Of a stretch of 64,000 nt of DNA, positions 1-64,000 are shown one piece after another. Both the position numbers and the translations under genes were made by a program. The notes below the pieces were generated by a model, which was not told the origin of the DNA, ran no database searches, and worked only from the letters and a program-made list of their open reading frames with translations. The stretch's first letter is position 1; the number at the start of each line of letters is the position of its first letter. Origin of the DNA: Sandaracinus amylolyticus (GTDB lineage: Bacteria; Myxococcota_A; Polyangia; Polyangiales; Sandaracinaceae); NCBI RefSeq assembly GCF_000737325.1, contig NZ_CP011125.1, positions 6,634,001-6,698,000 on the forward strand. Reading direction: 5' to 3'.

Positions 1-117
1 GGCCTTGCCGACCACGTCGACGCCCGGGATCGCGGCGAGCAGATCGCCGATCGTGCGCCGGTTGAACGCGCTGTCGTCGACGACGAGCACGCGCAGCGTG
101 CGGGCCTCGGCCGTCAT
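1..117 (-). CDS. cheB: CheB-type chemosensory methylesterase/response regulator, N-terminal fragment
   Basis: Only the first 39 residues lie in the window; the gene continues past base 1. They form the start of a receiver domain: a beta strand followed by the acidic pair in VLVVDDSAFNRR, which in this family helps bind Mg2+ near the phosphorylated Asp. The ATG at 117 overlaps the stop of cheR as ATGA, so the two are translationally coupled. CheB removes methyl groups from chemoreceptors and is activated by CheA phosphorylation. The methylesterase domain is outside the window, so the CheB call rests on its place directly after cheR. Another receiver protein is possible. Confidence 0.7.
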   Translation of the reverse strand, partial: MTAEARTLRVLVVDDSAFNRRTIGDLLAAIPGVDVVGKA

Positions 118-1004
118 CGTTCGCCTCCGTCTCGACGCGCTCGCGCGCTGCCCTCGAGCGGGCGCCGATAGACCATGTCGGAGCTCAGGTGCGCGAGCTC
201 GAACGCGGTCGAGACGTGGAGCAGCGATTCGCTGTGGCCGAGCAGGAGATGGCCTCCCGGATGGAGCCTCTCGTAGAAGGTGTCGATCACCTTCTTGCGC
301 GAGGCCGTGTCGAAGTAGATGAGCACGTTCCTGCAGAAGATCGCGTCGACGCGACCGAGCAATGTCGTCTTGTCGCCGTCGAGCAGGTTGAGGTGTCCGA
401 ACTGGCACATGGCGCGGATGCGCGGGATGACGCGCATGCCGCCGTCTTCCTCGACGAAGAACTCGGCGTACTCGGGCGGCATGGCGCGGAAGCTGGAGGG
501 CGGATACACGGCGCGGCGCGCGGTCGCGAGCACGCGACGCGAGATGTCGTTGCCGAAGACGCGCACGTCCCACCCGTCGAAGAGCCCGCTGCGCGCGACG
601 AGGATCGCGAGCGTGTAGACCTCTTCGCCGGTCGAGCAGCCCGCGCTCCACAGCATGATGCGCTTGGTGCCGCGCGAGAGCGCCTGCTCGTAGATCGAGG
701 GCAGGAGATCGTTGCGGAACGCGCGGAGCTGATACTCCTCGCGGAAGAAGTACGTCTCGTTCGTGACGAGCGCCTCGACCGCGTCCTCGAGCTCGGCCGG
801 CGCGCTCGGGTGGTAGCGGAGGTGGTGGTAGTACGCGGTGAAGTCCGGGAGATCGAGCGCGCGCAGGCGATCGCGCAGCCGACGCTCGAACACGAACATC
901 GACGCGTCGTCGAAGTGCATCCCCGAGTAGCGGTTCACGAGATCGCGGAGGAGTCGGAACTCCTCGATCTTCAGCTTCGGGCCGCTGTCGAAGAGGATCG
1001 ACAC
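114..1004 (-). CDS. cheR: CheR-type chemoreceptor methyltransferase
   Basis: A 296-residue SAM-dependent methyltransferase that methylates glutamates of chemoreceptors. The N-terminal helical CheR domain is followed by the family motifs NETYFFRE, WSAGCSTGEEVYTLAI (SAM-binding loop) and FCRNVLIYFD. Length is typical. I place the start at the GTG at 1004, which overlaps the TAG stop of the upstream HEAT gene by one base (TAGTG); longer readings run into that gene. It is the sixth gene of the operon cheY-cheA-cheW-cheW-HEAT-cheR-cheB. No C-terminal TPR or other fusion is visible. Confidence 0.95.
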   Translation of the reverse strand: MSILFDSGPKLKIEEFRLLRDLVNRYSGMHFDDASMFVFERRLRDRLRALDLPDFTAYYHHLRYHPSAPAELEDAVEALVTNETYFFREEYQLRAFRNDLLPSIYEQALSRGTKRIMLWSAGCSTGEEVYTLAILVARSGLFDGWDVRVFGNDISRRVLATARRAVYPPSSFRAMPPEYAEFFVEEDGGMRVIPRIRAMCQFGHLNLLDGDKTTLLGRVDAIFCRNVLIYFDTASRKKVIDTFYERLHPGGHLLLGHSESLLHVSTAFELAHLSSDMVYRRPLEGSARARRDGGER

Positions 1005-3124
1005 TAGGCCCCCGCGCCTCCGGCCTTCGCGGGATCGAGCGCGTCGTCGATCGCGGCGCGCACGAGGTCGTCGGTCTCGATCGCACGGCGCGCGCGCAGG
1101 TGCGAGAGCGCGCCCTCGCTGCCGATCGCGCCGAGCAGCGCGGCGGCGAGGCGGCGCACGTCCCACGCGGGGTGCGAGAGGCCGATCGCGAGGCGCGCCT
1201 CGCGGCGGTCGCGAATCTTCTCGGCGACGACGCGCAGGCCTTCCTTCACGACCTCCTGGTCGGGATGCCCGAGCACGTCGACGAGGAGCTCCTCGAGATC
1301 CGGCTCGCTCGCGGGCTCCGCGCCGCCGAGCGCGCGCAGCGACGAGAGCGCGGCGAGCGCGACGCCCGGGCCGGGATCGCGCAGCAGATCGCGCAGGCGA
1401 CCGCGCACCTCGGGATCACCGAGCGCGCCGATCGCGCGCGCCGCCGCGGCACGCACCGCGGGGCTCTCGTCGCGCAGCGCGACCGGCAGCGTCGCTGCGG
1501 CGATCGCGCGCGCCGAGACGTGACGCATGCGCGCGAGCACCGACACCGCGGCGACCTGCACGTCGACGTCTTCGTCGGCGAGCGCCATCGATGCGACCTC
1601 GGCGGCCTCCGCGGAGTCGACGCGATCGAGCGCGAGCAGCGCAGCACGCCGCGCGGATGCCTCGCCCGATGCGATCGCGGCGCGCAGCTTCTCGAGCGCG
1701 ACCTCGGGCGCGAGCGCGGCGACCGCCTCGGACCACGCGTCAGCGCGATCGGGCGACGCGTCGTCGAGCGCGATCTCGACGGAGTGCGGAGCCGAGTGCG
1801 AGAGCGCCTCGAGCGCGGTGCTCGTCGCGCGCGCGACCGCGCCGCCGCGCGTCGATCCGAGCTTCACGAGCGTGGGCGCGTCGCCGGGCTCGGCCCAGAT
1901 CGAGAGTGCGCGCGCCGCCGCCTGCACCACGACCTCGTCGCGCGCGTCGAGCGCTGCGCGCAGCGCGGCGTGCACCTCACGACCGAGCTCGGGATCGGGC
2001 GCGCGCTCGTCGTCGCCCGGCGCGGCCTCGAGCGGCATCGTCGCGAGCTCGGCCGCGGCCTCGAGCGCCCACGCGCGCGCGGGCGGATCGAGCGCGGGCT
2101 CGATCGAGAGCAGCGGGCGCACCGCTTCCGCACCGAAGGCGCGCAGCGCCGCGAGCGCCGCGGGGCCGAGCTCGGCGCGCGCCGCGAGCGCCGAGATCGC
2201 GGGCAATGCCTGCACGTCGCGCGCGAGCAGCAGCAGCGTCGCCGCGGCGCGCTGTGCCGGGAGCTCTTCCTCGGTGTTGCCGGTGTCGGTCGCGATCGGC
2301 TGGCGCAGCAGCGCGCGATCCGCGCCCGAGAGCCGTCGCGCCTCGCGCGCGATCGACGCCGCCGCGCGCTCGTCGGCCTCGTGGAGCGCGATCAGCGCGA
2401 GCGCGATCTCCGCGACCTCGGCGATGCCGGTCGCTGCGCCGAGCGTCGCGACGAGCGGCGCGACCGCGTCGGGATCGCAGCTGCGTCCCAGCAAGCGCAG
2501 CGCGAAGCGACGGACCAACGGATCGGTCACCATCGGCGCGAGCAGCGAGACCGGCGCGCGCGCGCCGAGCGCCGCGAGCCCCTCGAGCGCGGCGAGGCGC
2601 ACGACCCAGTCGCTCGCCTCGAGCTGCTTGCGGAGCGCGTCCTCCGCGCCGTCCCCGCCGATGCGCGCGAGCGACTCGAGCGCGACGGTCGCGGTGTTCG
2701 GATCGGGATCCCCCGCGAGCCGCGCGAGCGCGGGCACGACCTGCTCGCCGGCGCCCGCCATCGCGGCGACGACGAACTTGCGCGCGGTCGCGGTCGCGCG
2801 CTCGAGCGCGTCGATCAGCGCCGTCGCGGCGCGCGGTCCGATGCGTACGAACGCCTCGATCGCCGCGTTCCGCAGGCCGACCTCGTCGGGCTGCAGCAGC
2901 GCCTCCGACAGACGCTCGACGACGCGCGCGTCACCGGACAGCGCGACCGCCGCGCTCGCGGCTTCCTTGCGCACGCGCCAGTCGGGATCGGCGAGCGCTG
3001 CCATCAGGCGCTCCGGCGCGTCGGGGCCCGGACGCTCGCCGAGCGCGCGCGCGGCGAGCCGCCGCGCCTCGGCGGCCTCGCTCTCGTCGTCCCATCGCGA
3101 CTGCGGCGGCGGCGCGCTGGTCAT
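1004..3124 (-). CDS. HEAT-repeat protein embedded in the chemosensory operon
   Basis: A 706-residue Ala/Leu/Arg/Asp-rich protein made almost wholly of HEAT-like helical repeats. Recurrent units such as ADPDWRVRKEAASAAVALSG and DPNTATVALESLARIGG recur roughly every 30 residues from about residue 40 to the end. It has no signal peptide, membrane segment or catalytic motif, so a cytoplasmic scaffold is most likely. The ATG at 3124 overlaps the cheW stop (ATGA) and its own stop overlaps cheR by one base, so it is co-translated with both. HEAT proteins are not core chemotaxis components. Its position between the couplers and the methyltransferase suggests it binds the receptor array or links it to an output, which is inference. 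Confidence 0.85.
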   Translation of the reverse strand: MTSAPPPQSRWDDESEAAEARRLAARALGERPGPDAPERLMAALADPDWRVRKEAASAAVALSGDARVVERLSEALLQPDEVGLRNAAIEAFVRIGPRAATALIDALERATATARKFVVAAMAGAGEQVVPALARLAGDPDPNTATVALESLARIGGDGAEDALRKQLEASDWVVRLAALEGLAALGARAPVSLLAPMVTDPLVRRFALRLLGRSCDPDAVAPLVATLGAATGIAEVAEIALALIALHEADERAAASIAREARRLSGADRALLRQPIATDTGNTEEELPAQRAAATLLLLARDVQALPAISALAARAELGPAALAALRAFGAEAVRPLLSIEPALDPPARAWALEAAAELATMPLEAAPGDDERAPDPELGREVHAALRAALDARDEVVVQAAARALSIWAEPGDAPTLVKLGSTRGGAVARATSTALEALSHSAPHSVEIALDDASPDRADAWSEAVAALAPEVALEKLRAAIASGEASARRAALLALDRVDSAEAAEVASMALADEDVDVQVAAVSVLARMRHVSARAIAAATLPVALRDESPAVRAAAARAIGALGDPEVRGRLRDLLRDPGPGVALAALSSLRALGGAEPASEPDLEELLVDVLGHPDQEVVKEGLRVVAEKIRDRREARLAIGLSHPAWDVRRLAAALLGAIGSEGALSHLRARRAIETDDLVRAAIDDALDPAKAGGAGA

Positions 3125-3627
3125 GCTCGACCTCGCATCTCGAACGCGGCCTCGACGTCGACGAGCTCGGCCGCAGCGCCGATGCGATCGACGTCGAGCA
3201 CGAACACGAGCGTGCCGCGATGACCGAACACCGCGACGATGCCGCGCGCCTGATCGCCCATGCCGATCGCCGGCACCGCGCGCTGGTCTTCTTCGCCGGC
3301 CGCGAACACCTCGGACACCGCGTCGACGATCAGACCGACGGTGCGCCCGGGCAGCGTCACGAGCAGCCACTTCGTGCGTCGCGACTCCGTCGACGCAGGC
3401 AGCCCGAAGCGACGCCGCACGTCGAGCACCGGCACCACCTCGCCGCGATGATCCGCGACGCCGACGACCGCGGGCGGCGGGTGCGGCAGCGAGACCAGCG
3501 GCAGCGGGCGGATGATCTCCTTCACGCGCTGGATGTCGATCGCGTAGTGCACGTCGCCGATCAAGAACCCGACGAGGTTCTTGTCGCGATCGCTTCCCCT
3601 GCGTCGCACTTCGCGCGCCACGCTCAC
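3121..3627 (-). CDS. cheW: CheW-like coupling protein 1
   Basis: A 168-residue single CheW (SH3-like) domain. It matches the family in KNLVGFLIGDVHYAIDIQRV, the central VVGVADHRGEVVPVLDVRRR and the late GLIVDAVSEV strand. CheW links chemoreceptors to the CheA kinase in membrane or cytoplasmic arrays. The start at 3627 overlaps the stop of the second cheW by four bases. The gene is one of two adjacent and clearly different couplers, so the array may use two coupler types or one may serve another receptor set. Confidence 0.93.
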   Translation of the reverse strand: MSVAREVRRRGSDRDKNLVGFLIGDVHYAIDIQRVKEIIRPLPLVSLPHPPPAVVGVADHRGEVVPVLDVRRRFGLPASTESRRTKWLLVTLPGRTVGLIVDAVSEVFAAGEEDQRAVPAIGMGDQARGIVAVFGHRGTLVFVLDVDRIGAAAELVDVEAAFEMRGRA

Positions 3628-4199
3628 CTCCGCAGCAGCGGATCGGGATCGAGCAGCACGATCACCTCCGCCTCGCCGGAATCGCCCTTCGTATCCGAAG
3701 CGCCGACCACGCCGCGCACCGCGTCGCGACGACGCGGCCGCCCGAGCCCCAGCACGTGCTCGGGCAGATCCGCCGCGACCACGCTCGACGCCTCGATCTC
3801 GTCCTCACGGAGCCGCACGACGTGCAGCACCGTGTCGACGACGAGCCCGAGCGTCTCGTCCGATCCCGCGACGAGCAGGATGCGCGTGTGACGCGTCGGC
3901 TCGACCGAGGGCTGACCGAGCCGACGACGCAGATCGAGCACCGTCGTGATGCGACCGCGCACCGAGAGGATCCCGAGCACGTCGTGCGACGCGCGCGGCA
4001 CCTCGGTGATCGCGACCATCTTGAGGATCTCCTGCACGCTCGCGAGCGGGAGCCCCATGCGCGCGCTGCCGAGCGTGAACACGAGGAACTCGGTGATCAC
4101 CTCCGCGGTCGCCGCGCTGCGGATCCGATCGGTCCGCGGCCCGCGCAGGTTCGCGGGCATCATCGAGCCCTGCTGCTTCACCAGCGGCCCGTTGCTCAT
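3624..4199 (-). CDS. cheW: CheW-like coupling protein 2
   Basis: A 191-residue CheW-domain protein with a polar N-terminal extension of about 30 residues. The domain begins near EFLVFTLGSARMGLPLASV and contains VLGILSVRGRITTVLDLRRR and TLGLVVDTV. The C-terminal 30 residues are unlike CheW1. The start ATG overlaps the cheA stop (ATGA at 4196-4199). It is expected to couple receptors to the CheA encoded just upstream. The N-terminal extension has no recognisable motif. Confidence 0.93.
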   Translation of the reverse strand: MSNGPLVKQQGSMMPANLRGPRTDRIRSAATAEVITEFLVFTLGSARMGLPLASVQEILKMVAITEVPRASHDVLGILSVRGRITTVLDLRRRLGQPSVEPTRHTRILLVAGSDETLGLVVDTVLHVVRLREDEIEASSVVAADLPEHVLGLGRPRRRDAVRGVVGASDTKGDSGEAEVIVLLDPDPLLRR

Positions 4200-6316
4200 G
4201 CCGCCACCCCGCGACGATCCCCGCTCGCGAGGACCTCTTCGAGGATCGAGGGCGCGTCGAGCACGAGCACCACGCGCTGATCACCGAGGTCGGTCGCGCC
4301 CGAGAAGCCACGCACGTTGTGGAGGCTCTTCCCGAGCGGCTTCGTGATGATGTCCTGCTGTCCCTCGAGCGCGTCGACGACGAGCCCGAGGCGTCGGTTG
4401 CCGAGCGCCGTGACGACGACGAACGAGCGCGCGCCCGTCGGCTCGCCCGCGATCCCGAAGAGCGACGCGAGGCGCACGATCGGAAGGCTCTGCCCGCGCA
4501 GCGTGATCACCTCGTGATCCTCGACGAGGCGCACCGCGGTCTCGTCGAGGAAGAGCGCCTCCTGCACGACGTTGAGCGGGATCGCGAACGTCTGCGCGCG
4601 CACGCGCAGCACCAGCGCGCTGAGGATCGCGAGCGTGATCGGGAGCGTCAGCGTGAACTTCGTGCCGATGCCGACCTGGCTGTGCACGTCGATCACGCCG
4701 CCGAGGCGCCCGATGTTCGTCTTCACGACGTCCATCCCGACGCCGCGCCCCGAGAGATCCGTGACCTCGGCCGCGGTGCTGAAGCCCGGCAGGAAGATGA
4801 GCTGCCGCAGCTCCTCGGCGCTCATGTCCTGTCCCGTCTCCGCGGTGAGCAGACCGCGCGAGACCGCGTGCGAGAGGATGCGCGCGGGATCGATCCCCGC
4901 GCCGTCGTCCTCGATCTCGATGACGACGTGGCTGCCCTTCTGGTACGCGTTCAGCGCGAGCGTGCCGGTCTCCGGCTTGCCGATCGCGAGGCGCGCTTCC
5001 GCGCGCTCGATGCCGTGATCGACCGCGTTGCGGATGATGTGCAGCAGCGGATCGGTCAGCTCCTCGACGATGAGCTTGTCGATCTCGGTCTCGGCGCCCG
5101 TGACGACGAGCCGCACGTCCTTGCCGTGCTCGCGCGCGACCTGACGCACCGCGCGCCCGAGCCGATCGAACGTCTGTCCGAGCGGCACCATGCGCACGTC
5201 GAGGATGCCCTCCTGCATCCCCGCGAGCTGACGCTCGAACGCGCGATGGATGCGGTGCAGCTCCGACGCGAGCGGGCGCATGTCCGCGCGCTGCCGCAGC
5301 CGCTCCACGATGCGCCCGACCGCGCTCTTCACGATGCCGAGCTCGCCCACCAGGTTCATCAGGTGATCGAGCTTCTCGATGTCGACGCGGACGGTCTTCG
5401 CGACCGTGCGCACCGCGAGCGCGTCGGCGCCGAGGTTCGCGTCCTTCGCGGGCACGACCGAGGGCGGTCGCACCACCGCCGCGCCCGGCTCCTTCATCGC
5501 CGCCGCGTCGTCGTCGCCCTCGCGCGTCGTCGGCGCAGGCGGCGGCACGGTGCGACCGGGATCGCGCCGCGTCACCGGCTCGATCGTCACGTCGGGCCCG
5601 CCGATCGCGTCGCGCAATTCCGCGACCGGCGTGCGGCTCGCCATGAGCACCTCGAGATCGATCGCGTCGTCGCTGCCGCCCTCCATCGACGGCAGGTACG
5701 TGATGATCTCCGCCCACGGCTTGACGCGCTGCTTGAGCTCCTCGAGGTCGCTGTCGATGGACGAGAGCGAGAAGCGCACGCGCAGTCGATAGAGCGGCAC
5801 GCTCTGCTCGACGTTCGATCGCAGCCGGTGCTCCTCGTACTCCGTGAGCACGGTGAGCACGCCGGGATCGAGATCGTACCCGCCGAGCGCGTCGAGCCGC
5901 GGAGGCTGGCTCTGCAGCCCCATGAGCATCTGCAGCGAGCGACGGAACGTCGCGAGGTCCACCTCGCTCGCGGGATCCGCGTTGCGCCGCGCCGCGCCGA
6001 GCAGGCGCTGCAGCACCTCGACGCCCTCGAACATCACGTCGAGGGCCTCTTGCGAGAGCGGGATCTTCCCGAGCCGCAGCTGATCGAGCAGGTCCTCGAG
6101 CTCGTGCGCGAGCTCGCTCAGCGCGACGTGCCCGAACATGCCCGCGATGCCCTTCAGCGTGTGCACGCCGCGGAACACCGAGTTCACGAGATCGGGATCG
6201 GGCTTGCCTTCCTTCTGCCCGTGATCGAGCAGGAGGAGATCGCGCGACAGCGACTCGATGATCTCCTGCGACTCCGCGAGGAACTCCTCGCGGATCCGTT
6301 CGACCTCGTCGCTCAC
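4196..6316 (-). CDS. cheA: CheA-type chemosensory histidine kinase
   Basis: A 706-residue kinase with the CheA layout. An Hpt (P1) domain carries the phosphorylated His in FRGVHTLKGIAG (about residue 52). A long linker follows, then the dimerisation domain (DKLDHLMNLVGELGI type, here KLDHLMNLVGELG), the ATPase boxes NAVDHGIE, DDGAGIDP and GRGVGMDVVKTN, and a C-terminal CheW-like regulatory domain. No clear P2 response-regulator docking domain is seen in the linker. I use the GTG at 6316, which overlaps the cheY stop (GTGA), because residues further upstream do not resemble the family. It should phosphorylate the CheY and CheB of this operon. There is no chemoreceptor gene in the window. Confidence 0.95.
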   Translation of the reverse strand: MSDEVERIREEFLAESQEIIESLSRDLLLLDHGQKEGKPDPDLVNSVFRGVHTLKGIAGMFGHVALSELAHELEDLLDQLRLGKIPLSQEALDVMFEGVEVLQRLLGAARRNADPASEVDLATFRRSLQMLMGLQSQPPRLDALGGYDLDPGVLTVLTEYEEHRLRSNVEQSVPLYRLRVRFSLSSIDSDLEELKQRVKPWAEIITYLPSMEGGSDDAIDLEVLMASRTPVAELRDAIGGPDVTIEPVTRRDPGRTVPPPAPTTREGDDDAAAMKEPGAAVVRPPSVVPAKDANLGADALAVRTVAKTVRVDIEKLDHLMNLVGELGIVKSAVGRIVERLRQRADMRPLASELHRIHRAFERQLAGMQEGILDVRMVPLGQTFDRLGRAVRQVAREHGKDVRLVVTGAETEIDKLIVEELTDPLLHIIRNAVDHGIERAEARLAIGKPETGTLALNAYQKGSHVVIEIEDDGAGIDPARILSHAVSRGLLTAETGQDMSAEELRQLIFLPGFSTAAEVTDLSGRGVGMDVVKTNIGRLGGVIDVHSQVGIGTKFTLTLPITLAILSALVLRVRAQTFAIPLNVVQEALFLDETAVRLVEDHEVITLRGQSLPIVRLASLFGIAGEPTGARSFVVVTALGNRRLGLVVDALEGQQDIITKPLGKSLHNVRGFSGATDLGDQRVVLVLDAPSILEEVLASGDRRGVAA

Positions 6317-6708
6317 GGCGCCTCGCTGCTGCTCCGGCGCGCGAGCACGCGACGCACGGTCTCGACGAGCTGCTCGGGCGTGAACGGCTTCGCGAGCCAC
6401 GTGTCCGCGCCGAGCGCGATGCCGCGCTCGCGATCGCGCGCCGACGCCTCGCTGCTGATCACGACGACCGGCACCTGGTGATGCTGCGGGCTCGCGCGGA
6501 TCAGCTTGATGACTTCGAGCCCGTGGATGTCGGGCATGTTGATGTCGACGAGCGCGAGGTCGAAGCGATCACGCGGCAGGAGACGCAGCGCCTCGAAGCC
6601 GCTCGCGGCCTCGGTGACGTGCTTGGTGATCCCCTGTGCCTCCAACGTCGCGCGGACGAATGCGCGCATGGCGCTGGAGTCCTCCACGATCAGCACGCGC
6701 TCGAGCAT
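6313..6708 (-). CDS. cheY: CheY-like single-domain response regulator
   Basis: A 131-residue stand-alone receiver domain. It has the acidic residues in VLIVEDSSAMR, the phospho-acceptor Asp at about residue 55 in LALVDINMPDIHG, and the conserved Lys at about residue 107 in LAKPFTP. It opens the chemosensory operon and its stop overlaps the cheA start, so CheA is the likely phosphodonor. There is no output domain, so it acts by protein binding. Confidence 0.94.
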   Translation of the reverse strand: MLERVLIVEDSSAMRAFVRATLEAQGITKHVTEAASGFEALRLLPRDRFDLALVDINMPDIHGLEVIKLIRASPQHHQVPVVVISSEASARDRERGIALGADTWLAKPFTPEQLVETVRRVLARRSSSEAP

Positions 6709-6820
6709 CGGGGCCGATCCTACCGAAATCGCATCGGTCTCGGCCAGTATGACGAGAGGCTTTCGTGCGAGAGCGCGATCGGAGAGGTGACCGATCGTGC
6801 CACGTGGAGGGCGCGTGTGG

Positions 6821-6852
6821 GCGCAGCCCGGCGCGTGAAGGCCGGGCTGCGC
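6821..6852. terminator. Perfect 12-bp hairpin between the outer-membrane gene and cheY
   Basis: GCGCAGCCCGGC (6821-6832) and GCCGGGCTGCGC (6841-6852) form a perfect stem with an 8-base loop. It lies 13 bases beyond the stop of the minus-strand gene at 6865, where a terminator would be expected. No T-tract follows on either strand, so it may act in a Rho-dependent way or only protect the mRNA end. Confidence 0.5.
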
Positions 6853-6864
6853 GACGGCGCGATC

Positions 6865-7473
6865 TCAGAAGTTGAAGTCGAGACCGGCCATGAACGAGTA
6901 GCCGGCGTCGAAGTGGAAGTCCCCGTCGTACCAGTCGGGGTAGAAGAGCAGGTCGAACGAGACCGGCCGGATCCACAGGTGCATCAGGCGATCGGCGAGC
7001 GCGAGACGCAGGTCGAACGCGGGCTGGAGCACGAGGTACGCGAGATCGTTGTCGCGCCCGTCCGGATCCCAGATGCCGCCGCCGATGAGCCCGCTCGGCC
7101 GCACGATCACGCCGATGTCGCGGTTCGCGTAGACCTCGATGTCGCCACCGAGGCGCATCCCGCCGAAGAACATCACGTACCAGTCACCGAAGGTCGGCAC
7201 CGCCTCGAACGCGATGAAGAACCCGGTGTCGTCGCGACTGAAGTGGATGCCGAACTCGAAGCTCGTGCGGAAGTGCGCGTCATCGAACGCGTCCGCGTAG
7301 TCGTGCGCGACCAGCACGTACGGCCCGAGGCCGAAGCCGGCGTACAGCGGTCCCCGCGCCTCGGCGCGTGATGGAGCGACGAAGAGCGCGGCAGCGAAGA
7401 GAAGTCCTGCGACGATCAGCCCCGCGCGCGAAACCACCGCGTGCGGTCCGTGTGTGTTGCTCGTGGGCGACAT
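6865..7473 (-). CDS. Secreted outer-membrane beta-barrel-like protein
   Basis: About 202 residues. A signal peptide (LIVAGLLFAAALFVAPSRAEA) is followed by alternating aromatic and polar strands such as GFFIAFEAVPTFGDWYVMFF. The chain ends in DFNF with a terminal Phe, the usual C-terminal signature of outer-membrane barrels. The protein is rich in Gly, Asp and aromatic residues. I do not recognise a specific family. The ATG at 7473 is preferred over one 15 bases upstream at 7488; neither has a clear Shine-Dalgarno sequence. It stands alone between the che operon and the recO group. Confidence 0.7.
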   Translation of the reverse strand: MSPTSNTHGPHAVVSRAGLIVAGLLFAAALFVAPSRAEARGPLYAGFGLGPYVLVAHDYADAFDDAHFRTSFEFGIHFSRDDTGFFIAFEAVPTFGDWYVMFFGGMRLGGDIEVYANRDIGVIVRPSGLIGGGIWDPDGRDNDLAYLVLQPAFDLRLALADRLMHLWIRPVSFDLLFYPDWYDGDFHFDAGYSFMAGLDFNF

Positions 7474-7531
7474 AGTGCGCGCAACCATAGTCGCGTCCGC
7501 GCGTTTGTCGCGCACACCTCGCCGCATAAGG

Positions 7532-7882
7532 TCAGCGGCCGAAGCGCGCGTTGCGAGCGTCGTCGAGCGAGCCTTCGCCGAGCGGTCCCAGCGCGCGCAG
7601 GTGACGCCACGTGTAGATGCCCGTCGCGTGACCATCGCCCCACGCGATCCGCACCGCGTAGCTGCCGACCTCCTCGATGCTCGTGATGTCGAGGGACGCG
7701 CCCTCGAAGTCGCCGGCCCACTGGATCGGACCCTGATGTCCCTGGCAGTGCGCGCACGGACAGAACCCGCGGAGCACGACGTGCGGATGGCGCGTCGACG
7801 TCCCGTCGGACCAGTCGATCTCCATCACCCGCGCGCCCTCGGGCGCGCGCATCTCGATCGGGACCACCTCTTCGTCGCTCAT
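7532..7882 (-). CDS. DUF971 (GBBH-like N-terminal domain) protein
   Basis: A 116-residue protein. The core EIDWSDGTSTRHPHVVLRG, the Cys cluster FCPCAHCQGHQG and the final YAVRIAWGDGHATGIYTW match the DUF971 domain. This is the zinc-binding N-terminal domain of gamma-butyrobetaine hydroxylases, which also occurs alone in bacteria. Stand-alone members have been linked to Fe-S cluster handling, but no function is certain. The gene starts 8 bases after the recO stop in the same direction, so the two are probably co-transcribed. Confidence 0.85.
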   Translation of the reverse strand: MSDEEVVPIEMRAPEGARVMEIDWSDGTSTRHPHVVLRGFCPCAHCQGHQGPIQWAGDFEGASLDITSIEEVGSYAVRIAWGDGHATGIYTWRHLRALGPLGEGSLDDARNARFGR

Positions 7883-7890
7883 CACCCGCC

Positions 7891-8616
7891 TCACCCTTCG
7901 CTGCGCGTCCGACCCACGTGCCGTCGCACGAACGCGTCGATCGCGCTCTCCGCCTCGCTCCGCGCGCGCTCGTCCCAGCCCTGCACCGCGTCGGTCCATG
8001 CGTCGCGCTGGCTCGCGATCATGTGCGCGCGCGTGCTCGCCGCGAGGTGCAGCGGCCCGCCTCCGCACGCGCGACACACGATCGCGCCGAGCCCCGCGTC
8101 GAAGAGCGCCGCACGATCCTCGGCGCGACGACCGCATCGTCCGCACGCATCGAGCCGCGGAGAGAGCCCCATCAGCGCGAGCGCGCGCAGCGTGAACGCG
8201 AGCCGCACCTCGATGCCCGGCTCGGGCGCGCGCGCATCGAGGACCTCGAAGAACCGCTCCACCTCGACGAGCCAGCGCACGTCCGGCTCGCGCGGCGGGA
8301 CGAGCTCGCGCAGCAGCTCGATCGCCCCGCCGGCTTCGCTCAGGCACTCGAGCGAGCCGAGCAGCCGCGGGAACCCACGCACCAGGCGCGCGCTCGCGAG
8401 GCGCCCGACGTCGCCGCGCCCGAGCGCCATCTCGATCTCGATCAGCCCGAACGGCTCGAGCGCGCCGCCCGGGAAGCGTCGCCGGCTCGCGCGCGCGTTG
8501 CGCGCCATCAGCGACACCTTCCCGTGGGCCTCGGTGAGCAACGTGAGGATCCGATCCGCCTCGCCGTACGCGACGCTTCGCAGGACGACCGCGTGCGTCA
8601 GCTCGGTCTGGCTCAC
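7891..8616 (-). CDS. recO: DNA repair protein RecO
   Basis: A 241-residue RecO homologue. The N-terminal OB fold starts with THAVVLRSVAYGEADRILTL, which is characteristic. A helical domain follows with a four-cysteine zinc motif (CGRCGRR and CRACGGG). RecO loads RecA onto SSB-coated DNA in the RecFOR pathway of gap repair. Length is normal. It lies just upstream of the DUF971 gene and 48 bases after the RodZ-like gene, all on the minus strand. Confidence 0.93.
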   Translation of the reverse strand: MSQTELTHAVVLRSVAYGEADRILTLLTEAHGKVSLMARNARASRRRFPGGALEPFGLIEIEMALGRGDVGRLASARLVRGFPRLLGSLECLSEAGGAIELLRELVPPREPDVRWLVEVERFFEVLDARAPEPGIEVRLAFTLRALALMGLSPRLDACGRCGRRAEDRAALFDAGLGAIVCRACGGGPLHLAASTRAHMIASQRDAWTDAVQGWDERARSEAESAIDAFVRRHVGRTRSEG

Positions 8617-8664
8617 CGTGTCTCTGACCGGAGCTCGCTCCGGCCCTTCCTCGTACCGACGCGT

Positions 8665-9105
8665 CTAAGTCCGCTGCGTCTCCGCGTCGAGCACCGTGGT
8701 CGCGTGCGAGAGCTCGACCGGCGCGTCGCGATGACGCGGGCGGAGCACGATCGACAGCGCGAGCGTGAACAGGATCAGCAGGATCACGAGCGCGATCGCG
8801 ATGCCGAACCGACGGCTGCGCTCGGGCGGCGTGATCGTCGCTGCCGCGATCGGGGCCGGGGCCGCGATCTGCGGGCGACGGTGCTGCGCCCAACGCTCGA
8901 CCGCCTCGCCCTCGGGCACGCCGATGGCGCGCGCGTAGCTCTTGAGGAAGCCGCGAGCGAACACCTCTCCTGGGAGAGAATCGTGACGATCCTCCTCCAG
9001 GTGCTGCAGCATCTTCAGCGGGATGCGGGTCGTCTGCGCGAGCTCTTCGAGCGAGATCTGTCGGACCTCGCGCTCGTGCCTCAACCACCTTCCGATCGAC
9101 TCCAC
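8665..9105 (-). CDS. Short RodZ-like membrane protein with N-terminal helix-turn-helix
   Basis: A 146-residue protein. Residues 3-70 are a RodZ-type HTH (GRWLRHEREVRQISLEELA, then IPLKMLQHLEEDRHDSLPG and ARGFLKSYARAIGV). A linker is followed by one membrane segment (RFGIAIALVILLILFTLALS, about 98-120). It lacks the periplasmic beta domain of full-length RodZ, so it is about half the usual length. RodZ connects MreB filaments to the cell-wall elongation machinery. The GTG at 9105 is chosen because GGAGAGG lies 7 bases upstream. Its place directly after a PilF-like gene mirrors the pilF-rodZ gene order of many proteobacteria. Confidence 0.75.
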   Translation of the reverse strand: MESIGRWLRHEREVRQISLEELAQTTRIPLKMLQHLEEDRHDSLPGEVFARGFLKSYARAIGVPEGEAVERWAQHRRPQIAAPAPIAAATITPPERSRRFGIAIALVILLILFTLALSIVLRPRHRDAPVELSHATTVLDAETQRT

Positions 9106-9143
9106 TTGCCGCCTCTCCGGGAAACGGTGATCTCGAGCCCCGA

Positions 9144-10046
9144 TCACGGGCTCGCCTCGAGGAAGCCACTGCAAGCACGGCCCGACTCGGTCTCCCGATC
9201 GAGCTCCACACAGCGCTCGAAGTCCGCGACCGCTTCGTCGCTTCGTCCGAGCCGAGCGCGGGTCTCCCCGCGCAATCTCCAAGCGTCCTGGAGGCGCCGG
9301 CACTCCTCGAGGTCGACCTCGAGCGCGTGCGTCAGCGCGTCGTCGGCGGCGCGGAAGTGCGCCTCGGCGTCGGTCTCGCTCGCGGCAGCGCCGCGCGACG
9401 AGTGGACGCGCGCGAGGAAGAACCACCCCGCGCAGTATCGCGGCTCGCGCCGCACGGCCTCGCTCAGCGCGAGCTCGGCCTCGCTCAGGTTCCCGAGCTC
9501 CAGGTACGCCCAGCCGAGGTTCCCCCATGCGAGGTGCGGCGTGCGGTTGAGCTCGTCGCCGGTCGCGATGCGCAGCTCGCGGACCGCGTCCTCGTACCGC
9601 TGCGTGTTCAGATAGAGGACGCCGAGCGTGTTGTGCGCCTCGGGCGTCAGCGAGGGCAGGCCGGCGCCGCCGAGCGCGCCGTTCGCGCGGAGCGCCTCGC
9701 GGAGCTCGCGCTCCGCCTCCGGGTGATCGCCGCGGAGCATCAGGAGCGTGCCGAGGACGAGGTGCGCTTCGGCGTTGTCGGGATCCAGACGGATGGCCTC
9801 ACGCAGGTGCTGGAACGCCCCGGCGACGTTCTGCTCCTGCATCAGCCCGACCCCGAGGTCGTATTCCGCCTGGGAACGCCGCACGTCTTCCTCGCTCGGT
9901 CCCCCGCCGCACGCGCCCAGCGACATCGCCCACAGGGTTGTGAGGAGCGCTGCGGCGCCGATGAACACCCCTCGCGGAGCTGAGCCCGCGAGCCCGGAAC
10001 CCCCTCGCGGCGCTGAGCCCGCGATTCTGGAAACACCTCGCTGCAT
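9144..10046 (-). CDS. TPR lipoprotein, PilF/PilW/Tgl-like pilotin
   Basis: A 300-residue protein. The N-terminus is hydrophobic with a lipobox (LGAC, then GGG). At least five TPR units follow, such as AFQHLREAIRLDPDNAEAHLVLG and TPEAHNTLGVLYLNTQRYEDAV. PilF/PilW/Tgl are outer-membrane TPR lipoproteins needed to assemble the type IV pilus secretin. The match is to the architecture and to the RodZ-like neighbour rather than to a unique motif. The start is uncertain: the ATG at 10046 gives an odd leader made of two 11-residue repeats (GSAPRG), and an in-frame GTG near 9968 would give a cleaner signal peptide. Confidence 0.75.
   Translation of the reverse strand: MQRGVSRIAGSAPRGGSGLAGSAPRGVFIGAAALLTTLWAMSLGACGGGPSEEDVRRSQAEYDLGVGLMQEQNVAGAFQHLREAIRLDPDNAEAHLVLGTLLMLRGDHPEAERELREALRANGALGGAGLPSLTPEAHNTLGVLYLNTQRYEDAVRELRIATGDELNRTPHLAWGNLGWAYLELGNLSEAELALSEAVRREPRYCAGWFFLARVHSSRGAAASETDAEAHFRAADDALTHALEVDLEECRRLQDAWRLRGETRARLGRSDEAVADFERCVELDRETESGRACSGFLEASP
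9971..10043. repeat. 33-bp direct repeats in the leader of the TPR lipoprotein
   Basis: Units beginning CTCGCGG recur at 9971, 10004 and (degenerate, CTCGCTG) 10037, a 33-base period equal to 11 codons. In the minus-strand reading they give GSAPRG twice ahead of the signal peptide. Either the leader has expanded or the true start lies downstream and this is a non-coding repeat. Confidence 0.6.
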
Positions 10047-10244
10047 CCGTCGGCCACCCGCCCGGAAGCGGCGGCGGCCAGATCTACCGGGGTGTCGGCG
10101 GGCCGTCAATGTGGATCCCTCCCCGCGTCGCCCCGCGGAAAATGCCCCGTGCGCTCGAATCGTCGTTGTACACCGACGCTGGCTGCGGATCTCTCGACGC
10201 GGGGCACCGTTCGAGGACGGCGACCTCCGTGCTCGGGATGGCCT

Positions 10245-10433
10245 CGGTCGAGCGCGCGCGGCCCGAGCCAGCTCGCGAGACGATCTCGGTCGAGCGCGCA
10301 CGACCCGAGCCATCTCGCGGGTCGAATCCGGTCGAGCGCGCACGACCCGAGCCATCTCGCGGGTCGAATTCGGTCGAGCGCGCACGACCCGAGCCATCTC
10401 GCGGGTCGAATTCGGTCGAGCGCGCACGACCCG
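10245..10433. repeat. 42-bp tandem array of hairpin-forming units in a 420-bp gene-free gap
   Basis: CGGTCGAGCGCGC begins at 10245, 10287, 10329, 10371 and 10413, giving four full copies and a partial fifth with an exact 42-base period. Copies three and four differ by about one base; copy one is the most diverged. Each unit contains an imperfect inverted repeat, CGACCCGAG-CCAT-CTCGCGGGTCG, with one bulged base. The array lies between the start of the TPR lipoprotein gene (10046) and the stop of the Crp-like gene (10467), both on the minus strand. The rest of the gap 10047-10466 shows no gene. Open frames cross the array in several phases only because it has a period divisible by three and no stops. 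Confidence 0.9.
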
Positions 10434-10466
10434 CCGTCGCTTTCAGCTCGACCGGGTCGGGAGGGC

Positions 10467-11135
10467 TCAGGGGAAGCCGCCCCGTACCTCTTCCTTCATG
10501 CCGAGCAGCTGGTAGAGCTGTCGCAGCGCGTCGAGGTCGGGGAGGATGATCTTCTCGTCGGCGATCCGGAGGTACCCGCCGTCGCGCAGCTGCTGGACGG
10601 CCTTCTTCACCGCGTCGACGTCGAGCCCGACCCGGCTCGAGAGCTCGAGCGGCGAGATCGACAGCACGTATCCCTCGCTGGTCGCCTCGAGCCCGGCCGT
10701 CAGGCGCAGCAGCGTGTTCACCACACGCGAGGGCTGGTCGCGCAGCATCGCGTTCTCGAGCTGCTCTTCCGCGTGGCGGAGCCGTCGCACGAGCTGCTCG
10801 ACCAGGCGGCTCGCGACCTCGGGGTTGCCCGCGAGCAGCACGCCGAACGTGCGGCGATCGAGCGCGAGCACCTGCGCGTCGGTCAGCGCGACCGCCGAGG
10901 CGCTCCGGCGCACGCGCGGGAGCAGCGCGTCCTCCCCGAAGAGATCCCCGGGCTTCAGCACCGTCAGGCTGCGCTCGGCGCCGCGGATGTTCTTCACCAG
11001 CCGGACGCGGCCGTCCTGCAGGAGATAACAGTGCTCCGCGGACTCGCCCTCGTCGTAGATCGTGTCGCCGGCGGCGTAGGAACGGCCGAAGCGCTCGAAG
11101 AGACGCTGGCGGTCGGCTTGTCCGAGCTCCTGCAT
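10467..11135 (-). CDS. Crp/Fnr-family transcription regulator
   Basis: A 222-residue protein. The N-terminal cyclic-nucleotide-binding fold is recognisable from AAGDTIYDEGESAEHCYLLQ, RVRLVKNIRGAERSLTVLKP and PGDLFGEDALLPRVRRSASA. A long dimer helix and a C-terminal winged helix follow (LELSSRVGLDVDAVKKAVQQ, then GGYLRIADEKIIL). The phosphate-binding cassette is only partly like that of Crp: the R-S dipeptide is present in RRSASA. cAMP binding is possible but unproven. No Fe-S cysteines as in Fnr are seen. It faces away from the glucanotransferase gene across 166 bases, which could hold sites for both. Confidence 0.88.
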   Translation of the reverse strand: MQELGQADRQRLFERFGRSYAAGDTIYDEGESAEHCYLLQDGRVRLVKNIRGAERSLTVLKPGDLFGEDALLPRVRRSASAVALTDAQVLALDRRTFGVLLAGNPEVASRLVEQLVRRLRHAEEQLENAMLRDQPSRVVNTLLRLTAGLEATSEGYVLSISPLELSSRVGLDVDAVKKAVQQLRDGGYLRIADEKIILPDLDALRQLYQLLGMKEEVRGGFP

Positions 11136-11301
11136 CGGGAAGCGCAGACTACCTCAACCGGGACGCGGGGAGCCCACCTTTTCCGCACGTTCGTGCGCGC
11201 GAGGCGCGGTGCGTACGTGTGAGCCGGCGCGATGCGGCGGCGAACGTGACTCGACTTGGCGTTCCGTTTCGGGCACACCTCGGCCCGGTGGTGGTGCACG
11301 G

Positions 11302-12864
11302 ATGAAGATCCTCGGACGGCGTTCGGCGGGTGTCCTGGTCCCGCTCTTCTCGATTCGGACCGGACGGGAATGGGGCGTCGGCGAGTACCCCGACCTCGCG
11401 CGCTTCGCGAAGTGGGCGGGCGACGCCGGGTTCTCGCTGGTGATGACGCTGCCGCTGCTCGAGCCTTCGCCCGGGCAGGACAGCCCGTACTCGTCGTGCT
11501 CGTTCTTCGCGCTCGATCCCCTCTATCTGCGGATCGCCGACGTGCCGGAGCTCGAGGCGCTCGGCGGGATGAGCGCGCTGACGGCGGACGAGCGCGCGCT
11601 GCTCGACGCGGTGAGCGAGTCGCCGCGGGTGCGCCACGCCGACGTGCGTCGCCTGAAGGACGGCGTGCTGCGCCGCTGCTTCGAGCGCTTCGAGCGCGAC
11701 GTGGACGCGTCGAGCGAGCGGCGTCGCGCGCTCGCGCGCTTCGTCGACGAGCACGCGCACTGGATCCACGACTACGCGCTCTTCCGCACGCTCAAGGACC
11801 GCTTCCCGCAGAGCTGGCGCGACTGGCCGGTCGAGGTGCGCGACGCGAGCCCCGAGCAGATCGCGGGGCTGCGTCGCGCGCACGCGCGCGAGATCGCGTA
11901 TCGCACGTGGCTGCAGTACCTCGCGTTCGGGCAGCACCAGGCCGCGCGCAAGGAAGCGGCGGCGGCGGGCGTGGCGCTCGGGGGTGACGAGCCGTTCCTC
12001 GTCGCCGACGACAGCGCGGACGTGTGGGCGCGCAAGGATCGGTATCGATTCGACGCGACGGTCGGCGCGCCCCCCGACGCGTTCAGCGCGGACGGTCAGG
12101 AGTGGGGGCTTCCGCCGTATCGCTGGGAGCGCATCGCGGAGGAGCGCTACGAGCTCTTCGCGCAGCGCGGACGGCACACGGCACAGCTCTACGATCTGAT
12201 CCGCATCGATCACGTGGTCGGGCTCTACCGCACGTACCACCGGCCGATCGACAAGAGCGCACACTACTTCTGGCCGCAGCACGAGCCGCAGCAGCGCGCG
12301 CAGGGCGAGGCGGTGCTGAAGGCGTTCGCGTCGTCGGGCACGGAGCTGATCGCGGAGGACCTCGGGGTGATCCCGGACTTCGTGCGCGCGTCGCTCAAGG
12401 AGCTCGGCATCCCCGGCTATCGCGTGCTGCGCTGGGAGAAGGATCACGATCGCTTCCGCGATCCCGCGGCGTGGCCGGAGCTGAGCGTCGCGACGACGGG
12501 CACCCACGACACCGAGAGCTCGATCGAGTGGTGGGACGCGCTGCCCGAGTGGGAGCGCAACGCGGCGCGGCGCATCCCGCAGCTCGCGGACGTGCCCGCC
12601 GAGCGCGCGCGGAAGTACGGCGAGGAGCTGCACGCGGCGCTGCTCGACGCGGTGTACCGCAGCCCGTCGCGGCTCGCGCTGCTGCCGGTGCAGGACGTGC
12701 TCGCGCTGCGCGATCGGGTGAACACGCCGAACACGGTGGGCCCCGAGAACTGGTCGTGGCGCATGCCGTGGACCGTCAGCGTGATGGAAGAGGACGCGAT
12801 CGTGCGCGGTCGTCGCCGTCAGCTTCGTCGGCTCGCAGAGCTGACCGAGCGCGTGTCGCGCTGA
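11302..12864 (+). CDS. malQ: 4-alpha-glucanotransferase (amylomaltase)
   Basis: A 520-residue GH77 enzyme that transfers alpha-1,4-glucan segments between maltodextrins in the cytoplasm. Family motifs are present in order: substrate entry segment DSPYSSCSFFALDPLYL, nucleophile region IRIDHVVGLYRTY, acid/base region ELIAEDLGVIPDFV, and TTGTHDTESSIEWW with the conserved His-Asp pair. Length is normal for the short bacterial form. The ATG at 11302 begins MKILGRRSAGVLVPLFSIRT, a typical family N-terminus. No other glycogen or maltose genes are adjacent, apart from a phosphohexomutase at 29.1 kb. Confidence 0.95.
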   Translation: MKILGRRSAGVLVPLFSIRTGREWGVGEYPDLARFAKWAGDAGFSLVMTLPLLEPSPGQDSPYSSCSFFALDPLYLRIADVPELEALGGMSALTADERALLDAVSESPRVRHADVRRLKDGVLRRCFERFERDVDASSERRRALARFVDEHAHWIHDYALFRTLKDRFPQSWRDWPVEVRDASPEQIAGLRRAHAREIAYRTWLQYLAFGQHQAARKEAAAAGVALGGDEPFLVADDSADVWARKDRYRFDATVGAPPDAFSADGQEWGLPPYRWERIAEERYELFAQRGRHTAQLYDLIRIDHVVGLYRTYHRPIDKSAHYFWPQHEPQQRAQGEAVLKAFASSGTELIAEDLGVIPDFVRASLKELGIPGYRVLRWEKDHDRFRDPAAWPELSVATTGTHDTESSIEWWDALPEWERNAARRIPQLADVPAERARKYGEELHAALLDAVYRSPSRLALLPVQDVLALRDRVNTPNTVGPENWSWRMPWTVSVMEEDAIVRGRRRQLRRLAELTERVSR

Positions 12865-12880
12865 GGTAGCATCGGCGCGC

Positions 12881-14293
12881 GTGTCGGAGCGCGTCGCGGA
12901 TCCGTTCGGACGGCATGCCGCGTCGCGGGTGCGCGGGCTCGGTCTGCGCGCGCAGATCACGCTCGCGCTGATCGCGGCGCTCGGCATCTCGGTGACGCTC
13001 GTGGCGATCGCGATCGATCGGCTCGCGTCGCGGGCGCTCGAGCAGGAGCGCGAGCGCGCCGCGCAGATCGCGGCGGAGGGCGCCGCGGCGATGATCGGAC
13101 GCGCGGATGCACCGGAGATCGCGGTCGATCGCGTCGAGCACGCGCTGATGCGGCCGGAGTCGGTGATCGGGCTCGCGATCGTCGGCGACGACGGATCCGT
13201 GCGCTCGCAGCGCGGCGAGGTCGGGCACGGCGTGATCGGCGAGGCGCGTCTCGCGGACGGCGTGGTGCGCGTGTGGGTCTCGAGCGCGATCGAGGGCGAT
13301 GGCGCGGGCACCGCGCTCGTGCGGCTCGTCGTGCTCTACGCGGTGATCACGTCGCTCGCGATGCTGGTGCTCTGTTACGCGCTCCTCACGCGACTGATCG
13401 TGACGCCCGTCGAGGCGCTGACGCGCGCGTCGGAGCAGCTCGCGGCGGGGCGTGGGACCGCACGATCGCCGGTGCAGGGCGCGGCCGAGGTGCAGCGGCT
13501 CGCGCTGTCGTTCAACGCGATGGCCGAGGATCTGCGGCGCGAGCGCGCCGCGCTGGTCGAGCGGCTCGCCGACCTCGAGCGCGCGACGAAGGAGCTCCGT
13601 GCGACGCAGGACTCGCTGGTGCGCAGCGAGAAGCTCGCGTCGGTCGGACGGCTCGCGGCGGGCGTCGCGCACGAGATCGGCAACCCGCTCGCCGCGATCC
13701 TCGGGCTGCTCGAGCTGGTGCGCGGCGGCGGGCTCGAGCCCGCGGAGGAAGCGGAGTTCCTGAGGCGCATCCAGCACGAGACCGAGCGCATCCACCGCAT
13801 CATCCGCGATCTGCTCGACTACTCGCGCGCCGGCGCGGACGCGCCGATCGGGCGCGCCGATCTCGGCGAGGTCGTCGCGAGCGCGGTGCACCTCGTCGCG
13901 CCACAGAAGGATCTGCGGCGCATCACGATCGAGCAGCGCGTGCCCGAAGAGCTGCCGCGCGTGCGCGGCGAGGCCGACGCGCTGACGCAGCTCGTGCTGA
14001 ACCTGCTGCTCAACGCGGCGGACGCGATCGAGGGCGAGGGGTCGATCACGATCACGATCGCGGAGCACGACGACCAGATCGCGCTGACCGTCGACGACAC
14101 CGGGCCCGGCATCGCGCCCGAGGTGCGCGATCGTCTGTTCGAGCCCTTCGTGACGACGAAGCCGACGGGCAGCGGCACCGGGCTCGGGCTCGCCGTGTGC
14201 TGGACGATCGTCGAGCGCGTGGGCGGGACGATCAGCGCGGAGGACGCACCGAGCGGCGGCGCGCGCTTCGTGGTGCGCCTCCAGCGCGCGTGA
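12881..14293 (+). CDS. Membrane sensor histidine kinase with HAMP domain
   Basis: A 470-residue kinase. A membrane segment at about 24-46 and another at 148-169 flank an extracytoplasmic region of about 100 residues that I do not recognise. A HAMP domain follows, then a coiled coil, then HisKA with the phosphorylated His at residue 264 in GVAHEIGNPLAAILG. The ATPase boxes are LVLNLLLNAADAI, DDTGPGIAP and GSGTGLGLAV. The HEIGNPL sequence and short C-terminus resemble NtrB/ZraS-type kinases, but no response regulator is adjacent. It starts with GTG 16 bases after malQ. Its stop TGA abuts the convergent gene's stop to form TGATCA. Confidence 0.93.
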   Translation: MSERVADPFGRHAASRVRGLGLRAQITLALIAALGISVTLVAIAIDRLASRALEQERERAAQIAAEGAAAMIGRADAPEIAVDRVEHALMRPESVIGLAIVGDDGSVRSQRGEVGHGVIGEARLADGVVRVWVSSAIEGDGAGTALVRLVVLYAVITSLAMLVLCYALLTRLIVTPVEALTRASEQLAAGRGTARSPVQGAAEVQRLALSFNAMAEDLRRERAALVERLADLERATKELRATQDSLVRSEKLASVGRLAAGVAHEIGNPLAAILGLLELVRGGGLEPAEEAEFLRRIQHETERIHRIIRDLLDYSRAGADAPIGRADLGEVVASAVHLVAPQKDLRRITIEQRVPEELPRVRGEADALTQLVLNLLLNAADAIEGEGSITITIAEHDDQIALTVDDTGPGIAPEVRDRLFEPFVTTKPTGSGTGLGLAVCWTIVERVGGTISAEDAPSGGARFVVRLQRA

Positions 14294-14542
14294 TCACTCC
14301 GCGGGCGCGGCCTCGACCTCGGCAGGCGCGTCGGCGACCGCCGCCTCGACGGGCGCTTCCGGCGCAGGCTGCGCCGCGCGCCACAGCACGAACAGCGTCA
14401 GCAGCGCGAGCAGCACCAGACCCGTCACGGGCAGCCACATCGGCGTGTCCGCCGCTTCGTCCTGGACGGGCGGGAGCTCGGGGTGCTCGCCCCCGGCGTG
14501 ATGCGCGTGATCGACTGCTGCGCCGTGCGTGTCGTGGGCCAT
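14294..14542 (-). CDS. Small His-rich single-pass membrane protein
   Basis: An 82-residue protein. The N-terminal 25 residues hold seven His residues (AHDTHGAAVDHAHHAGGEHP). One membrane segment follows (WLPVTGLVLLALLTLFVLWR, about 36-56), then an acidic Ala/Pro/Glu tail. I recognise no family. The His cluster could bind metal. It ends exactly where the histidine kinase ends on the other strand, without any spacer. Codon use is like the neighbours, which supports a real gene. Confidence 0.6.
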   Translation of the reverse strand: MAHDTHGAAVDHAHHAGGEHPELPPVQDEAADTPMWLPVTGLVLLALLTLFVLWRAAQPAPEAPVEAAVADAPAEVEAAPAE

Positions 14543-14635
14543 GGAGGCGCGGAGGATAGCCACGCCCGTGCACCACGCGCAAACGTGGCGAGCGGTTGAC
14601 GTCACCTCGCGCCCTCGCCACGCTCCGCGACCGAA

Positions 14636-15199
14636 ATGGCCGAGGAAGATCGGGTCAAGTGGGACAAGAAGTGGTCGGAGCGCGTCGACCGCCCGCGCTC
14701 CTCGCCGGGATGGGTCGCCGAGCTCGACGCCGAGATCCCGCGCGACGGTCGCGGCCTCGACGTCGCGGCGGGCGCCGGCCGCCTCGCGCTCTACATGGCG
14801 CGCCGCGGGCTCGACGTGACCGCGGTCGACATCTCGCCGGTCGGGCTCACGCTCGCGCGCGAGGCCGCGCGTGACGAGGGCGTGAAGATCACGACGTCGG
14901 TGCGCGATCTCGAGCGGCACGGCCTGCCCGAGGGCACGTGGAACGCGATCGCCTGCTTCCACTACCGCCAGCCCGATCTGTTCCTGCAATTCCGCGGCGC
15001 GCTCGCGCCCGGCGGCGTGCTGATCGCGGAGGTCGCGACGGTGGCGAGCCTCGAGCGCGACCCGTCGAAGCCCAGCGCGCGCTGGCTCGCGGAGCGCAAC
15101 GAGCTGCTGCGCGCGTGCGAGGGCCTCGACGTCGTGTACTACCGCGAGGGCTGGCTCGGCGAGCGCGCGATCGCGCGCGTCCTCGCGCGCAAGCGCTAG
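14636..15199 (+). CDS. Class I SAM-dependent methyltransferase
   Basis: A 187-residue protein with the Rossmann motif GLDVAAGAGRLALYMARRGL, the acidic residue of motif II in VTAVDISPVGL, and a later NAIACFHYRQPDLFLQF region. It resembles the TehB/UbiE-like small methyltransferases. The substrate cannot be told from the sequence. Its stop TAG overlaps the stop of the convergent MopE-like gene in the four bases CTAG (15196-15199). Confidence 0.85.
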   Translation: MAEEDRVKWDKKWSERVDRPRSSPGWVAELDAEIPRDGRGLDVAAGAGRLALYMARRGLDVTAVDISPVGLTLAREAARDEGVKITTSVRDLERHGLPEGTWNAIACFHYRQPDLFLQFRGALAPGGVLIAEVATVASLERDPSKPSARWLAERNELLRACEGLDVVYYREGWLGERAIARVLARKR

Positions 15200-16143
15200 G
15201 GACAGTCGCGCGCGCAGCTGCCGCGACAGCAGGTGCGCGCCGCGCCGACGTTGCAGCGCGTGCCGCACGCGCCGCAGTGCATCTCGTCGGTCTGCAGGTC
15301 GATCTCGCAGCCGTCGACACCCGAGAGGTTGCAGTCGTCGAAGTTCGCGGTGCACGCGGTGATCTCGCAGAAGCCCGCGATGCACTCGCCAGTCGAGTTG
15401 CGGAAGTCGCACGCGACACCGCACGCGCCGCAATTCGACTCGTCGGTGTCGAGAGCGAACCCCTCGTCGGTCATCCCGTCGCAGTCGTCGTCGCGCATGT
15501 TGCACGTCTCGGTCGTGACGACGCACGAGTCGATCGACCCCGCGTCGACCTCGACGAACGCGTCGACCTCGACGAACGCGTCGACCGGAGGCGGCGCGTC
15601 GACGGGCACCGGCGCGTCGATCGGGACGCTCGCGTCCATGCTCGCAGCCGAGGCATCGATCGGGAACGGGTCGGGCGTGCCGGTCCACTCGGTGAGCTCG
15701 GACGCCGCGACGTCGATCGCGCGACACCCGCTCTCGCCGCACGTCTGCTCGGAGCCGCACACCGCGCCCGCGCAGCGCGCGAAGAGGTCCATGCGCAGCA
15801 TGAGCGTGCGGCCCTCTTGGAACGTGAAGCGCTGGGTGCGCTGCACGAGGAGCCCGCCGCCGCGATTGCCGCTGAGGCGCACCGTGAAGAGCCCGCGGCG
15901 CCCTTCCTCCCACACCAGCGCGAGCGTGCGCGGCCAGTCGGGCTGACCCGCGCCGACGCTCGCGTTCGCCATCTGCACCTCGCCGCCAGGCGCGATCACG
16001 GTCGCGATCACGTTGTCGATCCCGAGCGGTCCGCGGAGGTCGGTGTCGACGACGACCATCACCTGCGTGCGCGGCGTCGTGTTGCTGCACGACGCGAGCG
16101 TCGCGATCAGCGCGAGCGCGAGCAGGAACGAGCGCCTCACCAT
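15196..16143 (-). CDS. MopE-like Cys-rich lipoprotein
   Basis: A 315-residue protein with a lipoprotein signal (LLALALIATLASC). After a beta-rich N-terminal domain come Cys pairs (CAGAVCGSEQTC). A low-complexity Asp/Pro/Val stretch follows with VDAFVEVD twice. Then come the putative metal-binding motif CNMRDDDCDGMTDEG, and repeated CGACG modules as in MopE-type proteins and many myxobacterial surface proteins. It likely sits on the outer membrane or surface and is stabilised by disulfides or metal. The ATG at 16143 overlaps the stop of the TPR gene by seven bases, so they are co-expressed. Confidence 0.85.
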   Translation of the reverse strand: MVRRSFLLALALIATLASCSNTTPRTQVMVVVDTDLRGPLGIDNVIATVIAPGGEVQMANASVGAGQPDWPRTLALVWEEGRRGLFTVRLSGNRGGGLLVQRTQRFTFQEGRTLMLRMDLFARCAGAVCGSEQTCGESGCRAIDVAASELTEWTGTPDPFPIDASAASMDASVPIDAPVPVDAPPPVDAFVEVDAFVEVDAGSIDSCVVTTETCNMRDDDCDGMTDEGFALDTDESNCGACGVACDFRNSTGECIAGFCEITACTANFDDCNLSGVDGCEIDLQTDEMHCGACGTRCNVGAARTCCRGSCARDCP

Positions 16144-16949
16144 CGCAGCACCCCCGGCTCGAAGTTGCCCGGGATCGGGTCTTCGACCTGGCCCTCGTCG
16201 CTGCTCACCGCGACGACCACACCGATCACCACCGCGACCGCGACGACGCCACCGCCGATCGCCGTCCAGAACCACCACTGCTCTTCCACCCGCTCGCCGC
16301 CGGTCGACGGTGTGCTCACCGCCTCCTCGGGCGCGTGCTGCATGCGCTCGAGCGTGACCACGCGATGCTCGCCCGTCGCGATCTGGATCTCGGCGCGGGC
16401 CTCGCGGCGCAGACCGTACGACGCGGTCGCGGCGTGTGCGCCCGGCGCGAGCGGCACCTCGCGCGTCGGATCGCGCAGCGTGTACTGGTCGATCGCGATG
16501 TCGGCGCCGTCGAGGTCGCGCACGTCGAGCCGCACGTAGCCGGCGCGCTCCGCGATGTGCGCGCGGAGATCACGCGCGTGCTCGCCGATGTCGGCGGGCG
16601 TGGTGGAGTCGGCGAGCACCGACTCCACGAGCACCGATGCCTCGGGGTACTCGCCCTGCTCGAAGAGCACCGACGCGAGGTTGTAGCGGATGGCCGGCGC
16701 GTCGCGGTTCGCGAGCGCTTGTCGGAAGCGGGACTCGGCCTGCTCCCAGCGCTGCTCCGCGACGAGCTGCACGCCTTCTGCGAAGAGTGTTCGCGCGAGA
16801 TCGGTGCGTCGCTCGCGCGCGTCCGCCTCGAGCACGCTGCTCTGTTGTGCGTGCGCGTGCGGTGATGCGACGTGAGATGCGACCATCAACACGGCGATCG
16901 ATGCCGCGTTCGTCCACGCGCTGGATGCGATCGGATAAGCGCTCGCCAC
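16137..16949 (-). CDS. Secreted TPR protein with PEGA-like region and C-terminal membrane anchor
   Basis: A 270-residue protein. The signal peptide ends near HAHAQQ. TPR-like helices follow (AEGVQLVAEQRWEQAESRFR, then APAIRYNLASVLFEQGEY), then a beta region (AGYVRLDVRDLDGADIAIDQ, VPLAPGAHAATASYG) like PEGA domains. A membrane segment (WFWTAIGGGVVAVAVVIGVV) and a short tail end the chain. The start is a GTG at 16949. It is the first gene of the pair with the MopE-like lipoprotein and diverges from the pseudokinase with only 32 bases between starts, so they share a promoter region. Its layout is repeated by the proteins at 27835 and 30872. Confidence 0.8.
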   Translation of the reverse strand: MASAYPIASSAWTNAASIAVLMVASHVASPHAHAQQSSVLEADARERRTDLARTLFAEGVQLVAEQRWEQAESRFRQALANRDAPAIRYNLASVLFEQGEYPEASVLVESVLADSTTPADIGEHARDLRAHIAERAGYVRLDVRDLDGADIAIDQYTLRDPTREVPLAPGAHAATASYGLRREARAEIQIATGEHRVVTLERMQHAPEEAVSTPSTGGERVEEQWWFWTAIGGGVVAVAVVIGVVVAVSSDEGQVEDPIPGNFEPGVLRW

Positions 16950-16981
16950 CTCGGCTCCACGTCTGATAGAAGTGGTCAGCA

Positions 16982-19291
16982 GTGTCGTTCAGCCGACGAT
17001 ACACGCTCGAAGTACCGCTCGGCGAGAGCGCATTGGGCAGCGTGTGGACCGCGCGAGACGCCGACGCGGATCGCAAGGTCGTCGTCATGCAGCTCGACGA
17101 AGAGGCGGGCGACGCGGCGCGCAAGTTCTTCTTCGCGAGCGCGGAGAAGCTGCGCGGCATCGATCATCCGAACGTCGTGCGCGCGTTCGACCACGGCGAG
17201 ACCGAGGAGGGCGTGCCCTACCTCGTCGTCGAGCGGCTCGACGGCGAGAGCCTCGCGATGCGCTGGGCCAGCGCGCCGCTCAAGGTGAGCGAGATCGTCG
17301 ACGTCGCCGTGGGCATCAGCGAGGGGCTCGCGGCGCTGCACGCGGCGGGCTTCGCGCACGGCGACCTCGAGCCGGGCAACGTCTTCCTCCACGGCGACGG
17401 AGCGCGCGAGGTCCCGAAGCTGATCGGGATCGCGCTCAACCGCGCGCAGATCCGCGCGAGCGACGACGCCGAGAGGACGTCGCTCGCGACGCTGCACAAC
17501 CTCTACGCGTACGCGGCGCCGGAGCAGGTTCGCGGTGAGCTCGTCGCGAGCCCGGAGGCGGACCTCTACTCGCTCGCCGCGATCGTCTACGCGGCGATGG
17601 CCGGGCGTCCGCCGCACATGGCGAAGAACACGATCGCGCTCGTCGACGCGGTGCTGCACAAGCGGCCACCGGCGCTCCAGAGCGTGAAGAAGGAGCTCGC
17701 GGCGTTCTCGCTGACGCTCGATCGCGCGATGAGCAGCGAGCCGAAGAAGCGCTACGCCGACGCGAAGCAGCTCGGGCGCGCGCTGAAGTCGTGCCTGCTA
17801 ATGGCGAAGAGCGTCGCGTCGATGGAGCTCCCGGTCGGACCGCGGAAGCCGATCGGCGATCCCGAGACGGGCGTGCTCGCAGCCGCTGCGAAGCCCACGA
17901 GCACAGCGAAGCCCACGAGCACGGCCAAGCTCGCGAGCGAGTCGAAGCTCGCGGCCGCGAGCAAGCCGGCCACGGACGCGAAGACGGCGCCGGAGACGAA
18001 GCCCACGGCCGACGCCAAGTCGGCGGCGACGAAGCCCGCGAACGATCCCGCGGCGCCCGAGGCCTCGACGCCCGCGGCCGAGACGAAGCCGGCGAACCTG
18101 CCTGCGACGAAGCTCCCGACGCCCGCGGCCGGCGCGACCAAGGTCGCGGCGGTGCCCGCGACGAAGCTCCCCGCGCCTGCCGCCAAGGCGATCGCGGCGA
18201 TGCCGGCGTCGAAGCTGCCCGCGAAGACCGAGAGCAAGCCGAGCGACGTCGACGCCGTCGAGGCTGCGCCGGACGCGCTCCCGGCGGCGACGCCTGCACG
18301 TCCGACGCTCGACGTGAGCGACGACGAGGTGCGCGACGCACGGCCGAGCGAGGTCGATCTCGTCGCGCTCGCGGAGCCCGCGCGCCCGTCGTTCGAAGAG
18401 ATCGACGTGCCCGACGAGGCCGCGCCCGCGAAGCCGCCCTCGCTGCCCGCGAAGTCGAGCCCCGGCACGACGAACGCGCCTCCGCGTCCCGAGCGCCGCT
18501 CGGCCGGCGACTCGATCGAGATGTCGAGCTCGGAGCTCGAGATCGTCGCGCCGGCGGCCGCCGCTGCGAGCACCGCCCCTCCCCCGCCGCCGTCCGCGAA
18601 GCCCAGCAGCGCACCGCTGCCGTCGGCCGCGCTCGACTCCGCGGCGTTCATGCCTTCCGCGCTGCCCGTCACGCCGTTCGATCCGACCACGCTCGACGCG
18701 CCGCCGCCGGCATCGTCGAGCGCGCGCCTTCCGTGGGCGATCGCGATCGCGCTCGGTGCGGTGCTCGTCGTGCTGATCGGGTGGATCGCGACGCAGCGCG
18801 GCGAGCAGAGCACGACTGCGACGAGCGACGTGCCCGCGAGCGCGAGCCCCGCGACGCCCACGGCGACGACGGCACCAGATCCTTCGGACTCCGAACCTTC
18901 CTCGGTCGCGCCCGACCCGCAGGCCCAGCCTGCGGCGCCCGATCCCGCGCCGCCGCCGGTCGCGACGACGGCTCCTCCGGAGGTCGCGCCGACGCCGCCG
19001 GCGCCCGAGCGCGACGTCGCGCCTCCGGCACGTCCGACGCCCCCGCCGCGCGCGACCGCCACGCGTCCTTCCGCACCGCGCGCAGCTGCGCGCACCTCGG
19101 CGCGATCGAGCGCTCCGCGTGCGACCGCAACGCGCGCGACCGCTCCGCGTCCGACCGCCACGACCGCGCCGCGCACCACGGCGCCGCGCACCACCGCATC
19201 GTCGATCCGTCCGAGCCCGAGCACGTCGTCGTCGAGCACGACGTCTCCGCCTCCGCGGCGGCCGACCGTCGTGACCGATCCCGGCTTCTGA
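16982..19291 (+). CDS. Membrane-bound Ser/Thr pseudokinase
   Basis: A 769-residue protein. Residues 7-280 have the protein-kinase fold: glycine-loop remnant GESALGSVW, helix-C Glu region AEKLRGIDHPNVV, catalytic-loop position HGDLEPGN and activation end YAAPEQ. Three key residues are lost. The ATP-binding Lys of VAIK is Met36 (RKVVVMQL), HRDLKPxN has become HGDLEPGN, and DFG reads GIA (PKLIGIALNR). It should therefore be catalytically dead. An Ala/Pro/Lys-rich linker (280-580) precedes one membrane helix (about 583-605) and a Pro/Thr/Arg-rich outer tail. The GTG at 16982 is 32 bases from the divergent TPR gene. A role as a binding scaffold or allosteric partner of a true kinase is inference. 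Confidence 0.88.
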   Translation: MSFSRRYTLEVPLGESALGSVWTARDADADRKVVVMQLDEEAGDAARKFFFASAEKLRGIDHPNVVRAFDHGETEEGVPYLVVERLDGESLAMRWASAPLKVSEIVDVAVGISEGLAALHAAGFAHGDLEPGNVFLHGDGAREVPKLIGIALNRAQIRASDDAERTSLATLHNLYAYAAPEQVRGELVASPEADLYSLAAIVYAAMAGRPPHMAKNTIALVDAVLHKRPPALQSVKKELAAFSLTLDRAMSSEPKKRYADAKQLGRALKSCLLMAKSVASMELPVGPRKPIGDPETGVLAAAAKPTSTAKPTSTAKLASESKLAAASKPATDAKTAPETKPTADAKSAATKPANDPAAPEASTPAAETKPANLPATKLPTPAAGATKVAAVPATKLPAPAAKAIAAMPASKLPAKTESKPSDVDAVEAAPDALPAATPARPTLDVSDDEVRDARPSEVDLVALAEPARPSFEEIDVPDEAAPAKPPSLPAKSSPGTTNAPPRPERRSAGDSIEMSSSELEIVAPAAAAASTAPPPPPSAKPSSAPLPSAALDSAAFMPSALPVTPFDPTTLDAPPPASSSARLPWAIAIALGAVLVVLIGWIATQRGEQSTTATSDVPASASPATPTATTAPDPSDSEPSSVAPDPQAQPAAPDPAPPPVATTAPPEVAPTPPAPERDVAPPARPTPPPRATATRPSAPRAAARTSARSSAPRATATRATAPRPTATTAPRTTAPRTTASSIRPSPSTSSSSTTSPPPRRPTVVTDPGF

Positions 19292-19331
19292 GCGCGCTCC
19301 CGCGCGTCGCGAGGGAGCCTCGCGCGCGCGA

Positions 19332-19913
19332 TCAGCGGGTCGACTGCGGGTGGCAGCCGAAGCACGTCATCTCGGGCTCGCCGAGCTGCGTGCGGATCGT
19401 CGGCAGCACCACGTCCGTCATGAACGCCCAGTCCTCGGGATCGCGCTGCGCCGCGCGCTGCCAGCGCTCGCTGCCCTCGGGCGGCAGCGGCGGGAGCGAG
19501 CGCGACGGCATCTCGTAGTTGCGCTGCGGACCGTCGTCGCCGTGGCAGCTCGCGCAGTCGAACTGCGCGAACTCCTCGCGGTCGTGCTCCGCGAAGATCT
19601 CCGCGTGGATCGGGAGCACGTACGCCACCATGTACATCTCCTGGTCGGCGTGGCTCATCTGATCCCAGGGCTGCGGCGGCGGGTTGATCCCGAGCAGCTC
19701 GCGCGCACTGCCGCGACCGTGATCGACCGTCGGCTCGCCTTCTTCGAAGCCTTCGCTGTCGAACCCTTCGAGCTCCGACGACGTCGCCTGTCCGCCCGTC
19801 GTGCCCTCGCCCTCCGTGCTCGAGCTCGTGGTCTCGCTCGAGCTCGATCCACCACCACCACACGCGCCGAGGACGAGCACCGACACGATCGCGATCAGGG
19901 AACGAACCCTCAT
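19332..19913 (-). CDS. Di-haem cytochrome c-like lipoprotein
   Basis: A 193-residue protein. The lipoprotein signal (LIAIVSVLVLGAC, then GGGG) is followed by a Ser/Thr/Glu/Gly-rich linker. Two CxxCH haem-attachment motifs follow: CASCH near residue 127 and CFGCH near the C-terminus. It resembles small multihaem or electron-transfer lipoproteins facing the periplasm. The ATG at 19913 has AGAGAGG five bases upstream. It stands just downstream of the acyl-CoA synthetase on the same strand, 50 bases apart; a joint function is not evident. Confidence 0.82.
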   Translation of the reverse strand: MRVRSLIAIVSVLVLGACGGGGSSSSETTSSSTEGEGTTGGQATSSELEGFDSEGFEEGEPTVDHGRGSARELLGINPPPQPWDQMSHADQEMYMVAYVLPIHAEIFAEHDREEFAQFDCASCHGDDGPQRNYEMPSRSLPPLPPEGSERWQRAAQRDPEDWAFMTDVVLPTIRTQLGEPEMTCFGCHPQSTR

Positions 19914-19963
19914 GAGCACCTCTCTGCGTCGCTCATACACCCGGCCGGCCGCGAATGTCGAGG

Positions 19964-21889
19964 TCACGGCTCGAGCGCGAAGCCATCCTCCGTATAGGCA
20001 CGATCGAGCAGCGACGCGTACTTCGCCTCGACCTCCTTGCGCTTCACCTTCATCGTCGGCGTGAGCTCGCCCTGCTCCTGGCTGAAGTCGCGATCGAGGA
20101 TCACGAAGCGACGCACCTGCTCGACCCGCGCGAGATGCTCGTTGCCGCGGCGCACCGCCGCGCGGATGCGCTCGCGGAACTCGGGATGCGCGACGACCTT
20201 CGCCATCGCGAGGTTCAGCGCCTCGGTGCGACCGCTCGGGTTCGCCATGAGCTCCTTCTGGCGCGCGTCGAGCTCCTCCTTCGTGCAGAGCCCGCGCGGG
20301 ATGCCCCACTCGAGCGTCTCGATCGGGCTCGGCGCGACGATCGCGGCGACGTAGTTGCGACGATCGCCGTGCGCGTGGACCTGCGAGATCAGCGGGTCCT
20401 GCTCCTTGATCGCCTTCTCGATGTTCGCGGGCGAGAGGTTCTTGCCGCCGGCGGTGATGATCAGGTGCTTCTTGCGATCCGTGATCTTCAGGTACCCGTC
20501 GCCGTCGATCACGCCGACGTCGCCGGTGTGCAGCCAGCCGCCCTCGAGCATCTCCTCGGTCGCCTGCGGGTTCTTGAGGTAGCCCTTGAAGACCCACGGG
20601 CCGCGCACGAGGATCTCGCCGTCGGGCGCGATGCGGTGCTCGCTCGGCGGGATCACGCGACCGACGGTGCCGAGCTTCACCGCGCCCTCGCGGTTGATGT
20701 GCGTGACGACGGTCGACTCGGTCATCCCGTACGCCTCGTAGATCGGCAGACCCGCCGCCCAGAAGAACTCGAGGATCGCAGGCGCGGTCGGCGCCGCGCC
20801 GGTGACCATCATCCGCACGCGACCGCCGAACGCCGCGCGGATTCGTTGGAACACCAACCGATCGGCGATCGCGTACTGCGCCGCGATGCGCGCCGGCACC
20901 GGGCGCCCTGCGAGCATGTGCTCGAGCCTTCGCTTGCCGACGGTGTTCGCCCACGCGAAGAGGCGCTGCACCGCGGGCTTCTGCTTCTCGATCTCCGAGA
21001 AGATCTTCGCGTGCGCCTTCTCGAAGATGCGCGGCACGCTGCCGAACACCGTCGGCGCGACGCTCTTCAGATCGTCGAGCACCGTCGCCGTGCTCTGTGC
21101 GTATGCGGCCGGGATGCCCGCATCGACGCGCCCGTAGAACCCGAGGACGCGCTCCGCGGCGTGCGCCATCGGCAGGAAGTTCAGCGACAGATCGCTCTGC
21201 CGCAGGTTGGTCGCCTCCGACGCGCTGCGGAGGATCGTGAGGATGTTGCGGTGCGCGATCATCGCGCCCTTCGGCGGGCCGGTCGTGCCCGACGTGTAGA
21301 TCAGGATCGCGGTGTCCTCGGGATCGATGCGCTCCTGGATCTCGCGGATGTCGCGCTCGGGGAGCGCCTCGCCCTCGAAGCGCGTCGGCGGCACGAGGCG
21401 CGGATCGCGACCCTCGAAGCGTCGATAGAGCGCCATCGTCCACGGCACGATCGCGACGAGGCCCTTCAGACCCTTCGCCGCGGCGAGCACGGTCTCGATC
21501 TCCTCCGCCTCGTCGACGAAGACGACCTTCGCCTCGCTGTGCTCGAGCAGATAGCGCACCTGCTCCGGCGACTGCTTCGGATAGATCCCGAAGCTCACCA
21601 TCCCCGCGAGCTGCGCGCCGAGATCGTCGATCGCCCACGCGGGCTGCGTCGGCCCGAGGATCGCGACGCGATCACCGGGACCGAGGCCGAGCGCGAGCAG
21701 CCCGCGCGCGACCTTCGCGGAGCCGTCGAGGAAGCCCTGCCACGTGATCGGATCCCACGCGCCTTCGCGCTTGCGATGCAGCGCGGGGAGCGAAGCGCTG
21801 CGCGCGCAGCGCAGGAAGAACATCTCGCCGAGGGTTCGCGCGGCCGGCGCGGTGGTGCGCGCCGGGAGATCGGGGCCGAGCTCGAGCAT
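19964..21889 (-). CDS. Long-chain acyl-CoA synthetase (AMP-binding)
   Basis: A 641-residue ANL-superfamily enzyme of the FACL/FadD15 type. It has the P-loop IYTSGTTGPPKGAM (about 196-209), the YGMTEST motif, GWLHTGDVG, the linker DRKKHLIITAGGKNLSP and the C-terminal LTPTMKVKRKEVEAKY that carries the catalytic Lys. It activates fatty acids to acyl-CoA in the cytoplasm or at the membrane. Length and the long insert around 480-560 fit the long-chain family. Confidence 0.93.
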   Translation of the reverse strand: MLELGPDLPARTTAPAARTLGEMFFLRCARSASLPALHRKREGAWDPITWQGFLDGSAKVARGLLALGLGPGDRVAILGPTQPAWAIDDLGAQLAGMVSFGIYPKQSPEQVRYLLEHSEAKVVFVDEAEEIETVLAAAKGLKGLVAIVPWTMALYRRFEGRDPRLVPPTRFEGEALPERDIREIQERIDPEDTAILIYTSGTTGPPKGAMIAHRNILTILRSASEATNLRQSDLSLNFLPMAHAAERVLGFYGRVDAGIPAAYAQSTATVLDDLKSVAPTVFGSVPRIFEKAHAKIFSEIEKQKPAVQRLFAWANTVGKRRLEHMLAGRPVPARIAAQYAIADRLVFQRIRAAFGGRVRMMVTGAAPTAPAILEFFWAAGLPIYEAYGMTESTVVTHINREGAVKLGTVGRVIPPSEHRIAPDGEILVRGPWVFKGYLKNPQATEEMLEGGWLHTGDVGVIDGDGYLKITDRKKHLIITAGGKNLSPANIEKAIKEQDPLISQVHAHGDRRNYVAAIVAPSPIETLEWGIPRGLCTKEELDARQKELMANPSGRTEALNLAMAKVVAHPEFRERIRAAVRRGNEHLARVEQVRRFVILDRDFSQEQGELTPTMKVKRKEVEAKYASLLDRAYTEDGFALEP

Positions 21890-21954
21890 CGCGAGCCAGG
21901 CTATCGCGAACCCAACACGCGGAGAAAGACGCTGCCTGCGGAGAACGACGCGGG

Positions 21955-22431
21955 CTACTGCGCGGTCAGCGCGGGCACGTCACCGGTGAGCTCGAACGGC
22001 GTCTGCAGCGCGCCGTCGCCGGTCCCTCCGTCCGCGTAGAGCGTCCCGCGCGCGACGTACTGATCGGCGCGCACCGTCGCGAGCATCGCGACCGGCACCG
22101 AGACGTCGAACACGAACGCGCGCTCCGAGTCGGCCTCGAGCGGCTCCTCGCCCTCGATCTCGAGGCTCGCGACGCGGTTGCCGTCGAGCACGAGCTCGCC
22201 CGTCGCGCGCCTCAGAACGACCTCGGCCTCGTTCGGGTTCGTGACGATCACGCGGATGTCGAAGATCGCCTGCTCGCCCTCGATCGCGCGGAGCTGCGCC
22301 TCGGGACGCGCGATCTCGAGCGGGCGCAGCGCGGAGGACGCAACCGGTGTGGTCTCCTCCTCGCCCGGCGCCGCACCACAGCCCGCCCCCATCATCGACA
22401 GCGCGATCGCGATCGCCACGAGAGTCCGCAT
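21955..22431 (-). CDS. Lipoprotein with LEA14/WHy-like beta domain
   Basis: A 158-residue protein. The signal peptide has lipobox GAGC. One beta-sandwich domain follows (IFDIRVIVTNPNEAEVVLRR, then TGELVLDGNRVASLEIEGEE), resembling LEA14/WHy domains, which bind hydrophobic surfaces in stress and envelope proteins. The ATG at 22431 is chosen because GGAGG lies six bases upstream; a GTG four codons earlier is less likely. It lies upstream of the acyl-CoA synthetase on the same strand, 65 bases apart. Confidence 0.72.
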   Translation of the reverse strand: MRTLVAIAIALSMMGAGCGAAPGEEETTPVASSALRPLEIARPEAQLRAIEGEQAIFDIRVIVTNPNEAEVVLRRATGELVLDGNRVASLEIEGEEPLEADSERAFVFDVSVPVAMLATVRADQYVARGTLYADGGTGDGALQTPFELTGDVPALTAQ

Positions 22432-22681
22432 CGACACCTCCACGCGGGCGCATCGTACGCGATCGCGCTTCGGCTTCTCCCGCCCGCGCCATCCGCTACG
22501 CGCGGAGCATGTTCGTCTCGTCGATCATCTCGCGCGGAGGTCACGCGACGTGCTGCGCGCGCACGTGCCGACGCGGTCCCGCTCGTGCTGCGGGTCGCGT
22601 TCGCGATCCTCGACGCGGCGCTCGAGGAGCTGATCGGGTGATCGTGCACGTGATCGCCGACGCGACGATCATCCTGACGAT
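22432..22681. other. Gene-free stretch with possible decayed coding fragments
   Basis: No intact gene is supported here. On the plus strand, two frames show locally coding-like runs. RLVDHLARRSRDVLRAHV starts near 22519, and in another frame VPLVLRVAFAILDAALEELI ends at a TGA near 22640. A third short run, VIVHVIADATIILTI, follows and overlaps that stop. This could be a small gene broken by frameshifts or chance in GC-rich DNA. Confidence 0.25.
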
Positions 22682-23326
22682 TTGACCACCACTGAACATC
22701 GGCTCAGCATCTCACAAATGCAGCTCGATCCCGCGCTCTTCACGCGACACGCGCTCGACGAGACACACGCGCTCCACGAAGGCGAGCTCCCGCCCGCGCT
22801 GCGCCCCGACGCTGCGACGTTCGAGCGCCTCTGGGCGCTGCACCCCGACGCGTTCCACGAGATCAAGATGCACGGGCGTCTCGTGAAGACGCCGCGGTGG
22901 CAACAGGCCTACGGCGCCGACTATCGCTACACCGGCAACGTGAACCGCGCGCTGCCGGTGCCACCCGAGCTCGAGGCGCTGCACGAGTGGGCGCGCACGA
23001 TGATCGATCCGCGTCTGAACGGTCTCTTGCTCAACTGGTACGACGCGGCGCACGAGCACTACATCGGCAAGCACCGAGACAGCACGATCAACATGGTCGA
23101 GGGGACGCCGATCGTGACGGTGTCGTTCGGCAGCGAGCGCGCGTTCCGCCTACGCCCGTGGCGCGCGCAGGGGCTGCGCGACTTCGCGGTGCGCGACGGC
23201 ACCGTGCTCGTGATGCCCTGGGAGACGAACCTCGCGTACACGCACGAGGTGCCCCACGCCGCGCGGAGCGAGGGGCGCCGCATCTCGGTCACGCTGCGCG
23301 CGTTCCGCAGCGAGCGCACCGCGTGA
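22682..23326 (+). CDS. AlkB-like 2-oxoglutarate/Fe(II) dioxygenase
   Basis: A protein of up to 214 residues with the AlkB signature. It has the Fe ligands His-x-Asp in YIGKHRDSTINM, the distal His in the YTHEVPH region, and the 2-oxoglutarate-binding RRISVTLRAFR. NWYDAAHEHYIGKHRD and VTVSFGSERAFRLR match AlkB family members that repair alkylated DNA or RNA or modify other substrates. The first possible start is a TTG at 22682; an ATG at 22718 (MQLDPALF) is the alternative. Neither has a clear ribosome site. It ends at TGATCA, sharing the junction with the convergent caspase gene. Confidence 0.85.
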   Translation: MTTTEHRLSISQMQLDPALFTRHALDETHALHEGELPPALRPDAATFERLWALHPDAFHEIKMHGRLVKTPRWQQAYGADYRYTGNVNRALPVPPELEALHEWARTMIDPRLNGLLLNWYDAAHEHYIGKHRDSTINMVEGTPIVTVSFGSERAFRLRPWRAQGLRDFAVRDGTVLVMPWETNLAYTHEVPHAARSEGRRISVTLRAFRSERTA

Positions 23327-24994
23327 TCACGGAGGCGGGCTGGTGAGCGCGATCGAGGGCAGCGTCGGGATCGTGAGATCCTCGCCGCGCGGATAGACCC
23401 AGAGCACGTCGCTCCAGCGCACCGAGCCGCGACGCACCACGAGGCGCTGCATCGGGTCGAGGCTGCCCTCGCGGTTCATGAGCCGGTGATCGGTCACGAA
23501 CCCGTCGGTGAGATAGTCGGTGAGCTCGCCGACGTAGAGCACCCCGTCGTGAGGGCGGCGATCGGCGTGGCCGAGCACGCCGTTGCGCAGATACCACGAG
23601 AGATATCCGCCGGCGCGACGCGGCTCGGCGGTGTCGCTCAGCACGTCCTCGTCGCTCGAGAAGAGCCCGACGCGCCCGGCGCGACGCACGAAGTCGTCCG
23701 CGAAGCCGCCCGAGTGGCACGAGTCGAGCGCGAGCACGACGGTCCCGGCGTTCACGGTGTCGAGCGCGGCGACGACCTCGGTGTCGGTGATCGCGCCGTC
23801 GATCATCTGGATGGTCTCGTCGAGCCCGTCGAGCTCGCTCGGATCGTTCACCGCGGGCTGCACGTTGCCGTGCCCCGACCAGAACACGACGACCACGTCC
23901 TGCGGCTGCGCGCGCGACGCGATCGAGCGCAGCCCGTCGAGGAACGCAGCGCGCGTCGCCATCGCGTCGGTGAGCACGATCTGCTCGTCGACGCGCTGCA
24001 GGTGCGCGCCGCGCATCGCCTCGCCGAGCAGGCGCGCATCGTCGGCGCAGCCGTAGAGGCGACCGTGCGTGACGTACTCGGTGATGCCGGCGTAGAGGCC
24101 GAGCACACGACCGCCGCCCTCCGGGCCCGCGAACGCGCCCGCGGGCGAGACGTCGCCTGCCGCGACGATCACCGGCGGGCGCACCGACGTCGTGACCTGG
24201 AACGCGCCGCCGCTCGCGTGACCGTACGCGCTCACGAGCAGCTGGTAGATGCCGGTGACCGGCGCCGCGACGATCAGCGTGCTGTCGAGCGCGCGCTCGG
24301 TGCCGTCGGGCCCGAGATCGTTCGCGTCGTCGTTGATCCACTGCTGCCCGTGCGGGCCGCGCACCTCGGCGATCGTGTCGAACTCGCGCGAGGTCACGCG
24401 CACGCGCACGATCGATCCGCCCTGCGCCTCGAACCAGAGCGGCACCACGCCGGGCCCGAGATCGGCGTCGACGGGCGTCGCGCCCAGCGTGCCCGCGACG
24501 CGCTGGCCGAGCTGCATGCGCGCGCCGACTCCGTCGGGCGCGCGCGCGTCGACGCGCAGCTGGAACCGACCGCTCTGCCCCGGCGGCGCCGTCGTGACGA
24601 CGACGCGGTACGTGCCCGCGCTCGGCGGCACGAACTCGAGCATCGCGTCCAGCGAGTGCGGTGACACGTCGTCGTTCTCGAGCGCGAAGCCTCCCGGGCC
24701 CGCGATGCGCAGCATCGGGTCGAGCTCGCCCGCGGGGACGCGGAAGCGAACGCGCTGCGACGGATCGAGATCGATCTCGTACGCACGCTGGTGTCGCCCG
24801 GTGTCGTCGACGGGATCGCCGGGCGAGAGCGCGTCCTCGAACGATCCGAGCGCGATGCGTCGCGGTCCGACGACGACCGTGGCGTCGCCGTCCGCCACGC
24901 TGCGCGCGTTGCGCGCCGGACCGCGCGGCACCGTGGCGCCGCCGCAGCCCGCGACCATGACGAACATCAGGAGGAGCGCGATCGCCTGTCTCAT
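23327..24994 (-). CDS. Caspase-like (metacaspase family C14) lipoprotein with PPC domains
   Basis: A 555-residue protein. The signal peptide has lipobox VAGC. Two beta-rich regions resemble pre-peptidase C-terminal (PPC) domains: YEIDLDPSQRVRFRVPAGEL to SGRFQLRVD, then LWFEAQGGSIVRVRV to GIYQLLVSAYGHAS. From about residue 300 a caspase-type peptidase follows, with catalytic His in VVVFWSGHGN (about 376) and catalytic Cys in LALDSCHSGGFADD (about 425). The fold is that of clan CD; bacterial members usually cut after Arg or Lys. Placing one on a lipid anchor in the envelope is notable. The ATG at 24994 gives a clean signal peptide. Confidence 0.9.
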   Translation of the reverse strand: MRQAIALLLMFVMVAGCGGATVPRGPARNARSVADGDATVVVGPRRIALGSFEDALSPGDPVDDTGRHQRAYEIDLDPSQRVRFRVPAGELDPMLRIAGPGGFALENDDVSPHSLDAMLEFVPPSAGTYRVVVTTAPPGQSGRFQLRVDARAPDGVGARMQLGQRVAGTLGATPVDADLGPGVVPLWFEAQGGSIVRVRVTSREFDTIAEVRGPHGQQWINDDANDLGPDGTERALDSTLIVAAPVTGIYQLLVSAYGHASGGAFQVTTSVRPPVIVAAGDVSPAGAFAGPEGGGRVLGLYAGITEYVTHGRLYGCADDARLLGEAMRGAHLQRVDEQIVLTDAMATRAAFLDGLRSIASRAQPQDVVVVFWSGHGNVQPAVNDPSELDGLDETIQMIDGAITDTEVVAALDTVNAGTVVLALDSCHSGGFADDFVRRAGRVGLFSSDEDVLSDTAEPRRAGGYLSWYLRNGVLGHADRRPHDGVLYVGELTDYLTDGFVTDHRLMNREGSLDPMQRLVVRRGSVRWSDVLWVYPRGEDLTIPTLPSIALTSPPP

Positions 24995-25022
24995 CGAGAC
25001 AGTTGTACGACGCGACGCGCGC

Positions 25023-26153
25023 TCACGTCCCGCCGTCCGGCACACCGGCGTCCGCCGTTCCGCCGTCGGACGTCGTCGCGCAGAGATCCGCGAGCGGCGG
25101 TCCTTCCGCGAGCCCCGCGACGCGCACGCGCGTGCCGGTGAAGCCGACGCCGAGGCTGATCGCGTCGCACACCACGCCCGGCCCGCCCGAGCCCGGCGTC
25201 GAGCGCACGTCCGCGATGCGATCGAGCTGCGAGTTGAGCAGGTCGTACTCGGTCTCGCCCTCGCACACGCCGATGTTCCGCGCGGTGACGAGCAGATCGT
25301 TGAGCGACCATCGACCCGCGACGCGCACGTCCTCGAGCATCGTGCCGTCGGCGGAGATGCGGCCCGTCGCCTGCGCGCCGGTGAGCCGCACGAGCACGCC
25401 GTACGCGTCGGCCGGGAAGATGATGTCGACGCGATCGGGCAGGCGCACGACGAGCACGCCGTCGGCGACGTACGCGTTGTCGTCGCGGATCAGCGGGCGT
25501 CCGAGATCGTCCATGAGGAACGCGTCGTCGCGCACCCAGAACCAGTCGCGCCCGTCCCACACCGGGCGCGAGCTCGCGGGATCGGCGGGCACCGAGGGAG
25601 GCTCGTCCGACGCGTCGCCGGGCGCGCCGAACACCGCCTGCATGATCGCCGCGTCGACGCGCGAATCGTTGGGCTCGCCGTTCCAACCGCGCAGCCGGAT
25701 GATCGGGAGCCCCTGGCCCTTCTCCTGCGCCTCTTGCGCCTCCGACTCGAGATCGGGCGTGGTCGCGTCGACCAGCGGGAAGAAGCGGAACCCGAACACG
25801 TTGTCGACGCCGCCCGCGCCATCGACCGGCGGGTTGCGCTCGGCGGGCGGAACACACTCGCTCATCAGATCGGGCTGCTCGGTGCAGAACCCGTCGAGAT
25901 CGTAGCCGTACGCCGGCCAGTCGTTGCCCTGCTCCATGACGACCATGCGCAGGCCGAACGCGACCTCGGGGCCGTCGCCGTCCGCCACGTCGGGGCGCGT
26001 CGGGGGCTGCGTCCGCTGCTCGCACGCGCTGCCCCCGCCGGCGTCGACACGGTCGAGCAGAGCGGGGTCGTACACGCGGCAACCGGACGCGAGCGGAGCG
26101 ATCGCGATCACGCATGCGAGCCACGTGGTGGTCGCTCGGATGTCGAGATTCAT
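25023..26153 (-). CDS. Lipoprotein of unknown function
   Basis: A 376-residue protein with a lipoprotein signal (LACVIAIAPLASGC). Cys residues are scattered (ACEQRTQPPTRP, CTEQPDLMSECVPP, NIGVCEGETEY). The body is rich in Asp, Gly and Trp/Phe, and includes DDAFLMDDLGRPLIRDDN and DGVLVVRLPDRVDIIFPAD. It ends with a Gly/Asp/Ala-rich tail (TSDGGTADAGVPDGGT). I recognise no family. The layout resembles other myxobacterial surface lipoproteins. It lies between the kinase gene and the caspase-like gene, all on the minus strand. Confidence 0.8.
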   Translation of the reverse strand: MNLDIRATTTWLACVIAIAPLASGCRVYDPALLDRVDAGGGSACEQRTQPPTRPDVADGDGPEVAFGLRMVVMEQGNDWPAYGYDLDGFCTEQPDLMSECVPPAERNPPVDGAGGVDNVFGFRFFPLVDATTPDLESEAQEAQEKGQGLPIIRLRGWNGEPNDSRVDAAIMQAVFGAPGDASDEPPSVPADPASSRPVWDGRDWFWVRDDAFLMDDLGRPLIRDDNAYVADGVLVVRLPDRVDIIFPADAYGVLVRLTGAQATGRISADGTMLEDVRVAGRWSLNDLLVTARNIGVCEGETEYDLLNSQLDRIADVRSTPGSGGPGVVCDAISLGVGFTGTRVRVAGLAEGPPLADLCATTSDGGTADAGVPDGGT

Positions 26154-26209
26154 AAGGAAGTGGGCCCTCCCACGAGACCGGCCTTCGGTGCGCGAGCGCG
26201 CGCGCGACG

Positions 26210-27835
26210 TCAGCGCCGGTAGGGGTTCACGATCAGATCGCCATCGTCCTCGTCGTCGCTCGCCGCGGCGGCGCTCGCCTCCGCCTCCGCGCGACGACGG
26301 CGACGCGCCTCGCGCGCCGACTCGCTCTCGCGGCGCTCCGGCGACGCCGCGGTCTCGTCGGAGCGCGCGGGCTCGGTGGCCTCGGCGCGCTCGGGCGTCC
26401 CGACCGGCTCGGCCGACGGCGCCGCGGTCGCCGCGGCTTCGCTCGGCGCGGGCACCGCCTCGGGCGTGCTCGGCTCGGCGCTCGTCGAGCTCACCATCGC
26501 GGGCGGCGCCGCGATCGCCGGCGCGGTCGTCGCGCTCGGCGCGCTGGCCGCGATGCCGAGCGCGAACGCCGCGCCGACGCCGCCGATCACCAGCAGCGCG
26601 AGCACCGCGACGATCCACGCCTTCGATCGCGATCGCCGCGGCGCAGGCTGCTCGCCGGACACCTCGCTCGCGAGCGTCGACGGCTTGGCGCCGACGGTCA
26701 TCTCGCTCGTGTCCAGCACGATCGGGCGCACCGCGCTCGGCGTGAGCGACGCGGGGCGACTGCTGCTCGGCTGGCTCGGCTGCGATCCACCAGGGCCCGG
26801 CAGCGGGAGCAGCCCGCCGCGCATCTCGGCGCGGCCGAGCGTGTCGGTCGCCGCGCGGATTCGCGTGTTCTGGGCATCGATCTTCGGGCCGAGCAGCTCG
26901 CGCACGAGACGCCCCACCGCGCGCGGGCTCGCGACGCCGCCGCACGCCGGCGCCGCGTCCTCGATCGCCTGCACGAACTCCTCGGCGGTCTGGTAACGCG
27001 CCTCGGGATCGCGCTCGAGCGCGCACGCGCAGATCGCGTCGAACGCCGCGGCCTCGGGCACGTAGGTCGAGGGCGGGACGATCGGCTCGTTGAGCAGGCG
27101 ATTGAGCAGCTCGCCGTTGTTGTCGGCGCGGAAGAGCCTCCGCCCGGTCAAGGTCTCCCACAGCACGATGCCCATGCTGAAGAGGTCGCTGCGCTGATCG
27201 GCGCGCCCGCTCGAGGCCTGCTCGGGCGCCATGTACGAGAGCTTGCCCTTGAACTGGCCGTCGCGCGTCGAGCTGAGCCGCACCTCGGCCTTCGCGACGC
27301 CGAAGTCGGTGATGCGCGCGACTCCGTCGCTCCCGATCAGCACGTTGTGCGGCGACACGTCGCGATGGACGATCCCGAGCGCGAGCCCGTCGGGATCGGT
27401 GAGCGTGTGCGCGGCGCCGAGGCCCTCGAGCGCGTCGATCACCAGGCGCGCCGCGATCGACGGCGGGATCGGCGTGTGCGCGCGCGCGGCCTCGCGGAGC
27501 AGCGCGCCGAGGTGATCGCCCTCGATGTACTCCATCACGAGGAAGTAGCCGTCGCCCTCGGTGTCGGAGATGTCGAGCGTCGGCACGACGTTCGGATGAC
27601 GGATGCGCGCGGCGAGGCGCGCCTCGTCGAGGAACATCGAGATGAACTCTTCGTCGTGCGCGAGGTGCGGGTGCAGCACCTTGATCGCGACGAGCCGCTC
27701 GAAGCCCGCGACGCCCTGCGCACGCGCGACGTAGACCGTCGCCATGCCGCCCGACGCGAGCTGGACGAGCACTTCGTAGCGACCGAGACGCCGGCCACTC
27801 AGATCGCGCATCAGCGAGGCGGGCGCAGCCGTCAT
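26210..27835 (-). CDS. Membrane-anchored Ser/Thr protein kinase (Hanks type)
   Basis: A 541-residue kinase with all catalytic motifs: ATP loop QLASGGMATVYVA, Lys52 in RLVAIKVLHP, helix-C Glu in FLDEARLAARIRHPN, catalytic loop IVHRDVSPHN (Asp159), DFG at 177-179 and YMAPEQ. A linker with Ser/Pro stretches leads to one membrane segment (AWIVAVLALLVIGGVGAAFA, about 397-420). An Ala/Pro/Glu-rich outer region ends in a basic and then an acidic tail. It overlaps the TPR gene by one base (TGATG), so that protein is a likely partner or regulator. This is the only catalytically intact Ser/Thr kinase in the window. Confidence 0.95.
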   Translation of the reverse strand: MTAAPASLMRDLSGRRLGRYEVLVQLASGGMATVYVARAQGVAGFERLVAIKVLHPHLAHDEEFISMFLDEARLAARIRHPNVVPTLDISDTEGDGYFLVMEYIEGDHLGALLREAARAHTPIPPSIAARLVIDALEGLGAAHTLTDPDGLALGIVHRDVSPHNVLIGSDGVARITDFGVAKAEVRLSSTRDGQFKGKLSYMAPEQASSGRADQRSDLFSMGIVLWETLTGRRLFRADNNGELLNRLLNEPIVPPSTYVPEAAAFDAICACALERDPEARYQTAEEFVQAIEDAAPACGGVASPRAVGRLVRELLGPKIDAQNTRIRAATDTLGRAEMRGGLLPLPGPGGSQPSQPSSSRPASLTPSAVRPIVLDTSEMTVGAKPSTLASEVSGEQPAPRRSRSKAWIVAVLALLVIGGVGAAFALGIAASAPSATTAPAIAAPPAMVSSTSAEPSTPEAVPAPSEAAATAAPSAEPVGTPERAEATEPARSDETAASPERRESESAREARRRRRAEAEASAAAASDDEDDGDLIVNPYRR

Positions 27836-28920
27836 CAGAACGTCCCTCCCACCAAGCCGTAAGCACCGCCCTCGATCGGGACGAGCGCAGCCGAGACCGA
27901 GGCCTCGTCGCTCGAAGGCTCCCCATCCCAGTCGGTGAAGATCATCAGCACGACGGTGACCGCCGCGAGACCGGCCGTGACGCCGATCAGCACGTTCGTG
28001 CGCGTCTCGCGCGCCTGACCGTCGGACAGACCCTCGGGCGTCGGGCTCGTCTCGTACGCGTCGACGCCGTCGAGCGTGTCGATCCCCGACCACGTGAGCA
28101 CGCCGCCGGAGATCGCGGTGAGCGCGATGCCGGTGACGGCGAACGCGGGCGACAGGCCGCCGCCGCTCTCCACAGGACGCACCGGCTCGGTCGGCTCGGT
28201 CGCTTCCGTGGGCTCGGCCGGCGTCGGCTCGGGCGTCGCGACCGCGACGGGCTCGGGCGGCGCGGGAGGCGCCTCGAACCGAAGCTCGCGCGTCGCGCCC
28301 GCCTCGCCGGCCGCGACGTCCTGCTCGGCGGTGCCGGTCGAGAACGACGCGCGCACGACGTGATCGGTGCTCGGCGCGACGAAGAACGAAGGGTGCTCCA
28401 TCAGCGTCCCGTCGAGCTCGACGGTGCACGGCTGATCGCAGACCACGTCGACGCGCACGAGCTGCGACGCGAGCCGCAACGTCTGCTCGCTCTGGCGATC
28501 CGCGTCGCGATCCCCGGCGTGCATCGCGCGCAGGCGCAGCGCGAGCGTCGCGGCGCGCACCGTGTTGCCCGCGCGCTCGTGCGAGCGCACCGCCTGCACC
28601 AGCGCCGCGGACGCGGGCGCCATGCGGTACGCGGTCTCGAACCACTGCGCCGCGCGCGGATAGTCACGCGCGAGATACGCGCGCGTGCCGCGGTCGAACG
28701 CGTCGGCCGCAGCCTGGCGCTCCTCGGCGGTGGGCTCGCGCGTGGTGCTCGGCGCGGTGGGCGCCTGCGCGTGCGTGACGCACGGCGTCGAAGCGAGGAC
28801 GCTCAGCAGCAGACACGCGAATGTCGCGAGGAGGAAACGTGCACCGCGCGCCCGCTCGTGAAGCGGGCGTTGCCCCGAGCGTGATCCGCTCGAGTCACCG
28901 CGGCGCAGTCGTCGATGCAT
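27835..28920 (-). CDS. Secreted TPR/PEGA-like protein with C-terminal membrane segments, kinase-linked
   Basis: A 361-residue protein. A long basic leader comes before the signal-like helix (FLLATFACLLLSVLASTP, ending THAQA). TPR-like helices follow (AAADAFDRGTRAYLARDYPR, AAQWFETAYRMAPAS), then a beta domain (LVRVDVVCDQPCTVELDGTL, a PEGA-like stretch). A Pro/Glu/Thr-rich linker leads to two hydrophobic segments near the C-terminus. The ATG at 28920 is the only convenient start, but the basic leader is unusual. Its stop shares a base with the Ser/Thr kinase start, so they are translated together. It is built like the proteins at 16137 and 30872. Confidence 0.75.
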   Translation of the reverse strand: MHRRLRRGDSSGSRSGQRPLHERARGARFLLATFACLLLSVLASTPCVTHAQAPTAPSTTREPTAEERQAAADAFDRGTRAYLARDYPRAAQWFETAYRMAPASAALVQAVRSHERAGNTVRAATLALRLRAMHAGDRDADRQSEQTLRLASQLVRVDVVCDQPCTVELDGTLMEHPSFFVAPSTDHVVRASFSTGTAEQDVAAGEAGATRELRFEAPPAPPEPVAVATPEPTPAEPTEATEPTEPVRPVESGGGLSPAFAVTGIALTAISGGVLTWSGIDTLDGVDAYETSPTPEGLSDGQARETRTNVLIGVTAGLAAVTVVLMIFTDWDGEPSSDEASVSAALVPIEGGAYGLVGGTF

Positions 28921-29093
28921 CCCCGACCCGACACGATCAGGATGCCGACGCGTTGCGTCGTGGGTCAAGACCCTCCCCGACACGCGCGCATTCGTGTGCG
29001 CCGACGCGCCCGGGTGCGAGGTCGCGCGTGGCTGGCCACATGGGCGCCACCCCCCTCGCATCGCGCGCGAGGCGGGCGTATGAAGGAGCCGCC

Positions 29094-30848
29094 ATGACAG
29101 CGACGACCGACGATCTCCGCGCGCGAGCCCAGGCCTGGATCGCAGACGACCCCGACACCGCGATGCGCGACGAGCTGAGCGCGCTGATGACCGGCGGGGA
29201 CTGGAAGGAGATCGCCGATCGCTTCGCGGGGCGGCTCGAGTTCGGCACCGCGGGTCTGCGCGGTGTGATCGGCGCGGGCCCGAACCGGATGAACCGCGCG
29301 GTCGTGCGCGCGGCGAGCGCGGGGCTCTGCGCGTACCTCGAGCAGACGACGAGCAACGCGAAGGAGCGCGGGATCACGATCGGCTACGACGGCCGCCGCA
29401 TGAGCGTCGAGCTCGCGCGCGAGACCGTCGAGGTCGCGACCGCGCGCGGCTTCCGCGTGCATCTCTTCGAGAGCGTCGAGCCCACGCCGGTGCTCGCGTA
29501 CGCGGTGAAGCGGATGAACGCGGCCGCGGGCGTGATGGTCACCGCGAGCCACAACCCGCCCGAGTACAACGGGTACAAGGTCTACTGGGGCAACGGCGCG
29601 CAGATCATCCCGCCGCACGACGTCGGGATCGCGGCGGCGATCGACGCGGTCGGCGCGCTGATGAACGTGCCCCTGCTGCCGTTCGAGCAGGCGAAGGCGA
29701 GCGGCCTCGTCACGATCCTCGGCAAGGATCTCGAGGACGAGTACCACGCCGAGATCCAGAAGCTCCTCGTCGCGCCGAGCACCACGCGCGATCTCCGCAT
29801 CGCGTACACCGCGCTGCACGGCGTGGGTGATCGTCACGTCCGCCGCGCGCTCGCGACCGCGGGGTTCACGCAGGTGCACAGCGTCGCGTCGCAGGCCGAG
29901 CCCGACGGCGCGTTCCCCACCGTGCGCTTCCCGAACCCCGAGGAGCAGGGCGCGATGGACGCAGTGCTCGACCTCGCGCGCGAGATCGACGCGGAGGTCG
30001 TGCTCGCGAACGACCCCGACGCGGATCGCCTCGCCGTCGCGGTGCGCACCGCGCCCGGCTCGTACGTGCAGCTCACGGGCAACGAGGTCGGCTGCCTGCT
30101 CGGCCACTACCTGCTCGAGCACGGCCCGAAGGATCCGAAGCGCACGGTGATCAGCTCGATCGTGAGCTCGCCGATGCTCGGCGCGATCGCGCAGGCGCAC
30201 GGCGCGCACTGGGAGCACGTGCTCACGGGCTTCAAGTGGATCGCGAACCGCGCGATGGAGCTCGAGAACGACGGCTACCGCTTCGTGTTCGGCTACGAAG
30301 AAGCGCTCGGCTACACCGTCGGCCCGCTGGTGCGCGACAAGGACGGAGTGAGCGCGGCGCTGCTCGCGGCGGAGATGACCGCGTGGTGCAAGGCGCACGG
30401 CCGCTCGCTGATCGACGAGCTCGAGCTGATGTCGCGCCGCTACGGGCTCTTCTTCAGCCGACAGGTCTCGGTGACGATGAAGGGCGCCGACGGCGCGCAG
30501 AAGATCGCGCGCATTATGGACGGCGCGCGCGCGAACCCGCCGGAGACGCTGGGCACGCACGCGGTGCTCGCGATGCAGGATCTCGCGCGCGGCGAGCGCC
30601 GGGTGCGCGGCGGGACGGTCGAGAAGCTCGCGCTGCCGCCGAGCAACGTGATCGCGTTCGAGCTCGACGGCGGGCACCGCGTGATGCTGCGCCCCAGCGG
30701 GACCGAGCCGAAGATCAAGTACTACTTCGATCTGCGCGAGGTCATGGGCGAGAAGGAGCCGGTGCACTCGGCGCGCGCGCGCGGCGAGCGCATGCTCGAG
30801 TCGCTGGTCGAAGCGTTCCTCGCGTACGTCGGGCCCCTCGGGGCCTGA
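29094..30848 (+). CDS. Phosphohexomutase (phosphoglucomutase/phosphomannomutase family)
   Basis: A 584-residue alpha-D-phosphohexomutase. It has the phosphoserine loop VTASHNPPEYNGYKVYW, metal-binding loop LANDPDADRLAVAV, sugar-binding loop FGYEEALGYTVG and phosphate-binding loop RPSGTEPKIKYYFD. Length and the N-terminal FGTAGLRGVIGAGPNRMN fit the PGM2/phosphopentomutase-like subgroup that interconverts glucose-1-P and glucose-6-P or pentose phosphates. The ATG at 29094 has AAGGAG five bases upstream, which settles the start. It is followed 23 bases later by a secreted TPR protein. Confidence 0.95.
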   Translation: MTATTDDLRARAQAWIADDPDTAMRDELSALMTGGDWKEIADRFAGRLEFGTAGLRGVIGAGPNRMNRAVVRAASAGLCAYLEQTTSNAKERGITIGYDGRRMSVELARETVEVATARGFRVHLFESVEPTPVLAYAVKRMNAAAGVMVTASHNPPEYNGYKVYWGNGAQIIPPHDVGIAAAIDAVGALMNVPLLPFEQAKASGLVTILGKDLEDEYHAEIQKLLVAPSTTRDLRIAYTALHGVGDRHVRRALATAGFTQVHSVASQAEPDGAFPTVRFPNPEEQGAMDAVLDLAREIDAEVVLANDPDADRLAVAVRTAPGSYVQLTGNEVGCLLGHYLLEHGPKDPKRTVISSIVSSPMLGAIAQAHGAHWEHVLTGFKWIANRAMELENDGYRFVFGYEEALGYTVGPLVRDKDGVSAALLAAEMTAWCKAHGRSLIDELELMSRRYGLFFSRQVSVTMKGADGAQKIARIMDGARANPPETLGTHAVLAMQDLARGERRVRGGTVEKLALPPSNVIAFELDGGHRVMLRPSGTEPKIKYYFDLREVMGEKEPVHSARARGERMLESLVEAFLAYVGPLGA

Positions 30849-30871
30849 CGCGCGCGCTATGCTCGCGAGCG

Positions 30872-31786
30872 ATGCGCACACTCGTCGCTTCGCTCGCGAT
30901 CTCGATCTCGCTGTGGCTGACCGGCGTCGCGGCGGCGCAGGACGCGAGCCCCGACGTCGCGCTCGGGCAGGCGCGCGAGCTCGTGCTGTACGCGCGCTAC
31001 CCCGAGGCGATCACCGCGGGTCAGGCGCTCCTCGCGCGCACCGATCTGAGCGCGACGCAGCGCAACGCGACGCTCGAGCTGATCGCGACCGCGCAGATCG
31101 CGAACCGTCAGCCGGCCGATGCGCGGCAGACGCTCGCGACGCTCTACGCGCGTGATCCCGGGCATCGCCTGAGCGATCCCGATGCGAGCCCGCCGGTCAT
31201 CTCGGCGTTCGCGCGGGCGCGCGAGGCGCGTCCCCAGCCGATCGCGCTCGGCTTGCAGCACGAGTCGCCGGGCACGCTCGCGCGCCGTGAGCCCCCGGTG
31301 ATCGAGCTGCGCGTCGGCGACGGAGCGGACGCAGTGTCCGAGGTGCGCCTCGCGTACCGCACCGCGGGCGAGCCGGGCTACTCGCAGGTCGTGATGAACC
31401 CGCGCAGCGGCACGTGGACCGCGCGCATCCCGGTGGTCGGCACGAGCGATCGCGCGCTCGACGTCGCGTACTACCTGACGGTGCTCGCGCCCTCGGGCGC
31501 CGAGCTGGGGCGCGTCGGCTCGGACGCGGAGCCGCTACAGCTGCGCATCCCCGCCGAGGTCCCCGATCCGCGCGGCGTGGCGATCGCAGCGAACGGCGAA
31601 GGCGGCGTGCCGCTCGACGGCACCGAGCGCGACGGCGGCGGCGGCAGCGTCGCCGAAGAGCCGTGGTTCTGGGTGATCATCGGCGTGCTCGTCGCGGGCG
31701 GCGTGGCGGCCGGCGTGATCGTCGCGACGCAGCCGGCCGGCGGGCCCGATCAGGGCACGCTCGGCACGGTCACGCTGATGCGCTGA
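30872..31786 (+). CDS. Secreted TPR-containing protein with C-terminal membrane anchor
   Basis: A 304-residue protein. The signal peptide (LVASLAISISLWLTGVAAAQ) is followed by helical TPR-like repeats (QARELVLYARYPEAITAGQA, LATLYARDPGHRLSDPD). A beta-sandwich region (IELRVGDGADAVSEVRLAYR to LDVAYYLTVLAPSGAELGR) leads to one membrane helix (WFWVIIGVLVAGGVAAGVIV) and a short tail ending TVTLMR. The overall layout and the WFW-start membrane helix match the protein at 16137. It is probably co-transcribed with the phosphohexomutase. Function unknown; an envelope scaffold is my guess. Confidence 0.78.
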   Translation: MRTLVASLAISISLWLTGVAAAQDASPDVALGQARELVLYARYPEAITAGQALLARTDLSATQRNATLELIATAQIANRQPADARQTLATLYARDPGHRLSDPDASPPVISAFARAREARPQPIALGLQHESPGTLARREPPVIELRVGDGADAVSEVRLAYRTAGEPGYSQVVMNPRSGTWTARIPVVGTSDRALDVAYYLTVLAPSGAELGRVGSDAEPLQLRIPAEVPDPRGVAIAANGEGGVPLDGTERDGGGGSVAEEPWFWVIIGVLVAGGVAAGVIVATQPAGGPDQGTLGTVTLMR

Positions 31787-31815
31787 GCTCGCTCGGCCGG
31801 CGCGTCGGCAACGGC

Positions 31816-32418
31816 TCAGCGCGTCTCGAGCAGGGCACGCGCGAACGCGAACCAGCGCTGCGAGTCCGCGCGATCCTGCGCCGCGCGCTCGACCATGATG
31901 CGGTGATGCACGCGGAGCGGCTCGGGGCCGTCCTCGTCGGGCACCTGCAGCAAGAGCCGCTGCGCGCGGACCTTGTACTGATCGGCGAGCGCGCGACCCA
32001 CCACGATCACGCCCGCGGTGTCGATCGGTGCCTCGCGATCGTCGGGCAGTCGGACGTGCTTCGACACCCGCGAGAGATCGGTGCCCGAGAGGAACGCGAT
32101 GCGTTGCAGCTCCGCGAGCGTGCGCCGCGGGAGCACCTCACCGCGATCGAGATCCACGCCCCAGCGACGCGCGTCGATCACGACCTCGCGACGCAGCTGA
32201 TCGTCGCCGAGGTCGAGCACGATCTCGCGCACCGGCTCCTCGACGCGCATGCGATCGCGGCCGCTCAGCGCGCCCACGCTCTGGCTCACCGCGCCGACCG
32301 CGCGACGCCATCGGAAGCGCTCCGGCTTGCGCCCGCGCACGACGGTGAGCGCGCCCTTGAGCTCGCCGCGACGACGCCAGTACTCGACCGCGTCCGTGAC
32401 CCGCGAACCGTCGTACAT
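31816..32418 (-). CDS. Hypothetical protein at the end of the FHA/PP2C operon
   Basis: A 200-residue Arg/Asp-rich soluble protein that I do not recognise. It has no signal peptide or membrane segment. A central part, VREIVLDLGDDQLRREVVID, followed by VDLDRGEVLPRRTLAELQRI, looks beta-alpha, and a later stretch VIVVGRALADQYKVRAQRLL could be a helix-strand pair. The ATG at 32418 has GGAGGG six bases upstream. It lies 56 bases downstream of the FHA membrane protein gene on the same strand, so it may belong to the phospho-signalling operon. Confidence 0.75.
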   Translation of the reverse strand: MYDGSRVTDAVEYWRRRGELKGALTVVRGRKPERFRWRRAVGAVSQSVGALSGRDRMRVEEPVREIVLDLGDDQLRREVVIDARRWGVDLDRGEVLPRRTLAELQRIAFLSGTDLSRVSKHVRLPDDREAPIDTAGVIVVGRALADQYKVRAQRLLLQVPDEDGPEPLRVHHRIMVERAAQDRADSQRWFAFARALLETR

Positions 32419-32474
32419 CGTGACCCTCCACCGGCCTTTTCGAACGAGGCCGCGCGCAGGGTCAAGAAAGCGGC

Positions 32475-33314
32475 CTACACCGACGCGCCGTACGCGCGCA
32501 GCCAGAGCACCGCGATGATCCCGGACACGCCGCACAGCGTGACCAGGAACAGCGCGAGCACGACGGCGAGCACGAACACCATCGGCCGCGACTTCTTGCC
32601 CGCCGCGTCGTCCGCGATCTTCCGGATGTACGCGGTGTCGTGCGCAGCGCTCGGCGGAATCGGCGCAGGCGTGTGGCCGCCGCCCTGCGACGCCGCGACG
32701 GCCGACTGGATCATCAGGTCGACGGTCTTCTGCCCGTAGAGCTTCGGCGATGCCCCCGGTGGGATCGGCGCGGGCGAGAGGACCATCGGCGGAGGCGGTG
32801 CGCTCGGAGGCACGCCGACTCCCGGCGCGCTCGGAGAGACACCGACGCCCGGCGGCCCGAACGGAGGCGAAGACACCGGCCACTGCGGCGTCGGCACCGC
32901 GGCTCCGCCGATCGGCGGCGCGAACGCGGTCGGTCCCTGCGGCGAGACCGGCACGTCGAGCGCGATCGGCGTCGCCGGTGCGGTCGGCGCGCCGCGCCCC
33001 GACGTCCCCTGCGCCGTGATCTCCACGCGCACGCGCGGCCCGCCGGTGCCGAACTCGATCTCCTCGCCGCCCTCGAGCACGTGGCGCTGCACCGGACGCC
33101 CGTTGACGAGCGTGCCGTTGCGGCTGCCGACGTCGACGAGCACGTAGCGCCCGTTCTCCTTGCGGATCTCGGCGTGGTTGCCCGACGCGTCGAGATCGGC
33201 GTGCGGATCGAACGCGTAGTCGTTCGTCGGCAGTCGCCCGAAGCGCACGACGTCCTGATCGACCTCGCGCACGCGGCCCGCGTGCGCGCCGAACGTCTGC
33301 TGCAAGCGGAGCAT
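32475..33314 (-). CDS. FHA-domain membrane protein
   Basis: A 279-residue protein. The N-terminal FHA domain has the phosphothreonine-binding features: VVRFGRLPTNDY, SGNHAEIRKENGRYVLVDVG and SRNGTLVNGRPV. A long Pro/Ala/Gly-rich linker (about 110-225) leads to a C-terminal membrane helix (PMVFVLAVVLALFLVTLCGV, about 245-270). FHA domains bind phosphothreonine peptides, so it probably docks targets of a Ser/Thr kinase at the membrane. It follows the PP2C gene by 19 bases on the same strand. Confidence 0.93.
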   Translation of the reverse strand: MLRLQQTFGAHAGRVREVDQDVVRFGRLPTNDYAFDPHADLDASGNHAEIRKENGRYVLVDVGSRNGTLVNGRPVQRHVLEGGEEIEFGTGGPRVRVEITAQGTSGRGAPTAPATPIALDVPVSPQGPTAFAPPIGGAAVPTPQWPVSSPPFGPPGVGVSPSAPGVGVPPSAPPPPMVLSPAPIPPGASPKLYGQKTVDLMIQSAVAASQGGGHTPAPIPPSAAHDTAYIRKIADDAAGKKSRPMVFVLAVVLALFLVTLCGVSGIIAVLWLRAYGASV

Positions 33315-33333
33315 CGGGCGCCCCCTCCCGCGC

Positions 33334-35544
33334 TCAGAGGACCGAGCCGGGCTCCGCAGGCGCCTGCGCCGGAATCGGTCGCGCCTGCGAGCTCTCGGCC
33401 CGCGCGCGCGTCGCGGGCTGCTGCGCGTGCACCGGCGCGGCCGCCGGCGGCGTGCTCGGCGACGCCGTCGCGGCGAGCTCCTCGCCGCCCAGCCCCTCGG
33501 GCATCGCGCCCGCGGGCATCGTGAGATCCACGTGCGCTTCCGCGCCCGGCTCGATGGTCACGCGCGCCTCGGCGATCCGCACCTCGCCCTGCCGCACCTC
33601 GAGCCGATGCTCGCCCGCGGGCAGCGTCAGCGTCGCCGTGGGCGCGCCCGAGCGCGCGATGCCGTCGACGTAGAGCACGCCCGCTTCGACATCGGTCACG
33701 ATCGCGACGCGCCCGTACTCGACGCGCGGCGACGCGCTCGGCGCGCGGCTCGACACGGTGCTCTCGATCGTCACCCGCGTCGTCGGCGCGACGTCCGCCG
33801 CGCTCGTGTGCTCGCCGGTGTCCATCAGCACGATGAGCGCCGCAACGCACACGAGGATCAGCAGCAGGACGAGCCCCGCGACCCACCAGCGCCCGCCCGC
33901 ACCGCCCTCCACGCCCGACGCGTCGTCACGCGACGGCTCGAGCTTCACGTCGGCGCCCGGCTTCGGACCACCCGACTTGATCGTCGTCGGACGCGGCGGG
34001 AGCGGCTCGGCATCCGCCGGATCTGCAGGCGGCAGCGGATACTGCTGGTACGCGACGCGCACCTCGTTCGACGCAGGGCGCAGCGTCGCGCCGTCGAACT
34101 CCGCGACGATCACCGTGATGTTGTCGTGCCCACCGCCGGCGTTCGCCATCGCGATGAGCTGCTGCGCGGCCTCGCTCAGATCGCGCGAGCTCTTCAGCAC
34201 CTCGCGCATCATGTCGCCGTGGACGAGCCCCGAGAGGCCGTCCGAGCACATCAGCAGGCGATCCCCGCGGCGCAGCTCGAGGAACGTGAGGTCGACCGTG
34301 ACCTCCTCGGTCGTCCCGAGCGCCTGCAGGATGATGTTCGAGTGCTCGAAGGCCTCGGCCTCTTCTTCCGTGAGCTGCCCGGCCTCGATCAGCTGATTGA
34401 CCAGCGACTGGTCCTTCGTGATCAGCGCGAACTGATCACCGCGCAGCACGTACGCGCGGCTGTCGCCGACCTGACCGACGAAGAGCGTCGAGTCGATCAT
34501 CCCCGCGACCGTCGCGGTCGTGCCCATGCCGCGACGCGTGCGATCCATCTTCGCCGCGGAGAAGATGCGCGCGCCCGCCTCTTCCACCGCGCGCACCAGC
34601 CGCCGCGCGAACTGATCACGATCCTTCGGCGGATTGCCCGCCTGCATGACCTCGTGGATCGTGTCGACGGCCATCTGCGACGCGACCTCGCCCGCCGCCG
34701 CGCCGCCCATGCCGTCGCACACCGCGAGCACGAGCCCGCGATCGCCGAGCGTCGTCTTCAGGATCGCCGGCGTCTCGCCGAGACCGCGACGCTCCTGCGA
34801 GAGATCGACGACGAGGAAGTTGTCCTCGTTGTGCTCGCGGACCAGGCCGACGTCGGTGCGGCCGTAGTACTGGATGACGATCCCCTCGGGCGCGTCCTTC
34901 GCGCTCTCGGGCGTCAGGTGCTGGATCATCGCGCCGCCGAGGCGAACCGTGGGCTCGCCCTCGCTCGAGCTGATCAGCGTGCCTTCGGTCGACTGCACCG
35001 TCGCGACGCGCTCCGTCGCGTCATTTGGAGCGCTCGCGTCGTTCGGAGCGGTCGCGTCGTTCGGAGCGGTCGCGTCGTTCGGAGCCGACGCGTCGGTCGG
35101 CGCCGGCGCGTCGCCCCGAGCGACGTCACCGCGAGACGCATCGCTCGACGAGACATCGTGGGGAACGGGTGCCTGGATCGGCGATGGCTCGGTCGCGTCG
35201 TCCTCGCGCGAACGCGAGCTCGCCTCGACCACCTCGCCCGAGGGTCGGGGCGCGTCGGTCGTGTCGACGATCGTCTTCTCCGTCGCGTCGCCGCCCGCGA
35301 TCACCGTCTGGCTGACCGGCGCGACGTCGCTCGCGGAGTGGTTCGTGCCGTGAGTGCCGCTCTCGGTCGGCGCTCCGGGCGACGTGGAAGACGGCGAGGG
35401 CGGCGGCGTGCTCACGTTCGCGAGCGCCGCGACCACCGCGTCGGTGAGCGACGAGCCGCTGCCGCGCGCTTCGGGCGCGGCTCCGCCCTCGGCGCCCTGC
35501 GCGCCCTCGCCGGCGCCCGCGGCAGCATTCCGGCGGTCGCTCAT
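33334..35544 (-). CDS. PP2C-type Ser/Thr phosphatase with membrane helix and PEGA-like tail
   Basis: A 736-residue protein. Residues 1-215 are a low-complexity Ala/Ser/Thr/Asp region that includes four near-identical six-residue units (APNDAT type). The PP2C domain (about 225-465) has the metal-binding residues in VREHNEDNFLVVD, LAVCDGMGGAAAGE, FVGQVGDSRAYVLR, LLMCSDGLSGLV and GGHDNITVIVAEF. A membrane helix (WWVAGLVLLLILVCVAALIV, about 548-572) is followed by a periplasmic PEGA-like domain (GVLYVDGIARSGAPTATLTL, LPAGEHRLEVRQGEVRI). PP2C removes phosphate from Ser/Thr and is the usual partner of Hanks kinases. It overlaps the double-FHA gene by four bases. Confidence 0.94.
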   Translation of the reverse strand: MSDRRNAAAGAGEGAQGAEGGAAPEARGSGSSLTDAVVAALANVSTPPPSPSSTSPGAPTESGTHGTNHSASDVAPVSQTVIAGGDATEKTIVDTTDAPRPSGEVVEASSRSREDDATEPSPIQAPVPHDVSSSDASRGDVARGDAPAPTDASAPNDATAPNDATAPNDASAPNDATERVATVQSTEGTLISSSEGEPTVRLGGAMIQHLTPESAKDAPEGIVIQYYGRTDVGLVREHNEDNFLVVDLSQERRGLGETPAILKTTLGDRGLVLAVCDGMGGAAAGEVASQMAVDTIHEVMQAGNPPKDRDQFARRLVRAVEEAGARIFSAAKMDRTRRGMGTTATVAGMIDSTLFVGQVGDSRAYVLRGDQFALITKDQSLVNQLIEAGQLTEEEAEAFEHSNIILQALGTTEEVTVDLTFLELRRGDRLLMCSDGLSGLVHGDMMREVLKSSRDLSEAAQQLIAMANAGGGHDNITVIVAEFDGATLRPASNEVRVAYQQYPLPPADPADAEPLPPRPTTIKSGGPKPGADVKLEPSRDDASGVEGGAGGRWWVAGLVLLLILVCVAALIVLMDTGEHTSAADVAPTTRVTIESTVSSRAPSASPRVEYGRVAIVTDVEAGVLYVDGIARSGAPTATLTLPAGEHRLEVRQGEVRIAEARVTIEPGAEAHVDLTMPAGAMPEGLGGEELAATASPSTPPAAAPVHAQQPATRARAESSQARPIPAQAPAEPGSVL
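35018..35089. repeat. 18-bp tandem repeats inside the PP2C gene
   Basis: Four consecutive 18-base units of the GCGTCGTTCGGAGCGGTC type span 35018-35089; the first is more diverged. In the minus-strand gene they encode six-residue APNDAT-like units within the disordered N-terminal region. The repeat can change copy number without shifting frame. Confidence 0.85.
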
Positions 35545-37028
35545 GCTTGCGCGCGCCCTCCGGCAGGATCGCCGGGTCGATCGTAGCGGAAGAGATGACG
35601 TCCGATCCGGAACTGATCCCCGGGGCGCAGCACGCGCTCACCGCGGATGCGGATCGCCGTCCCGTTCGACGAGCCGAGATCGCGCAGCACGAACCGTCGC
35701 TGCGAGCGGTCGACGGTGATCGCCGCATGTCGCCGCGACATGAAGGGATCGTCGGTGCACACGATGTCCCCCTGCTCGCGCCCGATCACGGTCTCGTCAC
35801 GATACAGGTAGTGCACGTCCCGTCCAACACCTTCCGTCGTGTACTGGACGAGCCGGGCGATGCGCGGGACCTCGGGCGTCCCGAACACGAGCACCCCGCG
35901 ATGCGTCGCCGGGCCGAGCGGCAGCTCGCTCTCCGCGAGCACCTCGAAGCGCACGACCTGCTGCCCGAGCAGGATCATGTCGGCGTCGTGCAGATCGACC
36001 GGCTCGCGCAGCCGCACGTAGATCCCGTTGACGCTGTCGAGGTCGCGCAGGACGAGCTGATCGCCGCGCACGAGCACGCGCGCGTGGCGCGCCGAGAGGT
36101 ACGGATCGTCGGCGAGGACGAGGTGCCCCTCGCTGCGCCCGATGTCGGTCTGCTCGTCGTGGATCGGATAGACGCGTCCGTCCGAGCCGTCCTTGAGGAT
36201 CGCGACGAGCAGCGCGCGCGGCGCGCCCTCTGCGCGCGGTGCCTCGGCGCGCTGAGACTCGAGCTGCGTCGCCTCGCGGACGCGCGGTGCCGAGATCGGC
36301 ATCGGCTGCGCGGGCGCGGGCGACATCACGGGCGCGGGCGCGCCGTGCATCGGCATGCCCATCGGCGCGGCCATGCCCATCGGCGCCGCGCCCATCTGCG
36401 GCATCGGCGCGGCCCCGTTGTGCGCGTGCGCGGCGTGCGGGTGCCCGGGATGCGGGTGCGCGGCGTGCGGGTGCCCGGGCGGCGGCGCGTTGTTCGGCGC
36501 GGCCGCGGCGTACGCCGCGATCGCCGAGCCGACCGTCGATCCAGCGAACGGCGCAGGCGCCGCACCGGCCGCGCGCGAGGGATCGTCCGCGTAGCGCGCC
36601 CCGCAGAACTTGCAGAACTCCGCGCCCGCATCGCCCGCCGCGCGACATCGCCAGCACACCGGCCCCGCGCTCGACGAGACCGGCGCGGAGAACGCCGGCG
36701 GCGAGAACGCAGGCTGCTGCGGGGGAGAGAACGCGTAGGCCGGCGCCTGCTGCTGCGGTGCGGGGGCCGCCGCGGGAGCGCCGCCGCCGAGCTGGAACCC
36801 GCAGTTGTTGCAGAACCGCATGTGCGTCGCGTTCGCGCTGCCGCATCGCGGGCACACCTGCATCGCGGGCGCCGCGGGCGCGCCTTCTCTCTGGCGCGCG
36901 ATGCCGGTCGGAGGCGTCGGCATCTTCCCCGGTCGCTCCGGCGGAACCCAATCCCCGAGCCGGTGCCCGCAGTCCTGGCAGTAGAGGCTGCCGGACGGGT
37001 TCTGCCGACCGCAGTTCTTGCAGTTCAT
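35541..37028 (-). CDS. Zinc-ribbon and double-FHA domain protein
   Basis: A 495-residue soluble protein. Three zinc-ribbon motifs come first: CKNCGRQNPSGSLYCQDCG (3-21), CPRCGSANATHMRFCNNCG (about 58-76) and CWRCRAAGDAGAEFCKFCG (about 124-142). A Pro/Ala/Met linker contains a His-rich patch (GHPHAAHPHPGHPHAAHAHN). Two FHA domains follow, one with DIGRSEGHLVLADDPYLSAR and SVNGIYVRLRE, the second with VIGREQGDIVCTDDPFMSRR and SSNGTAIRIRGE. It should bind two phosphothreonine sites and metal or nucleic acid or protein through the ribbons. It leads the operon with PP2C, whose start overlaps its stop (ATGA). Confidence 0.94.
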   Translation of the reverse strand: MNCKNCGRQNPSGSLYCQDCGHRLGDWVPPERPGKMPTPPTGIARQREGAPAAPAMQVCPRCGSANATHMRFCNNCGFQLGGGAPAAAPAPQQQAPAYAFSPPQQPAFSPPAFSAPVSSSAGPVCWRCRAAGDAGAEFCKFCGARYADDPSRAAGAAPAPFAGSTVGSAIAAYAAAAPNNAPPPGHPHAAHPHPGHPHAAHAHNGAAPMPQMGAAPMGMAAPMGMPMHGAPAPVMSPAPAQPMPISAPRVREATQLESQRAEAPRAEGAPRALLVAILKDGSDGRVYPIHDEQTDIGRSEGHLVLADDPYLSARHARVLVRGDQLVLRDLDSVNGIYVRLREPVDLHDADMILLGQQVVRFEVLAESELPLGPATHRGVLVFGTPEVPRIARLVQYTTEGVGRDVHYLYRDETVIGREQGDIVCTDDPFMSRRHAAITVDRSQRRFVLRDLGSSNGTAIRIRGERVLRPGDQFRIGRHLFRYDRPGDPAGGRAQA

Positions 37029-37116
37029 GCCGAGCGCAAGTGGAACCTGCCCGCGGTCCGTACGTCAAGGTCGCAGATCGTCGCGAACACCCCTCGTCCG
37101 CGCGCGGGCACGCGGC

Positions 37117-37809
37117 TCATCGAAGCGCGACCGCGGGCCCGACGAGCACCGAGATCCCGATCGTGATCTGCAGCGCGACGTTCACCCCGAAGTCGCTCGA
37201 GCGCTCCACCGCGTCGGGCGTCTCGAAGGGCGCGGTCGCGAAGAGCCAGGTCTCGAGCGCCGTGACGAACACGACCGACTCCGACAGCTCGAGCTCCGCG
37301 CCGCCGCCCGCCGTGATCAGCCCGCCGGCGGTCGCGACGCTCGCGGTGTCGCCGAACGCCATCAGCCCGATCCCCGCGTCGACGAAGGGATGCACCATCG
37401 TGCTGTCGTCGAACACGTAACGGACGCCGCCGCGGATCGCGTGCAGCGCCGCGAGCTCGAACACCGCGTTGCTGTCGAGCAGCCAGAAGTCGTAGCCGGC
37501 CCAGAGCCCCACGCGATCGGCGGTGCGCCGCTCGATCTGCACGCCCACGCCCACGCCGAGCCCCAGCACGCAGCCAGCCGCCGGCGGGCAGATCGTGCTG
37601 CGCTCGATCGGTGCATTGGCACCGCCGTGCACCTCGACCGCGAGGGTCGCGGGGTGGTCGTCGGGCGCCGGTGGAGGCTCGACGTGATGCACCACGGAGG
37701 GATCGTCGTCGGCGCGCGCGACACCCGCGGCGAGGATCGAGGACGCGAGGGAGAGGATCGCGAGAAGCGCTCCGGAGGCGCGCGGGAACGCGCTCGACGT
37801 GTATCTCAT
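37117..37809 (-). CDS. Secreted beta-barrel-like envelope protein
   Basis: A 230-residue protein. The signal peptide (ALLAILSLASSILAAGVARA) is followed by alternating hydrophobic strands. These include GLGVGVGVQIERRTADRVGL, VGLWAGYDFWLLDSNAVF, and SVVFVTALETWLFATAPF with a long Gly-rich stretch (AGGLITAGGGAELEL). It resembles small outer-membrane barrels (about 8-10 strands) but the C-terminal residue is Arg, not Phe, so assignment is tentative. It faces away from the acidic protein gene. Confidence 0.7.
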   Translation of the reverse strand: MRYTSSAFPRASGALLAILSLASSILAAGVARADDDPSVVHHVEPPPAPDDHPATLAVEVHGGANAPIERSTICPPAAGCVLGLGVGVGVQIERRTADRVGLWAGYDFWLLDSNAVFELAALHAIRGGVRYVFDDSTMVHPFVDAGIGLMAFGDTASVATAGGLITAGGGAELELSESVVFVTALETWLFATAPFETPDAVERSSDFGVNVALQITIGISVLVGPAVALR

Positions 37810-37863
37810 CCGGTTCGTCCGAGAGCGCTCACGAGCCCTGAATTCCAGGCGATCGGAGCATTG

Positions 37864-37891
37864 TTGACAGGTACATCGCCCCCCCTATAGT
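37864..37891 (+). promoter_or_regulatory. Near-consensus sigma-70 promoter for the acidic protein
   Basis: TTGACA at 37864-37869 matches the -35 consensus perfectly. TATAGT at 37886-37891 is a good -10 element, and the spacer is 16 bases. It lies 34 bases before the ATG at 37926. This is the best promoter I saw, in a region that is otherwise GC-rich and poor in such sites. Confidence 0.8.
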
Positions 37892-37925
37892 ACCGACCCG
37901 AACGCCACCCGAGGAACGAGCTTCG

Positions 37926-38312
<387 letters not shown>

Positions 38313-38331
38313 GATCCACGACGATCTCCCA

Positions 38332-38374
38332 CGAGACGCGACCGTGCCTCTGGCCGGTCGCGTCTCGCGTCTTT
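38332..38374 (+). terminator. Strong Rho-independent terminator
   Basis: CGAGACGCGACCG (38332-38344) and CGGTCGCGTCTCG (38355-38367) form a perfect 13-bp stem with a 10-base loop, followed by CGTCTTTTC. It begins 20 bases after the stop of the acidic protein gene. The run of four Ts is modest but the stem is very stable. Confidence 0.85.
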
Positions 38375-38391
38375 TCTGGGTCCGACGTGTG

Positions 38392-39432
38392 TCAGCGACA
38401 GTCGCGCGCGCTCCGCTGGAGCGCGCGTCGGTGCGCCGCGCCGACCTCGAGCTCGCCCGTCGCGCGCCGCAACGTCGCGCACCCCGCGTCGCGCTCCCCT
38501 GCGTCGAGCTGCAGCTCGCCGAGCTCGACGAGCGCGTCGTCGCGCACGCGTGACGTCGGGAACGCGTCGTAAGCGCGCCGATACGCGCGTGCGGCGGCAT
38601 CGTGATCGCGCAGCGCGTCGCGCTGCAGGCGTGCGATGCGAAGCGCGGCGTCGGGCATGCGCGGCTGGGTGTAGCTGCCGGGCGGAATGCCCTCGGAGCG
38701 CGGCGTGATCATCCGCTCGAGGTACGCGATCGCGGCGCGCGGATCTCCGTCCTGCTCCGCGAGGTCCGCGAGGCGCCAGAGCGTGTCGTCCCAGCGCTCG
38801 CCCTGCGGGTACGGGTGCTCGTCGGCGATGCGCTCGTAGAGCGCGCGTGCCGCAGCGCGCTCGCCGCGCGCGAGATGGATCTCGGCGAGGTGCGTGAGCA
38901 CGTCGTCGTGCAGATCGCTCGACGCGACGTGGCCGTCGAGCGCGCGCAGCTCCGCGAGCGCGACGTCGTCGCTCTCCTCGCGCAGCGCGCGCACCAGCAG
39001 CACCAGCGCACGCGACGCCTGACCGTGCGACGGATGATCGCGCACGACGACGCGCAGCGAAGCGAGCGCGCAATCGCGCTCTCCGCGCTCGAGCCGCAGC
39101 CGCGCGGCTTCGAAGCGTGCGCGCACCGTCCGGCGCGCGATCGGCGTGCGCTCCGCGATCCGATCGAGGATGGCGAGCGCGTCGTCGATCGAGCCTTCGC
39201 GCCGGAGCGCCTGGGCCTGCCGCCACTCCGCCTCGTCGCGATCGACGCGACGCTCGGCGTGCTCGGCCGCGCGCTCGTATGCGATCGCGGCCTCGCGATC
39301 GCGACCGTGCGAGTGGTGCCGGCCGGCCTCCGCCATCGCGTCGAGGTGCGCCTCTCCGCGTGGCTGCGAGATCGTGGGCACACATCCGGCGATCGCGATC
39401 GCGATCGCGATCGCCTCAGCGCATCGCCCCAC
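38392..39432 (-). CDS. TPR lipoprotein
   Basis: A 346-residue protein. The lipoprotein signal is AEAIAIAIAIAGC, with the AI run encoded by four GATCGC units at 39391-39414. Helical TPR/SEL1-like repeats follow throughout (DREAAIAYERAAEHAERRVD, DDALAILDRIAERTP, REESDDVALAELRALDGHVA, ERAAARALYERIADEHPYP). The start is a GTG at 39432, overlapping the threonine aldolase stop by 17 bases. It probably sits at the inner face of the outer membrane as a protein-binding scaffold. The specific partner is unknown. Confidence 0.8.
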   Translation of the reverse strand: MGRCAEAIAIAIAIAGCVPTISQPRGEAHLDAMAEAGRHHSHGRDREAAIAYERAAEHAERRVDRDEAEWRQAQALRREGSIDDALAILDRIAERTPIARRTVRARFEAARLRLERGERDCALASLRVVVRDHPSHGQASRALVLLVRALREESDDVALAELRALDGHVASSDLHDDVLTHLAEIHLARGERAAARALYERIADEHPYPQGERWDDTLWRLADLAEQDGDPRAAIAYLERMITPRSEGIPPGSYTQPRMPDAALRIARLQRDALRDHDAAARAYRRAYDAFPTSRVRDDALVELGELQLDAGERDAGCATLRRATGELEVGAAHRRALQRSARDCR

Positions 39433-40450
39433 GCATCGCCTCGCCGAGCACCGCGATCGCGCGATCGATCCCCGCGGCGTCGACGTCCAGGTGCGTCACC
39501 GCGCGCACCGCGTGCGGCCCGACGGGCGCGATGCGCACGCCCTGCTCCGCGGCGAGCTTGCAGAGCTCGGGCGCGCTCACGCGATCGAGCTCGGCGATCA
39601 CGATGTTCGTCTCGACGCGCGCGAGATCGATGCGCACGCCTTCGATCGCCGCGAGCCCGCGCGCGAGTCGCTTGGCGTTGTCGTGATCCTCGCGGAGCCG
39701 CGCGCGATGATGATCGAGCGCGTGGAGCGCGGCCGCGCAGAGCAGCCCGACCTGCCGCATCCCGCCGCCCAGCATCTTGCGGAGGCGCAGCGCGCGATCG
39801 ACGTCGGCGCGCGAGCCCGCGATCACCGAGCCGACGGGCGCGCCGAGCCCCTTCGAGAAGCACGCCGACACCGTGTCGAACGGCGCGCAGATCTCGCGCT
39901 CGCTCACGCCGCACGCGATCGCCGCGTTCCAGAGGCGCGCACCGTCGAGGTGCAGCGCGAGCCCGCGCGCCCGCGCCTTCTCGCAGACGGCGCGCAGCCG
40001 CTCGATCGGCCACACGCGCCCGCCGCCGCGGTTGTGCGTGTTCTCGAGCGCGACGAGGCGCGTGCGCGGCGCGTGGTAGTCGCCGGGCTGGATCGCGCTC
40101 TCGAGCTCGCGCTCGTCGAAGAGGCCGTCGGTCCCGCCGACCTCCGCGAACTGCACGCCGGCCCACGCCGCGCCTGCGCCCGACTCGTAGAGCCGCACGT
40201 GCGCACCACGCCCGCAGATCACCTCGTCGCCCGGGCGGCAATGGAGCAGCAGCGCGATCTGGTTCGCCATCGTGCCGCTGGGCACGAAGAGCGCTGCTTC
40301 CTTGCCGAGCACCTCGGCCGCGCGGTCCTCGAGGCGACGCGACGTCGGGTCCTCGCGCCAGACGTCGTCGCCGACCTCGGCGCTCGCGATCACCTCGCGC
40401 ATCGCGGCCGTGGGGCGAGTCACCGTGTCCGAGCGGAGCTCCACGATCAT
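39416..40450 (-). CDS. ltaE: Low-specificity L-threonine aldolase
   Basis: A 344-residue PLP enzyme that splits L-threonine or allo-threonine to glycine and acetaldehyde. The N-terminus IVELRSDTVTRPTAAMREVI is typical, with GDDVWREDPT. LENTHNRGGGRVWPIE and LHLDGARLWNAA are family motifs, and the PLP-binding Lys is residue 200 in SACFSKGLGAPVG. Length is normal. It is transcribed away from the tRNA gene and overlaps the TPR lipoprotein gene downstream by 17 bases. Confidence 0.94.
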   Translation of the reverse strand: MIVELRSDTVTRPTAAMREVIASAEVGDDVWREDPTSRRLEDRAAEVLGKEAALFVPSGTMANQIALLLHCRPGDEVICGRGAHVRLYESGAGAAWAGVQFAEVGGTDGLFDERELESAIQPGDYHAPRTRLVALENTHNRGGGRVWPIERLRAVCEKARARGLALHLDGARLWNAAIACGVSEREICAPFDTVSACFSKGLGAPVGSVIAGSRADVDRALRLRKMLGGGMRQVGLLCAAALHALDHHRARLREDHDNAKRLARGLAAIEGVRIDLARVETNIVIAELDRVSAPELCKLAAEQGVRIAPVGPHAVRAVTHLDVDAAGIDRAIAVLGEAMRGAMR

Positions 40451-40502
40451 GGGCCGGATGCTAACGCATCCACGCGCGCGCGATCGAAGTGGCTCGCATC
40501 GC

Positions 40503-40531
40503 TTGACAGGAGCCGCGGACTGCGTCAGGAA
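40503..40531 (+). promoter_or_regulatory. Possible tRNA-Thr promoter
   Basis: TTGACA at 40503-40508 matches the -35 consensus perfectly and lies 46 bases before the tRNA. At the expected spacing only a poor -10 (CAGGAA region near 40526-40531) is seen, so the -10 assignment is weak. The -35 match and position make it a reasonable tRNA promoter. Confidence 0.35.
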
Positions 40532-40553
40532 CGCGGTCCGTTTCGCGGGACCT

Positions 40554-40625
<72 letters not shown>

Positions 40626-40637
40626 GTAGAGAACGAG

Positions 40638-40684
40638 GAAGGCGCGACGATCGGACGAGCTCCGACGTCGCGCCTTCTGCTTTT
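40638..40684 (+). terminator. Rho-independent terminator of the tRNA-Thr gene
   Basis: GAAGGCGCGACG (40638-40649) and CGTCGCGCCTTC (40666-40677) form a perfect 12-bp stem around a 16-base loop, followed by TGCTTTTC. Position right after the tRNA and the T run support termination. Confidence 0.85.
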
Positions 40685-40709
40685 CCGGCGCGCTCACTCG
40701 AGCCGTACG

Positions 40710-41255
40710 TCACTTCGAGATGTACGTGATCGACTCGCCGCCGACGGTCGCGCCCGCCATCAGGCCCGACTGCGAGTCGATGAACACGGCCGTGCCACCT
40801 TCGAAGTTCGCCTGCGCCGCGGCGCCCGCTTGGATCGCGGTCGCGGTGACGCCCGCGGTCAGGTCGAAGTTGCCCGCGCGCAGCCGCTGCAGGGCTTGGC
40901 GATCCTCGAAGACGACGAGCTGCGAGTACGACTGCCCGCCGATCTGCGCGCCCACGGTGCCGCCGCGCAGCTCTGCGTAGCCGGTGGGCCGGCCGTTCTC
41001 GTACACCACGCCGACCGACTGCGCGCCGCCCACGATGAAGCCGCCCTCGGTCACCTCGGGGAAGACCACGTACCCGGCGGCCCGGCTCAGCAGCGGTCGC
41101 AGGCTCGTGTCGCGCGCCATCATCGTCTCGAGCGCGCCGTCCGCGCGGGCCTCGAGCGCGCGCTGGTCGGGTCGCGACTCCGGCGCGCTCGCGCATCCGA
41201 AGAACAAGCCCGCAAACAAACCGAACAGCATCTGGGCCCGCAACATCCTCTTCAT
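40710..41255 (-). CDS. SYLF/YSC84-domain lipoprotein
   Basis: A 181-residue protein with a lipoprotein signal (MLFGLFAGLFFGC). A SYLF-type domain follows: LLSRAAGYVVFPEVTEGGFI, GGAQSVGVVYENGRPTGYAE, VGAQIGGQSYSQLVVFED and a final GTAVFIDSQSGLMAGATVGG. SYLF domains bind phosphoinositides or other lipids in eukaryotes; bacterial lipoproteins of this type are common but of unclear role. The ATG at 41255 has GGAG six bases upstream and is preferred to one two codons earlier. Confidence 0.87.
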   Translation of the reverse strand: MKRMLRAQMLFGLFAGLFFGCASAPESRPDQRALEARADGALETMMARDTSLRPLLSRAAGYVVFPEVTEGGFIVGGAQSVGVVYENGRPTGYAELRGGTVGAQIGGQSYSQLVVFEDRQALQRLRAGNFDLTAGVTATAIQAGAAAQANFEGGTAVFIDSQSGLMAGATVGGESITYISK

Positions 41256-41540
41256 GTCCATCTCCCTCGTCGCGTTCGTTCGTCGCAGACGACGAGAGAG
41301 ACGTGTGCGCGCGACGTAAGTACCTACAAGCGAGGCACCCCGTCGCGCCTACACGTGCGTTGCCGACGACGTCGCGCGCGATCACGCGGTCGCGCGACAC
41401 ACGTCGATCGATGCGTCGACGAGCCACTCCCGACTGCGCGGCAGCGTGCGATCGCAGCAGCGCGAGCTCGACGCGCGCTCAGCGAGACGCGCGCGGCCCG
41501 CTACGAACGCCCTCCACGGAACGCGAGCGGGTGCGAGCAA

Positions 41541-41666
41541 CGCAGCTCCGAGCAGCGCAGCTCCGAGCAGCGCAGCTCCGAGCAACGCAGTGCGAGCAAC
41601 GCAGCGCGAGCAACGCAGCGCGAGCAACGCAGCGCGAGCAACGCAGCGCGAGCAACGCAGCGGGCG
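41541..41666. repeat. 14/15-bp tandem array in a 662-bp gene-free gap
   Basis: Three copies of the 15-mer CGCAGCTCCGAGCAG (41541-41585) run into five copies of the related 14-mer CGCAGCGCGAGCAA (41586-41655) and a partial copy. The 14-base unit cannot keep one reading frame, which argues against coding. The whole gap 41256-41917 shows no convincing gene on either strand. Besides the array it has a small hairpin (GCACC...GGTGC near 41680-41697) and C-rich runs. Confidence 0.88.
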
Positions 41667-41917
41667 CACGCACCTCGGTGCACCACGAAGTTGGTGCGAT
41701 GCGGCGACGCGTGCGGACCGACCACGACCCCCCGTCGCAGACTCCGACACGCGTCGCCGCGTACCGATTCGGGCCCCCCTCTAATCCGGCCCCCAGAATC
41801 GTCGCAACCACGTTCGTACCGGAGCCACTCACGCCGCGATACTTCTACCTGCGGACAAAACGCATCGACGAAACACGAACACGAGCACGCGGCTCGCTCT
41901 CGCCGCGTGCTCCGATC

Positions 41918-42121
41918 TCAGGCCTCTCCGCCGACCGCACGGAGCGCGAGCGCGGTCGGGAAGACCTCGCCCATCGCCGCGTCCACGGCCTTCCTCTCCG
42001 CGCGGTCCTGCTTCTCGCGCTGGAGCCAACGGAGCTGCAGCTCCGACGTGACGAGACGTGCGTCCAGCCGCAGGAGCCAGTGACGCAGCGCCTGGAGATT
42101 GGGGACGACGATCATGATCAT
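41918..42121 (-). CDS. Small hypothetical protein
   Basis: A 67-residue protein beginning MIMIVVPNLQALRHWLLRLD. The rest is mostly amphipathic helix rich in Leu, Arg and Gln/Glu. Codons end in G or C almost throughout, unlike the shadow frames here, which supports a real gene. No ribosome-binding site is clear; ATG codons at 42121 and 42115 are both possible. I recognise no family. Confidence 0.5.
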   Translation of the reverse strand: MIMIVVPNLQALRHWLLRLDARLVTSELQLRWLQREKQDRAERKAVDAAMGEVFPTALALRAVGGEA

Positions 42122-42283
42122 AGTGAGCGAGCGTCAGTGCAACGCACGGGCCGCCTCACCCGCTCACGCGCGCGGCGCTCGCCACGCGGCGTATCGGCCC
42201 GCGAACCATCGTCGCGCGCCACACGATCGTGCCTCGACGCCCCGAGGGGACGCGCGCCATGACGCATACGGCCTCATCGCCGA

Positions 42284-44008
42284 TCACGTCGCGAGCGCGT
42301 CCAGGATCTCTCGCGTGATCGACTGCCTCACGCTGCGCATCGCTGCCCAAGGATCGCGCCTCCGCTTCGCGATCCACTTCGGCGCGGAGCGCACGTCGAA
42401 CTGAGCCGGCGTGACCTTCTCGATCTCCGACCACGCGAGCGGCATCGCGACCGGCAGGCCGTCTCTCGCGCGCGCCGAGTAGGGCAGGATCGCGGTGTTC
42501 CCGCGCCCGTTGCGCAGGTAGTCGACGAAGATGCGCCCGGTGCGCTTGGACTTCGACATCTCGGCCAGATAGCGGTCCGGTGCGCGATGGCTGATGTCGA
42601 GCGCGAGCGCGTGGGCGAAGTCCTTCACCACGTCCCAGCCGTGACGGCGCATCAGCGGCACGACGACGTGGAGGCCCTTGCCGCCCGTCGTCTTCACGAA
42701 CGACTCGAGCCCGATCGACGAGAGCCGCTCGCGCAGCGTGAGCGCGCCCTCGACGACCTCGGCGAACCCCACGTCCTCCGCGGGATCGAGGTCCATCACG
42801 ATCCAGTCGGGCTTCTCGATGGCGTCGACGCGCGCGCTCCAGCCGTGCAGCTCGATCGCGCTCCACTGCGCGAGCGCGACCACGCCGGGCTGCGTACGCA
42901 CCGAGAGGACCTCTTCGCCCCACGGCGCGTGCGCGACGTGGATGTGCTCGCTCATGCCGGGGTGCGAGTGCTTCTGGTAGAAGCACTGCCCCGCCGAGCC
43001 CTCGGGACAGCGCACGAGCGCGAGCGCGCGATCGGCCGCGTGCGCGAGGAAACAGTGCGCGACCTCGGCGTAGTAGCGCGCGACCTCGATCTTCGTGATG
43101 CCGCTGCCGGGATCGACGACGCGCCCGCCGTTGCTGATGCCGACGCCGGCGACCTTCTCGCGCGCGCCCGTGTCGCGGCGCGGCGCGCGGGTCGGGCCTC
43201 GGTACGCGCCCTCGCGCGGTGCGACGTCCCACTTGCGCGGCGGCGTGTGCGCGCGCGGCTTCTTCGTGGCCTTCTTCTTCTTCGCCGGCTCGGAGGGCAC
43301 GGGCTCGGCGGGCGCGCGCACCGTCTTCGCGGCGTGCTTCACGCGACCTTCGCGCGCCGCGGCGCGGATGCGCGCCTTCGCGCTCGGCACGCCCTCGCTC
43401 GAGCCGCGGTTCGAGTGCCAGACCTTGCGCGAGCGTCCCTTCGCTTCGGCGATCTCGTCCATCGACCGACCGCTCTTCACGCTCGTGAGCGCGACGTCGG
43501 TGATCTCCTCGCCCTCGTGCTCCGCGACGTGCTCGTCCGATCGTTTGAACAGCAACCAATTCGCGCGGCCACGATCCTCGGGACGCGACTTGAGCCGCAC
43601 GAGCGTCCAGCGTCCCTCGAGGCGCTCGCCGTGCAGCACGAAGTCGAGCTTGCCCTTCTCCATGCCGACGCGTGGATCGCCGACGGGCTCCCACGTGCCG
43701 CGATCCCACAGCATCACGGTGCCGCCGCCGTACTCGCCCTCCGGGATGATCCCTTCGAACGTGCCGTACTCGACCGGATGATCCTCGGTCTGCACCGCGA
43801 GGCGCTTCTCCTCGACGTCGTAGCTCGGGCCCTTCGGCACCGACCAGCTCAGGAGCACTCCGTCGAGCTCGAGCCGGAAGTCGTAGTGCATGCGCGACGC
43901 AGCGTGCTTCTGCACGACGAAGGACCAGCCCGTCTTCTTGCGGACCTTGCCGCTCGGCTCGGGCGTGCGCGCGAAGTCGCGTTTCTGGCGATACGTCTCG
44001 AGTCCCAT
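42284..44008 (-). CDS. LigD-like protein with phosphoesterase and polymerase domains but no ligase
   Basis: A 574-residue protein. Residues 1-190 are a LigD 3'-phosphoesterase domain: FVVQKHAASRMHYDFRLELD, EDHPVEYGTFEGIIPEGEYG and TVMLWDRGTWEPVG. A basic linker (about 190-290, with KKKKATKKPRAHTPPRKW) leads to the LigD primase/polymerase domain (about 300-574): catalytic acid pair in WIVMDLDPAEDVGF, FVKTTGGKGLHVVVPL and KRTGRIFVDYLRNGRGNT. No ATP-dependent ligase motif (KxDG) is present. Canonical Pseudomonas LigD has the ligase between these parts. It would prepare ends in non-homologous end joining; a separate ligase and Ku are not in the window. The ATG at 44008 is the family-like start MGLETYRQKRDF. 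Confidence 0.92.
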   Translation of the reverse strand: MGLETYRQKRDFARTPEPSGKVRKKTGWSFVVQKHAASRMHYDFRLELDGVLLSWSVPKGPSYDVEEKRLAVQTEDHPVEYGTFEGIIPEGEYGGGTVMLWDRGTWEPVGDPRVGMEKGKLDFVLHGERLEGRWTLVRLKSRPEDRGRANWLLFKRSDEHVAEHEGEEITDVALTSVKSGRSMDEIAEAKGRSRKVWHSNRGSSEGVPSAKARIRAAAREGRVKHAAKTVRAPAEPVPSEPAKKKKATKKPRAHTPPRKWDVAPREGAYRGPTRAPRRDTGAREKVAGVGISNGGRVVDPGSGITKIEVARYYAEVAHCFLAHAADRALALVRCPEGSAGQCFYQKHSHPGMSEHIHVAHAPWGEEVLSVRTQPGVVALAQWSAIELHGWSARVDAIEKPDWIVMDLDPAEDVGFAEVVEGALTLRERLSSIGLESFVKTTGGKGLHVVVPLMRRHGWDVVKDFAHALALDISHRAPDRYLAEMSKSKRTGRIFVDYLRNGRGNTAILPYSARARDGLPVAMPLAWSEIEKVTPAQFDVRSAPKWIAKRRRDPWAAMRSVRQSITREILDALAT

Positions 44009-44095
44009 GCCGTGGAGACGATGTAGACCCCTCGATCCGCGCGGGAAGAGCGATGGTTCCGTCCCCGTACAGAGCGTGGTATCCAGCGGCCCGCC

Positions 44096-44623
44096 ATGAC
44101 CCACGCACGCATCACGACGCTCGCGCTCTCGATCGCACTCTCGATGCTCGTCGGATGCGGCGGCGGTGGCGCGCGCGCGGCGCTGCAGGTGCAGCAGTAC
44201 CCCGGCGACTACAACGCGAGCCCGCGACGTCTCGAGTCGCTCGCGCGCGAGTACGAGAACACGTTCGGCTGCACCGAAGCGGACAGCATCTCGATCGTCG
44301 GCATGGGTCCCGGCGTCTATGCAGTGTCCGGCTGCAACGCGATGCGCGACTACATGCTCGGCTGTCGCCCCGGCGGCTACGGTCAGATCTGCGACTGGAC
44401 GGCGATGCCCGATCTCGCGCAGCAAGCCGCGGTCGATCTGAATTGCGGACCGCAGTACATCGACGTTCAGCTGGGCGTTCAGGGCCAGCGCGTCGCGGAG
44501 GGCTGCGGCTACCGCGCCGTGTACATGATGCGATGCGGCGGAACCTGCAGCTGGGTCCTCAGCGCGCCGGTCATGCAGGCGACGCCCACCGAGCAGGGCG
44601 GCGGCGGCTCGTACACGTACTGA
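44096..44623 (+). CDS. Cys-containing lipoprotein of unknown function
   Basis: A 175-residue protein. The lipoprotein signal (LALSIALSMLVGC, then GGGG) is followed by a body with eight further cysteines, in motifs such as FGCTEADS, SGCNAMRDYMLGC, LNCGPQYID, EGCGYRAVYMMRC and GGTCSWVL. A Gly-rich segment comes before the tail GGSYTY. Disulfide-linked periplasmic protein is likely. No family recognised. It diverges from the LigD-like gene by 87 bases. Confidence 0.78.
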   Translation: MTHARITTLALSIALSMLVGCGGGGARAALQVQQYPGDYNASPRRLESLAREYENTFGCTEADSISIVGMGPGVYAVSGCNAMRDYMLGCRPGGYGQICDWTAMPDLAQQAAVDLNCGPQYIDVQLGVQGQRVAEGCGYRAVYMMRCGGTCSWVLSAPVMQATPTEQGGGGSYTY

Positions 44624-44653
44624 TCGAGCACACGCTCCTGATACGCTCCGCGC

Positions 44654-45904
44654 ATGGTCGGTGAGCGCGGCGCGGTCGACGGCGTGGTGTGGGGCGAGCC
44701 CGTTCGCGGCGTTCGTTTCGGGCTGCGTCCGCCGCCCGGCGAGCTCGAGGCGGGCAGCAGCATCGCGCTCGAGCTCGTGTGCGAGAACCGCGGGCTCACG
44801 CCGATCTGGGTGTTCGGCTTCCAGAAGGGCTATCCGCGCAGCCTGCGCGTGTCGCCGCCGAAGCCGGATCGTCCGTACATCCGCGTGTCGTTCGCCGACG
44901 TGAACGTGCTGCACGCGCCGGACGCGTTCGTGCGCGTGATGCCGAACGAGTCGGTGCGGACGTGGCTCGATCTCTCGTTCGCGTTCGATCGGCGCGGCGC
45001 GGGCGCGTGGTCGATCGCGTTCGCGTACGACGCGATCCGCGGGGCCGGCGGGATGCGCGCGTGGAAGGCGCCCGACGACACGATCGCGCAGACGGGCATC
45101 GCGTCGATCGTCGTGTCGCGCGCGCGCTCGCTCCGGGAGGCGGGCATCGACGATGCGCTCGAGGCCGAGCTCGACGCGATGCTGCTCGGCGGGAGCGCGA
45201 GCACGGTCGATCGACTGCGTCAGCTCGGTCGCGGCGGTGGCGCGTATGCAGCGCGTCGCTTCGCGCGCGTGCTGGTCCCCGGCGCGGATGCGACGCTCGG
45301 ATGGAAAGCGCTCGACGCGCTCGAGCTGCTCGGGGCGGAAGGTCTCGCCGCGGTGCAGGCCGCGCGCGAAGATCTGCCGCACGCAGCGAGCGCGCTCGAC
45401 TTCGCGGCGGAGTGGATCGCGTTCCGCCTCGGTCGCGAGCCCGCGCCCGAGCACCTGCCCTTCGTGACGATGCTCGAGCAGCTCGTCCATCAGCCCGATC
45501 GCCGCGGCAACCTCGTCGTGACGTGGACTCCGCACGACTCGCCGGTGCACGGCTCGCAACGCATGGAGATCTTCGGCAACGGCGACCGCATCGTCGTCGT
45601 GCGCCCGGCAGGACAAGCGGTGCCGTCGACGCGTCGCACGCTGATGGGCGCGATGCCGATGCAGACGCTGCTCGAAGCGCTCGTGTGGTCCGGCGTCTGG
45701 CTGCTGCGACCGGTGCGGACGCAGGGCTTGCCCGACGAGCCGCGCCCGGCGCTCGAGGTGCAGCTGGCGCTGGGCGAGCCGTTCACGCGCAAGATCGCGA
45801 TGTGGAACGGCGAGTGGCGTCACGGCCCCGCGTTCCGTCTCGCGGATCTCCTCGATCGCCTCGCAGCGGCGGTGCGCCCCGAGTCGCTCCCGCCGCCGCG
45901 CTGA
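44654..45904 (+). CDS. Hypothetical protein, possible beta-sandwich plus helical domain
   Basis: A 416-residue soluble protein that I do not recognise. The N-terminus up to about residue 150 looks like a beta sandwich (SSIALELVCENRGLTPIWVF, RTWLDLSFAFDRRGAGAWSI). A middle helical part (GRGGGAYAARRFARVLVPGA, LGWKALDALELLGAEGLAAV) is HEAT-like. A final alpha-beta part includes RMEIFGNGDRIVVVRPAGQA. There is no signal peptide. Its stop abuts the sigma factor stop at TGATCA. Confidence 0.8.
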   Translation: MVGERGAVDGVVWGEPVRGVRFGLRPPPGELEAGSSIALELVCENRGLTPIWVFGFQKGYPRSLRVSPPKPDRPYIRVSFADVNVLHAPDAFVRVMPNESVRTWLDLSFAFDRRGAGAWSIAFAYDAIRGAGGMRAWKAPDDTIAQTGIASIVVSRARSLREAGIDDALEAELDAMLLGGSASTVDRLRQLGRGGGAYAARRFARVLVPGADATLGWKALDALELLGAEGLAAVQAAREDLPHAASALDFAAEWIAFRLGREPAPEHLPFVTMLEQLVHQPDRRGNLVVTWTPHDSPVHGSQRMEIFGNGDRIVVVRPAGQAVPSTRRTLMGAMPMQTLLEALVWSGVWLLRPVRTQGLPDEPRPALEVQLALGEPFTRKIAMWNGEWRHGPAFRLADLLDRLAAAVRPESLPPPR

Positions 45905-46720
45905 TCACGCCGCCATCGGCTGATACGCCGCGAGCGCGGTGCGCAGGCGCGAGCACGCGCGCTCCTCGAGCTGACGCACGCGCTCCTTGCTCACGCCCAT
46001 CTCGACACCGAGCGCCTCGAGCGTGATCGGCTCGTCCGAGAGCACGCGCGCCTCGACGATGCGCCGCTCGCGATCGCTGAGCTTCGCCAGCGCGTCGTCG
46101 AGCACCTCGCGCACGCCGCGGATCTCGAGATCGCGCGCGACCTCGTCCTCCGGCGACACCGCGACGCCGGGCAGACGATCGAGCGCCGACGACTGATCGT
46201 CGTAGGTCGCGTCGAGCGAGACGTCGCCCTGCGAGAGCAGCGGCCAGAGCTTCTCGCATCGCGCGAGCGGCATCCCCGAGCGCGCGGCGAGCTCTTCCAC
46301 CGAGTCGACGCCGGTGCGACGGAAGCTGCGGAGCGCGCGGCGCTCGGTGCGCGTGGTGCCGAGCCGCACGATGCGATAGCTGCGGATGACGTACTCGCGG
46401 ATCTCGGCGCGGATCCAGTAGACCGCGTAGGTCACGAGCCGGCACTCCTTGCTCGGGTCGTACTTCGCGGCGGCGCGGAGGAGCCCGAGGTTGCCCTGCT
46501 GGATGAGATCCTCGAGGGGCACGCCCCAGCGGCGGTACTCCTTCGCGATGCGGATCACGAAGGGCAGGCTCGCCTCGACGAGCTTCGAGCCCGCCGCCGC
46601 GTCGCCCGCGGCCCAGCGGCGCGCGAGCTCGCGCTCGGTCTCGGGATCGAGCTGCTCCACGCCGCGGAGATCGTTGCGGTAGCGATCGAGCTGCGAGGTG
46701 GTGCGGACGAGCGACGACAT
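45905..46720 (-). CDS. RpoH-like alternative sigma factor (sigma-70 family, group 3)
   Basis: A 271-residue sigma factor. Region 2 is clear (LVEASLPFVIRIAKEYRRWG, PLEDLIQQGNLGLLRAAAKY and TYAVYWIRAEIREYVIRSYR), as is region 4 (LSDRERRIVEARVLSDEPIT, TLEALGVEMGVSKERVRQLE). The segment after region 2 (RLGTTRTERRALRSFRR) resembles the RpoH box in position. It is shorter than housekeeping sigma and lacks region 1.1. Myxobacteria carry several RpoH-like sigmas for heat and development. The ATG at 46720 has GGAGG with good spacing. Which stress it serves is unknown. Confidence 0.92.
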   Translation of the reverse strand: MSSLVRTTSQLDRYRNDLRGVEQLDPETERELARRWAAGDAAAGSKLVEASLPFVIRIAKEYRRWGVPLEDLIQQGNLGLLRAAAKYDPSKECRLVTYAVYWIRAEIREYVIRSYRIVRLGTTRTERRALRSFRRTGVDSVEELAARSGMPLARCEKLWPLLSQGDVSLDATYDDQSSALDRLPGVAVSPEDEVARDLEIRGVREVLDDALAKLSDRERRIVEARVLSDEPITLEALGVEMGVSKERVRQLEERACSRLRTALAAYQPMAA

Positions 46721-46844
46721 GAGCGACCTCCGTTCGGCGCACCGTCGCTCTGCACCGTGCATGCCCGCGTCGAGATGCCGCGGAACCTCGAAGAACCAGG
46801 CGAATTCTCACGGCGGAGCATGCGTGCCGCGCGAGCAGGGAAGC

Positions 46845-46867
46845 CGCCGCGGCAGGTTGCCGCGGCG
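46845..46867. other. Inverted repeat upstream of the sigma gene
   Basis: CGCCGCGGCA-type halves (46845-46854 and 46858-46867) form a 10-bp perfect stem around a 3-base loop in the 287-base gap between the sigma gene (start 46720) and the hydrolase gene (stop 47008), both on the minus strand. It could act as a terminator of the hydrolase gene or as a regulatory site of the sigma gene. No T-tract is present. Confidence 0.45.
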
Positions 46868-47007
46868 AGCACGCGTGTGGGTCGGAGGAGGCGCGACGCG
46901 CGCGTCGCCAGGCAGGCGATCCGACGCGAAAGTCACGCGCTCGCGCTCGACGGACCGCGCCCGCTCGATGGATCACACCGCGCTCGATGGCGCGCGGATC
47001 CGGAGCC

Positions 47008-47841
47008 TCAGAGCATGTCGATCACGAGGCCTTCGTACGCGGCGAGCGAGTCCGCGAAGAGCTCGCGGGCACGTCGCTCCTTCTCGCGCACCATCGCGTC
47101 GGTCTGGCTCGGGTCGTGATGGAAGAGCACGTATTTCTTGATGCCCGCGGCTTTCACCAGCGCGACACCGGCCTCGAAGTGCGAGTGACCCCAGCCCGTC
47201 TTCGGGATGCCACCGCGCTCGCCCGAGTACTCCTCCGGCGTGTACATCGTGTCGAACACGAGCACGTCGGCATCGCGCGCGAGCGCGACGAGCTTCGGAT
47301 CGGGGATCGAGTAGTGCTCGGTGTCGGTCGCGTACACGACCGAGCGGCCCTTGTAGTCGACGCGGTACGCGAAGACGCCGCCGGGGTGATTGCCGGCCGC
47401 GCTCGTCACGCGCACGTCGTCGTCGATCGTGACCGTCTCGCCCTCGCGCAGATCGTGGAACTGCAGCGACGCGGGCAGCGTCGTGAGGTGCACCGGGAAG
47501 TTCGGCGTCTCCATCTGACCGGCGAGCGCGGTCTCGACGGTGCCCGTCACGTTCGCGGCGCCGTACATGTGGATCGTGTTGCCGGGCACGAACGCGGGCG
47601 CGAAGAACGGGAAGCCCTGGATGTGATCCCAGTGGACGTGGCTGAAGAAGAGATGCGCGGTGAGCGGCATGTCGCGCAGCCACGAGTTGCCGAGGAGGCG
47701 CAGGCCGGTGCCGCCGTCGAAGATGATGCGGGCGGTGCCGCACCGGACCTCGACGCAGCTCGTGTTGCCGCCGATCTCCGCGGTGTCGGGGCCCGGCACC
47801 GGGATGCTTCCGCGGACTCCCCAGAACCTGAGCCGGAACAT
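47008..47841 (-). CDS. Metallo-beta-lactamase-fold hydrolase (PDE/RNase Z-like)
   Basis: A 277-residue protein. It has the metal motif SHVHWDHIQGFPFF, the N-terminal FWGVRGSIPVPGPDT that is typical of the class, later His residues in AAGNHPGGVFAYR and a Asp in VVYATDTEHY, and LVFDTMYTPEEYSGER. It resembles the RNase Z / phosphodiesterase (PDE-like) subgroup. The substrate cannot be told from the sequence. The ATG at 47841 has GGGGGAAGG upstream. Confidence 0.88.
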   Translation of the reverse strand: MFRLRFWGVRGSIPVPGPDTAEIGGNTSCVEVRCGTARIIFDGGTGLRLLGNSWLRDMPLTAHLFFSHVHWDHIQGFPFFAPAFVPGNTIHMYGAANVTGTVETALAGQMETPNFPVHLTTLPASLQFHDLREGETVTIDDDVRVTSAAGNHPGGVFAYRVDYKGRSVVYATDTEHYSIPDPKLVALARDADVLVFDTMYTPEEYSGERGGIPKTGWGHSHFEAGVALVKAAGIKKYVLFHHDPSQTDAMVREKERRARELFADSLAAYEGLVIDML

Positions 47842-47952
47842 CCGCGCCTTCCCCCCTCGAGAGCGCGAGGATAGGCCGGTCGCCGGGCGGAGATCAATCA
47901 CGCTGATGGCGGGCTGGAACGCCGGAACCGCGCGTGTCATCACGGCGCGGCC

Positions 47953-48702
47953 GTGTCGATCCCGGTGCGAGTCCCGAGCCCGCGAGAGGACCAGCCGCGT
48001 CCCGCGCTGCTCGCAGCAGTGGCGGTGATCGCGCTCGCGACGGGGCTCGGCCTCGCGAGGTGGGGAACCTACGGTCGCCACGGGAGCGACGGGACCGAGA
48101 CCGAGACTGCAGTCGCGCCCGCGACCGAGCCCGAGCCCGAGCCCGAGCTCGCGACCGACACTGCGGCCTCCGCGCCGACGACCGAGACCGCCGAGACCGA
48201 GCCGACCGAACCGACCGCTCTGCTCGAGCCCACTGAAGCGCCCGACGTCGTCGCGCCGTCGGAGGCCGAAGCGGTCGCTCCGCCTCCCGAGCCCCCGAGC
48301 ACACCGCCCTCGCCCACCACGCCGGCGCGCCCGAGCCCGGCGTCCGCGCTGCAGCTCGTGCGCGGGCGCGTCGCGTACCTGCGCTGCGATGGTGTCCCGC
48401 AGCGTCGCGGGCCGGTGCCCTGCCCTCGCGACGAAGCGCTCGAGGCAGCGGCGTGGAACGCCATCGCGACCGTCACGTCGTGCGCGGAGCTGCCGGCCGC
48501 CGAAGGCGAGGCCGACATCGTGATCGACTTCGACGGAGGCGAGACCGAGATCAGCGCGCGCGATCGGTTCGCGACCGACGTCGTGCGGCTCGACGGAGCG
48601 CGCGTCGCGGCGTGCGTCGCACCCGCGCTCGGCGCGGTGCCGCAGACGATGGGCGCGTCGCGCCTCGTCGTGTCGTTCCGCTTCGCGCTGCGCGCGCGCT
48701 GA
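47953..48702 (+). CDS. Membrane-anchored protein with long acidic linker and TonB-C-like or unknown C-terminal domain
   Basis: A 249-residue protein. A membrane helix near the N-terminus (LLAAVAVIALATGLGLARW, about 19-37) is followed by a low-complexity Thr/Glu/Pro/Ala linker (residues 45-135). A C-terminal domain holds four cysteines (YLRCDGVPQR, GPVPCPRDEA, VTSCAELPAA and VAACVAPALG) in a beta-like context (EADIVIDFDGGETEISARDR). The periplasmic C-domain is not recognised. It starts with a GTG at 47953 and diverges from the hydrolase gene across 111 bases. Confidence 0.72.
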   Translation: MSIPVRVPSPREDQPRPALLAAVAVIALATGLGLARWGTYGRHGSDGTETETAVAPATEPEPEPELATDTAASAPTTETAETEPTEPTALLEPTEAPDVVAPSEAEAVAPPPEPPSTPPSPTTPARPSPASALQLVRGRVAYLRCDGVPQRRGPVPCPRDEALEAAAWNAIATVTSCAELPAAEGEADIVIDFDGGETEISARDRFATDVVRLDGARVAACVAPALGAVPQTMGASRLVVSFRFALRAR

Positions 48703-48708
48703 ACGCGA

Positions 48709-49293
48709 TCAGAAGAGCCGCTCGGTGCTCGGCTCGGCGCGCGGCGAGTGACAGCGCCGACAGCGCGGCTCGTATGCGTCCTTCGCGCCGACGAGCACGC
48801 GATCACCGCTCGCGATCATCCGCTGCGAGCGCCCCGCGGGCTGGCCGCAGCGGCTGCAGATCGCGAGCGTCTTCGTCACGTACTCCGCGATGCACAGCAG
48901 CGCCGGCACCGGCTCGAACGGCTTGCCCGTGTAGTCCTGATCGAGCCCCGCGCAGATCACGCGCACGCCCGCATCGGCGAGCCGCTCCGCGACCTGGACG
49001 ATCCCCGCGTCGAAGAACTGCACCTCGTCGATGCCGACGACGCGCGTCTCCGAGTGCACGGCGCGCGCGATCTCGTCCGAGCTCCCCACCGCGACCGCTT
49101 CGATCGAGTGCTCCGAGTGCGAGACGATCTTCGTCTCGTGGTAGCGATCGTCGATCCTCGGCTTGAAGATCTGCAGCGGTTGACGCGCGATCGCGGCGCG
49201 CTTGAGCCGGCGGATGAGCTCCTCGGACTTCCCGCTGAACATCGGCCCGCAGATCAGCTCGATCCAGCCGATCTCGCCGTGCATCACGTGCAT
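48709..49293 (-). CDS. tdk: Thymidine kinase
   Basis: A 194-residue type II thymidine kinase that salvages thymidine to dTMP. It has the P-loop [17 protein letters not shown], the acid/base motif [11 protein letters not shown], the sugar-binding [14 protein letters not shown], and a zinc-binding set of cysteines (CSRCGQPAG and CRRCHSP). Length and order are normal. It ends facing the membrane protein gene on the other strand, six bases away. Confidence 0.96.
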
Positions 49294-49393
49294 GGCGCGC
49301 CCCTCTAGCCCTGGCCCCGGAACCGCGCAACCTCACTGGAACGCTGCACGAGGGGCTTTTGCCCGACCAGCGTCTCGTGCTAGCTTGCGAATC

Positions 49394-49651
49394 GTGGACG
49401 TCGTCTTGCGCAAGGTAGGACGCAAGCCCGGCCGGGCCGTCATCGGTCGGCTGTTGCGACCGCCGCGCAAGGGCAGCGTCCTGGTCATCGAGTTTCCCGA
49501 CGGCTTGCACGAGTACGTGACCACTCCGGTGAAGCGCGTCCTCCGCATCTGCGGCCGCGAGATCTACTACATCCAGACGGCGAACAGCCGCTATCGCCTC
49601 GAGATCCGCTCGGGCGAGAGCGCGGCGATGGAAGCGCCGGTCGCTCGCTGA
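49394..49651 (+). CDS. Small conserved-looking basic protein
   Basis: An 85-residue protein beginning with GTG at 49394. It is basic (VVLRKVGRKPGRAVIGRLLR) with a central beta-like part (SVLVIEFPDGLHEYVTTPVK, then RICGREIYYIQTANSRYRLE). No signal or membrane segment is seen. Codon use is coding-like. I do not recognise it. It is divergent from tdk with 100 bases between. Confidence 0.65.
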   Translation: MDVVLRKVGRKPGRAVIGRLLRPPRKGSVLVIEFPDGLHEYVTTPVKRVLRICGREIYYIQTANSRYRLEIRSGESAAMEAPVAR

Positions 49652-49652
49652 G

Positions 49653-50105
49653 TCACTCGAACGTGCGAACGAGCGCGTCAACGTCCGTCCGCGTCGCGGG
49701 CTTCGGCGTCCACCGCACGAACAGCGTCGCGCTGACCGCGACCGGCGCGGCCAACAGCGCGATCCCGAGCGCGACGTCCTCGAGCGCGCGCCCGAGCGAC
49801 ACGCGGTAGGACACGCGCACCGTCGCGAAGCCCGCGATCGCCACGAGGAGCAGCGTCAGCGTCCACAGCACCGGCGCGCGATGACGACGCACGAGCGGCG
49901 CGATCGCGCCCATCAGCGCGCCGAACGGCACGACCAGCACGGCGCCGCGCGTCAGCAGGTACGACAGCTCGATCCCCGGCACGTCGAGCACGCGCGCGAC
50001 GACGCTCACCTCGAGCGCGAGCAGCGCGAGCGCGAGCTCGGCGAGCACGACGCCCTTCCACCAGCTCGGCGGCGATGGTCGGAGCGCGGCGATCTCGGGG
50101 TCCAT
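49653..50105 (-). CDS. Four-helix integral membrane protein
   Basis: A 150-residue protein with about four hydrophobic helices (VVLAELALALLALEVSVVAR, LLTRGAVLVVPFGALMGAIA, VLWTLTLLLVAIAGFATVRV and LEDVALGIALLAAPVAVSAT). Loops are short and polar. I recognise no transporter or enzyme family. It follows the N-formylglutamate amidohydrolase gene, 38 bases apart, on the same strand. Its stop is one base from the convergent small gene's stop. Confidence 0.75.
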   Translation of the reverse strand: MDPEIAALRPSPPSWWKGVVLAELALALLALEVSVVARVLDVPGIELSYLLTRGAVLVVPFGALMGAIAPLVRRHRAPVLWTLTLLLVAIAGFATVRVSYRVSLGRALEDVALGIALLAAPVAVSATLFVRWTPKPATRTDVDALVRTFE

Positions 50106-50143
50106 CGACGTGCTCCGACCGCTGGCGTTCGCGACGGTTCCCG

Positions 50144-50962
50144 TCAGCGTGGCGCGAGGTCGAGGTGCGCGAGACGGTCGAGCAGCGTGCCCGCGAGATC
50201 GCGCAGCCACGCGAGCTCCGCGTCCTTCGGGCGGCTGCTCGGCTCGTCGACGTAGAGCGCGCGGTTGAGCTCGATCTGGATCGCGTGCACGCCCTCGTCG
50301 GGGCGCCCGTAGTGCCCGGTCGTCCAGCCGCCGCGATACGGATCGTCGTGGCGCACGCTGAGGCCGGCCGCGCGGAAGTGACGCTCGACCACGTCGATCA
50401 CGCGCGGGTCCGCGCTCGTGCGGCCGCGCGTCCCGGGCACCACGTCGGCGCGGCGGGTGGCACCATCGCGCGAGGTCGACGGCATCGAGTGCGCGGCGAC
50501 GAGGATCGCGTAGCCGAAGCGCTCGCGCTTGCGCTCGAGCGTCTCGCGCAGCGCGCGGTGGTAGGGATCGTGGAACGCGTCGAGGCGATCGCGCAGATCC
50601 GCGTAGCGCAGCGGGCTCCGGAGCGCGGGGCGTCCATCGGTCGTCACGCGCCACACGACGCCGCGCGCCTGCGTGGGACGCGGCGCGGGATGATCGGGCA
50701 CGGTGTCGCGATCGACGTCGTCGGGCGCGCGGTTGAGATCGATGACGTAGCGCGAGACCTTCGCGACGAGCAGCGTCGCGCCGTGCGCGGGCGCCTCGTC
50801 CCAGATGCGATCGACGTAGAGATCGGAGTCGCGCAGCACCGCCTCGCGCGGGACGATCAGCGAGGACGCGACACGCTCGGGGATCGCCAGGCCCGCGTGC
50901 GGGACCTCGACCACGACCGGTGTCTCGGCGCGGTCGGGCGCATGGAGCGAGTAGAACGTCAT
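50144..50962 (-). CDS. N-formylglutamate amidohydrolase family protein
   Basis: A 272-residue protein. VVVEVPHAGLAIPERV, DSDLYVDRIWDEAPAHG, VSRYVIDLNRAPDD and AHSMPSTSRDGATRRADVVP fit the COG3741 family. These zinc enzymes hydrolyse N-formyl-L-glutamate in the five-step histidine-degradation pathway, and others act on different amides. No other hut genes are near, so the substrate is uncertain. Confidence 0.88.
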   Translation of the reverse strand: MTFYSLHAPDRAETPVVVEVPHAGLAIPERVASSLIVPREAVLRDSDLYVDRIWDEAPAHGATLLVAKVSRYVIDLNRAPDDVDRDTVPDHPAPRPTQARGVVWRVTTDGRPALRSPLRYADLRDRLDAFHDPYHRALRETLERKRERFGYAILVAAHSMPSTSRDGATRRADVVPGTRGRTSADPRVIDVVERHFRAAGLSVRHDDPYRGGWTTGHYGRPDEGVHAIQIELNRALYVDEPSSRPKDAELAWLRDLAGTLLDRLAHLDLAPR

Positions 50963-51040
50963 CGAGCGTCCGAGGGATGTAGCACGAGGTGATCGTGCGC
51001 ACGGGCCGCTCGAACGACGAGGGGCCCGCGCGCGATCACG

Positions 51041-51265
51041 CTACTCGCTCGGCGCGGCCCCGTCCCGCTCCGCAGCCTCGGCCGCCTCCGCAGCGTCTCG
51101 CGCCTGCGACCGCGCGCGGATGTTCTGCAGGTGGATGACCCACGCGACCGACGCGACGATCAGGATGAACGCGACGAACGCGACCGCGACGATGCGGCCG
51201 TCGAAGCGGCGCGCGGGCGGCCGGGGCGTCGCGGGAGACGAGGTGCTGGCGGAAGACGAGGTCAC
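51041..51265 (-). CDS. Small single-pass membrane protein
   Basis: A 74-residue protein with one hydrophobic helix (IVAVAFVAFILIVASVAWVI, about 25-45). The N-terminal Ser/Thr/Pro-rich 20 residues and the Ala/Glu-rich C-terminus are low in complexity. It begins with a GTG at 51265, 15 bases after the PIN-like gene stop, and may be in an operon with it. No clear ribosome site is seen. No family recognised. Confidence 0.5.
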   Translation of the reverse strand: MTSSSASTSSPATPRPPARRFDGRIVAVAFVAFILIVASVAWVIHLQNIRARSQARDAAEAAEAAERDGAAPSE

Positions 51266-51280
51266 GCGCGTGTTCTGGGA

Positions 51281-51715
51281 TCAGGACTTCTTCTTCGCCA
51301 TCGGGGGGGGCGGCGGCGGGGTCGTCTGCTCCACGAGCCACGCCTCGGACGAGATGAAGAGCACGCCGTCCGACTCGGTCTTGTCGGCGAGATCGGGGTG
51401 ATCGGTGATCACGCGCTTGAGACCGGTCGCCTTCGCGCTCGCGACGAGGCCCTTCTCCCACGCGTCGGCGGCGGGCTGGCTCTTCAGCGGGACGATCTCC
51501 ACGAGGTCGCGGATCAACTTCATCTGCGGCTCGACGGCCTCCTGCTTGAAGCCAGGCACCGCGGCGAGCATCGCCTGCACGCGATCGAGCACCCAGTCGG
51601 TGGTCTTCGGCTTCTTCCCCGGCTTGCCGAGCACACGACGCACGACGTGCTCGGGGGGTGTGCCTGCCGCCACCGAGGCGTTCACGAACAGATCCGGACC
51701 CAGAAGGCTGTCCAC
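51281..51715 (-). CDS. PIN-domain-like protein
   Basis: A 144-residue protein. The N-terminal LLGPDLFVNASVAAGTPPEH, then a helical middle and VITDHPDLADKTESDGVLFI, have the spacing of acidic residues seen in PIN-type nucleases; this match is by eye and tentative. The tail is proline- and lysine-rich (EQTTPPPPPPMAKKKS). The GTG at 51715 is chosen over one two codons upstream because GGAG lies six bases ahead of it. No VapB-like antitoxin gene is adjacent. Confidence 0.6.
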   Translation of the reverse strand: MDSLLGPDLFVNASVAAGTPPEHVVRRVLGKPGKKPKTTDWVLDRVQAMLAAVPGFKQEAVEPQMKLIRDLVEIVPLKSQPAADAWEKGLVASAKATGLKRVITDHPDLADKTESDGVLFISSEAWLVEQTTPPPPPPMAKKKS

Positions 51716-51824
51716 GCACACCTCCGTCAGAGGCCGAGATGATAAACGCGCGCGCGGCGGTCGCAGCGGCTTTTTCTCGGGCGTTGACCCAGCGGCTCGG
51801 ACGTGCTTTCACGTCGGCCCCGCG

Positions 51825-53327
51825 ATGCGTCGCAATCTGACGATCCTGGTGGGCATCGTCGCGATCGTCGGGCTCGCGACCGCGGGCCTGTCGGCGATCG
51901 CGGGGCACGGCCCGAGCGGCGCATCGGCGACGACCGAGATCGCGCGCGCGCCCGACGAGCCGCTGCCCGAGCCCACGTCCGAAGAAGAGCGCGCCGCACG
52001 CGAGCGCGAGCACCAAGCGATGCTCGATCGCGACTACCCGCTGCACGGTCTGGTGACGAAGACGCAGCTCGTGGTGCGCGCGCGGCCGGAGCCCGAGGCG
52101 AACATCGAAGGATGGCTGCGCGTCGGCTCGCACCTCCGCCTCAAGCGCGAGAGCACGCGGACGCCGACGTGCGCGAGCGGCTGGTACGAGCTCTGGCCGC
52201 GTGGGTTCGCGTGCGCGGGGCTCGGCGTCGACGTCACGGAGACGGCGCCCGAGCACGGCCGCGAGGTCGCGCCCGATCTCGAGAGCGCGCTGCCGTACCA
52301 CTACTACTTCGTGAAGGAGCCGCAGGTGCCGGAGTGGCACCAGCTCCCATCGCGCGACGATCAGCGCGCCGCGATCGCGCACGCGACGCGTTATCTCGAA
52401 TTCCTGCGCGACGACGAGCGACGCGCGGCGCGGCTGCGCGCGGGCGAGCTCGCGAACGAGCCCGGCGCGCCGCGCGAGGTCGCGCGCTGGCTCGATCACG
52501 GGTTCTGGATCGCGTCGAACGCGACCGAGGTGCGCTCGCAGCGTCGCTTCGTGCGCACGGTGCGCGGCAGCTACGTCAAGGAAGCGCAGCTCGAGGAGCG
52601 CACGGGCTCGCAGTTCCACGGCGTCGAGCTCGACGAGACGCGCACGCTGCCGATCGCGTGGACGGTGCGCGCGGCGCGACCGCTCGCGCGGCGTGATCGC
52701 GAGGACGGCACCACGCGCCTGATCGAGGTCGAGGGCGAAGAAGCGATCGAGCGGCTCGAGGTCGTGCCGTGGCAGCGACGCGAGCGGATCGGGGATCGCA
52801 TCTATCACGTGGTCGACGGACCGAACGGCGAGGTGCGGTATCTGCGCGACTGGTTCGTCGCGGTCGCGGAGCGGCGCGACCCGCCGGCGGGCGTCGCGGC
52901 GCACGAGCCCTGGGTGCACGTCGATCTCTCGGCGCAGACGCTGGTCGTGTATCGCGGTCCGACGCCGATCTACGCGACGCTCGTGTCGAGCGGGGTCGAG
53001 GGGCACGTCACGCCGATCGGCGAGTTCACGATCCGGCGCAAGTTCGTGACCGACACGATGGCGGACCTCGGGCCCGAAGCGGGCGACGATCGTTATCGCA
53101 TCGAGGACGTGCCGTGGACGCAGTACTTCGACGGCTCGATCGCGCTGCACGCGGCGTTCTGGCACGGGCAATTCGGTATCACGCGCTCGCACGGATGCGT
53201 GAACCTCGCGCCGCGTGACGCGCAGTGGGTGTTCCAGCACACGTGGCCCGAGGTGCCCGACGGTTGGCACGGCGTGTCCACCGAGGGCACGGGCGTACGC
53301 GGCAGTCGCGTGATCGTGACGGAGTGA
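51825..53327 (+). CDS. Exported L,D-transpeptidase (YkuD) with SH3-like domain
   Basis: A 500-residue protein. An N-terminal signal/anchor helix (LTILVGIVAIVGLATAGLSA) is followed by an SH3-like region (TKTQLVVRARPEPEANIEGW to GFACAGLGVDV). A long middle region is followed by the YkuD domain (about 360-490): VHVDLSAQTLVVYRGPTPIY, TPIGEFTIRRKF and the active-site HGQFGITRSHGCVNLAP, with the catalytic Cys at residue 458. These enzymes form 3-3 crosslinks or attach proteins to peptidoglycan. It diverges from the PIN-like gene and precedes the phosphatase gene by five bases. Confidence 0.93.
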   Translation: MRRNLTILVGIVAIVGLATAGLSAIAGHGPSGASATTEIARAPDEPLPEPTSEEERAAREREHQAMLDRDYPLHGLVTKTQLVVRARPEPEANIEGWLRVGSHLRLKRESTRTPTCASGWYELWPRGFACAGLGVDVTETAPEHGREVAPDLESALPYHYYFVKEPQVPEWHQLPSRDDQRAAIAHATRYLEFLRDDERRAARLRAGELANEPGAPREVARWLDHGFWIASNATEVRSQRRFVRTVRGSYVKEAQLEERTGSQFHGVELDETRTLPIAWTVRAARPLARRDREDGTTRLIEVEGEEAIERLEVVPWQRRERIGDRIYHVVDGPNGEVRYLRDWFVAVAERRDPPAGVAAHEPWVHVDLSAQTLVVYRGPTPIYATLVSSGVEGHVTPIGEFTIRRKFVTDTMADLGPEAGDDRYRIEDVPWTQYFDGSIALHAAFWHGQFGITRSHGCVNLAPRDAQWVFQHTWPEVPDGWHGVSTEGTGVRGSRVIVTE

Positions 53328-53332
53328 CGACG

Positions 53333-53821
53333 ATGGCGAAGAGCGGCGTGGTGCGGGTGTGCTTCGTGTGCCTCGGCAACATCTGTCGCTCGCCCACGGC
53401 GGAGGCCGTGTTCCGTCGCGACGTCGAGGCGGCGGGGATCGCGCATCGCTTCGAGATCGACAGCGCGGGAACGGGTGACTGGCACGTCGGCGAGCTCGCG
53501 CATCCGCGCACGCGCGCGACGGCGGAGCAGCACGGCATCGCGATCACGCATCGCGCGCAGCGCTTCACGAGCGCGGACTTCGCGCGCTTCGACTGGATCG
53601 TCGCGATGGATCGCGGGAACGTGCAGGCGCTCCGCGATCTCGCTCCGGACGACGGCGCGCGAGCGAAGATCCACATGTTCCGCGCGTGGGAGTCGGACGC
53701 GCCGCTGCACGCGGAAGTGCCGGACCCGTACTACAGCGGGCAGTTCGATCTGGTGCTCGAGATCTGCGAGCGCGCGTCGGCCGGTCTGCTCGCGCACCTG
53801 CGGGCGAAGCACGGGATCTGA
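53333..53821 (+). CDS. Low-molecular-weight protein-tyrosine phosphatase family protein
   Basis: A 162-residue protein with the phosphatase loop CLGNICRS near the N-terminus (Cys13 and Arg19), and the general acid in DPYYSG near residue 129. This fold hydrolyses tyrosine phosphate or, in some members, sugar phosphates on proteins. It overlaps nothing but ends one base before the start of the fructosamine-kinase-like gene. That pairing suggests it removes phosphate from ketosamine adducts, see the next gene. Confidence 0.93.
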   Translation: MAKSGVVRVCFVCLGNICRSPTAEAVFRRDVEAAGIAHRFEIDSAGTGDWHVGELAHPRTRATAEQHGIAITHRAQRFTSADFARFDWIVAMDRGNVQALRDLAPDDGARAKIHMFRAWESDAPLHAEVPDPYYSGQFDLVLEICERASAGLLAHLRAKHGI

Positions 53822-53822
53822 C

Positions 53823-54680
53823 GTGGACCGCGCGATCGCCGGCGCGCTCGAGCGCGCGCTCGGGGCGCGCGTGGTCGATGCGAGCCGCGTGTCCGGCGGT
53901 GACATCCACGACGCGTGGCGCGTCGAGCTCGCAGACGGGCGTCGCGTGTTCGTGAAGAGCGCGCGCGGCGCGGGCGATCCCGAGACGTTCCCGTGCGAGG
54001 CGCGCGGGCTCGCGTGGCTCGGCGAGGGACCGCTGCGGGTCCCGCGCGTGCTCGCCGTGGAGCCGCGTTTCCTCGCGCTCGAGTGGATCGAGCGGGGACG
54101 TCCGGCGCGCGACGCCGACGAGGCGCTCGGTCGTGGCCTCGCGGCGTTGCATCGGCTCGGGGCGTCGGGCTTCGGGCTCGATCACGACAACTTCCTCGCG
54201 ACGATCCGACAGGACAACGCGCGCGAGGACGACTGGCCGACGTTCTACGGGCGACGTCGGCTCGAGCCGCTCGTGCGGGCCGCGATCGCGCGCGGCGCGA
54301 GCTCGCCGTCGATGGTGCGCGCCGTCGAGCGCGTCATCGCGGAGCTGACGCGGCTCTGTGGCCCGGCGGAGCTTCCGTCGCGGCTCCACGGCGATCTCTG
54401 GAGCGGCAACCGCATGCACGACGAGCAGGGCGCGCCGGTGCTCTTCGATCCCGCGGTCTACGGCGGGCATCGCGAGATCGATCTCGCGATGATGCAGCTC
54501 TTCGGCGGCTTCTCGGAGCGCGTCTTCGATGCGTACGACGAGGCGTTCCCGCGCGCGCCGGGGCACGAAGCGCGCGTGCCGCTCTACCAGCTGCTCCCGC
54601 TGCTCGCGCACGCGGTGCTCTTCGGGCGTAGCTACGCCGCGTCCGCCGAGGACGCCGCGCGACGCGCGCTCGCCGGCTGA
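53823..54680 (+). CDS. Fructosamine/ribulosamine kinase family protein
   Basis: A 285-residue kinase of the FN3K/APH family. It has VSGGDIHDAWRVELADGRRV with Lys in VFVKSARGAGD, the catalytic loop LHGDLWSGNRMH, and the metal motif VLFDPAVYGGHREIDLAMMQ. Members phosphorylate sugar amines attached to proteins, which destabilises them and reverses glycation. The GTG at 53823 is one base after the phosphatase stop, so both are co-translated. A deglycation function is inference from the pair. Confidence 0.9.
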   Translation: MDRAIAGALERALGARVVDASRVSGGDIHDAWRVELADGRRVFVKSARGAGDPETFPCEARGLAWLGEGPLRVPRVLAVEPRFLALEWIERGRPARDADEALGRGLAALHRLGASGFGLDHDNFLATIRQDNAREDDWPTFYGRRRLEPLVRAAIARGASSPSMVRAVERVIAELTRLCGPAELPSRLHGDLWSGNRMHDEQGAPVLFDPAVYGGHREIDLAMMQLFGGFSERVFDAYDEAFPRAPGHEARVPLYQLLPLLAHAVLFGRSYAASAEDAARRALAG

Positions 54681-54686
54681 TCGGAA

Positions 54687-55136
54687 TCAGCGCACGACGC
54701 GCGCACGACGCGAGCGTCGCGCCGCCTTCTCCTCGGCCTCGACGTCCGCGACCTCGCCCGCGAGGTGCACCACGCGGCGCATCGTGAGGCCGAGCGCCTG
54801 GCTCGCCTCGCGCACGCCGAGCCCGAGCCGACGCACGAGCATCGTGACCGCCTCGCGCTCCGCCCCGTCGAGCGCCTCCCGCGCGCGCGCGAGTCGCTCC
54901 ACCGCGACGATGCCGGGCGACGGAAGACGGATCTCGTCGACGACGTCGAGCTCGCGCGTCCGACGCAGACGATCGTCGCCGCGCAGGATCTCGCGCACGC
55001 GCTTGCGCGCCTGGGCGATGCTGCCGCCACGCGCGGTCGGCGCGCGCGCCGATGCGGGACGCGCAGTCCACGTGCCGTCGTCCTCGCGCTCGAAGATCAC
55101 ACGCTGTCGTTCCTCGATCGTCTCGCGACGCGCCAT
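54687..55136 (-). CDS. HicB-like protein with C-terminal helix-turn-helix
   Basis: A 149-residue protein. Residues 10-50 (RQRVIFEREDDGTWTARPAS, then SIAQARKRVREILR) resemble the HicB fold, a degenerate RNase H-like domain of antitoxins and stand-alone regulators. The C-terminal part (TMLVRRLGLGVREASQALGL, then MRRVVHLAGEV) looks like a DNA-binding helix-turn-helix. No HicA toxin is adjacent on either side. The ATG at 55136 is used; another ATG at 55148 would add MRSD. Autoregulation through palindromes upstream is possible. Confidence 0.7.
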   Translation of the reverse strand: MARRETIEERQRVIFEREDDGTWTARPASARAPTARGGSIAQARKRVREILRGDDRLRRTRELDVVDEIRLPSPGIVAVERLARAREALDGAEREAVTMLVRRLGLGVREASQALGLTMRRVVHLAGEVADVEAEEKAARRSRRARVVR

Positions 55137-55180
55137 GTCGCTTCGCATCGGCCCCGTGGCCGAGGGATCCAAGCGCGTGG

Positions 55181-55206
55181 CGCTCCATACGGTGGCGTAT
55201 GGCGCG
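55181..55206. promoter_or_regulatory. Palindrome upstream of the HicB-like gene, candidate operator
   Basis: CCATACG (55185-55191) and CGTATGG (55196-55202) form a perfect inverted repeat around GTGG, with partial pairing extending to 55181 and 55206. It lies about 45-70 bases before the start at 55136, a usual operator distance. HicB-type proteins often repress their own gene. No direct evidence of binding. Confidence 0.45.
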
Positions 55207-55426
55207 GCCTCGGCCGACCTGGTCGCGATCGCGCGGCGACACTGAAACGCGCGACAGCACGCACGAATCGGAGTTGTGGTCGCGGCGCGGGGGGATAGAT
55301 GAGCGGCCGCGAGGCCCGGTGCGCGCGACCCCCCGAGCGCGCCGTGTGCACGTGGCCCCGGGCGAGTCGAGCAGCCCCCCCGAATTCGCCGGCTCGCCCG
55401 GGGTCCGCAGTTCCCCTCGCGCAGGT

Positions 55427-55479
55427 CCCTCACGGGTCCCGCGGCTCGTGAGGGCGCGTGCTCGCGTGCGCACGCGAGC
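55427..55479. other. Two inverted repeats in the 411-bp gene-free gap 55137-55547
   Basis: CCCTCACG (55427-55434) pairs with CGTGAGGG (55447-55454). Then GCTCGCGTGCGCACGCGAGC (55460-55479) is a 20-base perfect palindrome. Both lie 70-120 bases before the small gene at 55548. The rest of the gap has no convincing gene. The perfect palindrome looks like a protein-binding site. Confidence 0.5.
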
Positions 55480-55547
55480 GCCGATTCGGCGCGAGGTGGT
55501 TGCCAGGGCTCTCGTCGTGCTCAGGTGTCGCTCGACTCGGGTCGCAC

Positions 55548-55856
55548 ATGGACGAGGACGAACGACGCACTCTGTGGTCGCAACGGTACGAGCAGCTGGC
55601 CGCTGCGGTGCCGGACGCCGCGATCGTGCTGCCGCCACCGGCGTCGTGGTCGGATCGCTCGGCGGCGGCGCGGATCCTCGTCGGCGTCATCGCCGAGGAG
55701 CTCGAGCTCAGCCGCGATCCCGAGCGCCGCGCCGAGCTCGCCGCGCTGCAGATCAAGTCCGTCGTGCTCTCCGTCGAGGCGCGGAAGCACGCGATCGTCG
55801 AGGACCTGACCCGCGCGGCCGCGCACGACACCACGAGCTCGCGCCGGAGCGCGTGA
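55548..55856 (+). CDS. Small hypothetical protein
   Basis: A 102-residue soluble protein, mostly helical (ERRTLWSQRYEQLAAAVPDA, then AARILVGVIAEELELSRDPE and LQIKSVVLSVEARKHAIVED). There is no signal or membrane segment. Codon use is coding-like, but no clear Shine-Dalgarno sequence precedes the ATG. I recognise no family. It converges with the receiver gene, eight bases apart. Confidence 0.6.
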   Translation: MDEDERRTLWSQRYEQLAAAVPDAAIVLPPPASWSDRSAAARILVGVIAEELELSRDPERRAELAALQIKSVVLSVEARKHAIVEDLTRAAAHDTTSSRRSA

Positions 55857-55864
55857 GCGCGCGA

Positions 55865-56254
55865 CTACGACGCGCGACGGGCGTTCGTCCGCGCCCACCC
55901 GAGCAGCTCGCGCAGATCGTCCGAGAGCATCGGCTTCATCGCGAAGCGCTCGACCGTCGCGTCGTCCGGCAACGCGTCGGGTGGTCGCCCGGACAAGAGC
56001 ACGCGGAGTGATCGCGGTGAATGCTCGCGCGCGTGCGCGAGCACGGCGAACCCGTCGTCGAGCGCGGTGAGCGATCCGTCGCACACGATCACGTCGAAGT
56101 CGCCGGTCTCGATCGCAGGTCGCGCGACGTCGGCGGTGGGCGCAGTCACGACCTCGCACGCCATCTCCTCCAGCACGCGCCGGAGGAGCGAAGCGAGCAG
56201 GACGTTGTCGTCGACCAGCAGGACGCGGAGTGACGCGCCGTCGATTGGGGGCAT
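55865..56254 (-). CDS. Single-domain receiver protein
   Basis: A 129-residue receiver. The acidic pair is in VLLVDDNVLLASLLRRV, the phospho-acceptor Asp is residue 59 in FDVIVCDGSL, and the conserved Lys is in RFAMKPML. No output domain. It lies near a hybrid kinase (57099) on the opposite strand and could accept phosphate from it. The ATG at 56254 fits the length of the family. Confidence 0.9.
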   Translation of the reverse strand: MPPIDGASLRVLLVDDNVLLASLLRRVLEEMACEVVTAPTADVARPAIETGDFDVIVCDGSLTALDDGFAVLAHAREHSPRSLRVLLSGRPPDALPDDATVERFAMKPMLSDDLRELLGWARTNARRAS

Positions 56255-56462
56255 TCGATCGAGGATAGGCCCGAGCACGCTCGCAACAATGGACGCCCGG
56301 TTCGCGACCTCGGCCCGGTCGCTCGTCGCGCCTCGCTCCGCGCCCGTGCGCGCGTCGACGACGACACGCCGGGGCGGCGTGCCCGTACGGCGAATTGCGG
56401 GCCGCCCGCGCGCTCCTAGGAGCACCAGAGCGTGGCGCCGCGGCGCGCGGAAGGAGGACGTC

Positions 56463-56870
56463 TTGTCGAGCACGAGCCGGACGATCGATGTGGTGATCGT
56501 CGATGCGCACGCGGACACCGTCGACATGATGTGCGACGCGTTCCGCGCGACGGGCTGGCGCGCGCGAGGGTTCCGCAGACCCGACGCGGCATGGCTCGCG
56601 ATGCTCGACGAGCCGCCCGATCTCGTGGTGGTCACGATCGGCGCGCACAGCCTCGACGCGCTCGAGCTCGCGTACCGCATACGACGCAGCCGGAGCATGG
56701 AGGCGGTCGCGATCATCGCGATCTCGTGTTGCCCACTGACGCCGGGCAACCCGCTTTTCGACGAGATGCTCACGAAGCCGATCGACGTGCTCGACACCGC
56801 GACGATCGTTCGTCGGCTCGTGCGGGACGCGCGCTCGTCGCGAACCGTGGCGCGCCGCGAGCGCGCGTGA
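56463..56870 (+). CDS. Degenerate receiver-domain protein
   Basis: A 135-residue receiver-like protein. It begins with TTG at 56463, supported by GGAGG six bases upstream. The N-terminal acidic region is reduced (VVIVDAHADTVDMM). The usual phospho-acceptor Asp is replaced by Thr in LVVVTIGAHSLDALEL. The late Lys remains in MLTKPIDV. It is therefore probably not phosphorylated in the normal way and may bind another protein without a switch. It diverges from the true receiver and sits 228 bases before the hybrid kinase. Confidence 0.8.
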   Translation: MSSTSRTIDVVIVDAHADTVDMMCDAFRATGWRARGFRRPDAAWLAMLDEPPDLVVVTIGAHSLDALELAYRIRRSRSMEAVAIIAISCCPLTPGNPLFDEMLTKPIDVLDTATIVRRLVRDARSSRTVARRERA

Positions 56871-57098
56871 TTTCGCGCATCGCCGATTGTCGTTTCGTCC
56901 TCCACGGGCGCTATCGCCCGTCGTGGTCGCCGCGGTACGACGAGCACGCGACGACCCAGGGGGCTGCACATGGGGGCCCGGGTCGTGTGCGGCGACGCGC
57001 GCGGAGCCCGGGGCGGGGGCTTACGCGCTCTGCGCGCGTCGCCGCGTCGCACCCGATGTGTGACGGGGCAGGTTGTCGCGCCGCCGCGCGGGGACCAT

Positions 57099-60974
<3,876 letters not shown>

Positions 60975-60980
60975 TCGCGA

Positions 60981-61451
60981 TCAGTGATCGTGCGCGCCGG
61001 CGTCTCCCGAGCACGTCGCGCGGCACATCGTCTCGACGGCCTGGCACGCGGCGAGGTCTCCCGCGTGCCCGACCTCGTGACACTCGTGCGCGGGACCGGA
61101 GCCCGTGTCGTACGCGTGGCAGAGCGAGCCCAGCTCGTCGCACAGATCGGGAGGGCCGCCATCGACGTCCTCGTGGTGCGAGCCGGCGTCGACCTCCTCG
61201 GAGGAGCCGGCGTCGGTCCGCGCGGCCGTGCACAGGGCGACGCACTCGTCGCGACGCGGCTCGCACGCCGCGACGTCGCCCGCGTGACCCAGGTCGTGGC
61301 ACTCGGCGATCGCGCCGGTGCCGGTGTCGACGTCGTGGCAGACGTCGACGATGTCTCCACAAGCACCTTCTTCGTGGTGCACCGGAGCATCGTCGTCGCC
61401 GCACGCGGCGAGCGAGAGGAGCGAGAACGCGAGGAGAACGGACTGACGCAC
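60981..61451 (-). CDS. Lipoprotein with two Cys/His-rich repeats
   Basis: A 156-residue protein. The lipoprotein signal (LLAFSLLSLAAC) is followed by two homologous repeats of about 37 residues. The first reads CHDVDTGTGAIAECHDLGHA and continues to CVALC. The second reads CHAYDTGSGPAHECHEVGHA and continues to CRATC. Each has the pattern C-H-x-x-D-T-G...E-C-H-x-x-G-H-A-G-D-x-A-A-C...C-x-x-x-C. An acidic linker separates them. The GTG at 61451 has GGAGG upstream. The Cys/His pattern is like metal sites; I know no described family. It ends nine bases from the hybrid kinase stop (convergent). Confidence 0.85.
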   Translation of the reverse strand: MRQSVLLAFSLLSLAACGDDDAPVHHEEGACGDIVDVCHDVDTGTGAIAECHDLGHAGDVAACEPRRDECVALCTAARTDAGSSEEVDAGSHHEDVDGGPPDLCDELGSLCHAYDTGSGPAHECHEVGHAGDLAACQAVETMCRATCSGDAGAHDH

Positions 61452-61581
61452 GGGACCTCCGGGAGACGCGCGCGCGAGCCTGTGTGCGCGCGAGGGTCGC
61501 GTCGATGCGGCACGTTGTCGCACGACGCGGTGCGCGCGGCGCGACTGAAGCGGAGCGCGTCTTCGGCCATTCACGACGTGA

Positions 61582-61830
61582 ATGGATCCCGACGCATGGG
61601 CCGCGTCCTACCGCGCCGTGCGGTCTCTCGTCGATGGCGAGCGCGGACCGCCCCCACACGTGACCGATTGCTGGCTGGAGCGCGCGGACGCGATCCGCGC
61701 GCTCGCGGAGCGGCTCGCGGACGAAGTCGCCGTCGCGACGGGCGCGAGACGACGCGCGCTCCAGGCCGCGCTCGCGCGCGTGATCACGCTCGGCGTCGAG
61801 GCGCGCGAGCGCGCCCGCGCGCGCGAGTGA
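61582..61830 (+). CDS. Small hypothetical helical protein
   Basis: An 82-residue Ala/Arg-rich protein (AWAASYRAVRSLVDGERGPP, then LERADAIRALAERLADEVAV) that is mostly helix. ATG at 61582, no clear ribosome site, coding-like codons. No family recognised. It runs toward the TonB receptor gene, ten bases apart. Confidence 0.55.
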   Translation: MDPDAWAASYRAVRSLVDGERGPPPHVTDCWLERADAIRALAERLADEVAVATGARRRALQAALARVITLGVEARERARARE

Positions 61831-61840
61831 TGCGCCGCCC

Positions 61841-64000
61841 TCAGTAGTCGATCGACAGCTTCACGAAGCCCGCGCGGCCCGGGCGCTGCGCGCCGAAGAA
61901 GTCGAACAGCCGCTCGTCGGTGATGTTCGTCATCTCGATCGTCGCGGAGACGCGCGGCGGCCCGAGCACCGTGTACGTGAGCGCGAGATCCTGCGCGAGC
62001 TGCGACGGCACGGTCTGCTTGTACTCGCGGCGGCCCTGCGACTCCCAGCCGCGGAAGAACTCGTGCACGTAGCGGCCGCGCCACGAGAGCGTGAGCTCGT
62101 CGTTGCCGAACAGGTCGTGCGCGCGGAGGTCGGCCGAGAAATTCGCGAAGAAGAACGGACGGTTCGGGATGCGGTCGCCGGCGAAGTCACCGAACGTGCC
62201 CTCCTCGCTCGAGTTGCGATCCTCGAGGTACGTCGCGTTCCCCGCGAGCCGAACCCAGTCGCCGGGGCTCGTCCACGCGAGGCTCGCCTCGGCGCCGATC
62301 GCGAGCGCCTCGTAGACGTTCTGGTACGTCAGCACGCGGTCGTTGCCGAGCAGCACGATCATGTTCTGGCGCCATCGCACGAAGCCCGCGGCCTCGGCCT
62401 CGATCGCGCCGATCGGCGTGTCGCGGACGTCCAGCGCGACCTCGAGCGTGCCGTTGTGGCTGCGCTCGGGCGAGAGGTCGAGGTTGGGACCGACGAGCAC
62501 GCCGTCGCCGAACACTTCGTAGGGCGCGGGCAGGCGCGTCGCGAGCTCGTACGTGCCGCGCACGAAGAGCTCGGGGAGGATGCGCCATCGCAGCCCGTCG
62601 CCGATGCCGATGTCGTGGCTCTCTCGACGGCGCTCGACGAACGTGAACCCGGGCAGGACCTCCTCGCTCGACGCGATGTAGACGTAGTCCTTCACGAAGA
62701 TCTGGTTCTCGAGCACGCGCTCGAGCAACGAGAGGTGGTACTCGAGGCCCGAGACCATCGTGAAGAGATCGCGACGCGCGGTGAGCGGATCGCGTCCTCC
62801 GGGGTTCGACTCGATGCGCTCGTCGCCCGAGCGCGTCGTGTACGTCGGCGTGACGTTCAGGTGCACGCGGTGCTCGGGCGCGATCTGCCAGCTCAGGTTG
62901 AGCCGCGCGGGCACTGCGTCCTCCCACACCGACTGATCCGTCGGGCGAGTCCCGATCTCGCCGACCGTGCGCCGCGCGCGCACTCGGTTGCCGTACCAGT
63001 CGTAGACCCACGGCGACGCATCGGTGAACGAGATGTCGCGGCGCGTGTAGCCGACGAAGGTGTCGATCGACAGGCCCGGCACGATCTCGTGCTGGTAGCG
63101 GAGGAGGCCGCCCCAGCTCACCTCGCCGTAGACGGCCTCGCCGTAGGGCACCGTCATCACGACGTTGTTCTGGAGGTCGCGGTCGTACTCGCTGAGGAAC
63201 CCACGGATGCTGAGGCGATCCGCGAACGAGACGCCCGCGAGCCCTGCTTCGACGGCGATGCCGTACGCCTCGTAGCGATCGTGGAATCGGCGCACGCGCG
63301 CGTCCGAGAGACGCCCGCGCGAGTCGGCGACCTCCACGTCGATCGGATAGTCGTTGTCGGCGCGGTCGTAGAACGCGCTCGCGCTCGCATAGAGCCCGCT
63401 CTCGTCGTGGCGCGTGCCCGCTTCCGTGAAGAGCCGGTAGGTGCCCCACGAGCCCGTCTGCACGTATCCGCCGGCGTGCAGCCCGTAGTAGCGCGACGGA
63501 CGCACGAGGTTGATCACGCCGCCGAGCGCGTCGGTGCCGAGGCGGACCGGGACCGCGCCGCGATAGATCTCGACGCGCTCGACCATGTTCACCGGCACGT
63601 TCGAGACGCCGAGCCCGAACCCCGCGAGCTCGAGCGGGACTCCGTCGAGGAAGTAGCGGATGCCGGAGTCGCAGATGCCGTGGATGCACAGCCGCGCGGT
63701 CGAGCCGAGCCCGCCCGAGCGACGAACCGACACGCCCTCGCTGCGCGCGAGCACCTCGCCCATGTCGGCGCTCTGCGCGCGCACCTCGTCGATCGCCACG
63801 ATGCGCACGGAGTCGGCGGACTGCGCGAGCTCGTCGGCCTCGCTCGTCGCGCTGACGACGACGTCGTCGGTGAGGAGGTCGTCGCCCCATGCTTCGTCGT
63901 CCTCGACCGGCGCGGCGTCGTCCTCGACCGGCGCGGCGTCGTCCTCGACCGGCGCGGCGTCGTCCTCGACCGGCGCGGCGTCGTCCTCGACCGGCGCGGC
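61841..64000 (-). CDS. TonB-dependent outer-membrane receptor, N-terminus outside window
   Basis: At least 719 codons; the gene continues beyond 64000. A TonB box-like and plug region is seen (DDVVVSATSEADELAQSADS, VRIVAIDEVRAQSADMGEVL, ARSEGVSVRRSGGLGSTARL), including IRYFLDGVPLELAGFGLGVS and EIYRGAVPVRLGTDALGGVI. The barrel runs to the C-terminus (GRAGFVKLSIDY). These receptors import siderophores, vitamin B12, metals or glycans. Ahead of the plug are five copies of a seven-residue unit (AAPVEDD), encoded by 21-bp repeats. Part of the plug contains CIHGICDSG, an unusual Cys pair. Confidence 0.9.
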   Translation of the reverse strand, partial: AAPVEDDAAPVEDDAAPVEDDAAPVEDDAAPVEDDEAWGDDLLTDDVVVSATSEADELAQSADSVRIVAIDEVRAQSADMGEVLARSEGVSVRRSGGLGSTARLCIHGICDSGIRYFLDGVPLELAGFGLGVSNVPVNMVERVEIYRGAVPVRLGTDALGGVINLVRPSRYYGLHAGGYVQTGSWGTYRLFTEAGTRHDESGLYASASAFYDRADNDYPIDVEVADSRGRLSDARVRRFHDRYEAYGIAVEAGLAGVSFADRLSIRGFLSEYDRDLQNNVVMTVPYGEAVYGEVSWGGLLRYQHEIVPGLSIDTFVGYTRRDISFTDASPWVYDWYGNRVRARRTVGEIGTRPTDQSVWEDAVPARLNLSWQIAPEHRVHLNVTPTYTTRSGDERIESNPGGRDPLTARRDLFTMVSGLEYHLSLLERVLENQIFVKDYVYIASSEEVLPGFTFVERRRESHDIGIGDGLRWRILPELFVRGTYELATRLPAPYEVFGDGVLVGPNLDLSPERSHNGTLEVALDVRDTPIGAIEAEAAGFVRWRQNMIVLLGNDRVLTYQNVYEALAIGAEASLAWTSPGDWVRLAGNATYLEDRNSSEEGTFGDFAGDRIPNRPFFFANFSADLRAHDLFGNDELTLSWRGRYVHEFFRGWESQGRREYKQTVPSQLAQDLALTYTVLGPPRVSATIEMTNITDERLFDFFGAQRPGRAGFVKLSIDY
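63895..64000. repeat. 21-bp tandem repeat in the TonB receptor N-terminus
   Basis: Five copies of the 21-base unit GGCGCGGCGTCGTCCTCGAC-type run to the end of the window, so the array may continue. In the minus-strand frame each unit encodes AAPVEDD. Copy-number change would keep the frame. Confidence 0.88.

Follow-up and report, generated by a model that had tools for sequence, protein, structure and literature searches.

A conserved Hanks-type pseudokinase of Sandaracinus amylolyticus as the probable inner-membrane linker of an envelope-spanning sensor

Results

The stretch of DNA that we analysed (the window, 64,000 nucleotides of the Sandaracinus amylolyticus genome, G000) carries at 16982..19291, on the plus strand, a gene for a single-pass membrane Hanks-type pseudokinase, a single frame of 769 amino acids with a GTG start. 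Its product opens with a pseudokinase domain (residues 5-271, 16994..17794) delimited by Pfam, sequence search and a structure model, and continues with an Ala/Pro/Lys-rich cytoplasmic linker that cannot be aligned across genera (17795..18727), a membrane helix (residues 583-605, 18728..18796, Kyte-Doolittle 2.56), a fast-evolving Pro/Thr/Ala-rich outer region (18797..19267) and a conserved C-terminal tail, VVTDPGF (19268..19288), all on the plus strand. An earlier note, made from the letters of this DNA alone, had described a membrane Ser/Thr pseudokinase with linker, membrane helix and outer tail in place, and this description is borne out: Pfam Pkinase matches residues 7-236 (E=2.6e-21, 76.7 bits against a gathering threshold of 31.7), the helix and the outer region are present, and the beta3 Lys and the DFG Asp are gone. 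PknB and PknA are the closest solved sequences to the domain (E about 1e-21 by sequence search). The model of the domain is a kinase fold (pLDDT 80, pTM 0.83) with the bilobal order of elements complete and low confidence confined to the activation loop (153-172); matches from a scan of contigs, mostly canonical Rhodobacteraceae kinases, served solely to deepen its alignment. Foldseek places this model nearest to PknA/PknB-type kinases, with a TM-score of 0.82 to PknA, so that the Pfam score and the structure comparison both assign the product to the Hanks-type fold. PADLOC matches (PD-T4-6 and similar) raised a defence-system reading, which we rejected, these being generic kinase-domain matches.

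The motifs read VVVMQL (beta3), HGDLEPGN, KLI-GIA-LNR and AAPEQ, in agreement with the earlier readings. Met36 occupies the position of the Lys of VAIK (17087..17089), HGDLEPGN replaces HRDLKPxN (residues 126-133, 17357..17380), GIA replaces DFG, whose Asp is here Gly149 (17426..17434), and the APE-like motif is kept, about 30 residues from GIA, that is, with an activation loop of full length. The claim that all three catalytic sites are changed has nonetheless to be narrowed: all three motifs are altered, but the catalytic Asp128 and the metal-ligand Asn133 are kept, so that two residues of the Lys/Asp/Asp triad are lost and not three. By the criteria for an active Hanks kinase, the protein thus has the HRD Asp and the loop Asn and lacks the beta3 Lys and the DFG Asp, and it falls within the sequence definition of a pseudokinase (at least one of the three motifs lost, with conservation among orthologues). 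Among 79 other kinases sampled in the S. amylolyticus genome, 78 keep the Lys, the HRD Asp and the DFG Asp, and in none are both the Lys and the DFG Asp lost; this census was drawn from the 150 best-scoring kinases and favours those that resemble the query, and pseudokinases of greater divergence may thus be present in the genome. Another kinase of the same genome (L253, G000:C1:7313018-7313830) reads HGGVKSENV, having lost the catalytic Asp and kept the Lys and the DFG-position Asp.

Searches of 76 relatives, and then of 183 genomes from the order and 377 from the phylum, gave eight pseudokinase orthologues, the window gene included: seven in Sandaracinaceae (G000, with G001 and G002 of the same genus and G003, G004, G005 and G008 of the same family) and one in another family (G016). 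The beta3 Lys and the DFG Asp are absent from all eight. The beta3 residue is Met, Met, Leu, Ala, Ala, Val, Val or Ile and never Lys; the DFG Asp position holds Gly, except for Ser in G016, and never Asp, with GFG at the DFG position in G004 and G008. Their catalytic loop is HGD, then Leu/Ile/Val, an acidic residue or Ser in place of the HRD-loop Lys, and then Pro. With the Asp of HGD present in 8/8 and the loop Asn in all except G016, and ATP binding being possible without the beta3 Lys (as in DYD, DLHK and POMK; PMC12599244), the retained Asp128 and Asn133 might still allow nucleotide binding or phosphate transfer and make of the protein a conditional switch instead of a pure scaffold. We regard this as unlikely, for the metal-binding DFG Asp is lost throughout, the alphaC Glu is unconserved, the HRD-loop Lys and the second Gly of the Gly-loop are both substituted, and a compensating conserved Lys/Arg cluster was not found among the eight orthologues.

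In a kinase-domain tree the eight orthologues form a single clade with support of 100/100; the tree also took in 45 canonical kinases of S. amylolyticus and the canonical kinases that share the tail (see below), all of which fall outside this clade. The orthologues group together in a second, smaller tree as well. Between G000 and G002, the kinase domain has a dN/dS of 0.146, which rises to 0.26 in the linker and 0.38 in the outer region, and on this measure the pseudokinase domain is evolving under purifying selection. Since two essential residues are gone, the gene could be thought a decaying former kinase, and orthologues with intact Lys and DFG, named in the earlier note as the mark of decay, were accordingly looked for; there are none among the eight. 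Because the losses are identical in 8/8 orthologues, the frames are intact, the tail and neighbours are conserved and dN/dS in the domain is as low as it is, decay is hardly credible, and we consider it ruled out.

Divergent from the pseudokinase gene, with a gap of 32 bases between start codons (16950..16981), lies a gene for a secreted TPR protein of 270 amino acids with a C-terminal membrane helix (16137..16949, minus strand). The earlier note had placed a divergent, secreted TPR-like neighbour at this distance, with which the start codons and the Pfam TPR_19 match (E=2.3e-7) agree. It combines a signal peptide and TPR repeats with the membrane helix (16203..16271, minus strand) and a conserved C-terminal tail, here GNFEPGVLRW (16140..16169, minus strand), of the form G[ND][FY]xP[GA]V[LI]x[WF]; predicted topology places this tail in the cytoplasm, and a single-sequence model of the protein is of too low a quality for use (pLDDT 53). 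Of its description as TPR/PEGA-like, the TPR part stands, whereas no PEGA domain was detected by Pfam. We also considered and rejected a carboxylate clamp like that of Hsp-binding TPRs, since some of the clamp residues are missing (in TPR1 the positions are taken by Phe56/Val60). The next gene on the minus strand (15196..16143), which begins with ATG and shares 7 bases with the end of the TPR gene, encodes a Cys-rich lipoprotein with the lipobox MVRRSFLLALALIATLASC and a DDDCDGxTDE motif; it had been called a MopE-like lipoprotein, and while the lipobox supports the second word, the MopE motif matches only below threshold (17.6 bits against a cut-off of 27).

Checked in related genomes, the divergent TPR and lipoprotein genes are retained in the same order in five relatives (G002, G004, G005, G008 and G016), and because these include a member of another family, we take the coupling of the pseudokinase to the two genes as real. 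In G003 the pseudokinase and its tail are present, hslV/hslU-like genes adjoin them and the TPR and lipoprotein genes are absent there; in G001 the pseudokinase adjoins an FHA/transglutaminase-like frame, and the TPR match is short and fragmentary.

The end of the protein is as conserved as the region before it is variable: [VI][TS]DPGF closes 8/8 orthologues (read from six complete frames, with the ends in G004 and G005 taken from other contigs that apparently continue the gene), the preceding hundred or more residues being unalignable, and its codons show conservation with synonymous changes. In the 10.3 Mb of the S. amylolyticus genome, the codon pattern for DPGF followed by a stop occurs three times and a control pattern once, and all three occurrences end membrane Hanks kinases that lie beside a TPR gene and a Cys-rich lipoprotein gene. 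A single genome-wide match had suggested a tail exclusive to the pseudokinase; this was refuted by VTDPGF on canonical kinases of other families. A literature search found no paper linking a DPGF tail to kinases, nor any on kinase-TPR pairs in myxobacteria.

We define the module as a membrane kinase ending in DPGF, an adjacent secreted TPR protein ending in G[ND]xxPxx[LIV]x[WF] and an adjacent Cys-rich lipoprotein, and the window locus has all three. The two paralogous modules of S. amylolyticus, at about 5.68 and 7.17 Mb, carry kinases with LALKVI, HQDVSPHN and LLDFGVA, in which the Lys, the Asp, the Asn and DFG are kept and only the HRD Arg differs, and the TPR products of all three modules end in G[ND]xxPGV[LI]xW. 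Their lipoproteins (L310:2118-4481, minus strand, at 7.17 Mb; L311:2482-4917, minus strand, at 5.68 Mb) have the same N-terminal domain as the window lipoprotein and end not in the MopE-like motif but in CGPCH (CxxCH), after Cys-rich Dicty_CTDC (Pfam) repeats. Judged from these sequences, which share one end and differ at the other, the module seems able to exchange its input end. The common kinase tail, TPR tail and lipoprotein domain also raise the idea that the pseudokinase controls the intact paralogues, whether by forming dimers with them or through competition for TPR and lipoprotein partners in common, and back-to-back dimers are known in canonical bacterial kinases and in MviN domains (PMC12599244). 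Against it, the tree puts these kinase domains into separate clades, every module has its own TPR protein and lipoprotein, and a tail search of G004 gave no such pair of paralogues; we hold such control to be quite improbable.

Across ten genomes of the family we counted 23 true DPGF-stops, comprising 18 kinases (two of them inferred across a contig break), two frames cut by contig ends and three non-kinases; 15 of the 23 adjoin a TPR gene, two contig-split orthologues being counted in. Genus g6 has a canonical kinase (VVIKVV, HRDVSPHN, LLDFGVAK) that ends in VIVTDPGF and is followed by TPR and lipoprotein genes. At the g6 loci (L203 in G007, L204 in G009) the place of the pseudokinase is taken by a tailed canonical kinase from a different lineage, a natural swap of kinase domains on the same partners. 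Family f12 has canonical kinases ending in VTDPGF; of six that could be read completely, two have a TPR/lipoprotein pair nearby. Counting the pseudokinases, the tailed kinases make up three or more distinct kinase lineages in the smaller tree; direct descent of the pseudokinase from the tailed canonical kinases is unsupported, their domains lying in different clades. A further tailed kinase (L319, G008:C105) has its Lys and DFG intact, reads HGDLKPENV and has TPR and lipoprotein genes downstream; with the HRD Arg already Gly, it looks from its motifs like an intermediate state, though it belongs to another clade.

The TPR end motif is found in 14/14 TPR proteins listed as module partners, that of G014 being an inferred partner whose kinase is on another contig, and in two of eight others. 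Among 23 TPR homologues in S. amylolyticus, eight have a kinase within 2 kb, against 1.3 expected, and none of 5000 random placements gave a number as high. Periplasmic PDZ proteins typically bind short C-terminal motifs with a final Phe, and the DPGF tail could thus be read by a general factor (a periplasmic PDZ protease, or an export or sorting factor) instead of docking on the TPR protein, the more so as several f12 genomes have tailed kinases without an adjacent TPR gene. Such a signal ought to occur on proteins of other kinds as well, yet in the S. amylolyticus genome it is found only on kinases; besides, most family DPGF-stops adjoin a TPR gene and the TPR partners bear a co-occurring tail of their own. 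We therefore see a general factor as somewhat unlikely, and docking on the TPR protein is the reading that we carry forward. At two loci (L312, G016:C263; L313, G003:C473) a TPR gene whose product bears the end motif is paired with a lipoprotein gene and no DPGF kinase adjoins them; these pairs are possible unlinked partners.

Discussion

The same tail and the same neighbours sit on catalytically intact kinases elsewhere, and the window gene is therefore the catalytically dead member of an apparently undescribed module of DPGF-tailed kinase, TPR protein and lipoprotein. Its relatives share the catalytic loss, the seven-residue tail and, mostly, the neighbours, on which grounds the pseudokinase probably acts without enzymatic activity, as a linker within an envelope-spanning sensor. 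We lean, with some reserve, toward the fuller statement that this conserved, catalytically dead Hanks kinase would be the inner-membrane linker of that sensor. The incomplete carboxylate clamp of the TPR protein and the G003 and G001 loci speak against it. Our findings support the interpretation of the earlier note, in which a probable signalling scaffold takes part in a putative envelope-spanning complex. In the mechanism that we propose, the secreted TPR protein and the lipoprotein, whose repeats are metal-binding-like, would form the envelope part and sense the outside; the periplasmic DPGF carboxy-terminus of the kinase would dock on this assembly, and the carboxy-tail of the TPR protein, by its predicted topology, would lie close to the kinase domain on the other side of the membrane. 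From the cytoplasm, the pseudokinase domain could then relay whether the tail is docked or not, and do so by engaging a partner and not by phosphorylation. The stimulus may be a cation or redox input, as the lipoprotein repeats suggest.

The kinase domain varies and the outer interface (tail, TPR protein and lipoprotein) is constant, and an envelope-spanning sensor is therefore the simplest reading of the module. More tentatively, with chances that we put at slightly short of even, the order may possess a hitherto undescribed modular envelope sensor in which varied kinase domains are attached to a fixed transmembrane interface and one lineage has become permanently non-catalytic. If so, the output of the sensor would be independent of phosphorylation. 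S. amylolyticus and its relatives each have well over a hundred Hanks kinases, membrane or soluble, and an invariant outer tail with one TPR protein and one lipoprotein would give a subset of them a concrete input pathway; the natural occurrence of one tail on both dead and intact kinases would, moreover, allow scaffold and catalytic function to be cleanly told apart. The conserved DPGF tail and the recurrence of the module with catalytically intact kinases are what is new here beyond the earlier note.

Bacterial Ser/Thr pseudokinases are largely unexplored by experiment; a survey of them covers the ActPs1-3, GLW, CP1, DYD and DLHK families (PMC12599244), and a word search of that survey found no mention of myxobacteria. 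MviN (Rv3910, an ActPs3 protein of Mycobacterium) is, like the window protein, a Hanks-fold pseudokinase tied to the membrane and the envelope, and it acts as a scaffold; it differs in its VALT and LSIDHPSR motifs, in a deletion of the activation loop and in binding FhaA (PMC12599244), whereas the window protein has HGDxEPGN, a full-length loop and TPR and lipoprotein neighbours, and so lacks the features of ActPs3. EssB/YukC of type VII secretion is likewise single-pass, with a cytoplasmic pseudokinase domain, and is an assembly hub (PMC12599244), but secretion genes are absent from the window locus, where the neighbours are a TPR protein and a lipoprotein, and motifs and taxa are other. MviN and EssB/YukC work in the manner that we propose for the window protein, and such kinship to it as is apparent lies in the fold. 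The DLHK proteins also keep the HRD Asp and the loop Asn and have lost the Lys and the DFG Asp, with GFG in P. aeruginosa; they are without membrane regions and often have helicase-type domains (PMC12599244), whereas the window protein has its membrane helix and no helicase-type Pfam domain. GLW pseudokinases have GLW for HRD and a poly-Leu beta3 (PMC12599244), in place of the HGD found in all our orthologues. The motif and architecture features described for ActPs3, GLW and DLHK set the window pseudokinase apart from these three, and on such features it may yet prove to belong to a published family. EcpK, a tyrosine pseudokinase of Myxococcus xanthus, is proposed to bind a membrane partner rather than to phosphorylate (PMC12004946), but its bacterial tyrosine kinase fold is unrelated to Hanks kinases. 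The PknB/PASTA kinases share with the window protein the order of cytoplasmic Hanks domain, linker, one membrane helix and outer region, and differ in being catalytic and in having PASTA repeats outside; against the NCBIfam model of Stk1/PknB PASTA kinases (NF033483), the window protein scores 132.8 bits, well below the cut-off of 450.

Two further genes of the window may be mentioned. Some 8 kb away from the pseudokinase there is another Hanks kinase domain (26957-27781, minus strand; match G000:C1:6660957-6661781), which, according to the census, keeps its catalytic residues. At 23327-25045 on the minus strand there is a predicted secreted protein with N-terminal beta domains and a caspase-like signature, SGHG...DSCHSGG.
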